From Mugil cephalus (Eukaryota; Chordata; Actinopteri; Mugiliformes; Mugilidae), in contig NC_061789.1 of assembly GCF_022458985.1 (NCBI RefSeq), forward strand, positions 7,916,357-7,980,356: a stretch of DNA of 64,000 bases. The letters are read 5' to 3'. The translations under genes and the position numbers were made by a program. Below are positions 1 through 64,000 of this stretch, one piece after another. Every line of letters starts with the position of its first letter. The stretch's first letter is position 1. The notes below the pieces were generated by a model that saw only the letters and a program-made list of their open reading frames with translations, was not told the DNA's origin and did not search any database.

Positions 1-2760
1 ACTCATTTACAATCAAGTCCAGATTAGGAATAATCACACTGCTAAGAGCCTCATTACCTCCTAATTTAGCCTGTAACGAACAAATACGACAAAAACTAAA
101 AAAAAATCATTGTGAGGTGAAGTGAACAGCTAGGAATAAAGTAAACAGATTTCGTTTTATATTGCCAAAAGTTGCAATATTAATCTTAGCGGGTTTGGCA
201 ATCTATATTACAACGTAATCACAGTCTAGCCCTGCGCAGTCTTTTGGCATACACACTTAGACAAAACCAGACAAGGAAAAAAACATTTGGAGACTAATTT
301 CACTCCATAGAAAACTATCTAGAAGAGCAAGAGCGGCACACGTGGAAAAGAGAAAAAAAAATCCCCTTCATGACTGTTCAGTTCATGTTGAAACAGCGAA
401 AGAAAGGTGGCAAATTAACTGACTTAAATGGAGCAGTCAAAACTCTAACACAATACAAACCACAAGCTTTCAATATGAAAAAACATAGTTGAATCAATAG
501 CTCTCTCTGTTATTTTATACAAATGCTGAATACCGTAACCTCTGTGGAGATATTTAGTGCTTATCTGTTATACTCATTTTACTTGTTTAACCAATGAACT
601 GGCAAGTGAGAGGAGTCTATTGCACAAAAACCTACAACATACTTAAATAAGAAGTCATGTGGTGGAGGGCACATAAGGTCTCAAATGAGGCGCCACCTGC
701 TGGACAGCTGTCTGTAAACTTCTCCGCGCTCAGCCACAGATGGCTCAGTCAAAGACTGAACAGCAGCAGACTATTCTCACCACGATTAATTTTGATTAAA
801 TCCTCCTCACGTACCATTAGTCACACAGGTGTGTTTCAAACTACCACGTCAACGTCTGGAAGCCAGGGTGTGGAGGAGTCATGCACACATGCAAGACACT
901 GGCTACTCCTGGAAATAATCCATTTTGAGCACTGAAAACACTTTCGAGTAAAAAAAAAAAAAAAAAAAAAAAATAAACAAACAACATAGCTTTCAAATAC
1001 AGTTAAGAAGCACTGTTACATAAAAAAGGGGGAAGTATGTAGAGAAAAGAAGCTGCTCGCTTCACGTGGATGCTTTGGCTTTGCAAATGCGGAGTTCAAA
1101 GAATATATTCACAGCAGTCATGAGCTGAAAGATAAACTCGTACCGCCAGCAGAGCAAATTAAATAAGGGTTGTTTTTACAGATGTAAAATGTGATTAATT
1201 AGTGGACAGACTGCATCCAATCACATCATGAAAACAAACTAGCCTAGCTTGCTACTGCGCTGCAAAGCCGGACACAGCCTTTCGCCTCGTAGGATTCATT
1301 ATGTGTTTTTTTTCCCCCTCCCTACTTTATTATGTTCAAGTTGAGTAAGTCCCTAAACAGCACACACAAAATCCAATGCGAAACGGAACGTGCCACAAAA
1401 TGTACTGCCCCCAAGAAGAAACAGTAACATGGCACATTCAACCTTCAGTTCTTGACAGCGTGAAATACTTGCTACATAAATAGCGACGCAGGCGTTGGTC
1501 TACTCACATGTCGAAGGTGACAGCCGCTTTTCGGGATAACCTTGTGGTCAGTAAGACACTTACTACTTTGCTCTATAAAGAGGACCTCGTTCTAACGTTC
1601 GCCTTTTCCCGCACACGGTCATATTTTCCGTTTCGACACACGCGTCAGTCCTTATTTGGCTATAATGACCATGTATGGGCGACCACTTCCAAACTTTTTG
1701 GATGTAAAACAGCACCGCTCAGTGGCCACAGGTTCAAATAACAACCGTGATGTAGAGAATTGAAGATGAAATCGAAGAAAAACGTCCATCTCCTATGTAA
1801 AACCATGTGGAGTAAGTCATGCTCGCACAAATTCAGCCTTCAAAAGCCCAAAACTGTCAGTCATGAAAAAAATGCTTTAAATTCCACAAATACTATAAAT
1901 ATGTTTCGTAGTCTTGTGTGTCTTCAGTATTTTACAATGGCCTGTACAAAGAATATGATAACCTTAATTTCAATCTCAAATTTATTTATTTATTTATATA
2001 CAATCCAGGAACGATTGAATTCATACATATATCAGAATAAAGCAAACATGCCACATTTAAACATGATACAGACAAGACTGCAACATAGTGTAGATTATGC
2101 ATGTCACGTGTGTGTTATAGGGATAAACAAGAGCAAGAGAAGATGGAGAGAAAGTCACACAGCTAATGAAATACAATTCTAGTTTATTGTGGATATTATA
2201 GGGAACAAATGAAGAGAAGTAAAAATTGGAGTAATATGATCTCTCCTGCAAATTCCCGTCAGCTTTCACATCTGATGGCCAAGGACGTCCCAGGCAAATA
2301 AGTCTAAACTAACGAAATCTGACATGCGTCAGATAGAAGTATGAGGGGTATAGTCAATGTACTGTAAGACCTTCATGGGTTTAAGGGGGTTTATGGTAGT
2401 CGTTGCAAAATATGCCCTCTTTTTCTCACTCCCCCCCCCTCCTTCCCTTCTCTCCCACGCCCACCCTGAGGCCCACCCCTGGGATTCAAACCCACTCTCC
2501 TCTGCGATAAGTACGTCTAACTGCACTATCACAACCACGACGCCGCTTATAAATGAAGACACAAGGGTTTACATGTTAATCTGCCACAAATTATGCGATT
2601 CTGTTAATTGTACAATAGAGGACTCGTTCCATTTTGCTTCATCGCTACATTTGTTTTCATTTTCATACCTCGCAGCATGCATCCATGGCATTCATTCTGC
2701 AGGCGAGCCGAAGAAAAATATACAATACAAGTAGCGAGTCATTACACACGGAATGAAAAA
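1..2760. other. AT-rich flank, no supported gene
   Basis: No open frame here has splice context or a recognisable domain. The stretch is AT-rich, with an A-run near 951-972 and a pyrimidine-rich patch near 2430-2460. The short open frames overlap one another on both strands without similarity to anything I recognise. It could be intron or untranslated sequence of a gene lying to the left. Confidence 0.5.
1508..1700 (-). other. possible first exon of a leftward gene
   Basis: Read on the minus strand, a moderately CpG-bearing stretch ends in a good 5' splice site (GACAT then GTGAGT) at about 1507. This could be a noncoding first exon of a gene whose body lies left of the window. Only the donor supports it, and no coding sequence is visible, so it is a weak call. 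Confidence 0.22.
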
Positions 2761-3019
2761 ACGGAATGAAACGTTTCTAAAAGAAAAGGAAACGTGGCCA
2801 GGTCGCGTGGAGCGTAACGGGACGCGGCCCGCGTGCAGCTGCTGGGAGGAGGCGCTGCCGGAGCCGGAAGAGTTGAAGCGATGATGATGATGATGGACAA
2901 ACCGGGATTGAGATGAGAAACGTAAGGTTATTTCTGCCGAAGTGAGCGCTTCCTCGTGGCAGTTGTCCGTCTCGTCGGTGGGAAAACGAGAAGAGGATAT
3001 TTTTTTCTCCATTGTGTAG
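2760..3019 (+). promoter_or_regulatory. ccp110: CpG-rich promoter and first noncoding exon of ccp110
   Basis: A GC- and CpG-rich patch around 2790-2990 interrupts AT-rich surroundings. It is followed by a donor, TGTAG then GTAAGA, at 3019/3020. A matching acceptor after a pyrimidine tract lies at 3635, so the second 5'UTR exon would be 3636-3701, immediately upstream of the ccp110 ATG. The transcription start itself is not visible. Confidence 0.55.
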
Positions 3020-3701
3020 GTAAGAATAATGAGAACAAGCCTGGGCGACGCGGTGTCACCCTTCATTCTGCTGGGAACATCTGTACTAAAACGTTTACGG
3101 CTTCAGAATATGCCAAAGCGAGGTCATTTCTTTGAAAATTACGCTTGCTCTCTTTAACAGCCGAATACAAAAAGAATACTACTGTGCTGTCTCCTGGCTG
3201 TATGTATATATGTAATAATAAGGCGACTGAAGCCCATTCTCTGTAGCAGCAATGACCCCTGGTTGAATTTATAACAATAAATATATATTCGTTGTCGTTG
3301 TTTTAATATCAATCATACAACTAACGTCCAATATTACCTGTCCGGCAAAAAGGTCTGTGCCATCATTTTCCTGACAGACATTACAGAAATAGAAACTGTA
3401 TTGATCAGACTTCCATGAGACACGGAAACGGAAGACAGCCACCAAGGTCTGTTAGAGAGGAATGGCAGGAATGTGATGAGTGCGAGATAAACACTAAGGG
3501 CAGACAAGCCCTCTTTTGTTGCAGCCACTATTTGTCCTGCTCTACCACTTCATACCCCAGCTGCCTTCCTCTGGCGAATCAGTTCAGTCTAACCTCACAT
3601 CTATTTCCACCACATCCTCTTGTTTCATTGAACAGCTGGGCCGACGGGAGCTACATGGTGTGCGTTTCCCACCCTGAGTGCGGATGTGTGGGTGTCCAGA
3701 G

Positions 3702-6700
3702 ATGGAAAGCTACGAGGACTTCTGCCTGCGGACTTTGGCTGCGCTGCAGGATGGCGAATTAAAGAAGGCGACATGTGAGCCGCTGCTGTCTTCCCTGAAG
3801 GCCCTCTCTGTCATCCACTTTCACGGAAGGGCCGTGCTTTCACCTCTGGTAAGGAGTCACTAACGAGAACTAAGAACTGACCCTGAAGGGACAGCACAAG
3901 ATGTACATCAGCTAAATCAATTAAAGCTTCTCCGTCCTGTAAACAGAAGTCTGCAGTGGACTCAAGTGTTTAATGATATTACTTTTCTGTTCTGGTGAGT
4001 GCTGTCCCTTTAAGGGAGAGGGTTTTTTCGCTTTTGTAAGATAAGCAGGGGTTACAAAGAGGGATAAAGGGAATTTTGATGCTGCATGCTGGACGTCTGC
4101 TTGAGATCTTTCACGCTGCTCGAGTCTTGAGAGTCGCCAGCCTCGGTTCGTTTCGATCCGGTGGATGCTGGGTTTGCATTAAGAGACGTCACTGCAGACT
4201 CAGCAGTGCAACAGCAGCATGCTTCTGCTCCTCGGCGCCCTTCACCCCCGGATAACAACATGGCAACGTGGCCTCACACAGTTTGATGTCCTCCAAAGAT
4301 GGATACCTCGAGAAGTCGAAATAAGGGATGAACTGTCCACGTGTGCTCTTCTAGCTCTCAGGTTCTGGGAGCTTGATTTACCCAGACAGATGCCAAATTC
4401 AATCACTAGGAGACCCCACCTCGCGCTCAGCAGTGCAACAGTGCAGGACTGCTGCCGTCAACAGACTTTTCCTCCTGGATAACTCCAAAGATTTTTGCAC
4501 TAGTCACTAATTCACAGCACGGCCTCCGCGGTCTCATGTCCTCCCCAGGTCTATTGTCAGCGGCCCACGTTTTCATCCACTACAGCGCCCATGTGAGCCT
4601 CTGCAACTTGTCCCGGAGGCTGGGGGAAAAGCACTTTGTTTTGGTCATTGGCATCAGATCAGGGCACATTACTGTGGACTGCCTCAAGCCGGCACCCATG
4701 GACTTTTTCTTTTTTTTTTTTTATCACCAGAAGGTGGCTCTACTTTTTAGTTACAAAATGCTTGGATACTGCTGCATTTAACACAGCAATAAGTTCCTAA
4801 ACTTGTCACTAGCAGTTGATTGGATGTTATAATACCATAAAAACAAGCACACGACTGATTAAGTAAAATACGTGTTTATTGGACCTTGATAACATATAGA
4901 TTACTGGAGCAATTAGTGGAACTGAGCCATCATTCTGTCAACCTGCCTCGCATACGCACTTCTCGCAAAGACGAGCCAAAATGTCTGCCATGCAAAATGT
5001 CTATTTGATCAGCAGCTGGCAGAGAGGGTATCTGAACATCAAGGCTGTTTGACGTCTGTGTGAAACAGAGGCCACTTGTTTTACATTCCTAAATACAAAG
5101 ATACAAGGTAACTCTAGACTAACCCCATAAATACAGTTAGTGTTTTTTAAACCATAACACACTAATCTTTTCTCATTTGTGACGACACGGCTTGAGTCTG
5201 TAAAGTGCTGAAGAGGCGCAGCCCTTTTTTTGGATCGGTGTTAAATAAACGCGTCTTCTCATTTTCCAGTTGAGTGCGGAGCAGCGGAGCGAGATGTGCG
5301 TCTACAGGCAGAGGGCGGTCCAGCTGGAGTTGGACAGACAGAAGCGGCAGAGAAACAGGCTTTTGGCGCGGGTCCAGGACATACTGGACCAAACCCAGGT
5401 CAGTGACACAGCGCGGTCCTGGTCACAGACCTGGGTGTGATGCGATAGCTGAATCGAGTGGAAAAAAAAGGGGGGGACGATATGTTTTGTGAATGTATGT
5501 CATCCAAATGGTCATACGGCATTCATTTTATCCCATTTACAAGCATAAAAATATACCGTGCTTTTGATATTTTTCTTTTAATTTAATTTTAAGATATAAA
5601 AGAGGCCTGTGTGCCAGTCCCACGGTGTAACACAGAAACTAAATTACAGCTTGCGCCACCGTCTCTAGTGACATTTGCAGATTTGAATAAAGTTTATCTG
5701 ACAAAACAGCTGCTCCAGTAGGCTGCGCTATTTTTACCTAATGATGGCCCTGTTTTGTCAAGTCAGTGTCCACAACAGTATTACACATTTGCACATCTGC
5801 TCCACTTATGAAATTTAAAGTCTTTGCATAAATGTGATTTATCTTGGTCTGTTGCCACCACTGCCCACTTCTATATGGATTTTTACTAAGCCATTAGATG
5901 AATATCTGACCTTTCTTTTCTTTTAATTGTTTGCCACTGATGAATAAATTCAGCCTCTATTTTCATCACTTGCGCAGGTACAGAAAGTGCAGAGTGAAGA
6001 GGCTGACAAGCTGCCAGTTTCCAAATGTGCGACAGTCAGTGGCTACACCCTGGTCACTGATTCTCCCGGGCTTCCCAGAGACTCTGGATTCGGGCTTGAG
6101 ACGAGTGATCGACCTGTCACTCCGCGCTCCGAGACCCCCGTCCTTAACGGTTACGTGGCGGCGGAAGCAGCGAGGGCGGAGAGCCATGAGAGGAGCGAGG
6201 AGGAAGAGGAAGAAGATGAGGAAGATGACATTAGTCTGGACAGCCTTCTCAAGAGATCAAGGGAGTATGTGAAGCGAGAACAGAATCAGCAGGGATCAAA
6301 AGTCGCCCACGCAATCGCCCGGACTCCCGAATCCGAGGCCGTCGAGGAAGAGGAGAGCTGCAGCCCCGCGGGGGACGCTGGCGTCGAGTTTGGATTCAGT
6401 CTGCACCACAGCCCCGTTGGACCACCTCCGATTAAGCATCAAGCTCTGTACGACCCTCAAAAGCCTGCCCGCCTCTCGCCCGGTCTGCCGGAGCAGCGCG
6501 TTTGTCTGCCCAGTCCGGAGCCTAGCGTCGTCCGCCGTCCACAGAGACGCCACAGGCCGCGCCCGGTTTCCACAGGGAACATCCATATATCATTTCCCAT
6601 CGGCCCGTCGGACCTTATCCCCCGAAGCCCGGGAAGGTCGGGGGAAGGTGTGGGCGTGGCGGATTGGGCAGAAGCTCTCTCACAAGCTCACGTGTCCGCG

Positions 6701-9700
6701 GATCACTGGGGTTCACCGATGGGTGAAGGCGGGCCCGGCGGTAGCGCGAGCGGCAGTCGTCGATCCAGCCACTGCGGCACCAGTCCGCTGCAGGAGACCT
6801 GCAGCCCCGTTAGCGCGTCGGTCCCCAGCCCGATAGGACACCGTGACCATCTGGCGACAGGTTTTCGCAGGCGCTGCCATACCTTGGACAGCCAGCCTCA
6901 GACCTACCACGCTGGAGCTGAGCACATAGACCGCAGCCAGGAACGGGTCCCCCGCTTCATGGCCGGCGTCACGTGGCTGGGCCCGAGTCGCCGCACCGCC
7001 GCAGCTCCCTTGAACCAATCTTACGAGGTGGAGGCTCCCTCGCCGTCTCTGCTGAAGCCCAGAGCGACTCCGGACTTGGCTCAGGTCAAACTCAGGATGG
7101 AGCCCGATGAACCAAACAATGGCAGGAAAACACCGGCTGTCCTCAGAAATACAGCCGAGACACAGGCCACCATGACAGGTGATTACTTCTTGAATTTTTT
7201 CTTTTTTTTTTTTTCTTTTGTTGCAGCACTTTGACTAAATTAATTTCAAATTACTAAAGGAAAATTTAAAAGAAAAGCTATTAGTAAGTATGTATGTAAT
7301 GCTTATAATTTTATGTAATTTTCACACTTTGCGAATTCATGCTCCGGGCCAGATTTCACCCTCTGACAGGCCGCCGTTGACCCGCGGGCCATATGTTTGA
7401 CACCTGTGTTCTACATCATGTATTTCTATGTGCATATGGACAGATGAGACCCAGTGGCGAGCGCAGACTCTGGAGGACATGCAGAGATGCCTGGAGCAGG
7501 AGCACGCCTTGCAAATGTCGTTGCTCCTCGCTGAGCAGGAGAAGGAACAACAGCGCCTCCGTCTGGTCAGCACACAGAATCACACAATGCATATTATAAA
7601 CAGTTTAAAGAAGGAGTATGATAAAAAAAAAAAAGGATGTTCAGCTGTTTACAATATACGAAGAAAAGCAACATCAAAACATGCTGCATTTATGCTTTTT
7701 AGGTCCTAAATTAATTAAAACAAATGCATGTATGTGTGCGTAGGAGCTTGAGGAGACAGAGAGAAGACTGAAGGAGCAGGGCTGTGTGCGTCCTCTAAGT
7801 GGAGATGCTGGTAAATGGAATCGCAGGTCTGTGAATGACATCTGCCCCGTCATGAGCCCCTCCTGCCCGGGTCTAAGCCCGAGCCACACGCCACCCGACA
7901 AATCTCCTGGACACAGTATAGGTACCACCTCATTTATTACCGTGGTTAAAGTTTGGTTACGAAAGAGATTTTATTCAGAAATGGACGAGCGTCACAGTGC
8001 ATTGATTCCTGAGCAATCACGTGGTAGCCCTTTATCTAAATGAGTAAACACTATAAAACATATATGCAACATTTACAGTTTGAAAAGGAAGCATGACTGA
8101 TAAGAAAGTGCAAACCAGACAATTTTTTTCTTTTGGATATTAGTTTTAGAATGTTTTAATTAGACAAAACATATTTTAATCATTCCTTAGGTACTGTAAA
8201 AAGTATACTCACAAACCTCTGTTTGTTCCTCCAGCTTTTCCTGGTCCAGTCCCTTGTACTGTTTCTTCTACCTCTGTCCAACCTCCGGTTTATCTGTGGG
8301 GCTCCACTTGGGCAGCTAGCAAACCGCAGGCAAGGCTAAGCCTGGTGGGTATATCCTAGTACGGGAGGGAGTTTGTATCTGTGGCCAAATACAAATGTCG
8401 ATGATAAAGTAATACATCAAATTGTCAAATATCCCTGAAGATATTTCTATTTCTGTTTCTACTCTGCACACCAACCAGACTTTTGTAACAGTCCTCAGAA
8501 AGTCCAACGTCGAATATTTATTGAAATTCTCAAACCTTCTCTTCATGTTCCCTTTTTGTCACGTCCTTTCTTTTGTGGTATCCAGGTTCTGACCACTGAG
8601 CAGCAAAGAGGCTTCTGTCGCATTGGCGCCATCATTCGCGGTTTCCTTACGCGAAGGCTGCTCAAAACAGAGAAGATCAAACACCTGCGCCAAACCATCG
8701 TGGTACGATTACTAAAAGTTCATATCGAACCAAACACAACCACAGTGTTTAGTGAACATGTAAAAAAACTTTATGAATATGTATTTGTGTGTCCTTAGGA
8801 TACGCAGGAGTTCATCCGTTCGCTTCAGACTGAAGCTCCACAAAAAAGAGGCACCTACTCAGCACAAGATCTCTCTCTGCAGGAGAGAGTTAAAGCCCAG
8901 GTATGACTGTGTAATACCGTCTATTAACAGCAGAGGTCCCTCTTACTTTGTGTTTATTGCACGCTTCTTTTTTCCCTCAGCTACGTTCGGCCCTTTATGA
9001 CATCCACGACATCTTCTTTGAATTGCCACTCGGGGATCGACTGGCGTTGCTGGAGCAGGACAGGGAGCTCCGCGCAGAGAGGAAGCTACGAGACATGGTA
9101 ACCTGAAAACGTGGACCATATTCAATCAGGAGAAAGTCACATTTGTGGCCCTTCTTTTAGGATCTGAATGCAAAAGTCAGGCATCATTTCATTTATCAGT
9201 CTATGATCACGAACTTACTTTTTTTATTTGGTGATCATTTTTGTCTTGCAGGGTGTAGCATGAATTTTTGCAGGAACTTTTCTTTTTAGTCAAAATGATG
9301 AAAACCAGTTGTCTTTTACTCTCTCATATACATGTGCAAAAAACAAAATCATTAACATCTTTTCTGATTTATTTTTTATAAATCAGTTAAATAACTTCAA
9401 ACCTGTTCAAACATACCAAAATGTCAATAGTTTTCAGGATTTTAACCCTTTAAATGTCTGATTATATAAAGTATTGTTGTTGTTTTTTTTTACAAAACCC
9501 TCCACAAAAACTGAATTATTTTGCGTAAAATAAACATTAAGGGGGTGATTGGTGGTGATTAGAGTCTTGGATATGTCAAAGATTAATAATAAAATTGATT
9601 TTATTGCATTAGTATTTTTTATGTAGCATCAGATACTCCCTCTGATCACTTTTGTGGAAAAAATGTCCCATTGACTTCCATTCAAACCTAATTTTTTAAT

Positions 9701-10448
9701 CTCACTGCCATTAGAGTGTAAAACCATGCATTTTATTCTGTTAGCATGTCATGTAGAAGTAATGATATTTGGCATTTTTACAGAATTTCACCACATTCAA
9801 CAGTTTCCTCCCACACACATGCACACACTTGTTTATATGGGTGTTTCTGCTCTCAGTTAAAAACCGTGTTCTCTCTACCAGGAGAAAACCAAGTCCCATA
9901 AAGAGAGAGTGGGTCTCTCTGCCGCCACACAGAGGTCTCTGGACAGGAAAAAGAGGTGTGACGAGAAAGAAAACACACACCGCGCATCATATCCGATATG
10001 GTTTTAGATGTTTTGGATGAAAGATATATTTTTATATAGTATGTAACTCTTTCAGGGTCGGTGAATCACCAGCGCAGGCCAGGAAAATGTCACAGAAACC
10101 AAAGAGCCCCACTACCAACAGGTACCAAACGCAGCAGTGGGATTTGGAACACAATGTATTTTTAATTAATTTATGTAATTTTTTAATTTTAACGGGCTTT
10201 GTATTTTTGCTGTGTCAAAACCCTCAGAGTCCTGAAGCCAAGTCAAGGCCAAAATTCTCCTGTCTCCGGCCAGCTGAACCGCCAGGGGTAAGTCTAAACC
10301 TCCACTGCTTTTCATAATTGTGTCTTTTACCTCTGAAGTCATCACAGCGTGACAGTGGCTGTTTTCTCTCAGGAGCTGGTACAAAAAGACCCCGGAGGAG
10401 AGGGTGCGGCGGTCGGACAGCCTGAAGAAGCAGCACTCTCTGGGTTAG
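3702..10448 (+). CDS. ccp110: CCP110 (CP110), centriolar coiled-coil protein of 110 kDa
   Basis: Thirteen coding exons join in phase to 832 aa: 3702-3848, 5270-5398, 5978-7178, 7444-7565, 7744-7921, 8235-8344, 8586-8702, 8799-8900, 8981-9097, 9882-9955, 10056-10121, 10228-10287, 10373-10448. The start MESYEDFCL and the segment [10 protein letters not shown] match the conserved CP110 N-terminus. Residues about 50-92 are charged and probably coiled coil. An acidic run (166-176) precedes the conserved-looking [18 protein letters not shown]. The large exon 3 is otherwise Pro/Ser-rich and probably disordered. Residues about 630-741, including [18 protein letters not shown] and [11 protein letters not shown], are the hallmark C-terminal calmodulin-binding/CP110 region. 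Known role: it caps the distal centriole with CEP97, controls centriole length and blocks ciliogenesis. It is somewhat shorter than human CP110 (about 1000 aa), mainly in the middle. It is unrelated in function to the array to its right. Confidence 0.93.
3880..4020. repeat. possible MITE-like inverted repeat in ccp110 intron
   Basis: CTGAAGGGACAGCAC at about 3885 is mirrored by GTGCTGTCCCTTTAAG at about 4001, giving imperfect inverted ends about 120 bases apart inside intron 1 of ccp110. This may be a small non-autonomous DNA element. The family is not identified. Confidence 0.35.
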
Positions 10449-11307
10449 CGCGTCACACCGCATCTTCAGACCTGTGAACTTGAATTTTTAGTCTTATGTC
10501 ACAAACCTCGCACCATGGAAACTTTAGTCGCCGCTGCTAACAATACGACTGCGTTTAATGTACTTTATAGAATTTATGAAAATGACTGTATCCACTGCAA
10601 CACTTTATGCCATGTTTGTACGTCATCACAACACTGTTGGTTTTGACTGTAAGTATTTAATGCAGAACCTTGAATGCAAACTAGAAGAAGATTAGAGCTT
10701 TATGGACATTAGTTAACGTCGTTATCCGTGCCTATAAGAACTATGCCTTTGCTATGTGTCATAGATTAGCATGCATTTATTTTCTGTTTGTAAATGTGAA
10801 GTGCTTTTAGCCGTAAGTGAATTCGCAACCAGCAGGTTCATGCTGACAGTATTATTGTATTAAACAATTGTTTTTGGTTTTTTAAATTGTTTTTCCTCAA
10901 GGGCTTTGAGTACCTATTTGTGCTTATTTTTATTCACTGGTGCTGAGTTTATAGTACTTTGTCTCAAGATTTGGCTGAAATCATTGCCTAATTGAAAAAA
11001 AAAATAGTCTAAATGTATCTGTTTACACTAAGCTGTGATGTTTGTGGCGTTCATCTACAGTAGCTTCACACGACAGACCGTTCACATTAGGAAATGTTGA
11101 GCACCATAAAATTACTAGGAGCAAAAATCAAGTAGCTACACAAGACATTTATGTAAACATGTTATCTAACCACCTGTTCACCGTAATGCCACACTGACCT
11201 AATTCAGTATGTTGATGTTTTTCACTGTGAGATTTACTGTGTTCTCTTAACAAATATTGTTGTTGTTTTTTTTTTTAATAATTTATTGTCATGTTTTCTA
11301 TGACCAT

Positions 11308-11313
11308 AATAAA
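11308..11313 (+). promoter_or_regulatory. ccp110: poly(A) signal of ccp110
   Basis: AATAAA lies about 860 bases after the ccp110 stop codon, in AT-rich sequence with no further open frame. It is the best candidate for the end of the 3'UTR (10449 to about 11330). Other A-rich hexamers are present, so alternative ends are possible. Confidence 0.55.
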
Positions 11314-11330
11314 CATTTGAAACATTTACA

Positions 11331-12161
11331 ATGAAACTGGCTTTACTTGAGGACTTTATTTTAAGATTTCATGAATATTATTACAATTGTATATAAATAA
11401 ATATTACTAAAATATTAATAATATCCCATGAGGCTTAATATCCTATTGTATCGTGTAGTAATCATTTTGTATTATTGCACATTCTCAGTGTCCTAAGAAT
11501 CTGCAGTGGGACACATCTCAGTATCACATGGCGTAGGCCTCATCAACACTTTAAGCAGTGCAGTAACAGTTTAGTTTATTTCAAATATGTAAAAAGCAAA
11601 CAAAAAAAACATACAGGAATGAACAAAAATAACCCAAAATGAAAAAATAAAATAAACATGAACTGAATAATCCATATTCTACATATCTTAAAAGGAGTGG
11701 GAGGAAGTACTTTATTACAACCCTTTTTAACAGTGTCAGTATATATTAACTCTTACATTTCACTCATAAGTAACAACAGAAAAATTACAACTATTTTGGG
11801 TAGTTTTCTGTAGAATCACAATGCATATCAATCTAGACCGACTAGTCAAAAACAAAATAAAATGACAAAAAGGTTGTATCTGACCAAAATCACTCTTCTA
11901 TGACAACTGTTTTGGTAAAATTCAGACAAAGATACATAAATATATGATAAGACAAAAAAAAAAGATACAATTTGTAAAGCTTCTTTTTTTCTGAAATAAT
12001 ATATCCTTAAAATTCCCAGAAAATGTCTCTGTAATTGTTTCTACAATTGACAATGAACTTGTAACAAATGATTGTGGTAAACTACCTACAGATATAGACA
12101 GACGAGTGACATGCTATACAAAACAAAGACTTCCTGCTGCAGTTGTAGCTGTGCAGTGATT
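11331..12161. other. convergent gap between ccp110 and the transposase gene
   Basis: AT-rich sequence lies between two genes that point at each other. It probably contains the 3'UTR of the minus-strand transposase ORF. A stretch around 11565-11720 resembles a dispersed fish repeat (A-rich, then AAAAGGAGTGGGAGGAAGTA), but I cannot name it. No CACTA-type terminal inverted repeat was recognised. Confidence 0.4.
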
Positions 12162-15100
12162 CTAATACCTTTCACACGTGTTTGGTAGAGTCACAAGCCA
12201 TCCATCCACGCGCATGCATTTACATTCAATACTACTTAAGTAGAACGCTTTGAGTTGAGATGTCCCTTCATACCTGATGAAGATATTCTTCGATTCATTA
12301 GCAGGGATCACTTTGCTGAACCGTGGATCGGGCCTGGTATCATACAGGTTGACCATGATGACTTGAATTGGCTGGCACAAACAGTTGAAAATGCAAACAC
12401 AGTTTATTTTAAAAAGCAACAACTGCTGTATTTCTCCATAGCGGCCATCTTCCAGTTTAATAAAACAGTCAGTTTGGTTTGACTCTTTACAGCTGGCAGA
12501 GTGGTAAACCGTGTTTCTGAAAATGAAGCTGTCAAAGGCTTCTAATGATCCGATGCAAACTGGTTGTCCTAAGAGTTCTTCTATCGCTAGTTCGAAGGAT
12601 TCTGTGATATCCACATGGTATGATTGCCCAAGAGGTTTGAAAGAGCGACTGCCTTCATTTACTGGTGAGAGTTTAGCTAATAACTCCCCAAAATCAGTAT
12701 CTTTGTTGAACACCAAAGAGTCGAGGTGTCTCGGTATGTACTGCCAAAAGATGAACCTCTGGTAAATTTGTTTATAGTCGAAATCAACGCCCTTAAACAG
12801 AGACCTTAAATTTCCATTGTTAATTTCAAACCTGAAAGCTGATGTTGCCCAAAGAGGCCCCCAGTTACGTACACTCTCAGTTAGATGGATTAACTGATGA
12901 CAGTTGAAAGTCACGTTTTCTTCACCGTAAAGTTCTTCCATCTTAACTACAAAGCGTTTTAAGTAGTTATGAGCCAGCTCAAGGTCTTGCTGGGATATTG
13001 ATTCTTGGAGCAGAATGTGAATGCTAAATGACAAATGGAAATAATGGTCCAGAAATGAAGCATGCAGGATACCTGGCAGAACACTAATAGAATGAAATAG
13101 AAGGAACGCTCGCCACTGTGATGCTTTCCAAGACTCCCAACACTTCAGTGACCACGGACGTCTGCCCAGTTCTAATGTTGGTTTTAGACTGAGAAGTCGG
13201 GAGTCCATCTGTGAAACCTTGTGACCTATATACCACGGTTTCTCAGAGTTTCCTTCTTCCAGCCACAGAGACATGAGTTGTTTGGTCACACCAACTAGAA
13301 CTGAATGCATGTACTCAGGGACAAATCCAAACACAATGTCAAAAAAGGGAAGCTTGGAAAGAACAGAGCCTCCTTTGACTCCATACGTTTGCAGAGAGCT
13401 CGCAGAGTTTCCAGATTGCCTTGCATGCTCCTGAAACATTGACTTTGACCTTGGTGCTTGTTTCCTTTCATCGTATGTGTACGACCTCATGTGTCCACTG
13501 CCCTTTTTGACCATTGTGCCAGGATGTAAACACCAGTCACAACCATATTCTCCATTGAACTTCTTGCAGTTCCTGAGAAGAGGCCTCGCCTCAGCATCAG
13601 AGGAGCAAACCAAGGAGAAGACTTTTGAATTGCGAATTGTGCCACTACTGTCTCTCCACTGGAGTGGATTTTGAGCTAGATCACGACATTCATGAATGAA
13701 AGGATTCAGGAATGTATTAATCGTAGGGGGGGTTGGGCCAAACCAAAGACCTGCAACTACTACATTTTCCCACCTTAGTTCGTATGGAAGTTCATTAATA
13801 GTAAATTGAAGGGCCCAAACTGAGTATTTTGATAAATAATCGTTGTTTGAAATGTTTAGGCCATCACAATTCCATGTCAGTGTGATGTCATCTGCTGCCA
13901 GCGTACCATTTTTAATCAGATTCTGGTACATTGACCCATCCATGACATCCCTAATGTGATCACTGGATTTGACAGTTTTAGTTATCAACTTATCGCCATG
14001 CATCTCAAGGATGTTTTTCAGAAGGTCTTTCAAGGAAACAGAGAAAAAGAACCTTCCATTTCGAATGTTGCCTGCATCATTGAACACTTCGTTGCAGTGT
14101 GAACAAGAAGCAACATGCTTTTTTCCAAAGTAATTTTGAGAGGATGGACAGCAAAACACCGTAGACACTTTTGGAATGTTGTCGGTAAGACACTGGGATT
14201 CAACGAGGTCAGGGACAAGCAAATTAGGGACAAGAAAATTCAGCAAAGCCATTAAGCTATTTTGCGCTGCAGTTAGGCGATGATGCAGAATGCAGAGTAT
14301 AGTAGCAAGTAGGCCTTGTCTTCGAGTTACTGGAGCACCAGGGTAAATTGGATCCTCGCTCTGGAAAGACAAAATATTAACATTTGTAACAAACTGATTT
14401 CAAGTCAATGTTGTACACTATCGTTGCATGAGTTTTACTCGACCTACATGAGTGCGGGATGATTCTTCTCATTCATCTTTTAGCAAAAAAAGTGGATAAG
14501 TGTGTTTCTAAAAATACTGAGCTACTCACATTTGTGATAACAGAAGCAACCATTTCCTGGTTTTCCTCTTGGTCAGAATCTATGACCATTTCCTGGTTTT
14601 CCTCTTGGTCAGGATCTATGACCATTTCCTGGTTTTCCTCTTGGTGTGAAGTTGCGGCCATTATTTGAGGAGTGGTCTGCATTGAAGTACATGCACAAAT
14701 GTAAGACTTGCAGCACTGGAGACTCAGGAAAATATACTGAAATAAGTGTGGCCAGCATCTTAATATCTATTCAGATATACGTGATGTCAAATGTATCGTT
14801 TCAGTTTTTATTTGTTCTTTGTAACTCAACTTTTCATAGCTGTCTATATATATTCATAGCATTACTTATCACGCAACACATATTTTGAGAAGCAATGTGT
14901 CATTACTTAGGACAATAGGTATCCACTTATGTATTTCAAACAAACAAAAGAAATAGGTAGGTTCAGACAAAAGTCCAAGGTTGACAAAATAAAACAAAAC
15001 ATAAAATAAAATAAAAAAAAGTTGCGTGTGGCAAAGATCACAGGCAAGTGATAATTAAAACTGGATTAATATCAGACCCAGTGCTATTTACTTAGTAATA

Positions 15101-15418
15101 TTTATTTTATTTTATAATAATTATTCCCCTTTTTTTTTATCTTCACAGTGCAGAACATTACCTTTAACAGCTCGAGTTCCTTCTTTAATTTTTCTCTTGG
15201 TCCCACTATTGGGATCAAGTTGTCAATGTCTTGATCGTCAAGATAATACAGAGTTTCCTCATCAACACCTTGTTCTGTAAATAAAAAAAGCAATTAGAGT
15301 GGTAGTATCAGCTGACTGTGTTGCCAACAAGCATATATAGTGATACTTTACCTCTAAATGTATGAATCAACTCTCTCAGATCCCATTCTTCTAGTTGGTT
15401 ACAAACAGAATCATCCAT
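12162..15418 (-). CDS. predicted SAM-domain / EnSpm-CACTA transposase fusion
   Basis: Four minus-strand exons join in phase to 841 aa: 15352-15418, 15162-15274, 14530-14676, 12162-14360. Residues 1-60 form a SAM domain closely related to those of the neighbouring GTPases (MDDSVCNQLEEW..., LIPIVGPREKLK). Residues 61-109 contain three 12-residue units of DQEENQEMVID type. Residues 110-841 are an unbroken transposase of EnSpm/CACTA type. Its visible marks are the NCDG motif near residue 275, a CDWC cysteine pair, the MHSVLVGVTKQL segment, and a DUF4218-like region (HQLIHLTESVRNWGPLWATSAF). The three internal junctions have GT-AG borders, and the middle acceptor is ATGCAG followed by ACC. The transposase ORF and its two-exon structure are seen directly. 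The join to the SAM exons is inferred from phase and proximity. Alternatively, the transposase starts at the ATG at 14661 and the SAM exons are a separate remnant. Function is unknown; the protein could be DNA-binding and domesticated. Confidence 0.6.
14534..14650 (-). repeat. 36-base tandem repeat (three units) in the linker exon
   Basis: Three nearly identical 36-base units encode 12-residue repeats of DQEENQEMVID plus one variable residue. They form the acidic, glutamine-rich spacer between the SAM exons and the transposase. The first unit begins HQEENQ and the last ends EMVAS before the splice donor at 14529. Close identity of the units points to recent expansion or homogenisation. Confidence 0.8.
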
Positions 15419-15537
15419 GACCAAGAACAGCAGCTGAAAATGTAAATAGTTAACAAATCAATATTTATTATTATTATATATTATGAATATTATAGGTTAT
15501 TTATGATCAATTCAGATTACACATTTTAACAGTTCAC

Positions 15538-15900
15538 CTGGTTTTAAAGGTCCCACAGGCAGGAGCAGGTAAGTGTTGAAAACTTCAGGTCGAAAACAGA
15601 GCAGGATAGTCCTTAAGCGTCAACAGGAAGCCAAAAACAGTCAGGTTAAAGAATGTTAGAATGTTATTCCCTGGTTTGGAGATGAAGAGGAGTTGAATCT
15701 GTACATATAGAGGAAATAGTGAACAGAAGAGCAGGGCGTATGGAGAATCAGCTGATCTAAACAGGGCTTTAGGCCAGGAGGTGGTGGCTTCATCCCATAT
15801 GACACAGGAGTAAGTGTGCATGACAAGAGCGAGCAGTAAAAATGAATGACTGAGTTAATAAAATGAGATAAGATCATTCTTTTCTTATCTCAAGATCGGC
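15538..15900 (-). promoter_or_regulatory. noncoding first exon and upstream flank of the SAM-transposase gene
   Basis: On the minus strand a donor (CAG then GTGAAC) lies at 15538, about 120 bases before the SAM exon. It sits where copies 2, 3 and 4 of the GTPase array have a 5'UTR donor. The sequence from about 15660 to 15860 (GAGATGAAGAGGAGTTGAAT, then the CAGGAGGTGGTGGCTTCATC region) matches the flank at 29757-29940 upstream of copy 1. This shows shared descent of the two 5' ends. Confidence 0.5.
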
Positions 15901-16455
15901 GGCTGATGCAGGTGCTACGCAGAGTAATTATAGTGCCATTAAGGAGGAAACTGTTTTTCCATTATGGATGGAACCCTTAGGGAAGAACCCTCTGTGCATG
16001 GTGAGGAACCTTCTTGTTAAAAGTTAAATTTTAAAATATCACAATCTACTGGGCATCTAACAATAGATTTAGACTGACCGAGACAGGGAATGGATTGTTA
16101 GAAATACCCAAAAAGAATTTTACCTCATTTTTAATTACGATGGTGCCCATCAGAACCAGTTAAATTTTTCAAAAGGACATTCGTGACAACTCAATATACT
16201 GATACTTCGTAACAGTGAAACCTAGGTTCTTGACCTGATTGCACACTGTAGGGCCTCACGCAAACGAAACCAAGGTGGCTTTTCTGGAGGTAACTGAACC
16301 TTGAACAGGGCATGGCCCACTTCAAAACCATAAACATGTCAGTCTGACACGCTATACAACCACAGCAACAACGTGGACAAAACAGAACTGAATAAAAAAC
16401 ACATTACAAGACACAGCTTATCAATACCGTGTGCTGCAGATATGTTATAGCTTAG

Positions 16456-16625
16456 AGCTGGGGCAGCTGTGGCTCCCTAGGTAGAGCAGCTTGTCCACTA
16501 GGGGCTTAGCGGTTCAATCTCCGGACGTACGTACGGAAGCGTCCTTGAGCAAGACACCGAACCCCCATTTGCTCCCAGTGCGTGGCGCTGGTGTGTGAAC
16601 ATGTGTGTGCTTGTGTGAGCGAATG
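16456..16625 (-). repeat. teleost interspersed repeat, partial copy
   Basis: GCAGCTGTGGCTCCCTAGGTAGAG, the CTTGAGCAAGACACCGAACCCC core and a GTGTGTGAAC run are characteristic of a widely dispersed fish non-autonomous repeat. A fuller copy in the opposite orientation lies at 42690-42945. Confidence 0.65.
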
Positions 16626-16770
16626 AGTAGCTGTAGAGCGAGAGCTAGCAAGCTTTACTAGCTAGATTTGTTATTTATTACCTTTCTTTAATTTTCCTTG
16701 GCGACAAAAAATTTAACTGATCCCAGTCGTCTCAGTATGCGTTCGACCACAGATTCTTGACCTGTTTCTT

Positions 16771-16805
16771 GCAATATTCACTTTCACTTTCCACTTTATA
16801 AAAAG
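16771..16805 (+). promoter_or_regulatory. IRF/ISRE-like motif next to a TATA-like sequence
   Basis: TTCACTTTCACTTTCC (minus: GGAAAGTGAAAGTGAA) is a tandem GAAA-NN-GAAA array of the kind bound by interferon regulatory factors. It is followed on the plus strand by TTTATAAAAA. It lies about 1.36 kb upstream of the SAM exons at 15418 and has a counterpart upstream of copy 1 (30758-30781). The motif is seen; its activity is inferred. Confidence 0.45.
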
Positions 16806-17261
16806 TAGGCAGGGAGTGGCAGCAACATAAAAAGTATTATAGAAGAATCAAACTATTTGAAAAATATAAAACGGATCGATCGATCAATTGATTGATTAAT
16901 ATATCAATTATTTGAGTGATGTAATTATTTATTAATTGACATAATGATAGATTAATTGACAATTATTGATTATAAAAAAGTGAACATCCAACATTTTGAA
17001 GTACAATTACAGTACGATAAGGCTTGTATCACACTAAAGTTAAAGCTACATAACTGTTTTCTCACTGCACGGAAATGCAGCCTAATCTGTAATCTGTATG
17101 CAAAGAAAATCTCTCGGTTAGCTTTAAAGGAAAAATTATCAAACAAGAGCTCTCTCAGCCAATGCACTATTCACTATAGCGCGCATCAAAGCAGGCAAAT
17201 TTATTCAAAATAAATCCTCCATCATTATCTACTAGAGAGAACTGAAATCCTTTGTTTCATT

Positions 17262-17790
17262 GCAGTATAAGGTGTGGGTGTTCACCTCAAGTCAAACCAC
17301 TGATCACAACAGTTTTATTGCGATCGCTCTTGTCCTCATCTTTCAAGTTACTGAGTTTGGAATTCACTGCTTCAGAGAATAAGTACACAGTAATAAAACT
17401 GAACGTATAAACTAATTATAAACATTCAGACCGAAAAACTAGTTGAAACATATCCTAATGAAGTCCATGCCCATTTATAATTCGGTGTACTGCTTTGTTT
17501 TAGGAAACCTACATTTCAGTTAAAGAAATAAGCAATAGACATACACAAGGACGGAAAAATGGTTTGTTTCCATCTTAGTTTTCTACATTTCTGATATAAA
17601 CACCCATAGAAATATTTATTTTTCTGTGAGCGAAAATTTTTAATTAAAGGTCATTTTCTCAAACCCCTAGAGTTCATGTCAAATCAAACTCAAAATGTTC
17701 TTATTCAAAGGTCAAATCACAGAAATTGCAGAGCTCTACTCTCTCAGTATTGAATAATCCTCATTATAATTGTCAATAGAGCTGTTTTGT
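17262..17790. repeat. paralogous segment matching 31100-31580
   Basis: GTTCACCTCAAGTCAAACCACTGAT and AAATCAAACTCAAAATGTTC align in order with 31105-31130 and about 31512-31530. Both are spaced along similar AT-rich DNA, and the second block ends just before the 3' end of array copy 2. The 15.1-17.8 kb region is therefore a diverged duplicate of 29.2-31.6 kb. No gene is seen inside. Confidence 0.6.
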
Positions 17791-18354
17791 CAAATTAAAT
17801 TATTTCTGCCTTGAAAACAGATGAATAAACGATATAACTAATGAGATATTGTGTATCTCACTATGGATGGGATATGAATAATGTTTGAATTTCACAATAT
17901 AAAATGAAATTTATGGTCACATCCAATCCAGGATAGCATTCTTCTGATTTAAAGTGTTGCATATATAGCATCACAGCTTTAGTTGTATTGTGTGTAAGCC
18001 ATGGAAAATTCAAATAGTTTCTGTATCACATGTACAGATCAGTTATAATGTAACTTTCAAGTTATCTTTCAGAGCTTATCACCATTGTCCTCAACAAGAG
18101 TAAGCAAATTTATGATAAACAAATTTAAATATGGCTCTGCATGGATCTTAAAGAGAAACTAACTTAAGTTTAGCACAAGATGTCTCACTGGAGCATCATT
18201 TGTTTGTGTTTGCCTTAAGTCAGACCTCTGATATTCTGTATATTGTTGAGATTTAATGGAGTCCATTGATGTTGTTTTTGTTTCTATTGCTCCGCTTTTC
18301 ACATTTTTTGCTATTCGCTATTTGCTATTTGCATAATGAACAGATATAGGAAAA

Positions 18355-18799
18355 CATTGTCATGTTCTGGTGAGGTAGGACTCAAACACACACAGAGTGA
18401 GGCAGAACCAGGAAACAAAGTGACTTTAATAAAAAATACTACAAAATCTGGAACAAAAGGCATTGCAGGGAAGGCAGGTAAAATCAAAAAACACAAATCT
18501 AAAAACAGGTGAAGACCAGAACCAAAGTCAGGAACACGAGGACCTGAACTAGGGCAAACATCACAGATAACCTGGTAATGGACAGAAGTAAAGGCACGGA
18601 TATATCTACACACTCACACACATGGGCTGATGGAATAACAAGAGACAGGTGAGACCAATGACACATACAAAGGACACAAGGTAAGACAGATGAGGGGAAT
18701 CACAGGCTGGAATCGGCAAATATCCAAACAAACAAACCACAAAATGAAGCAGAAAAAACAAGAAACATCAAAGAACAACTCAAAATTTGAAACCATGAC
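18355..18799 (-). mobile_element. full-length interspersed repeat with TGTCATG...CATGACA ends
   Basis: On the minus strand the unit begins TGTCATGGTTT and ends AGAACATGACA. Inside are the T-rich phrases common to a well-known dispersed teleost element (for example CCTGTGATTCCCC and AAAGTCACTTTGTTTCC). Short inverted ends and no coding frame suggest a non-autonomous element. A related plus-strand copy lies at 46020-46430. I do not assign the family. Confidence 0.6.
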
Positions 18800-19787
18800 A
18801 AATACACCCCTCCATAGTTTGTAAACCATGTGACGTTTTTTGAAGGGTGGGGCTTAACTGGAGGCAAAACATCTCAAACACAATAGCCTGAAAATGGCGG
18901 TTAGCATATTTCAATTGACTGTTTTGGCAAGAATGGATGATGAAAACACATATTTTAGAGAAAATACTAATACACTCACTCTCCGAGACTGTGAGTGTTT
19001 TTCTTAAAAAAGTTGACTCTGATGACTCTGACGATGGGACTCTCACTCACTGGATGGAACCACTGTGGAGGGTAACGTAGTAAATTCAACTTGTAAATGA
19101 AACATAGAACTAACGTTGCTTTAGCTAGTGGTTAGCATTAGCATTAACATGTAACAAGAATCCCCAAATAATGATAAACTTAATGTAATTTCAGTCAGGA
19201 TTTATTCTAACCCAATAACATTTTAACATAACATGCATTACATATTAATCTGACCTGATATGATGATATGAAGTGTGCACAACTGGCAGTGTCTGGTATG
19301 TGGTAAAACTTCAAGTTAGCATCTTTGGTTTTTCGGTTTTCATCCCCAAAAATACAACAAGACAAAATTTTCATCTTTGAAAGTAACAGTGTTTGCCTCA
19401 AGCTAACATTGTGATGTCACAGTGACATAGGCCATGAAGGGGTCTATATACTGAACCATGTGCCACAGTGGTTGTGTAAAGCACTTTGGTACTGCAGTGT
19501 AGCTTTGTCTCAAGAAACTTCAAAATAGCAATAATAAAATTAAAAAATAACTGTTAAGATCTTACAAATAAAACTGATATTTGAGAAAATATGAAGCAAT
19601 AATTAGCTACTTTCACAAGAAAGGAAAGGTACTGCAAGGTTTATTAGCCTACTGAATCACATTTAGAATTAGTAATCAAGGCACAAAAACAAAGCAAATA
19701 GTATGTAACAAACACCCAATAGAGATTAGTGTCCAGTAAGAAGGCACCTATAGAAACCATTACTTTGTGGTAATTCAAAATTTGCCC
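18800..19787. other. no gene seen
   Basis: AT-rich intergenic sequence without a supported exon or recognised repeat. A short duplication, GTTAGCATTAGCATTAACATG, lies near 19130. Confidence 0.5.
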
Positions 19788-19867
19788 TACACTACCAGTC
19801 AAAGGTTTGGACACACCTTCTCATTCATTTCAGTGAGAAGGTGTGTCCAGAATTTTGACTGGTGTAC
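19788..19867. mobile_element. short palindromic MITE
   Basis: TACACTACCAGTCAAAGGT at the left is mirrored by ATTTTGACTGGTGTACA at the right. Inside, GACACACCTTCTC is mirrored by GAGAAGGTGTGTCC. This is a compact hairpin element common in fish genomes. A degenerate copy lies at 22495-22545. Confidence 0.7.
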
Positions 19868-20280
19868 AACTACAGAAAGTAGTTACTCCAGATCATTTTG
19901 TCCGTACCCCAAAATTGCAACAATCCAAACCCAATGAACCCACACTAAACTCATGAAATGAAAATATTAAAGCATAATACAGTGTATATAGTACAGTAAA
20001 ACTGTTACATCCTTGCACAGTGGGAGGATGAAAATCCCAACATCCTCTGTTTGAATCAAACCAAGGACCTTTGCATTTTATCCTAAAATTCTAAATTTGT
20101 TGAAAACTCTAAACGAAACACCATAACAGCACACATCAAAAACACACTGGATAGCAACCTCCCCCCCAAAAAGTTTGAGATTAAATTCAGAGAGAGACTT
20201 TGTGTCTGTAACTAAAGAAGTTTCCCTCAGGGACGTTCTGTAGCAGGTGACCTTTCCTCTGCTGTTTCTCCACATAACTG

Positions 20281-20322
20281 AAATCTAATCTAATCTAATC
20301 TAATCTAATCTAATCTAATATA
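20281..20322. repeat. pentanucleotide tandem repeat (TCTAA)n
   Basis: About seven head-to-tail TCTAA units followed by a decayed end. Confidence 0.9.
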
Positions 20323-20749
20323 TTCTCTAAAAATGTGTAAAAACATTCATTTTTATTTAGTTTCTATAATCTTAGTAATGGTAAAAATATGCAGATTCTC
20401 CCTTTATATTGCTTCTAGAAGACGGAGAAGAGTAGGACTTCATTTTCCGCAATCCTCTGTGTTTCCAGTTTTGCGACAGTTATGTTTAAATTAATACTGT
20501 TCATATATTAACTCTGTAATTCACGTATTATATTGTTTAAAAAATATTCTATGGTCTTTAAAATGATAAAGGTTTTTTTTTTTTCTGTTTGATAAAAACT
20601 ATTGTATTTCCGCGGGAGGAAGTATCCCAGAGTTCCCCGGGACAGTGGAGAGCGGGCTGTGTTTTCTTCGGCAGAGAGAAAAAAAGTCAATGTTTGGAGA
20701 CTCGAACTTAATGTTAGCCTAAATATTGCCCTGCCCAGAGAGCCTTAAT

Positions 20750-21065
20750 CGGTCAGAGTACTTTTTTCACGAATCTCAGTCGACTGTGCGTAGTCTAAAC
20801 GACGGTGAGGTTTTCCGAGCCGCGACAGCGTAGTCTCCGTCACTAGCTCCGACATTACTCGCGTGTTGTGAGTTAGCTCGGTGGCACGCGGACACAAGGA
20901 AGTCTTCACACGACATTCGTGCGGACGAGGTGACTGCAGAGCACGAGGACGTGTCGCAGGTAGCCGGAGCCACGGGACGTGTCGCGGAAGCAGTCTGGAT
21001 ATCGCTCTACGGCCTGGCTGGCTGCAACGCCATATTGCATCGACAACGAGAGGTTGCGTGAGTAC
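20750..21065 (+). promoter_or_regulatory. orphan CpG-rich promoter-like patch with a 5' splice site
   Basis: This stretch is much richer in CG dinucleotides than its AT-rich surroundings (GAGCCGCGACAGCG, GTGTCGCGGAAGC). On the plus strand it ends in a canonical donor, GGTTGC then GTGAGT, at about 21057. It could be the start of a noncoding or distant plus-strand transcript that would run antisense to the GTPase array. No coding exon was found for it. Confidence 0.4.
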
Positions 21066-21774
21066 TTGACGTTTGAACGGAACCGAGTGCAGGATACAGG
21101 CACAAGACTGGGTTAAAGCAGATAGTGTTTCAAAAGTTAATTTCTTCTCATAATTGGATATAACTTCATGTGCACCAGCGCGACGAATAGGCGAATAGGG
21201 AAATTATCCAAGCGCTTGGGTTAAACTTTTCATGGTACCATTATCATTCATCTTTATTTCCATGTGAACTGTGAACATATATTGGTACAGGTGTGGGTAC
21301 TATTATTGTGTTTTGAGTACACAAAAGCACTCGGCTGATATTTCTATTCCTATGTGTGTTGAAGTTATATTTTGAACATTTAAGCTCAAGCTAAAAATCC
21401 CATCTCATAGGTTTATTTTCATTAAAAAGGTTGAGTTTGAGCTCAAAAAACAAAACAAAAACAATATTATTTCATTGGTTGCAGGAAACTTAAACTGTTC
21501 TATTGATTTAAAAGGGTGAAAGAAAGCATTTTGATGCTTCAGGTACTAGTGTCTTGATTTAAAGTATACATTATGTGTTTTATTTGTTGTTTTTTTTAGG
21601 ACCTGTTTTTTTTATTATTGGGTGTGACCTCAGTGTACATTATAAACACTAAGGGAAAGAGGAGTTACAATAAAATCGTATAATATAACTGAATCGTTAT
21701 TTTACAAATTTTCTGAAAAATATGTGCATGCACATCTGTAGCATAACATGTCGTCATTTTAAAAAACAGAGTAG
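21066..21774. other. 3' flank of GTPase copy 1
   Basis: AT-rich sequence after the stop codon of copy 1 (which is on the minus strand). It probably holds the 3'UTR. No other gene is seen. Confidence 0.5.
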
Positions 21775-22831
21775 TTACTTTTCTTCGTGTAGGTCGCCTG
21801 TCAGTGCATCATGAAGTTTCTTGACCATTGCAAGCTTATCTGAAACATCTGGAAATAGAATAATGTGGATTTATTAACATATTTACACAATTCTTTGCAC
21901 TCTATATGAATGCTTTAGCTTTCATGCATTCCTTTTACCTGGTATTAAGCAGTCACCTGTCGTAAGTGAAAGCTCAATTGATTCCTTCATGGTTTTCTCC
22001 AGAGTCTCCAAGACATGTTCCTAAATCACCATTAAAATGTGAATTATCACTTATCTCAGAGGAAGAGTATGTGTTCAGACTTTAGTGAATAAAATATGAC
22101 TGTTTAGATGTGTGCCCAGAGGCTGCTGAGAGTAGTAAAAAACATTTTCGAATTCATAGATTTCGGTTTAAAATGACTGATAATCACTGTCATATAATTA
22201 GTGAAAGATGAAAATGCCTGCAGTTTGTTTTAGTAGTAAGAACTTTCACAAAACACAGGTCAGCACAGCGTGTTTTACAGTCTTATCTTAACGTGACAAA
22301 CCTTCAGTTCATTCAGCTGGCCCAACATGACGTTTTTAGCCTCCTCAAACATGTTGTTTTTGGAATCGTATACATGTCTCATAACCGTAGTCCTCATGTT
22401 CTTCAGTGTGTCCTTCCCTCTGAAGTTGAATGCTCCTAAAATTAAACAGAGAATTGTTGCATAACTTAATTTTTATGCTCATTTACAATTAATGTACACT
22501 ACCAATCATTCAATTCAGTGAGAAGGTGTGTTGACTGGTAGTGTATATTATTGTGGTGATAGGCAGTGTCTTACTAACTCTGATAGGTGGCGCGCATGTT
22601 TTTTTCAGTCGTCTCTATCAAACTGCTGTAGATAATTTTCTTTTTGTCCCTGATGTATTTAATCACCTTGGTCTTCATGTTTTCTTCCTAAAAAAACAAA
22701 ATAAAAAAAAAAAACAGTGTAACATTTTAAATTAAATAACAGTGTGTTTACATGCACAGCTTAATTATTCGACTTTCTGAATGCAGTCCTTGTCCCAGTT
22801 TACATGTGTTTATATGTCTCTTGACCTAATA

Positions 22832-22897
<66 letters not shown>

Positions 22898-25800
22898 ACA
22901 TATATAACAAAGAAGAGTTGTTCATGCGGCAGGCCGGCATTTCAGATAAAAACAAGATAGATAATAGTTCAGCTTGTTTAATCTTGTATGTAATGTGCGC
23001 CCTACTTATGATACATGTACGATGCACGCTATCCCTCAGGTCATTCTTCTACCGACTCTGTTTACCTTTTTCTTTTACGGCTGATGTCATGTAAACATAC
23101 TGAATGACATTAAAAGCACAATTTTGGACTTTACTCAAAAAGTAGTAAATGATGGCTAAACAGTGTCAAGTTTAGTTTTGCAGCACAACTTGCTTTATCA
23201 AAGCCTATCTCAGTTTAAACCTACAGAAAACTTCAAAATAACTGCTGAACGGGATGGTTTTATCCTCATTCTTTACCTCTGTCTTCAGAAATCTCAGCAG
23301 CAGTTCCACATCTTTGTCCTGTTGAATGAGCTTGTCTGTGTTGAGTGAAAACTCTCTGATGAACCCACCAAATGGTCCAGTGTTTCCATCATTTCTGAAA
23401 CGTTAATGCATTCATGAACATAATACATCTGTATAATTTAGAATTTGTCAGTGCTATACTGTCTGGGTTGACACAAATTTTTAAGTCCTCATTAAATGCT
23501 TCTTACGGGAAGGTCTTCCTGAATTTCTCATCAATGCTGTCTGTCAAGAATGAAGTCAGTGTCATGTTGAGATTTATTTGTCTTCCCCTCCTTGGTTTGT
23601 GGATGCCATTGTTCTTTACAACACTTTTTAGAGTCCTGTGAAAACCCGAACTGCGTTTTCTCTGGGACAAAAACAAAATAAAACAAACAAATTAATCAAA
23701 AGAAGTCTGAAGTGACTTTTTGTTTCCAATTAAAATACCTACAGGACTTAAAATGGCCTCCAGTTTCTGTTCACAGCAGCGTTTGGACATTTCAACACCC
23801 TTATCAAGGCACATTTCAAAAGCCTTGTTCGCGTCTTCCACCACTTTTTTGACTTTGTCAACTTGAAGGTTCAGGGTTTTTTTGAGGTCTTCGCACACTT
23901 CAGTTTTTCTGCTGGTCTAAAAACAACACATCAATTATTCAAAGCAAAAAAAAAAAAAAAAATCCTATTGATCCTGACTCATGAAATTGAGCGTATCCAT
24001 CATTTTATATCTATTTTTAAAGCCAGTCACTGAGCTCTACCATGTATTCACAGAATCTGTGCACGGTTTAATAAAACATACTTATCTGAAATGAATATTT
24101 CTATTTTCTGTAAATGTTAATGTCGGTTAAGAAAGCATTCATTGATCTTACCCCTTCTCTACAGCGGGCTCCTTGAATCAAAGACAGAATCCCATAAGCT
24201 CCAGACACATAGTTCAAAGTCTCTGAATGACTGTCGTTGAGATTCTTTAGAAATTCCTTAAGTTTGGGTATTTCTGTAAAAATAGTTTGTATATTACATA
24301 TTTACATTACAATACATTTAATTTTAATGCCATACAGATAAAACAAAACCAAAAGTGAAACTAAAACTGATACTAATTTTATCTTTTATTCTGTTCATAT
24401 AATTTGGTGATACTTGACCTACCAGTGTCCTCCAGCTTCAGAGGTTTATTTTCTTTCAGAAACTCTTTGGAGCTCACCGTGAATACTTTGAAGCAGTCAC
24501 TGCTGAAATGTTTCTGGGGGAAAGAGTTTTAATTTAAAGTCATGCTTGAAGTTGTCAACCATATTTGTGTCTGTCAGACTCACCATAATCCTGCTGCGCT
24601 TTTTGAATTCACTGTTCACCGCTTCCTTGGCTTTCATGTTTCTTTTCAATATGCTAGCATACACCTCATCTGCTGAACTGTAACAAGAAGTGCTTACAGA
24701 GGTTAACTTGAAATTGCAGCTGTAGCCATTTACATCATTTTACATGTTCACATTTTCTTACAACTTTTCTTGATAGAATGTTAAAACAAGTCAGAGCCAC
24801 TTCATTTCACTTAGTTGTGTGTAGTTCACTTGGATGTTTATTTGTAGGACAATTCCAACAGGAGAAACTGGAGTAAAAGACTCATAATGGAGCACAAAAA
24901 TGGGCAACCTTACAACATTCTGCGGGAGGAGGAACTATTTGATTTGGAGTGAGTACCATCCGACAGACGCGGCCAGAGGCTGGTCAAGCTCACCAGGATT
25001 CAGGTAAGGCCTTGATCCTTCGAGGCATTTTATTTGTGTTGTGGCCTTCAAGTGATTGGCAGAGCCATAAGGGTTTATCGTAATTAAACTGGGAAAAGCT
25101 CACAAGTCCTTCAGGTTTCAGGTGCACTTACAGATGGATAGCATCTTGGGTCAAAGATCAATGGTTAAAAGGTTTTGTGGTCATAGGAGGTAGGAGTCCT
25201 CGACATAAAAGTATTTTACAAATATAGTGCCTTGACACCTATATGTATACGGTACTTTCTGCATTAAATTCTGTTGTGCTCTTTTCATGCACCCCAGGGT
25301 CGACTGGAATGTTTTATTCTCATGAAAGTGATTTACTTACCCATTATCATCAATCTGATCAGACTTGGTGCAGATGAAGTGAATGTGCTGACACTCTCCA
25401 CCGTTTCCAATACTGCTACTGGCATTTTCCAGGATCTCCCAGGGTTCTGTTTCTGCTGCTGCTCGATTAATGTCAGTCACAATCCACACAGTGGAGCAAT
25501 TTACAATGACCTGAAATTGTAAAATAAATGTTGTATATGCAAAAAATAATCATCAAAAGATAATGTCAGAAGTTGATATTAAAATTTCGCAATAACACAG
25601 CGCTCTACATGTGCACACATTACCTCTTTCCACATTTTGTCTCTGCTCTTGTTACAGTCTCCATTTCCAGGAAGGTCCACGAGTGTCACATGCTGGAGAA
25701 ACTTATTCTGTGGCACCCTGACAGTCACACACTTCACTAGTGGCCAATAAAACCTTCTTAAGTCTTTCCCTTCTCCTTGGTTTGGGTCGCTTCTTGTGTA

Positions 25801-28800
25801 TTTCGTGAATTTTGCGGATAGCTCTTTAGCCTGTAACAAATAAAAATGCAAAGCATGTAAAAGCATTAGCATCAAATAGCATCATTTGGGACAGACCAGG
25901 TGTCATTGAACAAATAATCATACGTAAGTGCTCTTTTTTTTTTTTTTTTTAAATAAACATTAAATAAAAATTTTGTTTATCCAGTTACTATTGGACTAAT
26001 CAAAACTGGAAAGATTTGTCTGTATATAAAAAGCTATAAACGAGTTTATTGCAGTTTATGGCGAGAATTGTTTCAGATACTTTATTTTCTCTTACTGATT
26101 CGCCCGTCAGAGTCTTTGTTGCAGATTTTAAAAATTCTGGAATTTCCTTGAAATATTTCTTGTCCATGAGTTCTTTGGGAGTTTTTTGATTCCATTCTTC
26201 TCCATACAATGCTGACAGCTTCTCATCAATGTCGTCATCAGTGACATTGTAATCATCTCTATCTTCCTGATCTCCATCATCCACATGAAATTGATGCGAG
26301 GGCCACAATTCATCTTCCCACTCCTAAAAGACAAAAAAAAAAAATATTACATCTAGGAGTCTTCACCATTTTTTCAGGCCAAGGACCTCCAAACTGATGG
26401 AGAGATTAAATAGGAACCCCCTACCTACTATATGTGTTCTATATTAAACGTGACCTAGTGCTATTTACAAATATACATTATTATTACCATTTTGTATTCA
26501 ATATCAAGCTGTTCAAATAATACACATTCTCAAATATTCATTTTTTTTTTATTTCAAACATGCAAAAGTAGGGTGGTTGTGCAACTGGGGACTGAATAGG
26601 CTCTTGGTCAGTTGTGGGGAACCTGACAGTCAGTGTGTAATATGCAGCCTTGTGACTGGCTCAGCAGCAATAGGCAATTTAAAAATATATATATACATAT
26701 ATATATAAAACATGTCTAATCAAACAAAGATTTTGCGGCCTCCCTGCAGTACCTTCGTGGACCCCCTAAGGGCATACTCTGTACCCTCGATTAGCTTCAA
26801 GATGAACATATCCGTAGCTCTTTACCTCTTCTGGAATGAACTCGATCTCTGCTTCATACTTGGAGTTGTGCATGTTGGCCTCGACTTTAATCATGACCGT
26901 GGTACATGCATTGATGCTTCCTGTTAGCAGAAGATCCCTCTCGCCAATTATGGCATTTATCAAAGAGCTCTTTCCGGCCCCAGTTTTACCAAAGACACCG
27001 ACCAGCTCCCTCTTGTCGGTTTCCAAATCGTCAATTTTCTTCCTGTTGTGCAAGAGACAGGTTTCAGGTTGCGTATTAATAGTGTCTCCGCTTGTATATG
27101 AAAGAGTATATAGTTTGTATCAAGTGCGTTATGGCCTTGGGGTGCCTGTTATGTTGAGGATGCCAGTTATGTTGGTGCTGGTGCAGTGCTGTTGCAGTGT
27201 GATGACTTGATTTTACATATAGGCGGCCATTAAATTGGGATACCGATACGGAATTTGGAAAATGTAATACTCACGTCAGAAAAGTATGGAGCTTTGTTTG
27301 GCTTTGTTCGTGTAACCTTTTAAGGACAGATTTCATTTCACGTCTTACATCAGACATTATGAATTCTGTTGTCATAAAAAAAAAAAGAAAAACAAAAACA
27401 CTGTTTCGCATAGACAATGACCTAGTGTAGTAACTTAATTGAAAATGTGGTGCTATTACATTTACACTTTACCTGATTCTGGTAGACGAAGACATTGTTG
27501 TTTAGTTGGTGATAGCCACTTGCTGGACTCGCCCTGAAGGTCCAATTTTCTCTTAACTTATTACAAAGTAAAAGATAAAGACATCTTTTCAGGTATTGTT
27601 TGTTCATGATCAAGATATTAACGATACAACAGCAATACAACAACACAATAGATAGTTATTCAAGTAAGCCCAAGTCAATAATATTGCTGACTTGAAAACA
27701 GGTTAATATTAGATGTAATCAATTAGATAGTATGTATCTCACCTTTAACAGCTGAGGATGGCAAAACCTTATAATGAAAAGAAAGATTTGTCTTAATGCA
27801 TAATGCGTTATGATACAAGAAATTATCTGATCGCATAGGCTTTAATAGGGTTGTGCAGGTTTGAGCACACATCTTCACAATCTTAAGCACAATAAAATAT
27901 GCATTTATATTCTTATTCACTCCAGAAGAGCTGGAGGTCAAAGTCTGCGAGGTTGAGGTTCATCACCCTTATTGTTCAGTGATGAATCCTTTAGGTAAAG
28001 ACGACTTTATCAGGAGACACTTAAGTATCTCAAGTGCATGAGAAATAAATAAAAGTCCACTCATTGTCCGGCCCTTACCTGAGGGGAATCAGCTGCTTCG
28101 TCACGTTCCTGTTGACACAGACCAAGACTGTAAAACTTTAAACAGATACTGAAAACATCATTGATATTAAAGCTCATATTTAATAATCAGATTAATGTAT
28201 TCCATTTTATGGATTTGTGTTTTTAGTAAGGCTTGGCTAGGCTAGTTAGCTGGTGGCTTTTAGCGTTTTACTTTCGTTCTTAGGTAGAGGGGGAAGTGTT
28301 GGTTGGAAGTGTAGTCGCGTGTCCCATCACTTCTTACCCAATGCTGTTGGCTAGGCTAGTTAGCTGTTGTCTTCTTGTTGGTTGCTTGTTGGTAGCTGAC
28401 TGCTAGCCTCCTGGTTGGTTTCTCAGTTGGACTAGGCTTCTAAATGTGTTTTTGCCTGAGATTATGGCACAAGGGACTGTCCTGTGTATTTATGAATCTT
28501 ATTTCTAGAAAATATTCGTAATTCTGTTGGATCCTTGATCCAAGATGGTGCCGTGGATGGTTTCCTGGGTACTAATACTTGTAGCTTGTTGACTTTTTAT
28601 TGTTGTTTTCTCCCAGCTCACTGTGCACCCCTCAACTTGTTGGTGGATCTCCAGTTTCATGACTGACGAGAGGCAGCAGGTAAAACTGGGAAGATTCATA
28701 TCCAGCTCCTGGACTCAGCACTGGCATCCCCAGAGGTTTGTTCTCTCCCCACTGCTCCTCTTCTCCCTTAACACCATTGCCTCCACATCAGGGGACGTTA

Positions 28801-29669
28801 CACACCACTATACACCAAAACCACCCACCGCAAAGACAGTTTCTGTCACTGGGCCGTCTCTCTGACGATCTCTGAGCCGTCGCAGAGTGTGAGACCATTC
28901 ACATGATCAATAACTACATTAAATGTACATACTCTCTCTATATTTTTAAATTTTTAAATTTCTAAAGTCTAATTTATGCTGTACAGTGTAACTTTTTACA
29001 CTTTTACACTTATTTACGTTCTGTGTTTTGTGGTGACTAAAGTGACCGGAGTCAAATTCACAAAAATGTGCACAAATACTTGGCCAATAAAGTTGATACT
29101 GATTGTGATTCTGAAGGATCGATCAATTCAAGTAAAAGCCCGGCAGCTGTATTTTAGGATCTTTTTGCTTGTAGATGCCATTTTATTTTGTTCTTTTGTA
29201 ACAACAGCTGTCCGTATGAGACCAATTGCAAATATTTGCAACGTGTCATAGCGCAGAACATTACCTTTAAGAGCTTGAGTTCCCTCTTGAATTTCGCTCT
29301 TGGTCCCACTTTTGGGATCAAGTCCCTAATTTCTTGATCCTCAAGATAAAACAGAGTTTCCTTATCAATACCTTGTTCTGTAAAAAAAAATAAAAAATAA
29401 AAAAATAGCAATTAGAATGGAAGTATCAGCTGTACACATACAAAGCCTATAAGAACTTGTAAGCACTGATCTCTCCCAAAACAGCTTCACTACAATTTGC
29501 CAGTGTTGTACTGCAGAAAAATTATGTTTATTCCTATAGATTAGTAAATGTTATGTTTCAGTGTTGCCAACAAGCCAACAAGCATGTATAGTCATACTTT
29601 ACCTTTAAATGTATCGATCCACTCTTTCAAACCCCATTCATTTAGTTTGGTACAAACGAAATCATCCAT
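21775..29669 (-). CDS. SLIP-GC-like large GTPase, array copy 1 (794 aa)
   Basis: Twenty exons join in phase: 29603-29669, 29265-29377, 28079-28108, 27743-27767, 27473-27556, 27275-27365, 26826-27042, 26096-26323, 25624-25830, 25341-25510, 24584-24677, 24423-24513, 24152-24273, 23743-23916, 23507-23661, 23277-23394, 22579-22687, 22302-22435, 21939-22020, 21775-21848. Residues 1-60 form a SAM domain. The P-loop GKTGAGKS is at about 155-162, the G3 motif DLPG starts at Asp 337, and G4 is TKSD. An acidic loop lies between P-loop and G3, and a mostly helical C-terminus follows. Family knowledge: SLIP-GC/NUGGC are nuclear dynamin-like GTPases of immune cells. Oddities: the 15-codon linker exon seen in copies 2 and 3 is missing, the next exon uses an acceptor shifted by 9 bases, exon 17 needs the unusual donor GTTAGT, and the basic KRQR segment has decayed to SPTKQQ. 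Confidence 0.83.
22495..22545. mobile_element. decayed copy of the palindromic MITE
   Basis: TACACTACCAATCATTCAAT and GACTGGTAGTGTA form imperfect inverted ends, related to the element at 19788-19867. It lies in an intron of GTPase copy 1. Confidence 0.6.
22746..23100. mobile_element. MITE-like element with an internal (TA)n microsatellite
   Basis: GTGTTTACATGCACAG on the left and CATGTAAACATAC near 23089-23101 on the right are inverted. TTACATG/CATGTAA-flanked elements of this type are common in fish. A related stretch (TAATCGGACTATAAC, GCATGTAAACACG) lies at about 58650-58700. The interior carries about 26 TA units at 22836-22888. Confidence 0.45.
22836..22888. repeat. (TA)n microsatellite
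   Basis: Pure TA dinucleotide tract of about 53 bases in an intron of GTPase copy 1. Confidence 0.95.
28530..29110 (+). mobile_element. degraded LINE 3' fragment
   Basis: The plus strand carries a short decayed reverse-transcriptase-like run (RFVLSPLLLFSLNT). It also has the tail CTTGGCCAATAAAGTTGATACTGATTGTGAT, typical of fish non-LTR elements. The fragment separates the SAM exons of GTPase copy 1 from the rest of the gene and may have removed the linker exon present in copies 2 and 3. Confidence 0.5.
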
Positions 29670-32098
29670 GACCAAAAACAGCAGCTGAAAATATAAATGG
29701 TTAACAAATCAATATTTAATTATCATGAATGTTTAATACGAATAATTACTGGTTACTGGAGATGAAGAGGAGTTGAATCTGTACATAGACATTGGTCAGG
29801 AAATAGTGAACAGAGGAACAGGGCGCATGGAGAATCAGCTGATCTAAACAGACAGGGCGGGCTTTAGGGCAGGAGGTACTGGCTTCATCCCACATAACGC
29901 AGGAGTAAGTGTGCATGGCAAGAACAAGCAGTAAAAATTAATGACTGATTTAATAAAATGCGATAAGATAATCCTTTATTTACTGAGTGGCTGCTGCAGG
30001 CCACCCACCCTGGATGACACCTTTGCTTTCATCTTCTTATGTACTCCAATAAGTACTAACCTTTTTCAAAAATGTATTACTTCTTTTAAAAGCCCAGAGT
30101 TCATATCAAGTCAAGCCAAGTATCTATCCTGTCAGCCAACTCATAAAATAAAAAGATGACAATATAGTTTTAAATATAGCCCAATAAATACAGCCCAATA
30201 GATCCAATGCTATTTACTCAGTAATAATTATTTTCCAACTCAGCACTTTAATGCCAGCTTTTATAGTGAATATGCCACACACAACATGGTTCCCAATGTT
30301 GGAATGAATAGAATGAAACACATATACATACCTTAGAGTAATGTCAAGACAGATAAGATCGGAAATGCGCAATACATAGCACACGCTGTGCACTCAGCAA
30401 AGAATGGGAGCAGGATAAAACAAAAATCCACAGTTGTCAAAAGCCCTCTACAGAGTACAGGTGAAGTACAGTAATCAGGTAAGTTCTCAGATGAAATGAA
30501 ACTTGGAAACTCATTGACTATGTATGAAAGGAACGGGAACAGGTGAGCACATTGAGGGCGGAGCAGGAAACTAAATAAGAGGGATCAAAACCAGCGGGCA
30601 TTCAGTGGTTATTGATTAATATGAAGGGCACTGGACTATGGTCATAATGCTATGGCTGTTTTTGTTTTTTTTCAAATCCAACAAATCTATGTAAAACAAA
30701 TGCATACGTGGTTATCTAGACGAAGAGACAAACCTTAACCTTCTTGCCGAACACAACACTTTCACTTTCTTTTCACTTTCCACGTGCTTAACTTTGCAGT
30801 AAATTTACTACATCTGAGAATAATTAGAATTCATACTGTAATAGTTGGTGATATAATCTGTATTCTCTGTTTCTACAGTCAAAACCGAGGTGAATGACAC
30901 TTTTAAAGACCTTTTACAAAAGAAAAATGTTACATTTTTTCTATCTTGGAATCAGAACAGATGCTAGGAACAATCTTAAGTCCCTTTGTAAAGAAATACT
31001 GTCATGGTTGATTCACTTACGTTTCACATTGCGTGCCTTACGTGCTCCCCTTTTTATATTTTCTCCGTAATTGTTGGTTGATGTACACTTTCTATTGTGT
31101 GTGTGTTCGCCTGAACTCAAACCACTGATAGTTTTGTTCTGTCTCTCTCCAAAGTTTTGTTGTGATTGCTTTAATCCTCATATTTCATAGTTTATTTCAT
31201 AGATAAATACACAGTAATAAAGCTCAACTTATGAAGTAATTATAAACAATTATACGGAAATGGATCCTAATGAAGTCCACGGCCATTTATAATTTATAGT
31301 TGTGAAAATCATATATGGTCGTTTTGTGAAGTCATATGAAATTATGTTATATTAAGTTTATATTTAGAACTAGTTCAGATAAGACAAAACAAGTAAGAAG
31401 CCATTGGTGTATTTATGACCTTTATTTCTCTGCATTTCTCATAAGACATTTATTTTTTCCAAATAATTGTCGAAGAATTTTAATTTAAGGCCATTTTCAC
31501 AAAATCCTACGGATCATCTCAAATCAAACTAGTAATGATCTTATTCAAAGGACAAATCACAGAAACTGCAAAGCTAATATAATTAAAACATACAGTAGTG
31601 CAAATGTGTGTGTGTGTGTAATGAAAACTTAAACTGTTAACATGAAAATATGAAAATATTACTGGGACATTATTGTGGGGACATTGTGCTGTGACGCATT
31701 TCAATCTGACCAGGAACCTTTGCATTTCATCCCTGTCCTTTTTCGATACTACAGGCAACATGTCCTAAGAAAAAATGTAAAAATCCCTCCCTCCACATGA
31801 AATTCAAAAAACAAAATCAAATCACACATCAGAAATCAAGAAAACACAGGTAATAAACTGACAACAATGGATCAGGCCAAAATCCAGAGGCCTCTTGTCT
31901 TTAGTCATCTTTCCCTTTTGGATGTTCAGACAGTGACCAGGCTTCTGCTCCACACAGAACGAATATGAAACATCTCCTGGAGAAACAAACAACATACGTA
32001 TCGTGTCAGCGATTAAAATGACTGTTAATGACATTGACAACAAAACTGTTCATAACCAAACAACATAACATTGATATTTTATCAAATATTTTACCTGA
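29670..32098. other. intergenic region between GTPase copies 1 and 2
   Basis: Contains the upstream flank of copy 1 (an IRF-like array at 30758) and the 3' flank of copy 2. In copy 2 the conserved last exon of the family, near 31880-31985, is untranslated because the stop falls in the preceding exon. No other gene is seen. Confidence 0.5.
30758..30781 (-). promoter_or_regulatory. IRF/ISRE-like array upstream of GTPase copy 1
   Basis: Minus strand GGAAAGTGAAAAGAAAGTGA with further GAAAGT gives three to four GAAA units at short spacing. It lies about 1.1 kb upstream of the copy 1 start codon. The same neighbourhood (GAGACAAACCTTAA, CTTGC-GAACACA) recurs at about 55050-55100, but the GAAA units are lost there. 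Regulation by interferon regulatory factors is inferred from the motif only. Confidence 0.5.
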
Positions 32099-35000
32099 TT
32101 AGCCGCTTCTCTTCTTGTGGGACTTCAGTTCCTTGTAGATTTTCTTCACCTCTGCAAGCTCTGCTGAAACATCTAAAATAAACCAAAACAATTATTAATT
32201 GTTGATTTATTAATGTTGTTTTTTTGTTTGTGCTCTTTAAGAATGACCTCATTTTTATGTGTGTCTATTACCTGGGCATGAGGAGTCATCTGTCTTGAGT
32301 GACACTTCAGTAGCTTTCTTCATGGTTGTCTCCATTGTCTTCATGATGTTCTCCTAATGCAGCATGAAAATTTATATTATCACTTGATGAGAGGAAAATA
32401 TTGTGTTTAAGCTTCATTGATGGTCACATGAATTGACTGTTTAGATGTGTGTGTGCACTGAGGGAAAGGACTCACAGCTAAATAGATTTTTGTGTATGTG
32501 TGTTTGTGTGTCTTAGATTAGAAATATCCCAAAACTCTTAAGCACCTTACAAAGAGAGATATGCAGCTCAATATGTTTTACAGTCTCATCAAAATAAATT
32601 TTATACAAACCTTCAGCTGATTCAGTTGGTTCAACATAGCATCTTTAGCACGATCAAAGATGACGTCCTTTGAATCCTGTACATGTTTCTCAATAGTGTC
32701 CCTCATGTTTTTCAGTGTGGGCTTTCCAGCTGCACCTAAAATAAACGAGAAAATAATTGCTCAAACATGATAAATGTGTGTGAATGTATGTGTGTCTGTG
32801 TATTATTATGGTGACAGGCAGTCATGATTGTCTTACTTTCATAGCACTCTCTCATGTACATCTCAATTGTCTCTGTCAGACTGCTGTAGATGGCTTTCTT
32901 ATCGTTTCGGATTCTTGATATCAGCTTTGTCTTCATCTTTTCTTCCTAAAAGAAAACGGTTCAGGATAACACATTACTACTACAAATAATAAGAACACAA
33001 GACACTTAGTCTTTTCAATGTCAGTTTTACTAAGCGATAAAGTGATTTTTAGGTTCAGCTTTGCAGAGAATATCTCAGTTATGTCAATAACCAGTGAACC
33101 AGATCCAGGTGCACTGGTTATTGGATTTTTCAACCTTTACCTCTGTCTTCAGAAAATCCCACAGTGCAACATCTTTGTACTTCTGAATCAGCTCATCTGT
33201 GACGAGTACAGTCTTACCGATGACCCCATTGAATGGTTCACACTCTCTTTTATTTCTGAAACACGTTAAAAACATTGAAAGTTGAAAGTGTCCTTAAAGG
33301 TACTATTAACACTTGCAAGATTTTTTTCTTAAAAAAAAATAGTGGTATAATATAGTCTTTAACTAAACAGTTCTTACGGGAATGTCTTCTTGAATTCCTC
33401 ATCAATGCTCTTAGTCAGGTGTGAAGACAATGTCATGTTGAGATTTATTAATTTCCCATTTTTTGTTCTGTAGACTCCACCGTTCTTAACAACACATTTC
33501 AGTGTCTTGTGAAAACCACGGCCGTCTTTTTTCTGAGACAAAATAGAATAAAATAAATTAAACGCATATTCACAATGTGTCAACACTGACTTAATGAAAA
33601 TTCAAAAACGTACGAGATGTAAGATGGGATTCAGTTCCTCTTCATAGGAATGTTTGGACGCTCTGACACCCTCAGTGAGGTGTTTTTCAAAAGTCTTGTT
33701 AACTTCATCAATTTTTTCTCGGACATTGTCAAGTTGATGATTCATCTTTTTTTTAATGTCTGCGCACACATTTGTTTTGTTGTCAGCCTGAAAAAAATAG
33801 ACATTAATTGTAGCAATAAGTAAAGTTCTATTGATGCTGACCATGAGCTATTCTAAGCAATGAGTATTCAAGTGATCAACTTCTGTTCTGGCTAAAATAC
33901 TTTTTAGGTGTCACTTTTCAATCAAAAAAGTGATCCACACAGATGTGAGGTGTCAGTGATCTGATTTCAGCATGTTGTCAGTAAAACTGAGCAGAAAATG
34001 TGAACGTGATTACAAGTAAATATTAATGACAGTGCAGACAACAGAAGACAATGAGTGAAGTTACACTGATCTCACCCCTTCTCTATGGCGGGCTCCTTGA
34101 ATCCAACAGAGAATCCCATAAGCTCCAGACACATAGTTCAAAGAGTGGTGATCATTGAGATCTCTCAAGAATTTCTGAAGTTTGGGTATTTCTGTAAAAA
34201 TTAATTACATAGTATAATTTCATCATCATCTTTCAATAAATCATTCTTGACTGAATAAAGTTAAAACAAGTATGAATTTAGTGTGATTCAACCGACCAGT
34301 TTCGTCTGTCTGCAGATATTTTCCTTTCAGGAACTCTTTAGAGCTCACTGTGAAGACTTCGGGGCAGTTGTTACTTAATTGTTTCTGAGAAAAAGAAATC
34401 TCTAAACTTACATGAAGTGATAAAAACATCACTCATAGCAGCTTGTAGCCTTGATCAAGGTAGTAAAAAAAAATAAAAAATAGTGCCAAAGAAACTCACC
34501 ATGGTCTTCTTTAGCTTTTTGAATTTAGTCTCCACTTTTTTCTTGGCCGCCTCGTTTCTTTTCAATATGTGAGCATGAACATCTGAACTACGAGAACAAA
34601 TATGGATAATGTTACACCTCATATAATTTTAAAATTTAATTTCAAACATTTCAATTTTAGACTGTCAGGGTGACAAGTGAAGTGACAATGAAGTCTGGTA
34701 AAGATCACCAAAATTAAGAAGGGCCTGCAACCTTCAAGATAGTTAATTTATGTTGTGGCCTTTTGGTGATTCACATAACTCTAAGGCTTTATGCTAATCA
34801 TAGTAGGTGCCAATACTTATTATGTAGTCCAGAGTTGTATTATTATAAGCGTACCAAGTACTGGAACACCTTGAACCAAAAATGTGTTTTGTGGTTACAA
34901 GAGACTTTGCAGTGTGCTGTTTCAGTGAAACAATAGCATCAGAAAGGCGTTAAACTGGATTAAACTAAACCTAAAATGTCAAAAGTAATCGAAATGTGTG

Positions 35001-38000
35001 CTGATACAACACAATCCAATAGTACTACAAACAGTAGTACTACATAATGGTACATAATAATACCACCGAGTTGAATCAATAGCGCTCTCAATTATTTTAA
35101 TGAATGCTAAAACCATAACCTTCATGAAGGTAAGATTTACGTCAGGACTGTTATACCAGAACTTCCTGTTTTCACGAGTGTACCTAATGAACTGACGAGT
35201 GAGTGTATGTACAGTTTCTTGCATTTACTCTATCACATGCTCCAATATCTCATCTCAATGTTTTTTTCAACTGCACTTCACTTTTGGCACCTTTATTCAC
35301 TTACTCATCATCCAAATCATCAATCTGATCAGACTTGGTGCAGATGAAGTGAATGTGCTGACACTCTCCTCCATTTCCCATGATGGTACTGGCATTTTTC
35401 AGGATCTCCCAGGGTTCTTTTTCTGCTGCTGCTCGTGTAATGTCAGTCACAATCCACACAGTGGAGCAATCCCTAACAACCTTAAATGGCATAGAAGCAT
35501 ATTAAATATGAATAATTAGTAATCAGCTACAACAGCAGGGCATGTGAATAAATTACCTCTTTCCACATTTTGTCTCTGCTGTTGTTACAGTCTCCATTTC
35601 CAGGAAGGTTCACAAGGGTCACATGTTGGAGAAACTCATTATGTGGCACCTTGATAGTCACACACTTCACTAGTGGCCAGTAGAACCTCTCAACAGCTTT
35701 ACCTTCTCCCTCCCCTGACTCATGTCTTGTGTATTTGACCAACTCTGCAGATAGCTCTTTAGCCTGTAACAAATAACAAAGGTAAATTAATGCAAGAATT
35801 TCACTTGGTCAGTCAAAACGCCTTCTCTTAAGGTAAAAGAGCAACTGAGAAACACTGCCAGTAAAAGTTGAAATTAAATCCAGACATTGTAAACAGTAAA
35901 ACCAGATTTTTTTTTTCAAAGAATTTTCCAACCAGTCTAACCCTGCCAATGTATCACAGTTAGATTTGATTACATGTAAATGCATTTACAGAAAGCAGAA
36001 AGGTTTTCCTATAAAGGGTAAATTGGACATTGTGCTGTGCCACTGTAACAAGAACAATAATTTCAAAATATAAATATTTCAAGACATAAAACTGATAAGA
36101 GTTATTTCCATTCACTTTTTTGTCTTACTGATTGACATGTGAACGTCTTCTTGCTGGATTGGAGAAAGTCTGGGATTTCTTTGAAATATTTCTTGTCCAT
36201 GAGTTCGGTAGAGCTCTTGTTTTTATATTCTTGTCCATACAGTGCAGACAGCTTTTCATTTAAGAGATAACCATCATCATCATCATCATCATTATCACCA
36301 TCATCATCATCATCATCTTCGCTTTCCTGATTCGCATTATCCCCAGGCAACTGATCCAAGGACCTTAATTCCTCTTTCCACTCCTGAAAGACAAAAGTTA
36401 TTACATCTGTAGCCTTAAATGACATGCAGTACAACCATTAGCATTTCGTAGCTATAATGTAACTTCAATTAGATTCAAATAACACCTTCAAAGTTTTACC
36501 TCTTTTGTAATGAATTCAATGTCTGCCTCATACTTTGAGTCTTGCATGTTGGCCTCGACTTTAATCATGACCGTGGTACATGAACTGATGCTTCCTGTTG
36601 GCAGAAGATCCTTCTCTCCAATGATGGCATTTATCAAAGAGCTCTTTCCAGCCCCAGTTCTACCAAAGACACCGACCAGCTCCCTCTTGTCTGTTTCTAA
36701 ATCATCGATTTTATTCCTGTTGTACAAGAGTTTAATTGTTAGGACTATTGAGTTTCACAATTGTATCCTTGAGATAAATAGAGATCAAATGTACGCTGTT
36801 TGATATTCTAAATACTTACAGATAAGAATATAGACTTATACATGCTACATAACCGTGACATACTATATGTCGAATAGCAACAGCTTGTGCAGTCCGTAGT
36901 CTATGTATAAATACAAAACATAAGCTGTTGAGACGTGGTACTGCATGGACAAATGAATGTAATATTAAATAAAGCATCAGTGAATGTATCATATAATAAA
37001 CATGATACGTATCAAGTCTTTTCCTCCAGGTTTTAACTGGAACTCTCTTAAAATCATTTAAAATCTCCATGTTCAAAAAAAAATCAAGATTCCAATCATC
37101 TGGTTCAGTAGTGAACCAGATAAGTGTGGAAACATAGATTTTTATCAGTAGTAGTAACACAACTTCTCCTCTTGCTACATGAGTTGTCTAGGTCCATTCT
37201 TTGTGTTGTCTGGCACTGCTTTCACTCCTGACCACGTAACAGTTTCACAGACTATGGTAAACGTAATACTCACTTCAGGAAAGCATTCAGCTTTGTGTTG
37301 TCTGGTTTGTTTAGTCTTGAATGGACATTTCCCATTGTTTTTTTCACTTGAGACAGTATGTTTTCTTCTGTTAGTGTAAATGTAAAGAATTGTTCAGCAA
37401 GAGCCCACAGACTTAAGGGAAACTTGTAAAGTGTGAAAATGAACAGAGAGAAAGAAAAATACCTGAGTATGAGCCACGTTGTCGTTTAGCTGGTGATTCC
37501 TCTTTGCTTGACTCACCATTAGGGTCCAGAGGTCTCTTTGCTTAAAAAATGAGTTTTGTCATTGTTATTAATGCTGCATGGAGAACTTTAACATATTATA
37601 TACAGCATGTATAAACTATTGAATTGAATCAATGACTTTTGTAGATCTGTGTATCTCACCTGTGACACTTGTAGATGGCAAAACCTAAGAATGAACAGAA
37701 ATGATTAATTGACTCAAATAACACTTGAATATACAAGAAATGGTTTATTCACAGAAGCTTAGAAAGTGCAACTGTCTTGAACACTGTCAAGTGAGTTGAG
37801 ATCTCGAATAAACAGCTCATTGGCGCAGAGGTACTGTGTGCAGATCAGAACTTGAGCTTAACTAAATTAAAAAATGGTTTGAACAGTATTGATTCACTTT
37901 GTTGAGTAACAATGAACTGTAGCTCGGATAGGCTTCAGCACCCCCACGACCTTAGTAATGATGAGCAGCAGTAGATTAGATGAGAAGGGATGACATATTC

Positions 38001-40958
38001 ATGAGAATTATGTGATTATGAGTTGCTCGTATGTTGCTCAGTCATGATGATGTTTGATTGTCTTTGAGTGTTGAAAGTATAAGAGAGTAAATGCAGAAGT
38101 ACATTTTGGGATTTTCACATTGGACACAGACTGTGCCAGACTTAGCCACCTCTTATGTGGCGCTATTTTGAAATTCTGAAAAAGTTCTGTCTGCCAGCAC
38201 CGTTTAGTGGGTGAAGTGTACAGTGCCCATTTTCTGTATCTGGACTACTACTTGGATTTTGTACTGAGTCAAGGAGACTTACTGGATCAGAGTGAGGATT
38301 TTTTCCCAGAAACGACTGAAACAATGTTTACTGGGGACTTCCTTACTCACCACCAACTGGCTTCGGCAGCAACAGATCGGGTGTGGCTGCATTGGCCATG
38401 TGGCTCACTCGACTCCCTTCCCCAAAGGATTTTGAACAGAATTGGATATTTTCCCCCCTCTACCCAGACAGCTCATAAGTAATATTTTCTATCTGAATTT
38501 GAACAATTTTAATGATTCTTGACAAATAGTGAGGGTCTGCTGGAAATGCTTGCCAGAAGAGCCTGTCAAGATGGTCTTCAATTCCGACCTCCAACAGAGC
38601 TTCAACCATGTCCCAGCGGCAGTGGGGGACATTGAATGGGCCAAGTTCCTGTTTCGAGTTGTAGTTGCAAGGTCGCTGGTGCTGGTCGTGGCGGTAACCC
38701 GCTGGTGGACAACAGAGGTGAGGGGAGCTGTCAAGCTGAAGAAGGAGGTCTACAGGGCATGGTTCCAGGGTTTCCGGAATGTGTTGACCGGTACCGGAGT
38801 GTGCCGCAGCTGAGGCAGTCGCTGAGGCAAAGACTCAGGCGTGGGAGGAGTTTGGTGAGGCTATGGAAGAAGACTATCACTCGGCTCCGAAAAAAGTTCT
38901 GGCAAACCGTCCAGCACCTCAGGGGCAGTAGGCGACAACACGGCCACCTCGTTTTTGGTGGGGAGTTGCTGACATCACCCGGGGCTGTTCGGCGGTGGAA
39001 GGAATACTTTGAGGAGTTTGTCTATTCCACCAACACATATTCCACAGTGGAAACAGAGCCAGAGGGCCTGGGGCTGGGCAGTCCAGTCTCTGGGGTCAAA
39101 GTCACTGAGGTAGTGAAACAACTCCTCGTTGGTGGAGCACCAGGAGAGGATGAGTATCTTAAGGCTCTGGATTTTGTAGGGCTGTCCTGGTTGACAGACC
39201 TCTGCAATGTTGCGTGGGCATCAGGGGCAGTGTCTTTGGGGTGGCAGACCGGGTTGGTCGTCCCCATCTTTAAGAAAGGGGACCAGAGGGTGTGTTCCAA
39301 CTATAGGGGGGTCACTCTCCACAGGCTCCCCCGGAAAGTCTACGCTAAGGTGCACGAAAAGAGGGTCTGATCAATAGCTGAACCTCAGATTGAGGATGGG
39401 TGTGGAACCATGGACCAACTGTTTACCTTCACTTGGGTGCTGGAGGGGAGATGGGAGCCCAATCAGCCCACATGTGTTTTGTGGATTTGGAGAAGGCCTA
39501 CGACCATGTCCCCAGAGGCATCCTGTGTCAATTTACCGGTCGATCTACGTTCCAACCCTCACCTATGGTCATGAACTTTGGGTAATGACCAAAAGAACAA
39601 GATCGCAGATACAAGCGGCCGAAATCGTTTCCTTCACAGGGTGGCTGGATTCCTCCTTAGAGATAGGGTAAGGAGCTCAATCACGCAGGAGGAGCTCAGA
39701 GTAGAACTGCTTCTCCTCTGTGTCGAGAGAAGTCAGTTGAGATGGTTTGGGCATCTGGTAAGGACACCTCCCATTAGAGGTGTTTTGGGCATGTCACACC
39801 AGAAGTAGGCCTTGGGGTTGCCCCAGGACACGATGGAGGGATTATATCTGTCATCTGGCCTGAGAGCACCTGGGGATTTGCCCCGCGACCTGGACCCGGA
39901 TAAACGGAAAACGATGACCACCATGATGATTGATTTTTGAGTCAATATGATTTTTTTCTGGGATGTAACAACACATAGGTTTGAAATCAAATTCAGGACA
40001 AGTTCTCAATAGTGTCTGGGAGGTTGAGTGCAGCAAATGGCTCAAAACTGATCACATTCATCATCCTTGTTCGTAAGTAAACAACAGTAAATAATTTTCC
40101 AGGGGAAGACGACTTTATCACAGGACACTTAAGTGACTCAAATGCACACATGCACAAGGATTAAACTGTAATGTTCACTTATTACATGTCTATAAATTCA
40201 ATATCCTTACCTGAAGCAACTCTGCTTCTTCTTCAGGCTCCTGTTTACACTGCAGATAAAATACTCTAAGTTCAAGGTCATGAACAACTTTGAGTAGACA
40301 CTGACAATATAACCTCTATCATAGATGATACATTCAGCATGAAACTGTATCTTACTTACTTGAACAGAGACATCATTTGTTTCCTGAGTTGTGCTTTGTT
40401 GTTCCTAATGACAAAAAGAACATATATATGTGTGTCCGTGTGTTTGTTCACTTACACCAGCATGAATCCATATTCACAGAGTAAAACATTACCTTTAATG
40501 ATTTGACTCTCTTCTTAAATTTTGTTCGTGGCCCAATTTTTGTGATCAATTTATAAAGATCTTTATCTTCAATATCACAGAAACTTTCTTCATCAATCTC
40601 TTCCTCTGTAATAAAGACATACAGTATTTAGTTCAAAGTTGTCTTCCAGAAACAAGAATTACTATCTATTGCAGAATGTAATTTAATGACAATTTCTTTT
40701 TGTTTTACGAAAAAAGTCTGTTGTTTTTGCAGATGTTTTACTGTAAGTGTTTTGATACTCTCTGTAGAGAGATGAGACAAGAGAAGTGGCAGAATTTGTC
40801 TGCAGATTAGAAGAAGTTGTTTCAGTTTGAGTAAATCATCTGAATACTCTATAGTGTCTGTGTCCCACCAGTATGAGTGTTAATACTTTACCTTTAAATC
40901 TGTCGATCCACTTGCTCAGACCCCATTCAGTTAGTTTGTTACGAACAAAATCATCCAT
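32099..40958 (-). CDS. SLIP-GC-like large GTPase, array copy 2 (813 aa, G3 Asp replaced)
   Basis: Twenty-one exons join in phase: 40892-40958, 40493-40605, 40360-40404, 40211-40249, 37660-37684, 37463-37540, 37274-37367, 36500-36716, 36129-36383, 35557-35763, 35305-35480, 34500-34587, 34297-34384, 34076-34191, 33614-33787, 33378-33532, 33141-33255, 32837-32945, 32611-32735, 32272-32353, 32099-32172. Residues 1-60 form a SAM domain, followed by the linker and the basic segment SPAKRQRG. The P-loop GRTGAGKS is at 172-179, with an acidic Asp-rich loop in the exon at 36129. G3 reads VNLPG rather than VDLPG (Asn at about 363), and G4 is TKSD. Loss of the Mg-coordinating G3 Asp predicts weak or absent GTP hydrolysis while nucleotide binding may persist. 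This is known for the Asp-to-Asn class in other GTPases and inferred here. A LINE fragment sits between exons 4 and 5. Confidence 0.85.
36272..36317 (-). repeat. GAT/ATC trinucleotide tract in coding exon of copy 2
   Basis: Imperfect ATC repeats on the plus strand encode a poly-Asp run in the GTPase-domain loop of copy 2. Equivalent tracts of different length lie at about 49735-49790 (copy 3) and 60090-60115 (copy 4). Confidence 0.8.
38500..39940 (+). mobile_element. internally deleted non-LTR retrotransposon (LINE) fragment
   Basis: Plus-strand frames carry reverse-transcriptase segments typical of a common teleost LINE: GLSWLTDLCNVAW, VVPIFKKGDQRVCSNYRGVT and MCFVDLEKAYDHVPRG. The catalytic YADD core is absent. 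At about 39528 the sequence jumps directly to the C-terminal part (YVPTLTYGHELWV, ERSQLRWFGHL). Frame breaks are frequent, so it is dead. The tail near 39880-39915 (GACCTGGACCCGGATAAACGG) is the usual 3' end of this group. Family assignment (L2/Rex1-like) is uncertain. It lies in the intron between the SAM/linker exons and the GTPase exons of copy 2. Confidence 0.8.
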
Positions 40959-41062
40959 GACCAGTAACAGAAACTGAAAAACACATTGTAATGTTCTAAT
41001 CAGTCACACCAGATGGCATTTTACACAGTGATTCATTCATCTTAAAAGTTCAAACAGCTTAC

Positions 41063-41620
41063 CTGTTACTGACGGTGATGCAGACAAGAGTTCAAGGTAC
41101 GTTGTTAGAGAGGACTGAACTCAACAGGGAGGAAAAATCATCAGGCTAGAAGAGACGTGGATGAAGGCAAGGAACAAACAGGAAGTCAAAATCGTACAGT
41201 TAACAAATAATGTATTAAATCTTAATCTAAGGCTAAAAAGCTGCTTCTCAGTGGAAACAACAGACCATCTGACAGAGAGTCAGTAGAGTCAGACCTGTTC
41301 ATGTAGAGGCTGATCAGGAAATGGTGAACAAAGGAGGTGGGTGTGATAGTGCTGAGGTTACCGCGGGGCAGGTGGATGTGTCTTGACGTGTGCGTATGGA
41401 GAGGAGCAGCAATAATTAATGAGTAACCCCATGAAGAAATCTTGACTTTCAGTTTTGTAAAAACGAAACAAAAAGCACACACATTAAAGCTTTGACTTTC
41501 ACGGTTGTCTTGACGATTACAATGTTTCAGGGTTTTTGTTAAAAATCTAAAACATGTATGTGACTGAAACATTAATGCAAAATAGTGAGAAAACAGCACG
41601 GCAGGACTCTCCATACTAAC
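41063..41620 (-). promoter_or_regulatory. noncoding first exon and promoter block of GTPase copy 2
   Basis: A 5'UTR donor, AACAG then GTAAGC, lies at 41063, about 100 bases upstream of the SAM exon. The block to about 41620 is repeated almost unchanged upstream of copy 3 (53373-53830) and, more diverged, copy 4 (62398-62800). Within it, TTTTTGTTTCGTTTTTAC (minus; about 41457-41475) resembles a degenerate ISRE. It is followed by a strongly conserved ACTGAAAGTCAAGATTTCTT. Confidence 0.5.
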
Positions 41621-43915
41621 TGTTTAACTTTGTATTTCCATAATATAACATATTCAGTTTTGCATGTAGCTCATTACAGTTACTGACAGCTACTTTGTTT
41701 TTTGTTTATGCACAAAAATGTCTTCACTTGATCAGTATTATTCTGTCTCTAGTTTCAACCAGAGTATGTTGTTTGTTTTCCCACAAAACAAAGGTGAACA
41801 AGGTTCCATTACATCAAACAAACATCAATAAAATGTGTTCCTCTGAACCGAACAAAGGTGGAGGTTTATTACTTAAGTGCCATTTTATTATCCTCTTATT
41901 GTCTTACCGCCATACTTATTGTTGTCCCACAAAACAAGAGTGAGTTAAAGATCATATTAACTGTGGAGCTACAGTGCAGGAACATGTTTGATTTAATACA
42001 CATCATAACATCTGAACCATTGACCAAAAAAAGATTTAGACAGAAGTCTGTATTTTACATTTGTTCTTGCTTAACATATTTCAAATATAAAGAGCCTTCT
42101 TAAATTATGTCTTCCCTCTCTTAATTTGAAAAACATCATCAAGGAGGCTTTTAACCCTTGCTCAAGAAGTTATTTCTAATATTTTTTAATTGAACTATAG
42201 CCAAGAATTTTAAAGTGCCACATTCAATAAATAATCTATTACTTTAACTAACCCTAACCCTAAAAAACTCATATTATTTATTACTCGTATCTTTTTTGTG
42301 GTTTAGTTGTGTAATCATAAGCTTTTCTTAGTTAACAAGTTCTTAAAAAAAAAAGGAAAAAAATTGCAATTGATACGTAATTTCTGTTTTACATATTGTG
42401 GTTTCCCACAAAGTTTGTGATCTATTATAGTTCCTAAAAACTTTATTTCTTTAACTTACACTCTATTATTTTACACTCCCTTTAAATTTAATTTTATGTC
42501 ACATTTTTTTCTGGCTCCACTAAACATGACTTTTGTTTTAATTTAATTTAGTGCCAATCTACTGTGATTAAACCAATGTCGGTTCCCTTTCTACTGTTCT
42601 CATTGGTTCCTGCAGGTCGTGGTCCTGAGCAAAATATATTAGTATCATCTCAAACATCACCCAATGTAATTTATTTGAAACCGTGACAATATGGTAAATG
42701 GTCTTGCTCTTATATAGCGCTTTTCTACCTACTCAAAGGTACTCAAAGCGCTTTTACAGTCAGAGACACATCCACCCATTCGCTCACACAAGCACACCCA
42801 CATTCACACACCAATGCCAGTTGCACTGGGAGCAACTGGGGGTTCAGTGTCTTGCTCAAGGACACTTCGGCAGATGGCACACTCGGGGGATCGAACCGCT
42901 AACCCTTCAGTTCATGGACAACCTACTGAGCCATAGCCGCCCATCATATCATTCAGATAAAGTGTGAATAACTTAAGTCCCAATACTGACCCATGTGGAA
43001 CCCCACAAGTTATTATTCTACAACTGGAATTACTATTGTTGATATTCACATATTGACTCCCATTATTTAAATAACTTCTTAGCCAATTGTGTGCAACATC
43101 CCTAATCCCATAATGTTCTTACTTGTACAGAAGTAGTGAATGATCAATCGTGTCAAATGCCTTATATAAACTGATAATAACCCTATCTTAGGATCAAAAC
43201 TGATGATAGAAACAACCATTAACTCCCTTTCTAAAGAAATAAAAAGTATTGCCCATAAGATTTATAGAACTGGTTAAGTGCATGGAGAATGAGACAAAAA
43301 AAATATACAACAAATAGCTGAATTTTTGATAAAAAGTAAGAAGTTTATTACTTCTATTACTGATGTGACCTCTGTCATACAAGGTGATGATTAAAAACAA
43401 TACACAAAAACAATGCTGGTATAAATCAATAGTCCTTTCTCAGTGAATTTTCACTTTTTGTGTACATTTAGATCTGTGGAGAATTGTGTGAAAAATTATT
43501 TGACAAATAACTCAACAATAAATATACATATAAACCACTACATTTCTTATGTGAGCAGACATTCTTATAAAAGTATAGCATTTATTTGAAATTAAACTAA
43601 CAATATGTTCAAAACTAAAATAGAAATTGCTGAGTTGCTTTCCCATTTAAACCATGCTAAACTGATTAAAAAGAAAACCCCATAAAATGAAATCGTGAAA
43701 ACATGGTATATATAGTTAAAGTTACAGTTATACTGTTCCACCTCTGAATTACAAACAATTTAAAGTAAAATGACTTAAAAACATCTAAAATTCTACACAA
43801 AAATTCAGAAACAAGGACAAAGCCCATGTCAAAAAATCACACGAGCAAATGTCTAACAGCTTGGCTAAAATAGCCGAGAAAATCCAGGTGCCTTGTGTCT
43901 TTAACCAGGGTTTCC
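41621..43915. other. intergenic region between GTPase copies 2 and 3
   Basis: AT-rich. The stretch 41680-42000 is paralogous to parts of 53815-53870 and 62860-63200, so the duplication unit extends this far upstream. The 3' flank of copy 3 lies at the left-hand end of the copy 3 gene, below 43916. No gene is seen apart from the interspersed repeat at 42690. Confidence 0.5.
42690..42945 (+). mobile_element. teleost interspersed repeat, near-complete copy
   Basis: Begins GTAAATGGTCTTGCTCTTATATAGCGC and contains CAAAGCGCTTTTACAGTC and GTTCAGTGTCTTGCTCAAGGACACTTCGG. It ends GAGCCATAGCCGCCC. These are the landmarks of one of the commonest non-autonomous repeats of percomorph fish. It is non-coding. 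Confidence 0.8.
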
Positions 43916-46900
43916 TCAGGGATGTTCAGTGAGAGACCAGGCCTCTGCTTGCAAATCTAAAACAACCACCAGATAAATAAACAGCAACAGCTTTGTAGCA
44001 CTTGACAAATCAGCATAAGTGAATCAATTGTTAATAAAAACAGTTCAGAATTCATGAACATAATATTGACAAAAAGTTACCAGATTCATTTTTGTCAACT
44101 TTAAGTTGATCGCAGTACCTCTTCACCACTGCAAGCTCCTTTGAAACATCTGAAAATCACAAGTGTTATTCGGAAAGTATGAATAAATTATTTACATTAC
44201 ACTGGTTAAATGTTTAAGAGATCTACACATCATTTTACGGTATCGTCCTGTGCTTTACCTGGGATCGAGGAGTCATCTGTCTTGAGTGAGAGCTCAATGG
44301 ATTTCATCATAGTTGTCTCCAGTGTCTTCAGGACATAAATCTAATTCAACATCAAAATCTGTATTAATTATCACTCATCACAGAGGAAAATACTTTGTTC
44401 AGTCTTCATTGAATCACACATGAACTGTTTGGATGCGTGGGCAGAGACTTCACTGAGAGTAAGCTTTCCTAAGTACTATGTTTGTTTCTGATTCTTTTTT
44501 AAGACCCAAAAAACATCTTTCAGGATGAAACAGATTCTACTTAAACACAGGAGAAGCCTTGTGACTAGTGAATGAGAGAGATGTGCAGCACAACATCATC
44601 AGTGCTTTAAGTGGGCTGGTACCTCTCTTATTTTTACACTCTGCTGTACTCAGATTTTTCCTATAGTAACAAAACACTGAATCATATTTCATGTTCTCAA
44701 ATGTGACAAACCTTCAGCTGCTTCAGCAGGTTCAAGTGAGCATCTTTAGCCTGATCAAACATGACGTTCTTTGAATTATACACATGTCTCTGAATTGTCT
44801 CCCTCATCTTTTTCAGTGATCCCTTTCCAGTAAATGCATATGCTTCTAAAATAAAACAAAACAAAACAAAATGATGGTCAGCCACAATGAATGCTGTGTA
44901 TTATTATGCTGACAGGCGGTCATGATTGTGTCACTTACTGTCATAGCACTTTTGCATGTTTTCCTCAATTTTCTTTGTCAGACTGTTGTAGATTTTTTTC
45001 TTACGGTCTCTGATGTCTTTCTTCAGTTTGGTCTTAATTTTCTTTTCCTACGTGAAGTAATAAAAGTATAGTTTAATATTTTAAAAATCAGTAATGGTGA
45101 CAGAATAAATCAGATAATTTTTTAAGATTTTGCCTAAAGACAGGTGAATTATATATGTTAAAGATATTTTAATCTTTAGCTTTGCAACTTTTATTTTAGT
45201 TTTAATCAGTTGATTTTATTTTTGTAAATAATCAATGAACAGGTTGGTTCTAATGTTCATTCTTTACCTCTGTCTGCAGAAATATCAGCTGCAGCTCCAC
45301 ATCTTTGTATTTCTGAATGAGTCTGTCTGTGTTGAGTGAGAACCTACTGATGACTCCTTTGAATGGTTCACACTGTCGGCCATTCCTGAAACATGGTGAC
45401 ACATTGAAATTCGAAAAAAGGAAATATTAACAGATAAAAAGATTAACAGATTTATTGCGTAACTTAATTTGCTTGTTCTGTACTTTTAGGGTCAACAAAT
45501 AGTTTCATGTCCTCATTAAACAGTTCTTACGGAAAGGTCTTCTTGAATTCCTCATCAATGCTGTCAGTCAGGTGTGAGGACAACGTCACGTTGAGATTTA
45601 TTTGTTTCCCTTTCTGTGTTTTGTGGACGCCTTTGTTCTGAACCACACATTTCAGAGTTCCATAAAAACCGCCACCACCTTTTCTCTGTTACACAGCAAC
45701 ACAACATTTGTTTTTTTAATTGAACACACTAACAGGAATCAAAAGTGTCTTGATGTCTGTAATCCAAACACTTACAGAAAGTAAGAAGGACTTCAGTTTT
45801 TTTTCACAAGAAATTTTGGATTTTTCAACCCCCTCAGTGAGGCATTTTACAAAAGCTTTGTTGGCTTCATCCATTGTTGTTTTAACTTTGTGAAGATGAC
45901 GGCACATGTGTTTTTCAAGGTCTGCACACACGTCTGTTCTGCTACCAGCCTGGTAAAACAATAACAGCATTGTTAAAGCAATAAAACAAAAAATTCCTCT
46001 AATTCTTTCTCAGTTTCCTCCTTTAAGTAATGTTAGTTGTTATTCATGGTCCTGTGGTTATCCTTGGTTTCCTGTCTAGTGTTACTCTCTGTGTTTCCCA
46101 CTTTTGGTTGCTTCATTGTTTCTCCTTGTGTGCTCTGCCCTGATTAGTTTCATCTATGTCTCATCACCCCTCTGTCCGCTTGTGTGTATACCGTACATAG
46201 CCCTGCCTTTCCCTTTGTTCTCTGTTGTGTTATTTGTCATTCTCCTGTATTCGTTCTTCCATGTGGTTTTTCTCTTTCTCTCCAGTTTTTGATTTACCCG
46301 CCATCTCTGCAGTGGCTTCAGTTGATGTTGTTGTCATTAAATACTTTTTGTTTAAACTCCTGCCTTATCGCCTGGTGTCCTGCACTTGGGTTCTACCCCA
46401 CAACCAAGAAATCAAATTCCATAATGGCTATAATTCATGTGGGAGTCACATTTTATAATGACCTTGTCAGGTTTTGTATTGCCATTAAAATGTAACTCCA
46501 CATAGATTTAAGATGATCTGACACACTGATCTGTGAATATGATTATACAGATAAGACAGCAAGAAACAATGATAAATGTTGATCTTACCCCTCCTCTACA
46601 GCGGGCTCCTTGAATCAAAGAGAGAATCCCATAAGCTCCAGACACATAGTTTAAAGTCTCTGAATGACTGTCATTGAGATTTTGAAGGAATTCCTTAAGT
46701 TTTGGGATTTCTGTAAAAAAACAACAAACAACAACAAAAAACAGTTTTTATATAATATTATATATTGACCTTACATCTAAATCTAAAATATTGTATTTCC
46801 GTCTTAACTAAACAAACTAAGACAAATATGAACTTGGTCTATAAATAGTTTGTTACTCAACAGTGATGATATACACAGACTCAACCTACCAGTGTCTACC

Positions 46901-49288
46901 AGAGGCGTTCTTTTTAGAAACTCTTTGGAGCTCACAGTGAACACATCGAAGCACCTGTCACCAAACAGTTTCTGGGGAAAGTTAAGTTTTGGTTGTTATC
47001 ATTATTATTCTTGCTGCTATATTCAGAAATTTAGGTCAATTTAAGGGTGTTGATGTTTTTCAGTCATTAAACTCACCTTAATCTTGCTTTGCTTGCTGAA
47101 TTCATTTCTCACAACTCTTTTGGCTTGATTGTTTCGTTTCTGAATGTGAGCGTGAGCCTGAGCTGCTGAGCTTGAAGGAAAAATATATATAAGTGAACCT
47201 GGAGCTCCATAACCTGAAATTTCAACATTTTCTCATGCAGGCCATTTCTGTAAAATAATTCTTCATCTATTGTCAAACCTGTGGCCATTAATAAACATGC
47301 TACCGTTTACATTACTGGATTAAGTCTAGGATTTACTGTGTAGGTTTGCATCCTTCTAGGCAGGTTGTTCATGTTGATGAATAGCCTTGAGGCTACATTA
47401 AAAATAAATTAGTGGATGTGTTTCAAGTAGTTTAGCAGTTTTACCTGTGCCATAACAATCACATGCATCAATGCATCTGATTCGGATGTTTTATTTTACC
47501 ATACACTTTTGACACCTTCATTCACTTACTTATCATCTAAATCTCCAATCTGATCAGACTTCGTGCAGATGAAGTGAATCTGCTGACACTCGCCACCATT
47601 TCCCATATGGCTACTGGCATTTTTCAGGATCTCCCAGGGTTCTTTTTCTGTTGTTGCTCGATTAATGTCGGTCACAATCCACACAGTGGAGCAATCACTT
47701 ACGATCTTAAAGGGCATAAAAGCATGTTAATTATGAATAATTAATAATTAGCTTATGTTGTAAGATGTTTGCAATACAATAGCATTGCATGTGAATAAAT
47801 TATACAGATTATACAAATTATACCTCTTTCCACATTTGATCTCTGCTCTTGTTACAGTCTCCATTTCCAGGAAGGTCCACAAGTGTCACATGTTGGAGAA
47901 ACTCATTATGTGGCACCTTGACAGTCACACACTTCACTAGTGGCCAGTAGAACCTCTTAACAGCTTGACCTTCATCCTCCCCTGACTCACTTCTTGTGTA
48001 TTTGAACAGCTTTGTAGATAGCTCTTTAGCCTGTAACAAATAATAAAGGTAAATTAATGCAAGAATTTTACTTGGTCAAGATTTATGGGAAGATTCTACA
48101 GCGAAACCCTATGAGGCGGATGTGCTGTGTTGAAATAAATTCCTTATTTTCACCAGTAACAATCCTATAAATGTTATTGCCAACGTCTGTCAATATGTAA
48201 AAGACCTCACTTAAATATCCCAGTGTCTACTTAATTCAAATATCTGAAATGAGCCTGTAAAATACTTTGTAACCCAATGGCCTCATCAGTCACGGAGCTG
48301 TGTTTACCTTCTCCTCAGTCTCCTGTGTTCATTCAATATTAACAATTTGAAATTACTCATAAAATACTCATAAATAGTGAAAATTAAACTAGACTTAATG
48401 TTATATAGTATTATCGTTAGTATTATCACTATAACATTAGCACGCTAGCTATAATAACTTAAAAGTAACCCAGGCAAAGTTACATGTCATTTAAATCAAC
48501 ATAAATTACAAGCACACATGGGTTTCACAGTATATATGTGTTAGAAAGGCTCCAGATGCTTCAAGTTAATTGTTATTGCCTGTTGTTTGGCTTAATAGTT
48601 CCACAATAAGTGTTGCCTTTGTCATCTGTACGAACTTAAGAGCCAAAAGGTATTCTGGTCATTGTAGTAGCGGTGGAGAAGTGACCAAGTTCCGTCAAGT
48701 TCTTTCATTCCCCTGAACTTCCTTGTTGTGTATCACTGCCGTTTAGTGTGCACCATTGTTGACTGTAAGTACATTATTTCAGTTCGGTAATGTGTGTTTA
48801 CTTGTAGTGAGGTTTATTTAATATACCGTCATAATGGATTCCCTTACGTTCTTGTGAGTTTCACAGTTTGAGTTTGCATGCCTTAAGTGCCACCCTTTTT
48901 ATATTTTCTCTGTAATTAATGAGGTTGATGTGTGCACTTTTCTGAATGTAAAGTACTTGTGCTGCATCGGGTCTGTGTGGCAGACCCTTGATCTCTCATT
49001 AAACTATTCAACACTGTTTAAGGCTGTAGAGGCCTTAATGGTTATTGTTTACCTTAACTGCAGGTTATATGAATGCTGGTATGGTAAAGAGTGTGGTGAA
49101 GTTATTGTACTAATTGAGATTGCTATTGATATCTGTTTACTGATTTACTGTAATAACCTGTGTAGTGTAAATGCTACAGTATTAAATACTATATTATTGC
49201 AGTTATGTGATATATTGTAGGATGGTATTTGCACTTATGCTCATTTTTTTTTTTTTTTTAAATTCTTTCCTGTTTGTATTCTGCAGAA

Positions 49289-49327
<39 letters not shown>

Positions 49328-52300
49328 TTCAGTGCTAGTACAGTTTATTGTCATTCCATCCAATCCCATGCCGGTAACTCACCTGTGCCTACATCTGTCA
49401 AGTAAACTGCCTAAACTTAATTACCACCCTCTATTATGGTGTCCTAACGGATGCCCCGGGGGAGAATGAAGCTTAAACCCACAAAGAATTAACCCCATAC
49501 AGTCCTTTACCACAGTGTTACCAACAGTGTGAGTAGTAATATACAGCTCTGGTTCACATAAGTCAAAAGTCTGAGGTGGAACACTTACTGATTGGCATGT
49601 GAACGTCTTCCTGCTGGAATTGAGAAACTCTGAAATTTCTTTGAAATATTTCTTGTCCATGAGTTCCTCAGAGGTCTTGTTTTTATATTCTTCTCCATAC
49701 AGTGCAGACAGCTTTTCATCAAAGTCATAACTATCATTATCATCATCATCATCATCATCAACTTCTTCTTCTTCATCTTCATCATCATCCCTTTTCTGAT
49801 TTGAATTATCCCCACGTAACTGATCCAAGGACCACAGTTCCTCTTTCCACTCCTGAAAAACAAACATTAATGTAACTTCAGTTAGCCTTAAATAAGAATA
49901 AACATATTCAAAGTTTTACCTCTTTTGTAATGAACTCAATGTCTGCCTTATAGTTTGAGTCTTGCATGTTGGCCTCGACTTTAATCATGACCGTGGTACA
50001 TGCACTGATGCTTCCTGTTGGCAGAAGATCCCTCTCTCCAATGATGGCATTTATCAAAGAGCTCTTTCCAGCCCCACTTCTGCCAAAGACACCAACCAGC
50101 TCCCTCTTGTCTGTCTCCAAGTCATTAATTTTGGCTCTGTAATAGTGTAAACATGGGTTAACTGATTGATTATATCAATCACCGACTCTGATCTTTTTGT
50201 GCAGCTGTAATATGGTCAGGAGTGAAACACTGAATATAGAAAATGTAATATTCACTTCAGGAAAGCATTCAGCTTTGTGTTTTCTTGGTTTTGAAGTCTC
50301 TGTTGGACATCCCTCATTATGTTTTTCACTTCAGACAGCATGCTTGCTTCTGTTAGTGTAAACATAAAGAACTGTTTAGGAAGAAACTGCAAACTATAGT
50401 GAAACATAACGCATGAAAATGAACTGAGAAGGAAATGTAAATACCTGAGTATATGTCACGACAGTCACGTTGTCGTTTAGCTGGTGGTTCCCACCTGCTT
50501 GACTCGCCATCATGGTCCAGAGGTCTCTTTACTTTAAAATGAGTTGTTTGGTCATTGTTATGTTTGAAAAAGTCTATGCAGTACAAATATACTATATAAA
50601 TATAGTATACGATTATTAATTATCATAAATGAGATTATGTATCTGTGCATCTCACCTGTGATACTTGTAGATGGCAAAACCTGAACAGAAACAAATGATA
50701 GACTTGTTGATACAAGAAATTGCTTATTCACACAAGCTTAGAAAGTGCAACAGTCTTGAACACATGGTGGAAAAACGTCTTAGGACACTCTTAAAATTCT
50801 ACAATTTTGTTTGTGTTTCTAATGGCGTGACTGCATTAGAGAGGCACATACAAATACAAATTACATTTATTTTGTTTATTGTTTACAAGAAAAACTAAAT
50901 TCTTGACAGCTCCAATACGCAAGTTTTTAAAATTGTCGGCATCAAAGTCAACGAATTACAGGGAATGTGTTCAAAACTGAACAAAAAAATAAATAAACCA
51001 CCACATCATTAAATTAATATTTAGTACTCGTGCCATTAGCATGCAGTAGAGCTTTAGTCCTGGCTGGCATGTTCCCACGGGGCTTTCACACTGTTGAGGG
51101 GTAATCTTTGAAACAGACCTTTTGATAATCCACCACAGATTTTCAACGGGACTCATGTCTGGGGATTGATCTGGCCACTTTAAGACCCGGATACTGTGTT
51201 CCTGCAGTCAAGTTCTACTGGCCCTGGATGTGTGCCCAGGGGCATTATCTTATTGAAACCTCCAGTTTTGACCTCGACGGAACAGTGAACGTGCTGAAGG
51301 ACCAAGAACCAAGATCATGTGGGTTTGGAGAATGGGACAATATTTGGCAGAATTCAATGTGCCATCACAGACAGTGAAATGACCAACACCAGTAGCACTC
51401 ATGCATCCCCAAACCATGATACTGCTTCCACCATTTTTGACACTAGGTACTGTACATGCTGGAGATAATGGTCCGCCTGAATTTCTGTGTACCCTCACAT
51501 TAGAAGGAAGAAGATGAAGCTGGAAACTGGACTCATCTGACCACAGAATCTTCTTCCAGTTCCTGACTGTCCAGTTCTTGTGTGCTTGGGCTAACTGCTC
51601 ATTTTCATTGTCTCTTATTATCAGGGACTTCTTGACACCCTTGTAGGACCTTAAGTCATGATCTCAAAGTCGACCACATACAGTGCTGCTGGAACACTGG
51701 ACACCAGTTTGGTTTGACCACTGCTATTGGAGCTCCCGTGATGTTATTCTGTGATTTTCCCTACACATGCAGATCAGGATATGGTAATTTTTTGCTGAAA
51801 AAACCTTTGGATGCCCAGATCTTGGTTTGTCTTCCAAGCTGTTGGTTCATCTGTATCGCTACAGAGCAGATCCAACTGCATCTGCACTTCCTGGTGATCT
51901 GTCAGCAGCTGTAGCCTTCCTGGCTGAGAATCTGTATCTTCTGGCATATTTTCAACATTAGGTGCCTTGTTTTAGTCATTATTGTCTCTGAAGAACTTTC
52001 AAACATACTGGCTTTATATAGACACTTAACACTAAAAAGTATATAAACACTAAAAATTATTTTTATGGAACCAATCAAATCAATTTAAATTTTTAATGGC
52101 TGTTTTAGGATTTGTTTAGTATATTGTCTGTGACTGAACTAAAGGAAATTAAAGACCTAAGAGTGATTCTTAATGCAATATTTCACAAATGCCACCACTT
52201 TTTCCACCACTGTGTGTTTCGAATTGCCAGACTGAAGTAGCAACTTATGGTCTCATCAAATTCAGGACGACTTTAACAGTGTCTGATCACGTTCATCATC

Positions 52301-53268
52301 CTTATTGGTCAGTAAACAACAGTCAATAATTACCCACGGGAGGACGACTTCGGCATGGGACACAAATGCATGTGTATAAAGATTAAAGCAATGTTATTTG
52401 CTTATTACACGTCCATAAAATCACTGTCGTCCTTACCCCAGGCAACTCGGCTTCTTCTTCTTCAGGCTCCTGTTTACACTGCAGATAAAATATTCTAAGT
52501 TCAAGGTCATGAACAACTTTGAGACGATCCTGACATCCATCATAGAACATGTATAATCAGCATTAAAAACTGTATTGAACTTACTTGAACAGAGAAATAA
52601 TCTCTTTCCTGGGTTGCTTTTAGTTTTCCCTAATGACCAGAAAATATCAACATGTCTGTTATATATAAATAGAGAAATATATGTATTGTAATGTTTTATT
52701 TGTGGATATCAGATTTATCTACCATTTCTTCACTTGCACCAGAGGCCAAATGTATAAATTGTCTTCACAACATTACCTTTAATAGTTTGAATCTCTTCTT
52801 AAATTTTGCCCGTGGTCCAGACTTTGGAATCAAGTGTTTAAGTTCTTGGATATCAAGACAATAGAAACTTTCCTCGTCGATGTATTCATCTGTTATAAAG
52901 ACAAATATTTATAATATTTAATATAGACAAAAAGGTTTCATAAGAGCAATTAATCATACTAAACATCACAGAGCTAATTAGTGGTTGAATGTGTTGAACA
53001 TATGTTCATTCTCTTGTATTTTGTATTTTCTGTTCTGTTATGCAGATGTTTTACTGCAAGTGTTTTTATTCTCTCTGTTCACAGACGAGAGACGTGTCAG
53101 AATCTGTCTATAGATTAGTAGAAGTTGTGTTTCAGTTTGAGTAAATCATGTGAATATTTCATAGCGTCTGAGTCCCACCAGTATGAGTGTTAATACTTTA
53201 CCTTTAAATCTATCAATCCACTCGCTCAGACCCCATTCAGTTAGTTTGTTACGAACAAAATCATCCAT
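43916..53268 (-). CDS. SLIP-GC-like large GTPase, array copy 3 (838 aa)
   Basis: Twenty-two exons join in phase: 53202-53268, 52777-52889, 52585-52629, 52437-52478, 50656-50680, 50445-50531, 50256-50349, 49920-50136, 49589-49852, 47824-48030, 47530-47705, 47077-47170, 46890-46971, 46589-46710, 45776-45949, 45531-45685, 45268-45385, 44939-45047, 44712-44845, 44259-44340, 44081-44149, 43916-43956. Residues 1-60 form a SAM domain, followed by an acidic linker and a putative nuclear signal (PPAKRQRD). The P-loop GRSGAGKS is at 176-183, and the acidic exon (264 bases) has a poly-Asp/Glu run. G3 is DLPG with Asp at about 370, and G4 is TKSD. The C-terminus is long, charged and probably helical. It is the only copy that reads through into the terminal exon, adding about 14 residues. 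A Tc1-like relic occupies the intron between exons 4 and 5. Of the array members it is the most complete. Confidence 0.86.
46020..46480 (+). mobile_element. interspersed repeat related to 18355-18799, partial
   Basis: T-rich unit with CCTGATTAGTTTCATCTATG, GTTGTCATTAAATACTTTTTG and CCTGCACTTGGGTTC, the landmarks of the same dispersed teleost element. It lies in the intron between two C-terminal-half exons of copy 3 and carries no valid coding frame. Confidence 0.6.
49290..49324. repeat. (CA)n microsatellite
   Basis: Pure AC dinucleotide tract in the intron between the acidic exon and the G3 exon of copy 3. Confidence 0.95.
50900..52230 (-). mobile_element. degraded Tc1-like DNA transposon
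   Basis: Minus-strand pieces of a Tc1/mariner transposase appear in several frames: GGSSIMVWGCMSATGVG and the end motif MSPVENLWWIIKRSV. On the plus strand the reverse complement AACCATGATACTGCTTCCACC is diagnostic. Frame breaks show it is dead. Terminal repeats were not resolved, so the ends are approximate. It separates the SAM and linker exons of copy 3 from its GTPase exons. Confidence 0.8.
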
Positions 53269-53372
53269 GACCAGTAACAGAAACTGAAAAACATATTGTA
53301 ATGTTCTAATCAGTCACAGCGAATGGCATTTTACACAGTGATTCATTCATCTTAAGAGTTCAAACAGCTTAC

Positions 53373-53830
53373 CTGTTACTGACGGTGATGCAGACAAGAG
53401 TTCAAGGTACGTTGTTAGAGAGGACTGAACTCAACAGGGAAGAAAAATCATCAGGCTAGAAGAGACGTGGATGAAGGCGAAATCTACCAAAAAGCGGGAA
53501 GTCAAAATCATAAAAAAAAAAAAAAAAAAAAAAAAATTACTCAACTGGTTATCTAAGGCTAAAAAGCTGCTTCTCAGCTGGAACAACAGACCATCTGACA
53601 GAGTCAGTGGAATCAGACCTGTTCATGTAGAGACTGATCAGGAAATGGTGAACAAAGGATCAGGTGGGTGTGATAGTGCTGAGGTTACCACAGGGCAGGT
53701 GGATGTGTCTTAGTGCGTATGGAGAGGAGCAGCAATAATTAATGAGTAACCCCATGAAGAAATCTTGACTTTCAGTTCTGTAAAAAAGGAAACAAAAAGC
53801 AATCTGAATAAACATCAATAAAACCGAACA
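53373..53830 (-). promoter_or_regulatory. noncoding first exon and promoter block of GTPase copy 3
   Basis: The same donor, AACAG then GTAAGC, lies at 53373. The paralogous block includes CTTTTTGTTTCCTTTTTTAC (about 53781-53799) and ACTGAAAGTCAAGATTTCTT on the minus strand. An A-run near 53512-53536 interrupts the similarity to the copy 2 block. Confidence 0.5.
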
Positions 53831-55936
53831 AAGGTGGAGGTTTATTACTTAAGTGCCGATAACACAATGCATAATATAGTCAACTGTCAAGTGTGTTTGT
53901 TTTCATTTAAAACCTTTGACTCACAACTGTAGCTGTTGTTACAAAGTTAAAAATACTATGTAATGGATTAAAAAGTTCATGATTTAAAAGCTGATGTGAT
54001 TAAAAGTTAGTTAAAAAAAATTAATAGTATAAAATTTATGAAAGATTTTAAAAAAATGTGAGTCATGATTTAAGTTTGAACTTATGATAAATTAGGACTC
54101 CATATTTTTTCGGGATTTACATTTCATCACAAACGTCTTAAAAATGTTACTCAGGTTGGTCGCTCGAGGATGCATACATCGCGCTAGGGAGGTTAACAAA
54201 TAGAAAAAATGAGACACGCCCCACCACAGAATAAATTCTATGGCGAAGCTGCTAATGTGAGCTCTTTGTATGTGTCTTGTTTTCAACACTGGATTCATTC
54301 TCACATACCCCCATTTGGTCAACGCTAGGCCACGGGGCAACACTGTACCTCAACACTACTCGTCAGTTTGATTCAACTTTCTAGTTTTCACTTCAAAAAT
54401 GATTAACTAGAGTTCTTCTGACTGTACACGTTTGGTGATATGAATATCTGTCTGCTGAGAGTTCACACAGAAACCTTTGGATGCCCAGACGCAAACTTCA
54501 TCTGCATAGTTAAAATGCATTGTTTGACTATAGTATTACATTTGACATAATAATTAATAGCTGCCCTCGAAGCTAACATTAGGGTAACTACTGTTTTGCC
54601 TCCTCTTTTGATTAAATATGAGGCCGTGTCAAAATAGCAGCAGACTTTGTGGTGTTTTCAGTAACAACACAAAGTCTGCCAGTCGAAATCTTTCCCGTCT
54701 CCATGTGGTGGATTATTGTGTGTTTGTCCTTAAGTTAACCAAAGGGAAGTAGCATCATCAGTGGCAGCCTATTCAATATTGCACACATTCCAATCCAACA
54801 AACAGACTTAGACAGACTTTAATGATCCACAAGGGAAATTACTTTGTCACAGTAACAAAAATAAGCATGATCTAGCAAAATAAAATAAACAGTGTAATCA
54901 AAACATTTACACAACAAATATACAAAAGTAGTTGGCACGACAGTGTCCAAGGTGATGTGGTTATTTGGCCTGTTGCATAACAACAGCGGCCTGGATCGCA
55001 TGTCATGGTGTTTCCTTCTATGCAAAATAAATGCATACATTGGTTTTCTAGTAGAGAGACAAACCTTAAGCCCCTTGCTGAACACAGAATTCTTCACTTC
55101 ATTTCAAATCCATCGTGATGGTTTATAGAGCGAAAAGATGAGAATTGTGTTGATGTCCAAATAGTAAACACCCATTGAGACAATACACTAAACTAATACA
55201 ATTCAAACATACATAGTGTATATGTGTGTGTGTGTGTGTGTATTTGTACAACTATCTCTCTGAGGACCAGTTTAAGTTTTCACACCATATTGCTTCACAT
55301 TTACGAGGCTGTTTGCGGTTCCTCACATATGTTACGAGGTATGTTTAGGGTTAAAGCTCAGTTTATAGGAAAGTACATTAGTTTTAGGTAAGGTTGGAAG
55401 GTTATTGAGGTTATGGTTAAGGGCTATGGAATGCATCATGCTAATGAGTGCCCTCACAAAGATAGCCATACAAACATGTATGTGTATGCATGTGCATATA
55501 GTGAAATCTTAAATCCTTAACATGAAAACACAACTGGGACATGATAGTAACATTGTGCTATGATGAAAACCTCAGCATTCTGTATTTCATCCCTGCCTTT
55601 TTTCTACACAACAGACAACCTAAAAAAAAAATCTAAAATTCCTCCACATGAAATTCAAAAACAAATTGAAAGCACACATCAGAACAGCATTCAAAGAAAA
55701 CACTGGTAATAAACTGACAAAAAATGAATCAGGCCAAATCAAGAGGCCTCTTGTCTTTATTAGTCATCTATCCTTTTGGAGGTTCAGACAGTGACCAGGC
55801 TTCTGCTCCATGCAGAAAATAAATCTGAAACATCTGAAGAGACAAACGGCATGCATATCATGTCAGGGATTCAGTGCAGCTGCTGGATTAAAATGACTGT
55901 TAACATCATTAACTAGCAAACAACTGTTTTACCTGA
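53831..55936. other. intergenic region between GTPase copies 3 and 4
   Basis: No gene is seen. A patch at 54590-54740 (GGGTAACTACTGTTTTGCC, TATGAGGCCGTGT) matches 63365-63475. A patch at 55030-55100 matches the copy 1 upstream flank at 30700-30790. A short (TG)n run lies near 55222-55240. The stretch 55560-55936 is the 3' flank of copy 4 and resembles that of copy 2 (31720-32098). Confidence 0.5.
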
Positions 55937-58900
55937 TTAGCTACTTATCGTCTTGCGGTCCTTCAGGTCAATGTATCTTTTCATCACTTCTCCAAGCTCT
56001 GCTGAAACATCTAAAATAAACCAAACCAATTATTAATTGCCGATTTAATTATGTTAATTACATTTTCCTGGTGCTCTGTGATCTCACTTTAATATTTTTC
56101 TATTACCTGGGAATGAGAAGTCATCTGACTTGAGTGAAACTTTCATGGCTTTCTTCATGGTTGTCTCCATTGTCTCCAGGATGTTCTCCTAATGCAGCAT
56201 CAAAAACTGCATTAATTACCACTTACACTCATTTGTGTATGTGTGTTTGTATATCTTAGATTAAGGATGTGGGTCAAATAATTGTTTGAACGTAAACAAA
56301 AAATACCCCTTAGTGCCTTATAAAGAGAGATGTGAAGCTCAACATGCGTTTTTATATGTTTATATTACATTTTACACAAACCTTCAGCTGATTCAGTTGG
56401 TACAACATAATATTTTTAGCGCGATCAAACATGACGTCCTTTGAATCCTGTACATGTCTCCCAACAGTGTCCCTCATCTTTTTCAGTGTGCCCTTTCCTG
56501 TAAATCCAGCTGCTCCTAAAGTAAACCAGAGAATAATGCTTAAACATTAATGTATGTGATTATTATTATGGTGAAAGGCAGTCATAATTGTCTTACTTTC
56601 ATAGCAGTCTTTCATAGTCATCTCAATTGTCTCTGTCAGACTGCTGTAGATGGCTTTCTTCTCGTTTCGGATTATTGATATTAGGTTTGTTTTAATCTTT
56701 TCTTCCTAAGAGAAACAAAACAGTTGAGTGTAACACACTACTACTACAAATAATAAGAAAGCAAATGACACTTAACCATTTGAATTTCAGTTTTACTAAA
56801 GCAATAAAGTGATTTTTTTAGGTTCAGCTTTGCAGAGAATATCTCAGTTATGTCAGTAACCAGTGAACCAGATGGTTCTTTTCTCAACCTTTACCTCGGT
56901 CTTCAGAAAATCCAGCAGCATTTTCTCATCTTTGTACTTCTGAATCATCTCGTCTGTGACGAGTAAAGTCTTACCGATGACCCCATTGAATGGTTCACAT
57001 TCTCTGTTATTTCTGAAACATGTTGAAACATGTTCAAAATGTCACATACGAAAAGCACCATTGATGCGTATGTTTTTAATATTCTAGTCATATAACATAG
57101 CTTTTAAGTCTATAATTTCAAAACTAACAAATAATTTTATCTCTAATTAAACATTTCTTACGGGAAGGTCTTCTTGTATTCCTCATCAATGCTGTCAGTC
57201 AAGAACAAAGACAACGTCATGTTGAGATTTATTGATTTCCCATCTTTTGTCCTGTAGACTCCACCGTTCTTAACAACACATTTCAGTGTCCTGTGAAAAC
57301 CACGGCCGTCTTTTTTCTGAGACAAAATAGAATAAAATAAATTAAACACACATTCACAATGTGTCAACACTGACTTAATGTAAATTCAATAACGTACGAG
57401 ATGTAAGACAGAATTCAATTCATCTTCACAGAAACGTTTGGATTTTTCAACACCCCCAGTGAGGCATTTTTCAAAAGTCTTGTTAACTTCATCAATTTCT
57501 TTTCTAACGTCGTCAAGTTGATGATTCATGATTTGTTGAAGGTCCGCACACACATTTGTTTTGCTGGCCTGAAAAAACAACAACACAAAACCACAACAAT
57601 TAAAACAATAAATGCAACAAATTATTCATCTGTTGATGAAGTTCTATTGATGCTGACCATGAGCTATTTTAAGCAATCAGTATTCAAGTGAACCCTAGTG
57701 CAGGATTAAGTGGTACGGGAGATGAGATGAAATGATCAACTTCTGTTCTTGCTAAAATACTTTTACCGATGTGAGATGTCAGTGATCTGATTTCAGCATG
57801 TTGTCAGTAAAACTGAACAGATTTTAAGAAAATGTGAACATATAAGTAAATGTTAATGACAGTGCAGACAACAGAAGACAATGAGTGGAGCTCCATTGAT
57901 CTCACCCCTTCTTTACGGTGGGCTGCTTGAATCCAACAGAGAATCCCATAAGCTCCAGACACATAGTTCAAAGTCTCTGACCGACGGTCATTGAGACCTC
58001 TCAAGAATTTTTGAAGTTTGGGTATTTCTGTAAAAATGACGTTTAAACATTATGTATTTACATAATTTTACCACCATACTCCATCATTCTTGACTGAATA
58101 AAGTTAAAACTGTGTTTATATGGGGATGTAACCCACCCGTTGCATCTGGCTTTAGATATTTTCCTTTCAGGAACTCTTTGGAGCTCACTGTGAAGACTTC
58201 AAGGCAGCTGGTACTGAAATGTTTCTGCCGAAAAGAAAATAGATTTTCAAGCTTGGAGTTTTAACACAGTATTTGCATTAGATTTCATTTCAGTCTAAAA
58301 AAAATTAAAACTCATAACATTACTTAAAACGTGATCAAAACATCAGTCAGCAGCTTGTAGTCTTGATCAGGATAATCAAAAAAAAAAAAAAAAGTGCCAG
58401 AAAAACTCACCTTGAGCTTCTTTTGCTTTTGGAATTTAGTCTCCACTTGTTTCTTGGCTGTTTCATTTCTTTTCATTATGCGAGCATGGACATCAGCTGC
58501 TGAACTACAAGAGCAAATATGGAGAACATTACACACAATACAATGTTTAGAAAGCTGAACATTTCATTTTTTAAAATTATTTCATTTGTAGACTGTCGGG
58601 GTGACAGTACGTTGCATGTGAAAAAAACAAAAACAAAAACAAATTATTGCCTTAATCGGACTATAACAGGAGAACTTAAGTGCATGTAAACACGTTATGT
58701 TTACATATATTAACATGTTAGATGCCCAGATAATGCGATTGAAATCAGAGTTTTTAATCAGATAATGCGTGTGCGCATGCTCCACAACCACTACGCTGGT
58801 GTGTGACCTCGGAACAAAAACGCCTAAGAAAGCCAGTCACAGAAAAAGAAGAAGCTAAACGGAGCTGCTAGAAGAACCATCTGAGGGATGGCGCAGATCT

Positions 58901-61365
58901 TACCTGCACCAGAAGTAGCGCGAACATTATGTATGAGATCAAAAAATGTAGTATTATCCGTCTGGTTGTTGTAACGACCCTTGTTTATTATATCACGTAA
59001 TGGGTCAACTGGAAATCGGGCCATATTAACGTGGTATTATCCCGCTGAAAAGACACGTATCGCCACCTACTGTGGAGGAGGAGGACAGTTATTCAATTTT
59101 CTTGCGCTGCTTGTAAACTGGGACAAGGACTGTTGTCAGAGAGGCGCAAGAAAATCTAATAACTGTTCTTCCCTTCCTCTTCCACACTATTGAATATGTT
59201 GAAATCATATTATCAAAATGTATGTAATGTTTTCTTCACCAAAAGTCACTCAGTGAAAGTTATGGTCAAATCACGAGGAAGAAATGACCCCTAGTGGCTG
59301 TTTTCATCCCCAACCGGCTACAAAGGTTAACTACACTTCACTTGTGGCACCTTCATTCACTTACTGATCATCCAAATCTCCAATATTATCAGACTTGGTG
59401 CAGATGAAGTGAATCCTCTGACACTCTCCACCATTTCCCATGAGGCTACTGGTACTTTCCAGGATCTCCCAGGGTTCTTTTTCTGCTGCTGCTCGATTAA
59501 TGTCAGTCACAATCCACACAGTGGAGCAATCCCTAATGATCTTAAAGGACATAAAAGCATGTTAATTATGAATAAATAATAATCATTTCATCTTGTACAA
59601 TGTTTGCATTACAATAACGTTGCATGTGAATAAATTACCTTTTTCCACATTTGATCTCTGCTCTTGTTACAGTCTCCATTTCCAGGAAGGTCCACAAGCG
59701 TCACATGTTGGAGAAACTTATTATGTGGCACCTTGACAGTCACACACTTCACAAGTGGCCAATACAACCTCCTTACTTCTGTAACCTCTCCCTCCTCTGG
59801 ATCAGTCCTTGTGTATTTCACCAACTTTGCAGATAGCTCTTTAGCCTGTTAATGAAAAGGCGTAGACAAAACAATCGCAAATGTATAATATTTCACTCCA
59901 TCAGACTGACAGAATTCTTTCTTTGAAGTTTATTATTCTCTTACTGATCCACATGTAAAAATCTTCTTCTCAGATTGGAGAAATTCTGGAATTTCACTGA
60001 AATATTTCTCCTGTAGGAGTTTGTCAGGGGACTTGTGTTTCCATTTTTTTCCATACAGCGCTGTCAGCTTCTCAACAATGTCACTACTGTCGTCATCATC
60101 ATCTTCATCATCTTCAACAGTATCACCAACTGTATTATCCCACAGACACTGATGGGAGGACACCTCATTTTCCCACTCCTAAAAGACAAATACTTCTTAA
60201 AAATGTATTAAGAAAAAAACCAACACCTGCATTTTTGTGTCTCCAATGTGACTCTTTGATTAGTGAAAATTAACAGTTAATTTTACCTCTTTTTTAATGA
60301 ACTCGATCTCTGCCTCATAGTTGTGCATGCTAGCCTCGACTTTAATCATGACCGTGGTACATGAAGTGATACTTCCAGTTGGCAGAAGATCCTTCTCTCC
60401 AATGATGGTATTAATCAAAGAGCTCTTTCCAGCCCCAGTTTTACCAAAGACACCGACCAGCTCCTTCTTGTCTGTCTGTAAACCATCAAGTTTCTTCCTG
60501 TTGTGTAAAAGTTTTAACACAATAAAATAAATATCAATCAACTGACATCAAATACCCTACTAAGTAAAAATTGACTAAGCTTAGACCTTTTACACAATTA
60601 CACTGCACTTTTTTAAGCTGGAACCTGGTTAAGAATGGAGCCCATAAAGCCCATAAGACTCAGAATATCAAAAGCATAACACTTACACGAGGAAAGCGCT
60701 GATCTTTGCCTTGACATTGTTTTTTAGTCTTTCACGTACAGACTTCATTATCTTTCGCACATCTAACAGTATTTCTTCTGAAAGGAAGAATAGGGACATT
60801 GTGAGTGTAATTTTCTCTGCAAGGTCGATTTAGAATACCTCAGTAGATCGGGCAAAAACCGATGAATAAACTCAAACGAGTTAAATTAAGATATGTTAAT
60901 GTTTTGACCGCGCAGCCCCTTCTATGTCCCAACCCAACCCCAAACCTCCACACCAAAACAAATAAAATAAAATAAAATAAAAACACAAGATAACAAGATA
61001 ATCACGATCACAACAGTGCCCTCTCGTATTTGAATGAAACTGAAACACTGATTCTCACTCACGTTCTTTCCCCTTATTTAAATCAGCTCCACACGTTCAT
61101 GCTTGATTTAGTGATATGATTTTATCTGTCTAATAGGCTGAATGAGTGTCGACTTTGCACCCAAACATCGGTCCAGACTTTGATTTACGGCTCATCCCGC
61201 ATAAAGCGTAAGTGAGACGAGACAGAAAAAAAAAGCCGCGAATCAAACAAAATTCTTGAAAAAGTAAAAAAAAAAAAAAAAAAAACACTGCCACAAAGTC
61301 ACACAGACGCGTATTCGTTTCAACACAGGACATCTGCGCTACGAGTAATAGAGTAGGTAATTTGC

Positions 61366-61417
<52 letters not shown>

Positions 61418-61607
61418 TACCGATATGTACGATTCGCGCGGCCATACGATCTCAGAAGACCTCCGTGATTATTACAAATTACCACAGGTCCCCACGTAAA
61501 AATAGTCCTGTTCGAGTGGTAGTAATAATGTAAATACCTGTTGTTTTACAACGCTGTCGTTTAGCAGAGGACTCGTCCTGGGTGTCTAGCTTTCTCTTTC
61601 TTTCCAT
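55937..61607 (-). CDS. SLIP-GC-like large GTPase, array copy 4, SAM-less (711 aa)
   Basis: Sixteen exons join in phase: 61538-61607, 60687-60777, 60287-60497, 59945-60178, 59639-59845, 59365-59540, 58411-58504, 58137-58224, 57906-58027, 57398-57568, 57162-57316, 56895-57012, 56597-56705, 56382-56515, 56107-56188, 55937-56010. The start codon sits exactly at an acceptor (TTTTAAG then ATGGAAAG). The corresponding exon in the other copies is internal. The N-terminus MERKRKLD...AKRQRCK is strongly basic and could direct nuclear import. The P-loop GKTGAGKS is at 72-79, G3 DLPG has Asp at about 254, and G4 is TKSD. The SAM domain and linker exons are absent, and a broken relic of SAM exon 1 lies at 61689. 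The C-terminal exons resemble copy 2 closely. If the SAM domain mediates oligomerisation, this copy would differ in partner binding (inference). Confidence 0.85.
58580..59340. other. large intron of copy 4 with repeat-like insert
   Basis: Contains a CG-bearing stretch unlike the surrounding intron (TAATCGGACTATAAC, GCGTGTGCGCATGC, CGGGCCATATTAACG). It is probably an inserted DNA element with TTACATG-type ends. No coding frame was recognised. Confidence 0.4.
61368..61411. repeat. poly(T) tract flanked by short inverted repeats
   Basis: About 44 T residues lie between GTAATTTG on the left and CAAATTAC on the right. A further ACAAATTACC follows at about 61474. It lies in the first intron of copy 4. 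Confidence 0.85.
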
Positions 61608-61688
61608 CTTAAAAGAGACAAACAGCGTGATATAGTCATGTCTGTTGCATGGCATCTATGCTCAACAAGTGTTAGTTTTAATACATTA

Positions 61689-61730
61689 CCTTTAAGTCCA
61701 CTTGATCAGACTCCTTTCAATTAGACTCCT
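61689..61730 (-). pseudogene. relic of SAM exon 1 upstream of copy 4
   Basis: Plus strand CCTTTAAGTCCACTTGATCAG and the following bases align with SAM exon 1 of copy 2 (CCTTTAAATCTGTCGATCCACTTGCTCAG...). The relic has lost about eight or nine bases and its start codon. It sits where the exon is expected, between the 5'UTR donor at 62398 and the first coding exon at 61607. Confidence 0.65.
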
Positions 61731-62397
61731 TTCTGCCCTTATGGCAGAATGTTCTGTCTGACAGAGGGCAGGTGGGAAACCAGGTGATCTAAACAAGCAG
61801 GAGGTAGGTGGAGGAACATCGAACTCCTTTGAATTGATGGTCAGAAGTCATGGCCAGCCAATAAGTGAAAGTAAATGGCTTTGTTTAGTTAATGTTGAGT
61901 AGTGATAGTAAAAACAGCAGAAGACGGTGAATGAAGTTTTATTGGTCTTATTCCATATCTTGTAAGTTGCTGTTGTTATCTTTAAACCACAGCTATTTAC
62001 CACTCAGATCACAGTCAGAGGAATATTGCTTTAAATGTCATAATCGAAACTAAAAGTCGTTCAAGAATCGATCATAAAAGAGGGGACAAAGGGAAATGTT
62101 CAGTTGTTAAGATGCGTTGGGATTTATCATCTATAAAATTGGTTGAAACTGTTGAGTCAAGATTTGAAACAGTAAAACGGAAATTTAAGCCTTTGAACCT
62201 TTTATTTTATTTTTTCTGAAATGAAGCATTTATTTTAAAACAGAGTCCTGCATTTATTTAGTGATCTAATCAAAAAGTCTTTGAATCATACTTAATTCAT
62301 TTGATTTGTCAGTCAGTCATGTGTATTTGTATTTATGTGAGTCACGAGGGATGCCATTTTAAATAGTGATTCATTCATAAAATTTACCTGTTACTGA

Positions 62398-62800
62398 TGG
62401 CGGTGCGGACAGGAGTTCAAGGACAGAGTTAGCAAGGAGATAAAAACATCAGACCAAAAGATTTTTTATTAAACTGAGTCAGTGGAATCAGACTGATCAG
62501 GAAATGGTGAACAAAGGAACAGATGAGTGTGATAGTGTATGTACCTTGACTAGTGAGTATGACGAGGAAAGCATCAACAGTTAATGAGTAACCCCATGAA
62601 TGAATCTTGACTTTCAGCTTTGAGAAAAATGAAACAAAAAGTAAAATCAAACGCTTAAAAGCTTTGAGTTTCACTGTTGTCTTGATGCACCAAAAACATA
62701 TCAGTGTTTCTGTTAAAAATCTAAAATGTGCAGGTGACTGAAAAATCAATGCACAATAGTGAGAGAATAGCACAGCAGGCTTTTTCATTTTATTTCAGCG
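62398..62800 (-). promoter_or_regulatory. noncoding first exon and promoter block of GTPase copy 4
   Basis: A donor, AACAG then GTAAAT, lies at 62398. The upstream block is paralogous to those of copies 2 and 3, including ACTTTTTGTTTCATTTTTC (about 62621-62641) and CTGAAAGTCAAGATT on the minus strand. Its retention suggests copy 4 can still be transcribed despite the loss of its SAM exons. Confidence 0.5.
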
Positions 62801-64000
62801 TTTACCTTTGTAAAATAATATAATATATTCAGATGTGGATGTAGTGCGTTGCAGTTACTGTCCGCTACTTTATTTTCTGTTTATGCACAAAAACGTCTCC
62901 ACTTCATCACTTTTATTCTGTCTCTAGTTTTAACCAGAGTACGTTTCTGTTTCCCCACAAAACAAGAGTGAACAAAATTCCATTACATCTGAATACACAT
63001 CAATAAAATGTGTTCCTCTTAACCAAACAAAGGTGGAGGTTTATAACTTAAGTACCAATAACATAATGCCACTTTATCATCCTCTCACCGTCTCCACCTC
63101 AAACCGTCTGATGTATTATTTTCCCACAAAACAATAGTGACTTCAAGATTATTTCAACTGTGGAGCTAGAGTGCAGGAACATCTCATGACTTTTATGGGC
63201 CCTTGACCAATGTGTACACTTTAAAGACTTTCAAGCTGTTGCTATGGAAACTGGTTTGGATTTTAAGTCACGCCTGCAAAGTCTTTGGGATAAATTATTT
63301 ACATTGAGGACAAAATGTTTACTTGCTGCATGCTGTGACTTAAAGTTCCTGAAAAATCATGACTTTAGGGTAACTTCTGTTTTGCCACCTTTACGACTAA
63401 ATATGAGGCCGTGTTCAATCAACACAGAGTTGGCCAGTCGAATTCTTTGCTTCCCCCATGTGGTGTAGCTGAAATATAGTCAAAAGTGATAAAAACTAAA
63501 TGAATAATATTAAAATTGGTACTACATTTTACACTCATTGTTTTTATCACACCAAATAAATGTTATAAACTGTCTCTCACAAAATTATTATTATTATTTT
63601 TACTAAAGTCAAAGTATGTTTTTTCCGTCATGCCAAGGTTATTATTGTAGAGTTTTCCTTTTTGTTTCCTACTGAATTTCTCACAGTGTCATTGTTCGCA
63701 CTGATGTGACTTCTCAAGTTGTTTCTGTTAGTTGCTGGATCCCATACAGCTCCTCTAAGTGAAGCCTAAGCAAGGAGAGCTCCCCCTGGTGTCCGGCTGC
63801 AGTATAGGTCATAAGCTCCACCTCCTCCATGTTAGTGGATGGGACCAAACTAAAACACTAAAATACACCTCAAATATATGTATTTTTTCCAAGGATGGTC
63901 ATTTTAGATAGTTTATTAAATTTTGTGTCAATAGGTTGCATTTATTAGATAAGTTTCGTTTTAGTCAGTTATTTGATGCGAAAAAAAAAAGAGGATATGA
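62801..64000. other. upstream flank of the array, no gene seen
   Basis: 62860-63200 and 63365-63475 are paralogous to flanks of copies 2 and 3 and so belong to the duplication unit. From about 63500 the sequence is AT-rich, with an ATT-rich run near 63587, and no supported exon. Confidence 0.5.

What the first reader, a model, noticed from the sequence alone, without database searches (positions are those of the whole stretch)
12162..15418. A GTPase-array SAM domain spliced in phase to a CACTA transposase: candidate new host-transposase fusion gene
The SAM exons (15352-15418 and 15162-15274) keep the exact lengths (67 and 113 bases), start codon and donors of the GTPase copies, but no GTPase exons follow. 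Instead the next downstream exon (14530-14676) starts after a good acceptor in phase 0, matching the phase-0 donor of SAM exon 2. It runs through a three-unit repeat into a 733-codon transposase ORF without a stop. All three joints are GT-AG and the total is a multiple of three. Fusion of a recruited host domain to a transposase is a known route to new DNA-binding regulators. Here the host domain would come from the adjacent immune-type GTPase family.
Basis: partly seen in the sequence, partly recalled or inferred. Interest (0 to 1): 0.82.

Follow-up and report, generated by a model that had tools for sequence, protein, structure and literature searches.

The report
Ancient fish SAM–transposase fusion gene
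This grey mullet DNA holds one intact copy of a gene that protein models in 21 other spiny-rayed fishes share, in which a protein-docking SAM domain is predicted to be joined to a likely domesticated cut-and-paste transposase with a RAG1-like predicted fold; in the mullet the SAM part was likely swapped for one from the neighbouring SLIP-GC-like GTPase genes.

Summary
In detail: the four exons give an open 841-aa SAM + Tnp2-type frame. The interpretation needs changing. The fusion is not new to this locus: 21 of 26 named fish relatives carry one or two SAM domains before the same transposase, from gobies to perches, and the transposase tree places the mullet gene with Ovalentaria, its own clade. 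The window's genome shows one intact copy and six broken relatives. No CACTA-type ends were found. The DDE triad and the C(2)C/H(3)H motif are invariant in the fish. The predicted fold matches RAG1, and the C-terminus resembles BAH domains.

The mullet surprise is the SAM. In 19 other species the fusion SAMs form a separate clade; in the mullet it is a SLIP-GC GTPase SAM, similar with its upstream DNA to a copy in the adjacent array. Since then it gained 14 polarised amino-acid changes and no silent one, so adaptation or decay is possible. In 11 of 13 testable species fusion and SLIP-GC genes share a sequence record. Transcripts and function are untested.

The parts
15352..15418 (-). SAM exon 1 (67 nt, starts ATG, GT donor)
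   Evidence: 80.6% identical to SLIP-GC copy A exon 1 (29603-29669)
15162..15274 (-). SAM exon 2 (113 nt, phase-0 donor)
   Evidence: 85.8% identical to copy A exon 2 (29265-29377); with exon 1 it passes Pfam SAM_1
14530..14676 (-). linker exon (147 nt, 36-nt repeat x3, acidic); alternative ATG at 14661
   Evidence: homology to other fishes' linkers not significant
12162..14360 (-). large exon: 732-aa Tnp2/CMC-type transposase plus stop
   Evidence: its acceptor (S-E-D-P) lies where P0013, P0018, P0019 and P0026 change from unrelated letters to the shared sequence (T/I-E-E-P; N-termini), which suggests a conserved intron place
12669..14324 (-). predicted RAG1-like DDE core (residues 13-564)
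13863..13865 (-). putative catalytic D166 (first D of DDE)
   Evidence: D in 53 of 53 non-gap rows (3 gaps); 25 of 25 fish
13596..13598 (-). putative catalytic D255 (second D)
   Evidence: D in 56 of 56 rows; 26 of 26 fish
12825..12827 (-). putative catalytic E512
   Evidence: E in 53 of 53 non-gap rows (3 gaps); 24 of 24 fish
13530..13541 (-). C274-x2-C277, the C(2)C motif
   Evidence: 26 of 26 fish
12885..12899 (-). H488-x3-H492, the H(3)H motif
   Evidence: 25 of 25 and 24 of 24 fish
12192..12647 (-). predicted BAH-fold C-terminal domain (residues 572-723)
15143..15882 (-). stretch shared with the 5' end of SLIP-GC copy A (upstream DNA, SAM exons, ends of intron 1, first 19 nt of intron 2)
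   Evidence: 84%, 84% and 81% identity in three blocks (15882-15671, 15499-15323, 15314-15143) to 29977-29246; stops inside intron 2
29265..29669 (-). SAM exons of SLIP-GC-like GTPase copy A (nearest SAM in the window)
   Evidence: (P0056, Mugil cephalus)
40493..40958 (-). SAM exons of SLIP-GC copy B
   Evidence: P0102
52777..53268 (-). SAM exons of SLIP-GC copy C
   Evidence: P0060

Best explanation
This is the mullet copy of an old fish gene in which SAM exons are predicted to splice onto a CACTA/CMC-type transposase with a RAG1-like predicted fold, and its protein would likely act as a SAM-tethered, DNA- and chromatin-binding nuclear factor rather than as a mobile element. Origin (inferred): a CMC transposon landed in, or next to, a SAM-bearing SLIP-GC GTPase gene in an early percomorph and was captured by splicing; the gene has stayed on the GTPase chromosome since. 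Working (inferred): the SAM part self-associates or pairs with SAMs of the neighbouring GTPases, the RNase-H-like core binds and may still cut particular DNA ends, and the BAH-like end may read nucleosomes. In the mullet line the old SAM was lost and a GTPase promoter-plus-SAM cassette from the array took its place (inferred from the SAM tree and the shared upstream DNA); phase-0 introns on both sides let the new SAM join the transposase in frame.
For: Open four-exon frame. SAM in front of the same transposase in 21 of 26 named fish proteins, none in the other 29 of the 55 hits. The gene tree follows fish phylogeny; mullet with Ovalentaria, SH-aLRT 92, not starred. One intact copy reported in 634.8 Mb; each of the six other places holds stops. 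DDE, C(2)C and H(3)H invariant in fish where 123 of 717 columns are. Fold: RAG1, Transib, BAH-like end. The 30 fusion SAMs of 19 species are one clade (support 0.99; 53 of 60 bootstraps) and the window SAM lies among SLIP-GC SAMs near copy A; shared DNA extends upstream and stops in intron 2. Same record length for fusion and SLIP-GC in 11 of 13 species. The eight SAM-exon matches reported in the genome all lie on C20, 7.93-8.04 Mb.
Confidence: 0.7

Rival explanations
1. In the mullet alone the fusion is broken: the SAM exons are a truncated SLIP-GC duplicate left by array rearrangement, and the transposase-derived protein starts at the ATG at 14661 in the linker exon.
For: The SAM is a SLIP-GC-type copy; dN/dS near 1 and changes at conserved SAM sites; linker homology not shown; some models in other fish also start without SAM (P0011, P0017, P0018).
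Against: Frame, start, splice dinucleotides and both exon lengths are intact while the flanks have indels; simulated neutral change alone would keep start and frame in about 36-45% at 12-15 changes, indels and splice sites not counted; 0 silent of 14 changes is uncommon under neutrality (P 0.026); the SAM sits in the place and phase of the ancestral one.
Confidence: 0.25
2. It is an ordinary low-copy CMC transposon that carries its own SAM, or that landed beside a SAM remnant.
For: Catalytic residues are all kept. A perfect 16-bp inverted pair (11395-11410 / 15092-15107) surrounds the transposase exons, reached in 3 of 300 locally shuffled versions, and both its sides are flanked by TAT, a 3-bp match with a local chance of about 3%.
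Against: The pair is AT-rich, does not extend (17 of 20, 22 of 40 inward) and lacks the CA..TG ends of CMC elements (ends as stated in PMC12730594); 36 of 300 random placements in the window have such a pair. One intact copy; the tree follows species; no significant SAM match in the ten fossil loci, which reach only about 1.5 kb beyond each match.
Confidence: 0.07
3. The SAM-transposase models in other fish are gene-prediction artefacts that join a GTPase's SAM exons to a nearby transposase remnant.
For: The models look automatic, and the two gene types share a chromosome.
Against: Artefactual joins would carry SLIP-GC SAMs; the 30 fusion SAMs form their own clade without any of the 101 GTPase SAMs in the tree, and the transposase frame is open over 732 aa in the mullet and long in other percomorphs.
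Confidence: 0.05

Closest known systems
Host-transposase fusion (HTF) genes (Cosby et al. 2021, not held, recalled; cited in PMC8290160, passages read)
   Same: Host domain exons joined by splicing to a transposase exon; old, one intact copy, no recognised transposon ends.
   Different: Host part is a SAM domain, transposase is CMC-type with the full DDE triad and a BAH-like end; a second host-domain replacement is inferred in one lineage.
RAG1 / Transib recombinases
   Different: 10-12% identity over the aligned core; no RAG2-like partner, nonamer domain or signal sequences were looked for; activity untested.
CACTA/EnSpm (CMC) transposases of animals
   Same: Transposase_21 passes its cut-off in relatives P0041 and P0046; same C-terminal domain (hhalign probability 97).
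   Different: No SAM in the non-fish relatives found; here no recognised CMC ends and one intact copy.
SLIP-GC (NUGGC)-like nuclear GTPases of fish
   Same: Same SAM exon pair, lengths and phase; same cluster.
   Different: No GTPase exons follow the window SAM; transposase exons do.

Membership tests
Host-transposase fusion gene | host domain and transposase in one open reading frame across introns | tested here: met
   predicted gene models: window; 21 of 26 named fish proteins
Host-transposase fusion gene | orthologous, vertically inherited, not multicopy | tested here: met
Host-transposase fusion gene | no transposon ends | tested here: inconclusive
   best CACTG pair 11 of 15; none of 34 CACTA/CACTG pairs has equal 3-bp flanks, but an AT-rich 16-bp inverted pair with TAT flanks exists
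Host-transposase fusion gene | joined transcript | not testable with these tools
   no RNA data
Host-transposase fusion gene | purifying selection (dN/dS) on the transposase part | not testable with these tools
   no DNA of other fish held; 732-aa open frame and 123 of 717 invariant columns are indirect
CMC (CACTA/EnSpm-Mirage-Chapaev) transposase | DDE triad with C(2)C and H(3-4)H between second D and E | tested here: met
   motif definition from PMC12730594 (passages)
CMC (CACTA/EnSpm-Mirage-Chapaev) transposase | Pfam Transposase_21 over cut-off | tested here: not met
   window 18 bits against 28.6; met by relatives P0041 and P0046, missed by the other eight proteins of that call
CMC (CACTA/EnSpm-Mirage-Chapaev) transposase | terminal repeats with 2-5 bp target-site duplication (mobile element) | tested here: inconclusive
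   no CA..TG-type ends; AT-rich 16-bp pair with TAT flanks
SAM domain | Pfam SAM_1 or SAM_2 over cut-off | tested here: met
   24.5 bits (cut-off 23) and 20.7 (cut-off 20.5); against: the second SAM of Sander P0001 matched no family in the same call
BAH domain | BAH fold | tested here: inconclusive
BAH domain | Pfam sequence match | tested here: not met
   0 families for the window's C-terminus; so BAH-like by predicted fold only
RAG1 recombinase | RAG1-like catalytic fold | tested here: met
   predicted model
RAG1 recombinase | DNA cleavage at signal sequences with RAG2 | not testable with these tools
   needs biochemistry

The most novel reading that the evidence does not exclude
Spiny-rayed fishes carry a second domesticated RAG1-like DNA recombinase: a catalytically intact SAM-DDE-BAH protein, encoded inside a cluster of SLIP-GC nuclear GTPases, that docks on those GTPases through shared SAM modules and cuts or marks specific genomic sites; in the mullet, SAM exchange from the array keeps transposase and GTPases matched.
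Probability: 0.1. Interest if true: 0.93.

Novelty: new variant of a known kind. Interest (0 to 1): 0.64.

Why it matters
Many known host-transposase fusions are valued for a kept DNA-binding part (recalled). This one keeps every catalytic and zinc-motif residue tested, in the 24-26 fish compared, and sits among nuclear GTPases whose namesake is tied to germinal-centre B cells (Richter 2009, title seen only as a reference in PMC7316828), so it makes a concrete test of a second RAG-like enzyme possible. The mullet gives a natural domain-swap: the host domain of an old fusion likely replaced by exon shuffling, which shows how such genes could change partners. No title or abstract start in the listings describes it; those listings show only the top papers, and the library lacks most subscription journals.

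Tried and rejected
Searching with the window SAM alone gave 19 candidates and nothing at E <= 1, so the SAM comparison was built from the hits instead (120 of 714 hits listed; 19 of the 21 SAM-bearing fusion proteins had a SAM of full length and entered the tree). Linker orthology: tested and not shown. CACTA-type ends: best CACTA pair 7 of 15, best CACTG pair 11 of 15, none of the 34 pairs with equal 3-bp flanks. The 16-bp AT-rich inverted pair was weighed and not taken as transposon ends; its equal TAT flanks, seen only on re-check, raised that rival from 0.05 to 0.07. In one search, 0 of 200 whole-segment shuffles had such a pair; the local shuffles and random placements are the fairer controls. 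Pfam search of Transposase_21 in the genome rang nowhere, controls included, so it says nothing. A first quick tree of 56 rows put the mullet outside most percomorphs (FastTree with fragments); a better model with 26 of those rows (the other unnamed and arthropod rows and two named fish rows, P0008 and P0038, left out) put it with Ovalentaria, which I use. A 'convergence to fusion-type SAM' idea was dropped: only a few Z states match fusion SAMs. The raised coding over non-coding divergence (29 of 180 against 9 of 115, P 0.049; the non-coding count was made by eye) is too weak to claim selection. Absence of other folds from the fold lists is not read as evidence.

Full report
WHAT IS THERE. 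The finding's exons are present as written. Joined, they encode 841 aa: a 60-aa SAM domain, a 49-aa acidic linker with a three-unit repeat, and a 732-aa transposase-like part. The window is grey mullet, Mugil cephalus: mullet SLIP-GC proteins P0056, P0060 and P0102 carry the SAM sequences of window copies A, C and B letter for letter, and P0056's contig has the same length as contig C20 (22,311,741). The window lies at C20:7,916,357-7,980,356.

AN OLD GENE, NOT A NEW ONE. Of 55 database hits, 26 are named fish proteins; 21 of these carry SAM domains in front of the transposase (two only in part: P0006, P0021), eleven of them two in tandem, and 5 do not (P0011, P0017, P0018, P0032, P0041). None of the other 29 does; most of those come from short contigs and could not show an upstream exon. 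Species run from gobies (Gobiaria) to perches, cichlids and silversides. P0041 from Myripristis, just outside Percomorphaceae, has no SAM, but it is a 522-aa model that lacks the C-terminal part. With 26 rows and a site-mixture model the tree follows fish taxonomy in the main (Channa and Lates are placed loosely), and the mullet joins Ovalentaria (SH-aLRT 92, not starred), where NCBI places it. The window's genome shows one intact copy; six other places match at 27-43% identity, each with stops inside. The ten loci fetched there show no significant SAM match within about 1.5 kb of the match. The intron before the large exon looks conserved: P0013, P0018, P0019 and P0026 change from unrelated letters to the shared sequence at the same E-E-P point, and in Siganus P0029 the second SAM runs straight into it.

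IN A GTPASE CLUSTER. The neighbours are SLIP-GC-like GTPases with SAM. The eight matches to the copy A SAM exon 2 reported in the genome lie on C20 between 7.93 and 8.04 Mb, the window SAM among them. In 25 species with a placed fusion-family protein, 13 also show a SLIP-GC protein in the 120 listed hits; in 11 of the 13 both have the same record length, hence most likely the same chromosome; Stegastes and Astatotilapia differ, with the fusion on small scaffolds. Distance and order there could not be seen.

THE MULLET'S SAM WAS LIKELY REPLACED. In a tree of 132 SAMs, the 30 fusion SAMs of 19 other fish form one clade (support 0.99; 53 of 60 bootstraps), and the window SAM falls among SLIP-GC SAMs near copy A; mean identity 40% to fusion SAMs and 55% to GTPase SAMs. 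DNA similarity to copy A covers upstream blocks, both SAM exons and the ends of intron 1, and stops 19 nt into intron 2. A fusion-type SAM was not found elsewhere in the genome, though short exons limit that search. Since the copy, the window SAM took 14 replacements and no silent change, against 7 and 3 in copy A, with 5 sites undecided (P 0.026 under neutrality with the frame kept, one test, uncorrected). Some replacements hit sites that are nearly fixed in 131 other SAMs. This fits either new function or decay.

POSSIBLE ENDS. A perfect 16-bp AT-rich inverted pair (11395-11410 / 15092-15107) surrounds the transposase exons, with TAT on both outer sides. It lacks CA..TG ends and does not extend, and such pairs are found in 36 of 300 random placements in the window, so I do not read it as transposon ends; a genome-wide count did not complete.

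HOW IT LIKELY WORKS (inferred). Splicing capture of a CMC transposon next to a SAM-GTPase made a protein with an oligomerising SAM, a RAG1-like core and a BAH-like end. Kept triad and zinc motif argue that metal binding, and perhaps cutting, still matter. A shared SAM type offers a way to pair with the GTPases. Only anatomy and conservation are shown; transcripts, binding, cutting and partners are untested.

LITERATURE. Passages read: PMC8290160, PMC8700633, PMC12062965 on host-transposase fusions; PMC12730594, PMC1636069 on CACTA-type elements; PMC9004415 on fossils; PMC7316828, PMC4986275 on SLIP-GC. None of these passages mentions a SAM-transposase gene; the original HTF paper was not held.

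Noticed in passing
window:12192-12647 (minus): C-terminal domain of these CMC-type transposases has a predicted BAH-like fold that Pfam does not flag; it is shared with arthropod and metagenome relatives, so such transposons may read chromatin.
   Followed up: partly
P0001, P0002, P0005, P0007-P0010, P0014, P0027, P0029, P0038: Eleven of the other fishes' fusion proteins carry two tandem SAM domains; Perca P0005 also repeats the linker segment (seen).
   Followed up: partly
window:29154-64000 and C20 up to about 8.04 Mb: SLIP-GC-like GTPase array with at least seven further SAM exon copies, six on the minus strand and one on the plus strand (C20:8036828).
   Followed up: partly
window:11395-11410 and 15092-15107: Perfect 16-bp AT-rich inverted pair with TAT on both outer sides flanking the transposase exons; uncommon in local shuffles (3 of 300) but present in 36 of 300 random placements.
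   Followed up: partly
window:17272-17735 against 31097-31575: A second stretch upstream of the fusion is similar to DNA upstream of GTPase copy A, so the duplicated unit may reach about 2 kb further upstream.
   Followed up: no
G000:C3:954721, C10:27741028, C14:3720320, C5:2435981, C1:52901836, C1:52962860: Six decayed CMC-type transposase relatives in the mullet genome, 27-43% identical to the window's part.
   Followed up: partly
window:38636-39370 (plus): 244-aa open frame that reads like part of a retrotransposon reverse transcriptase (by eye).
   Followed up: no
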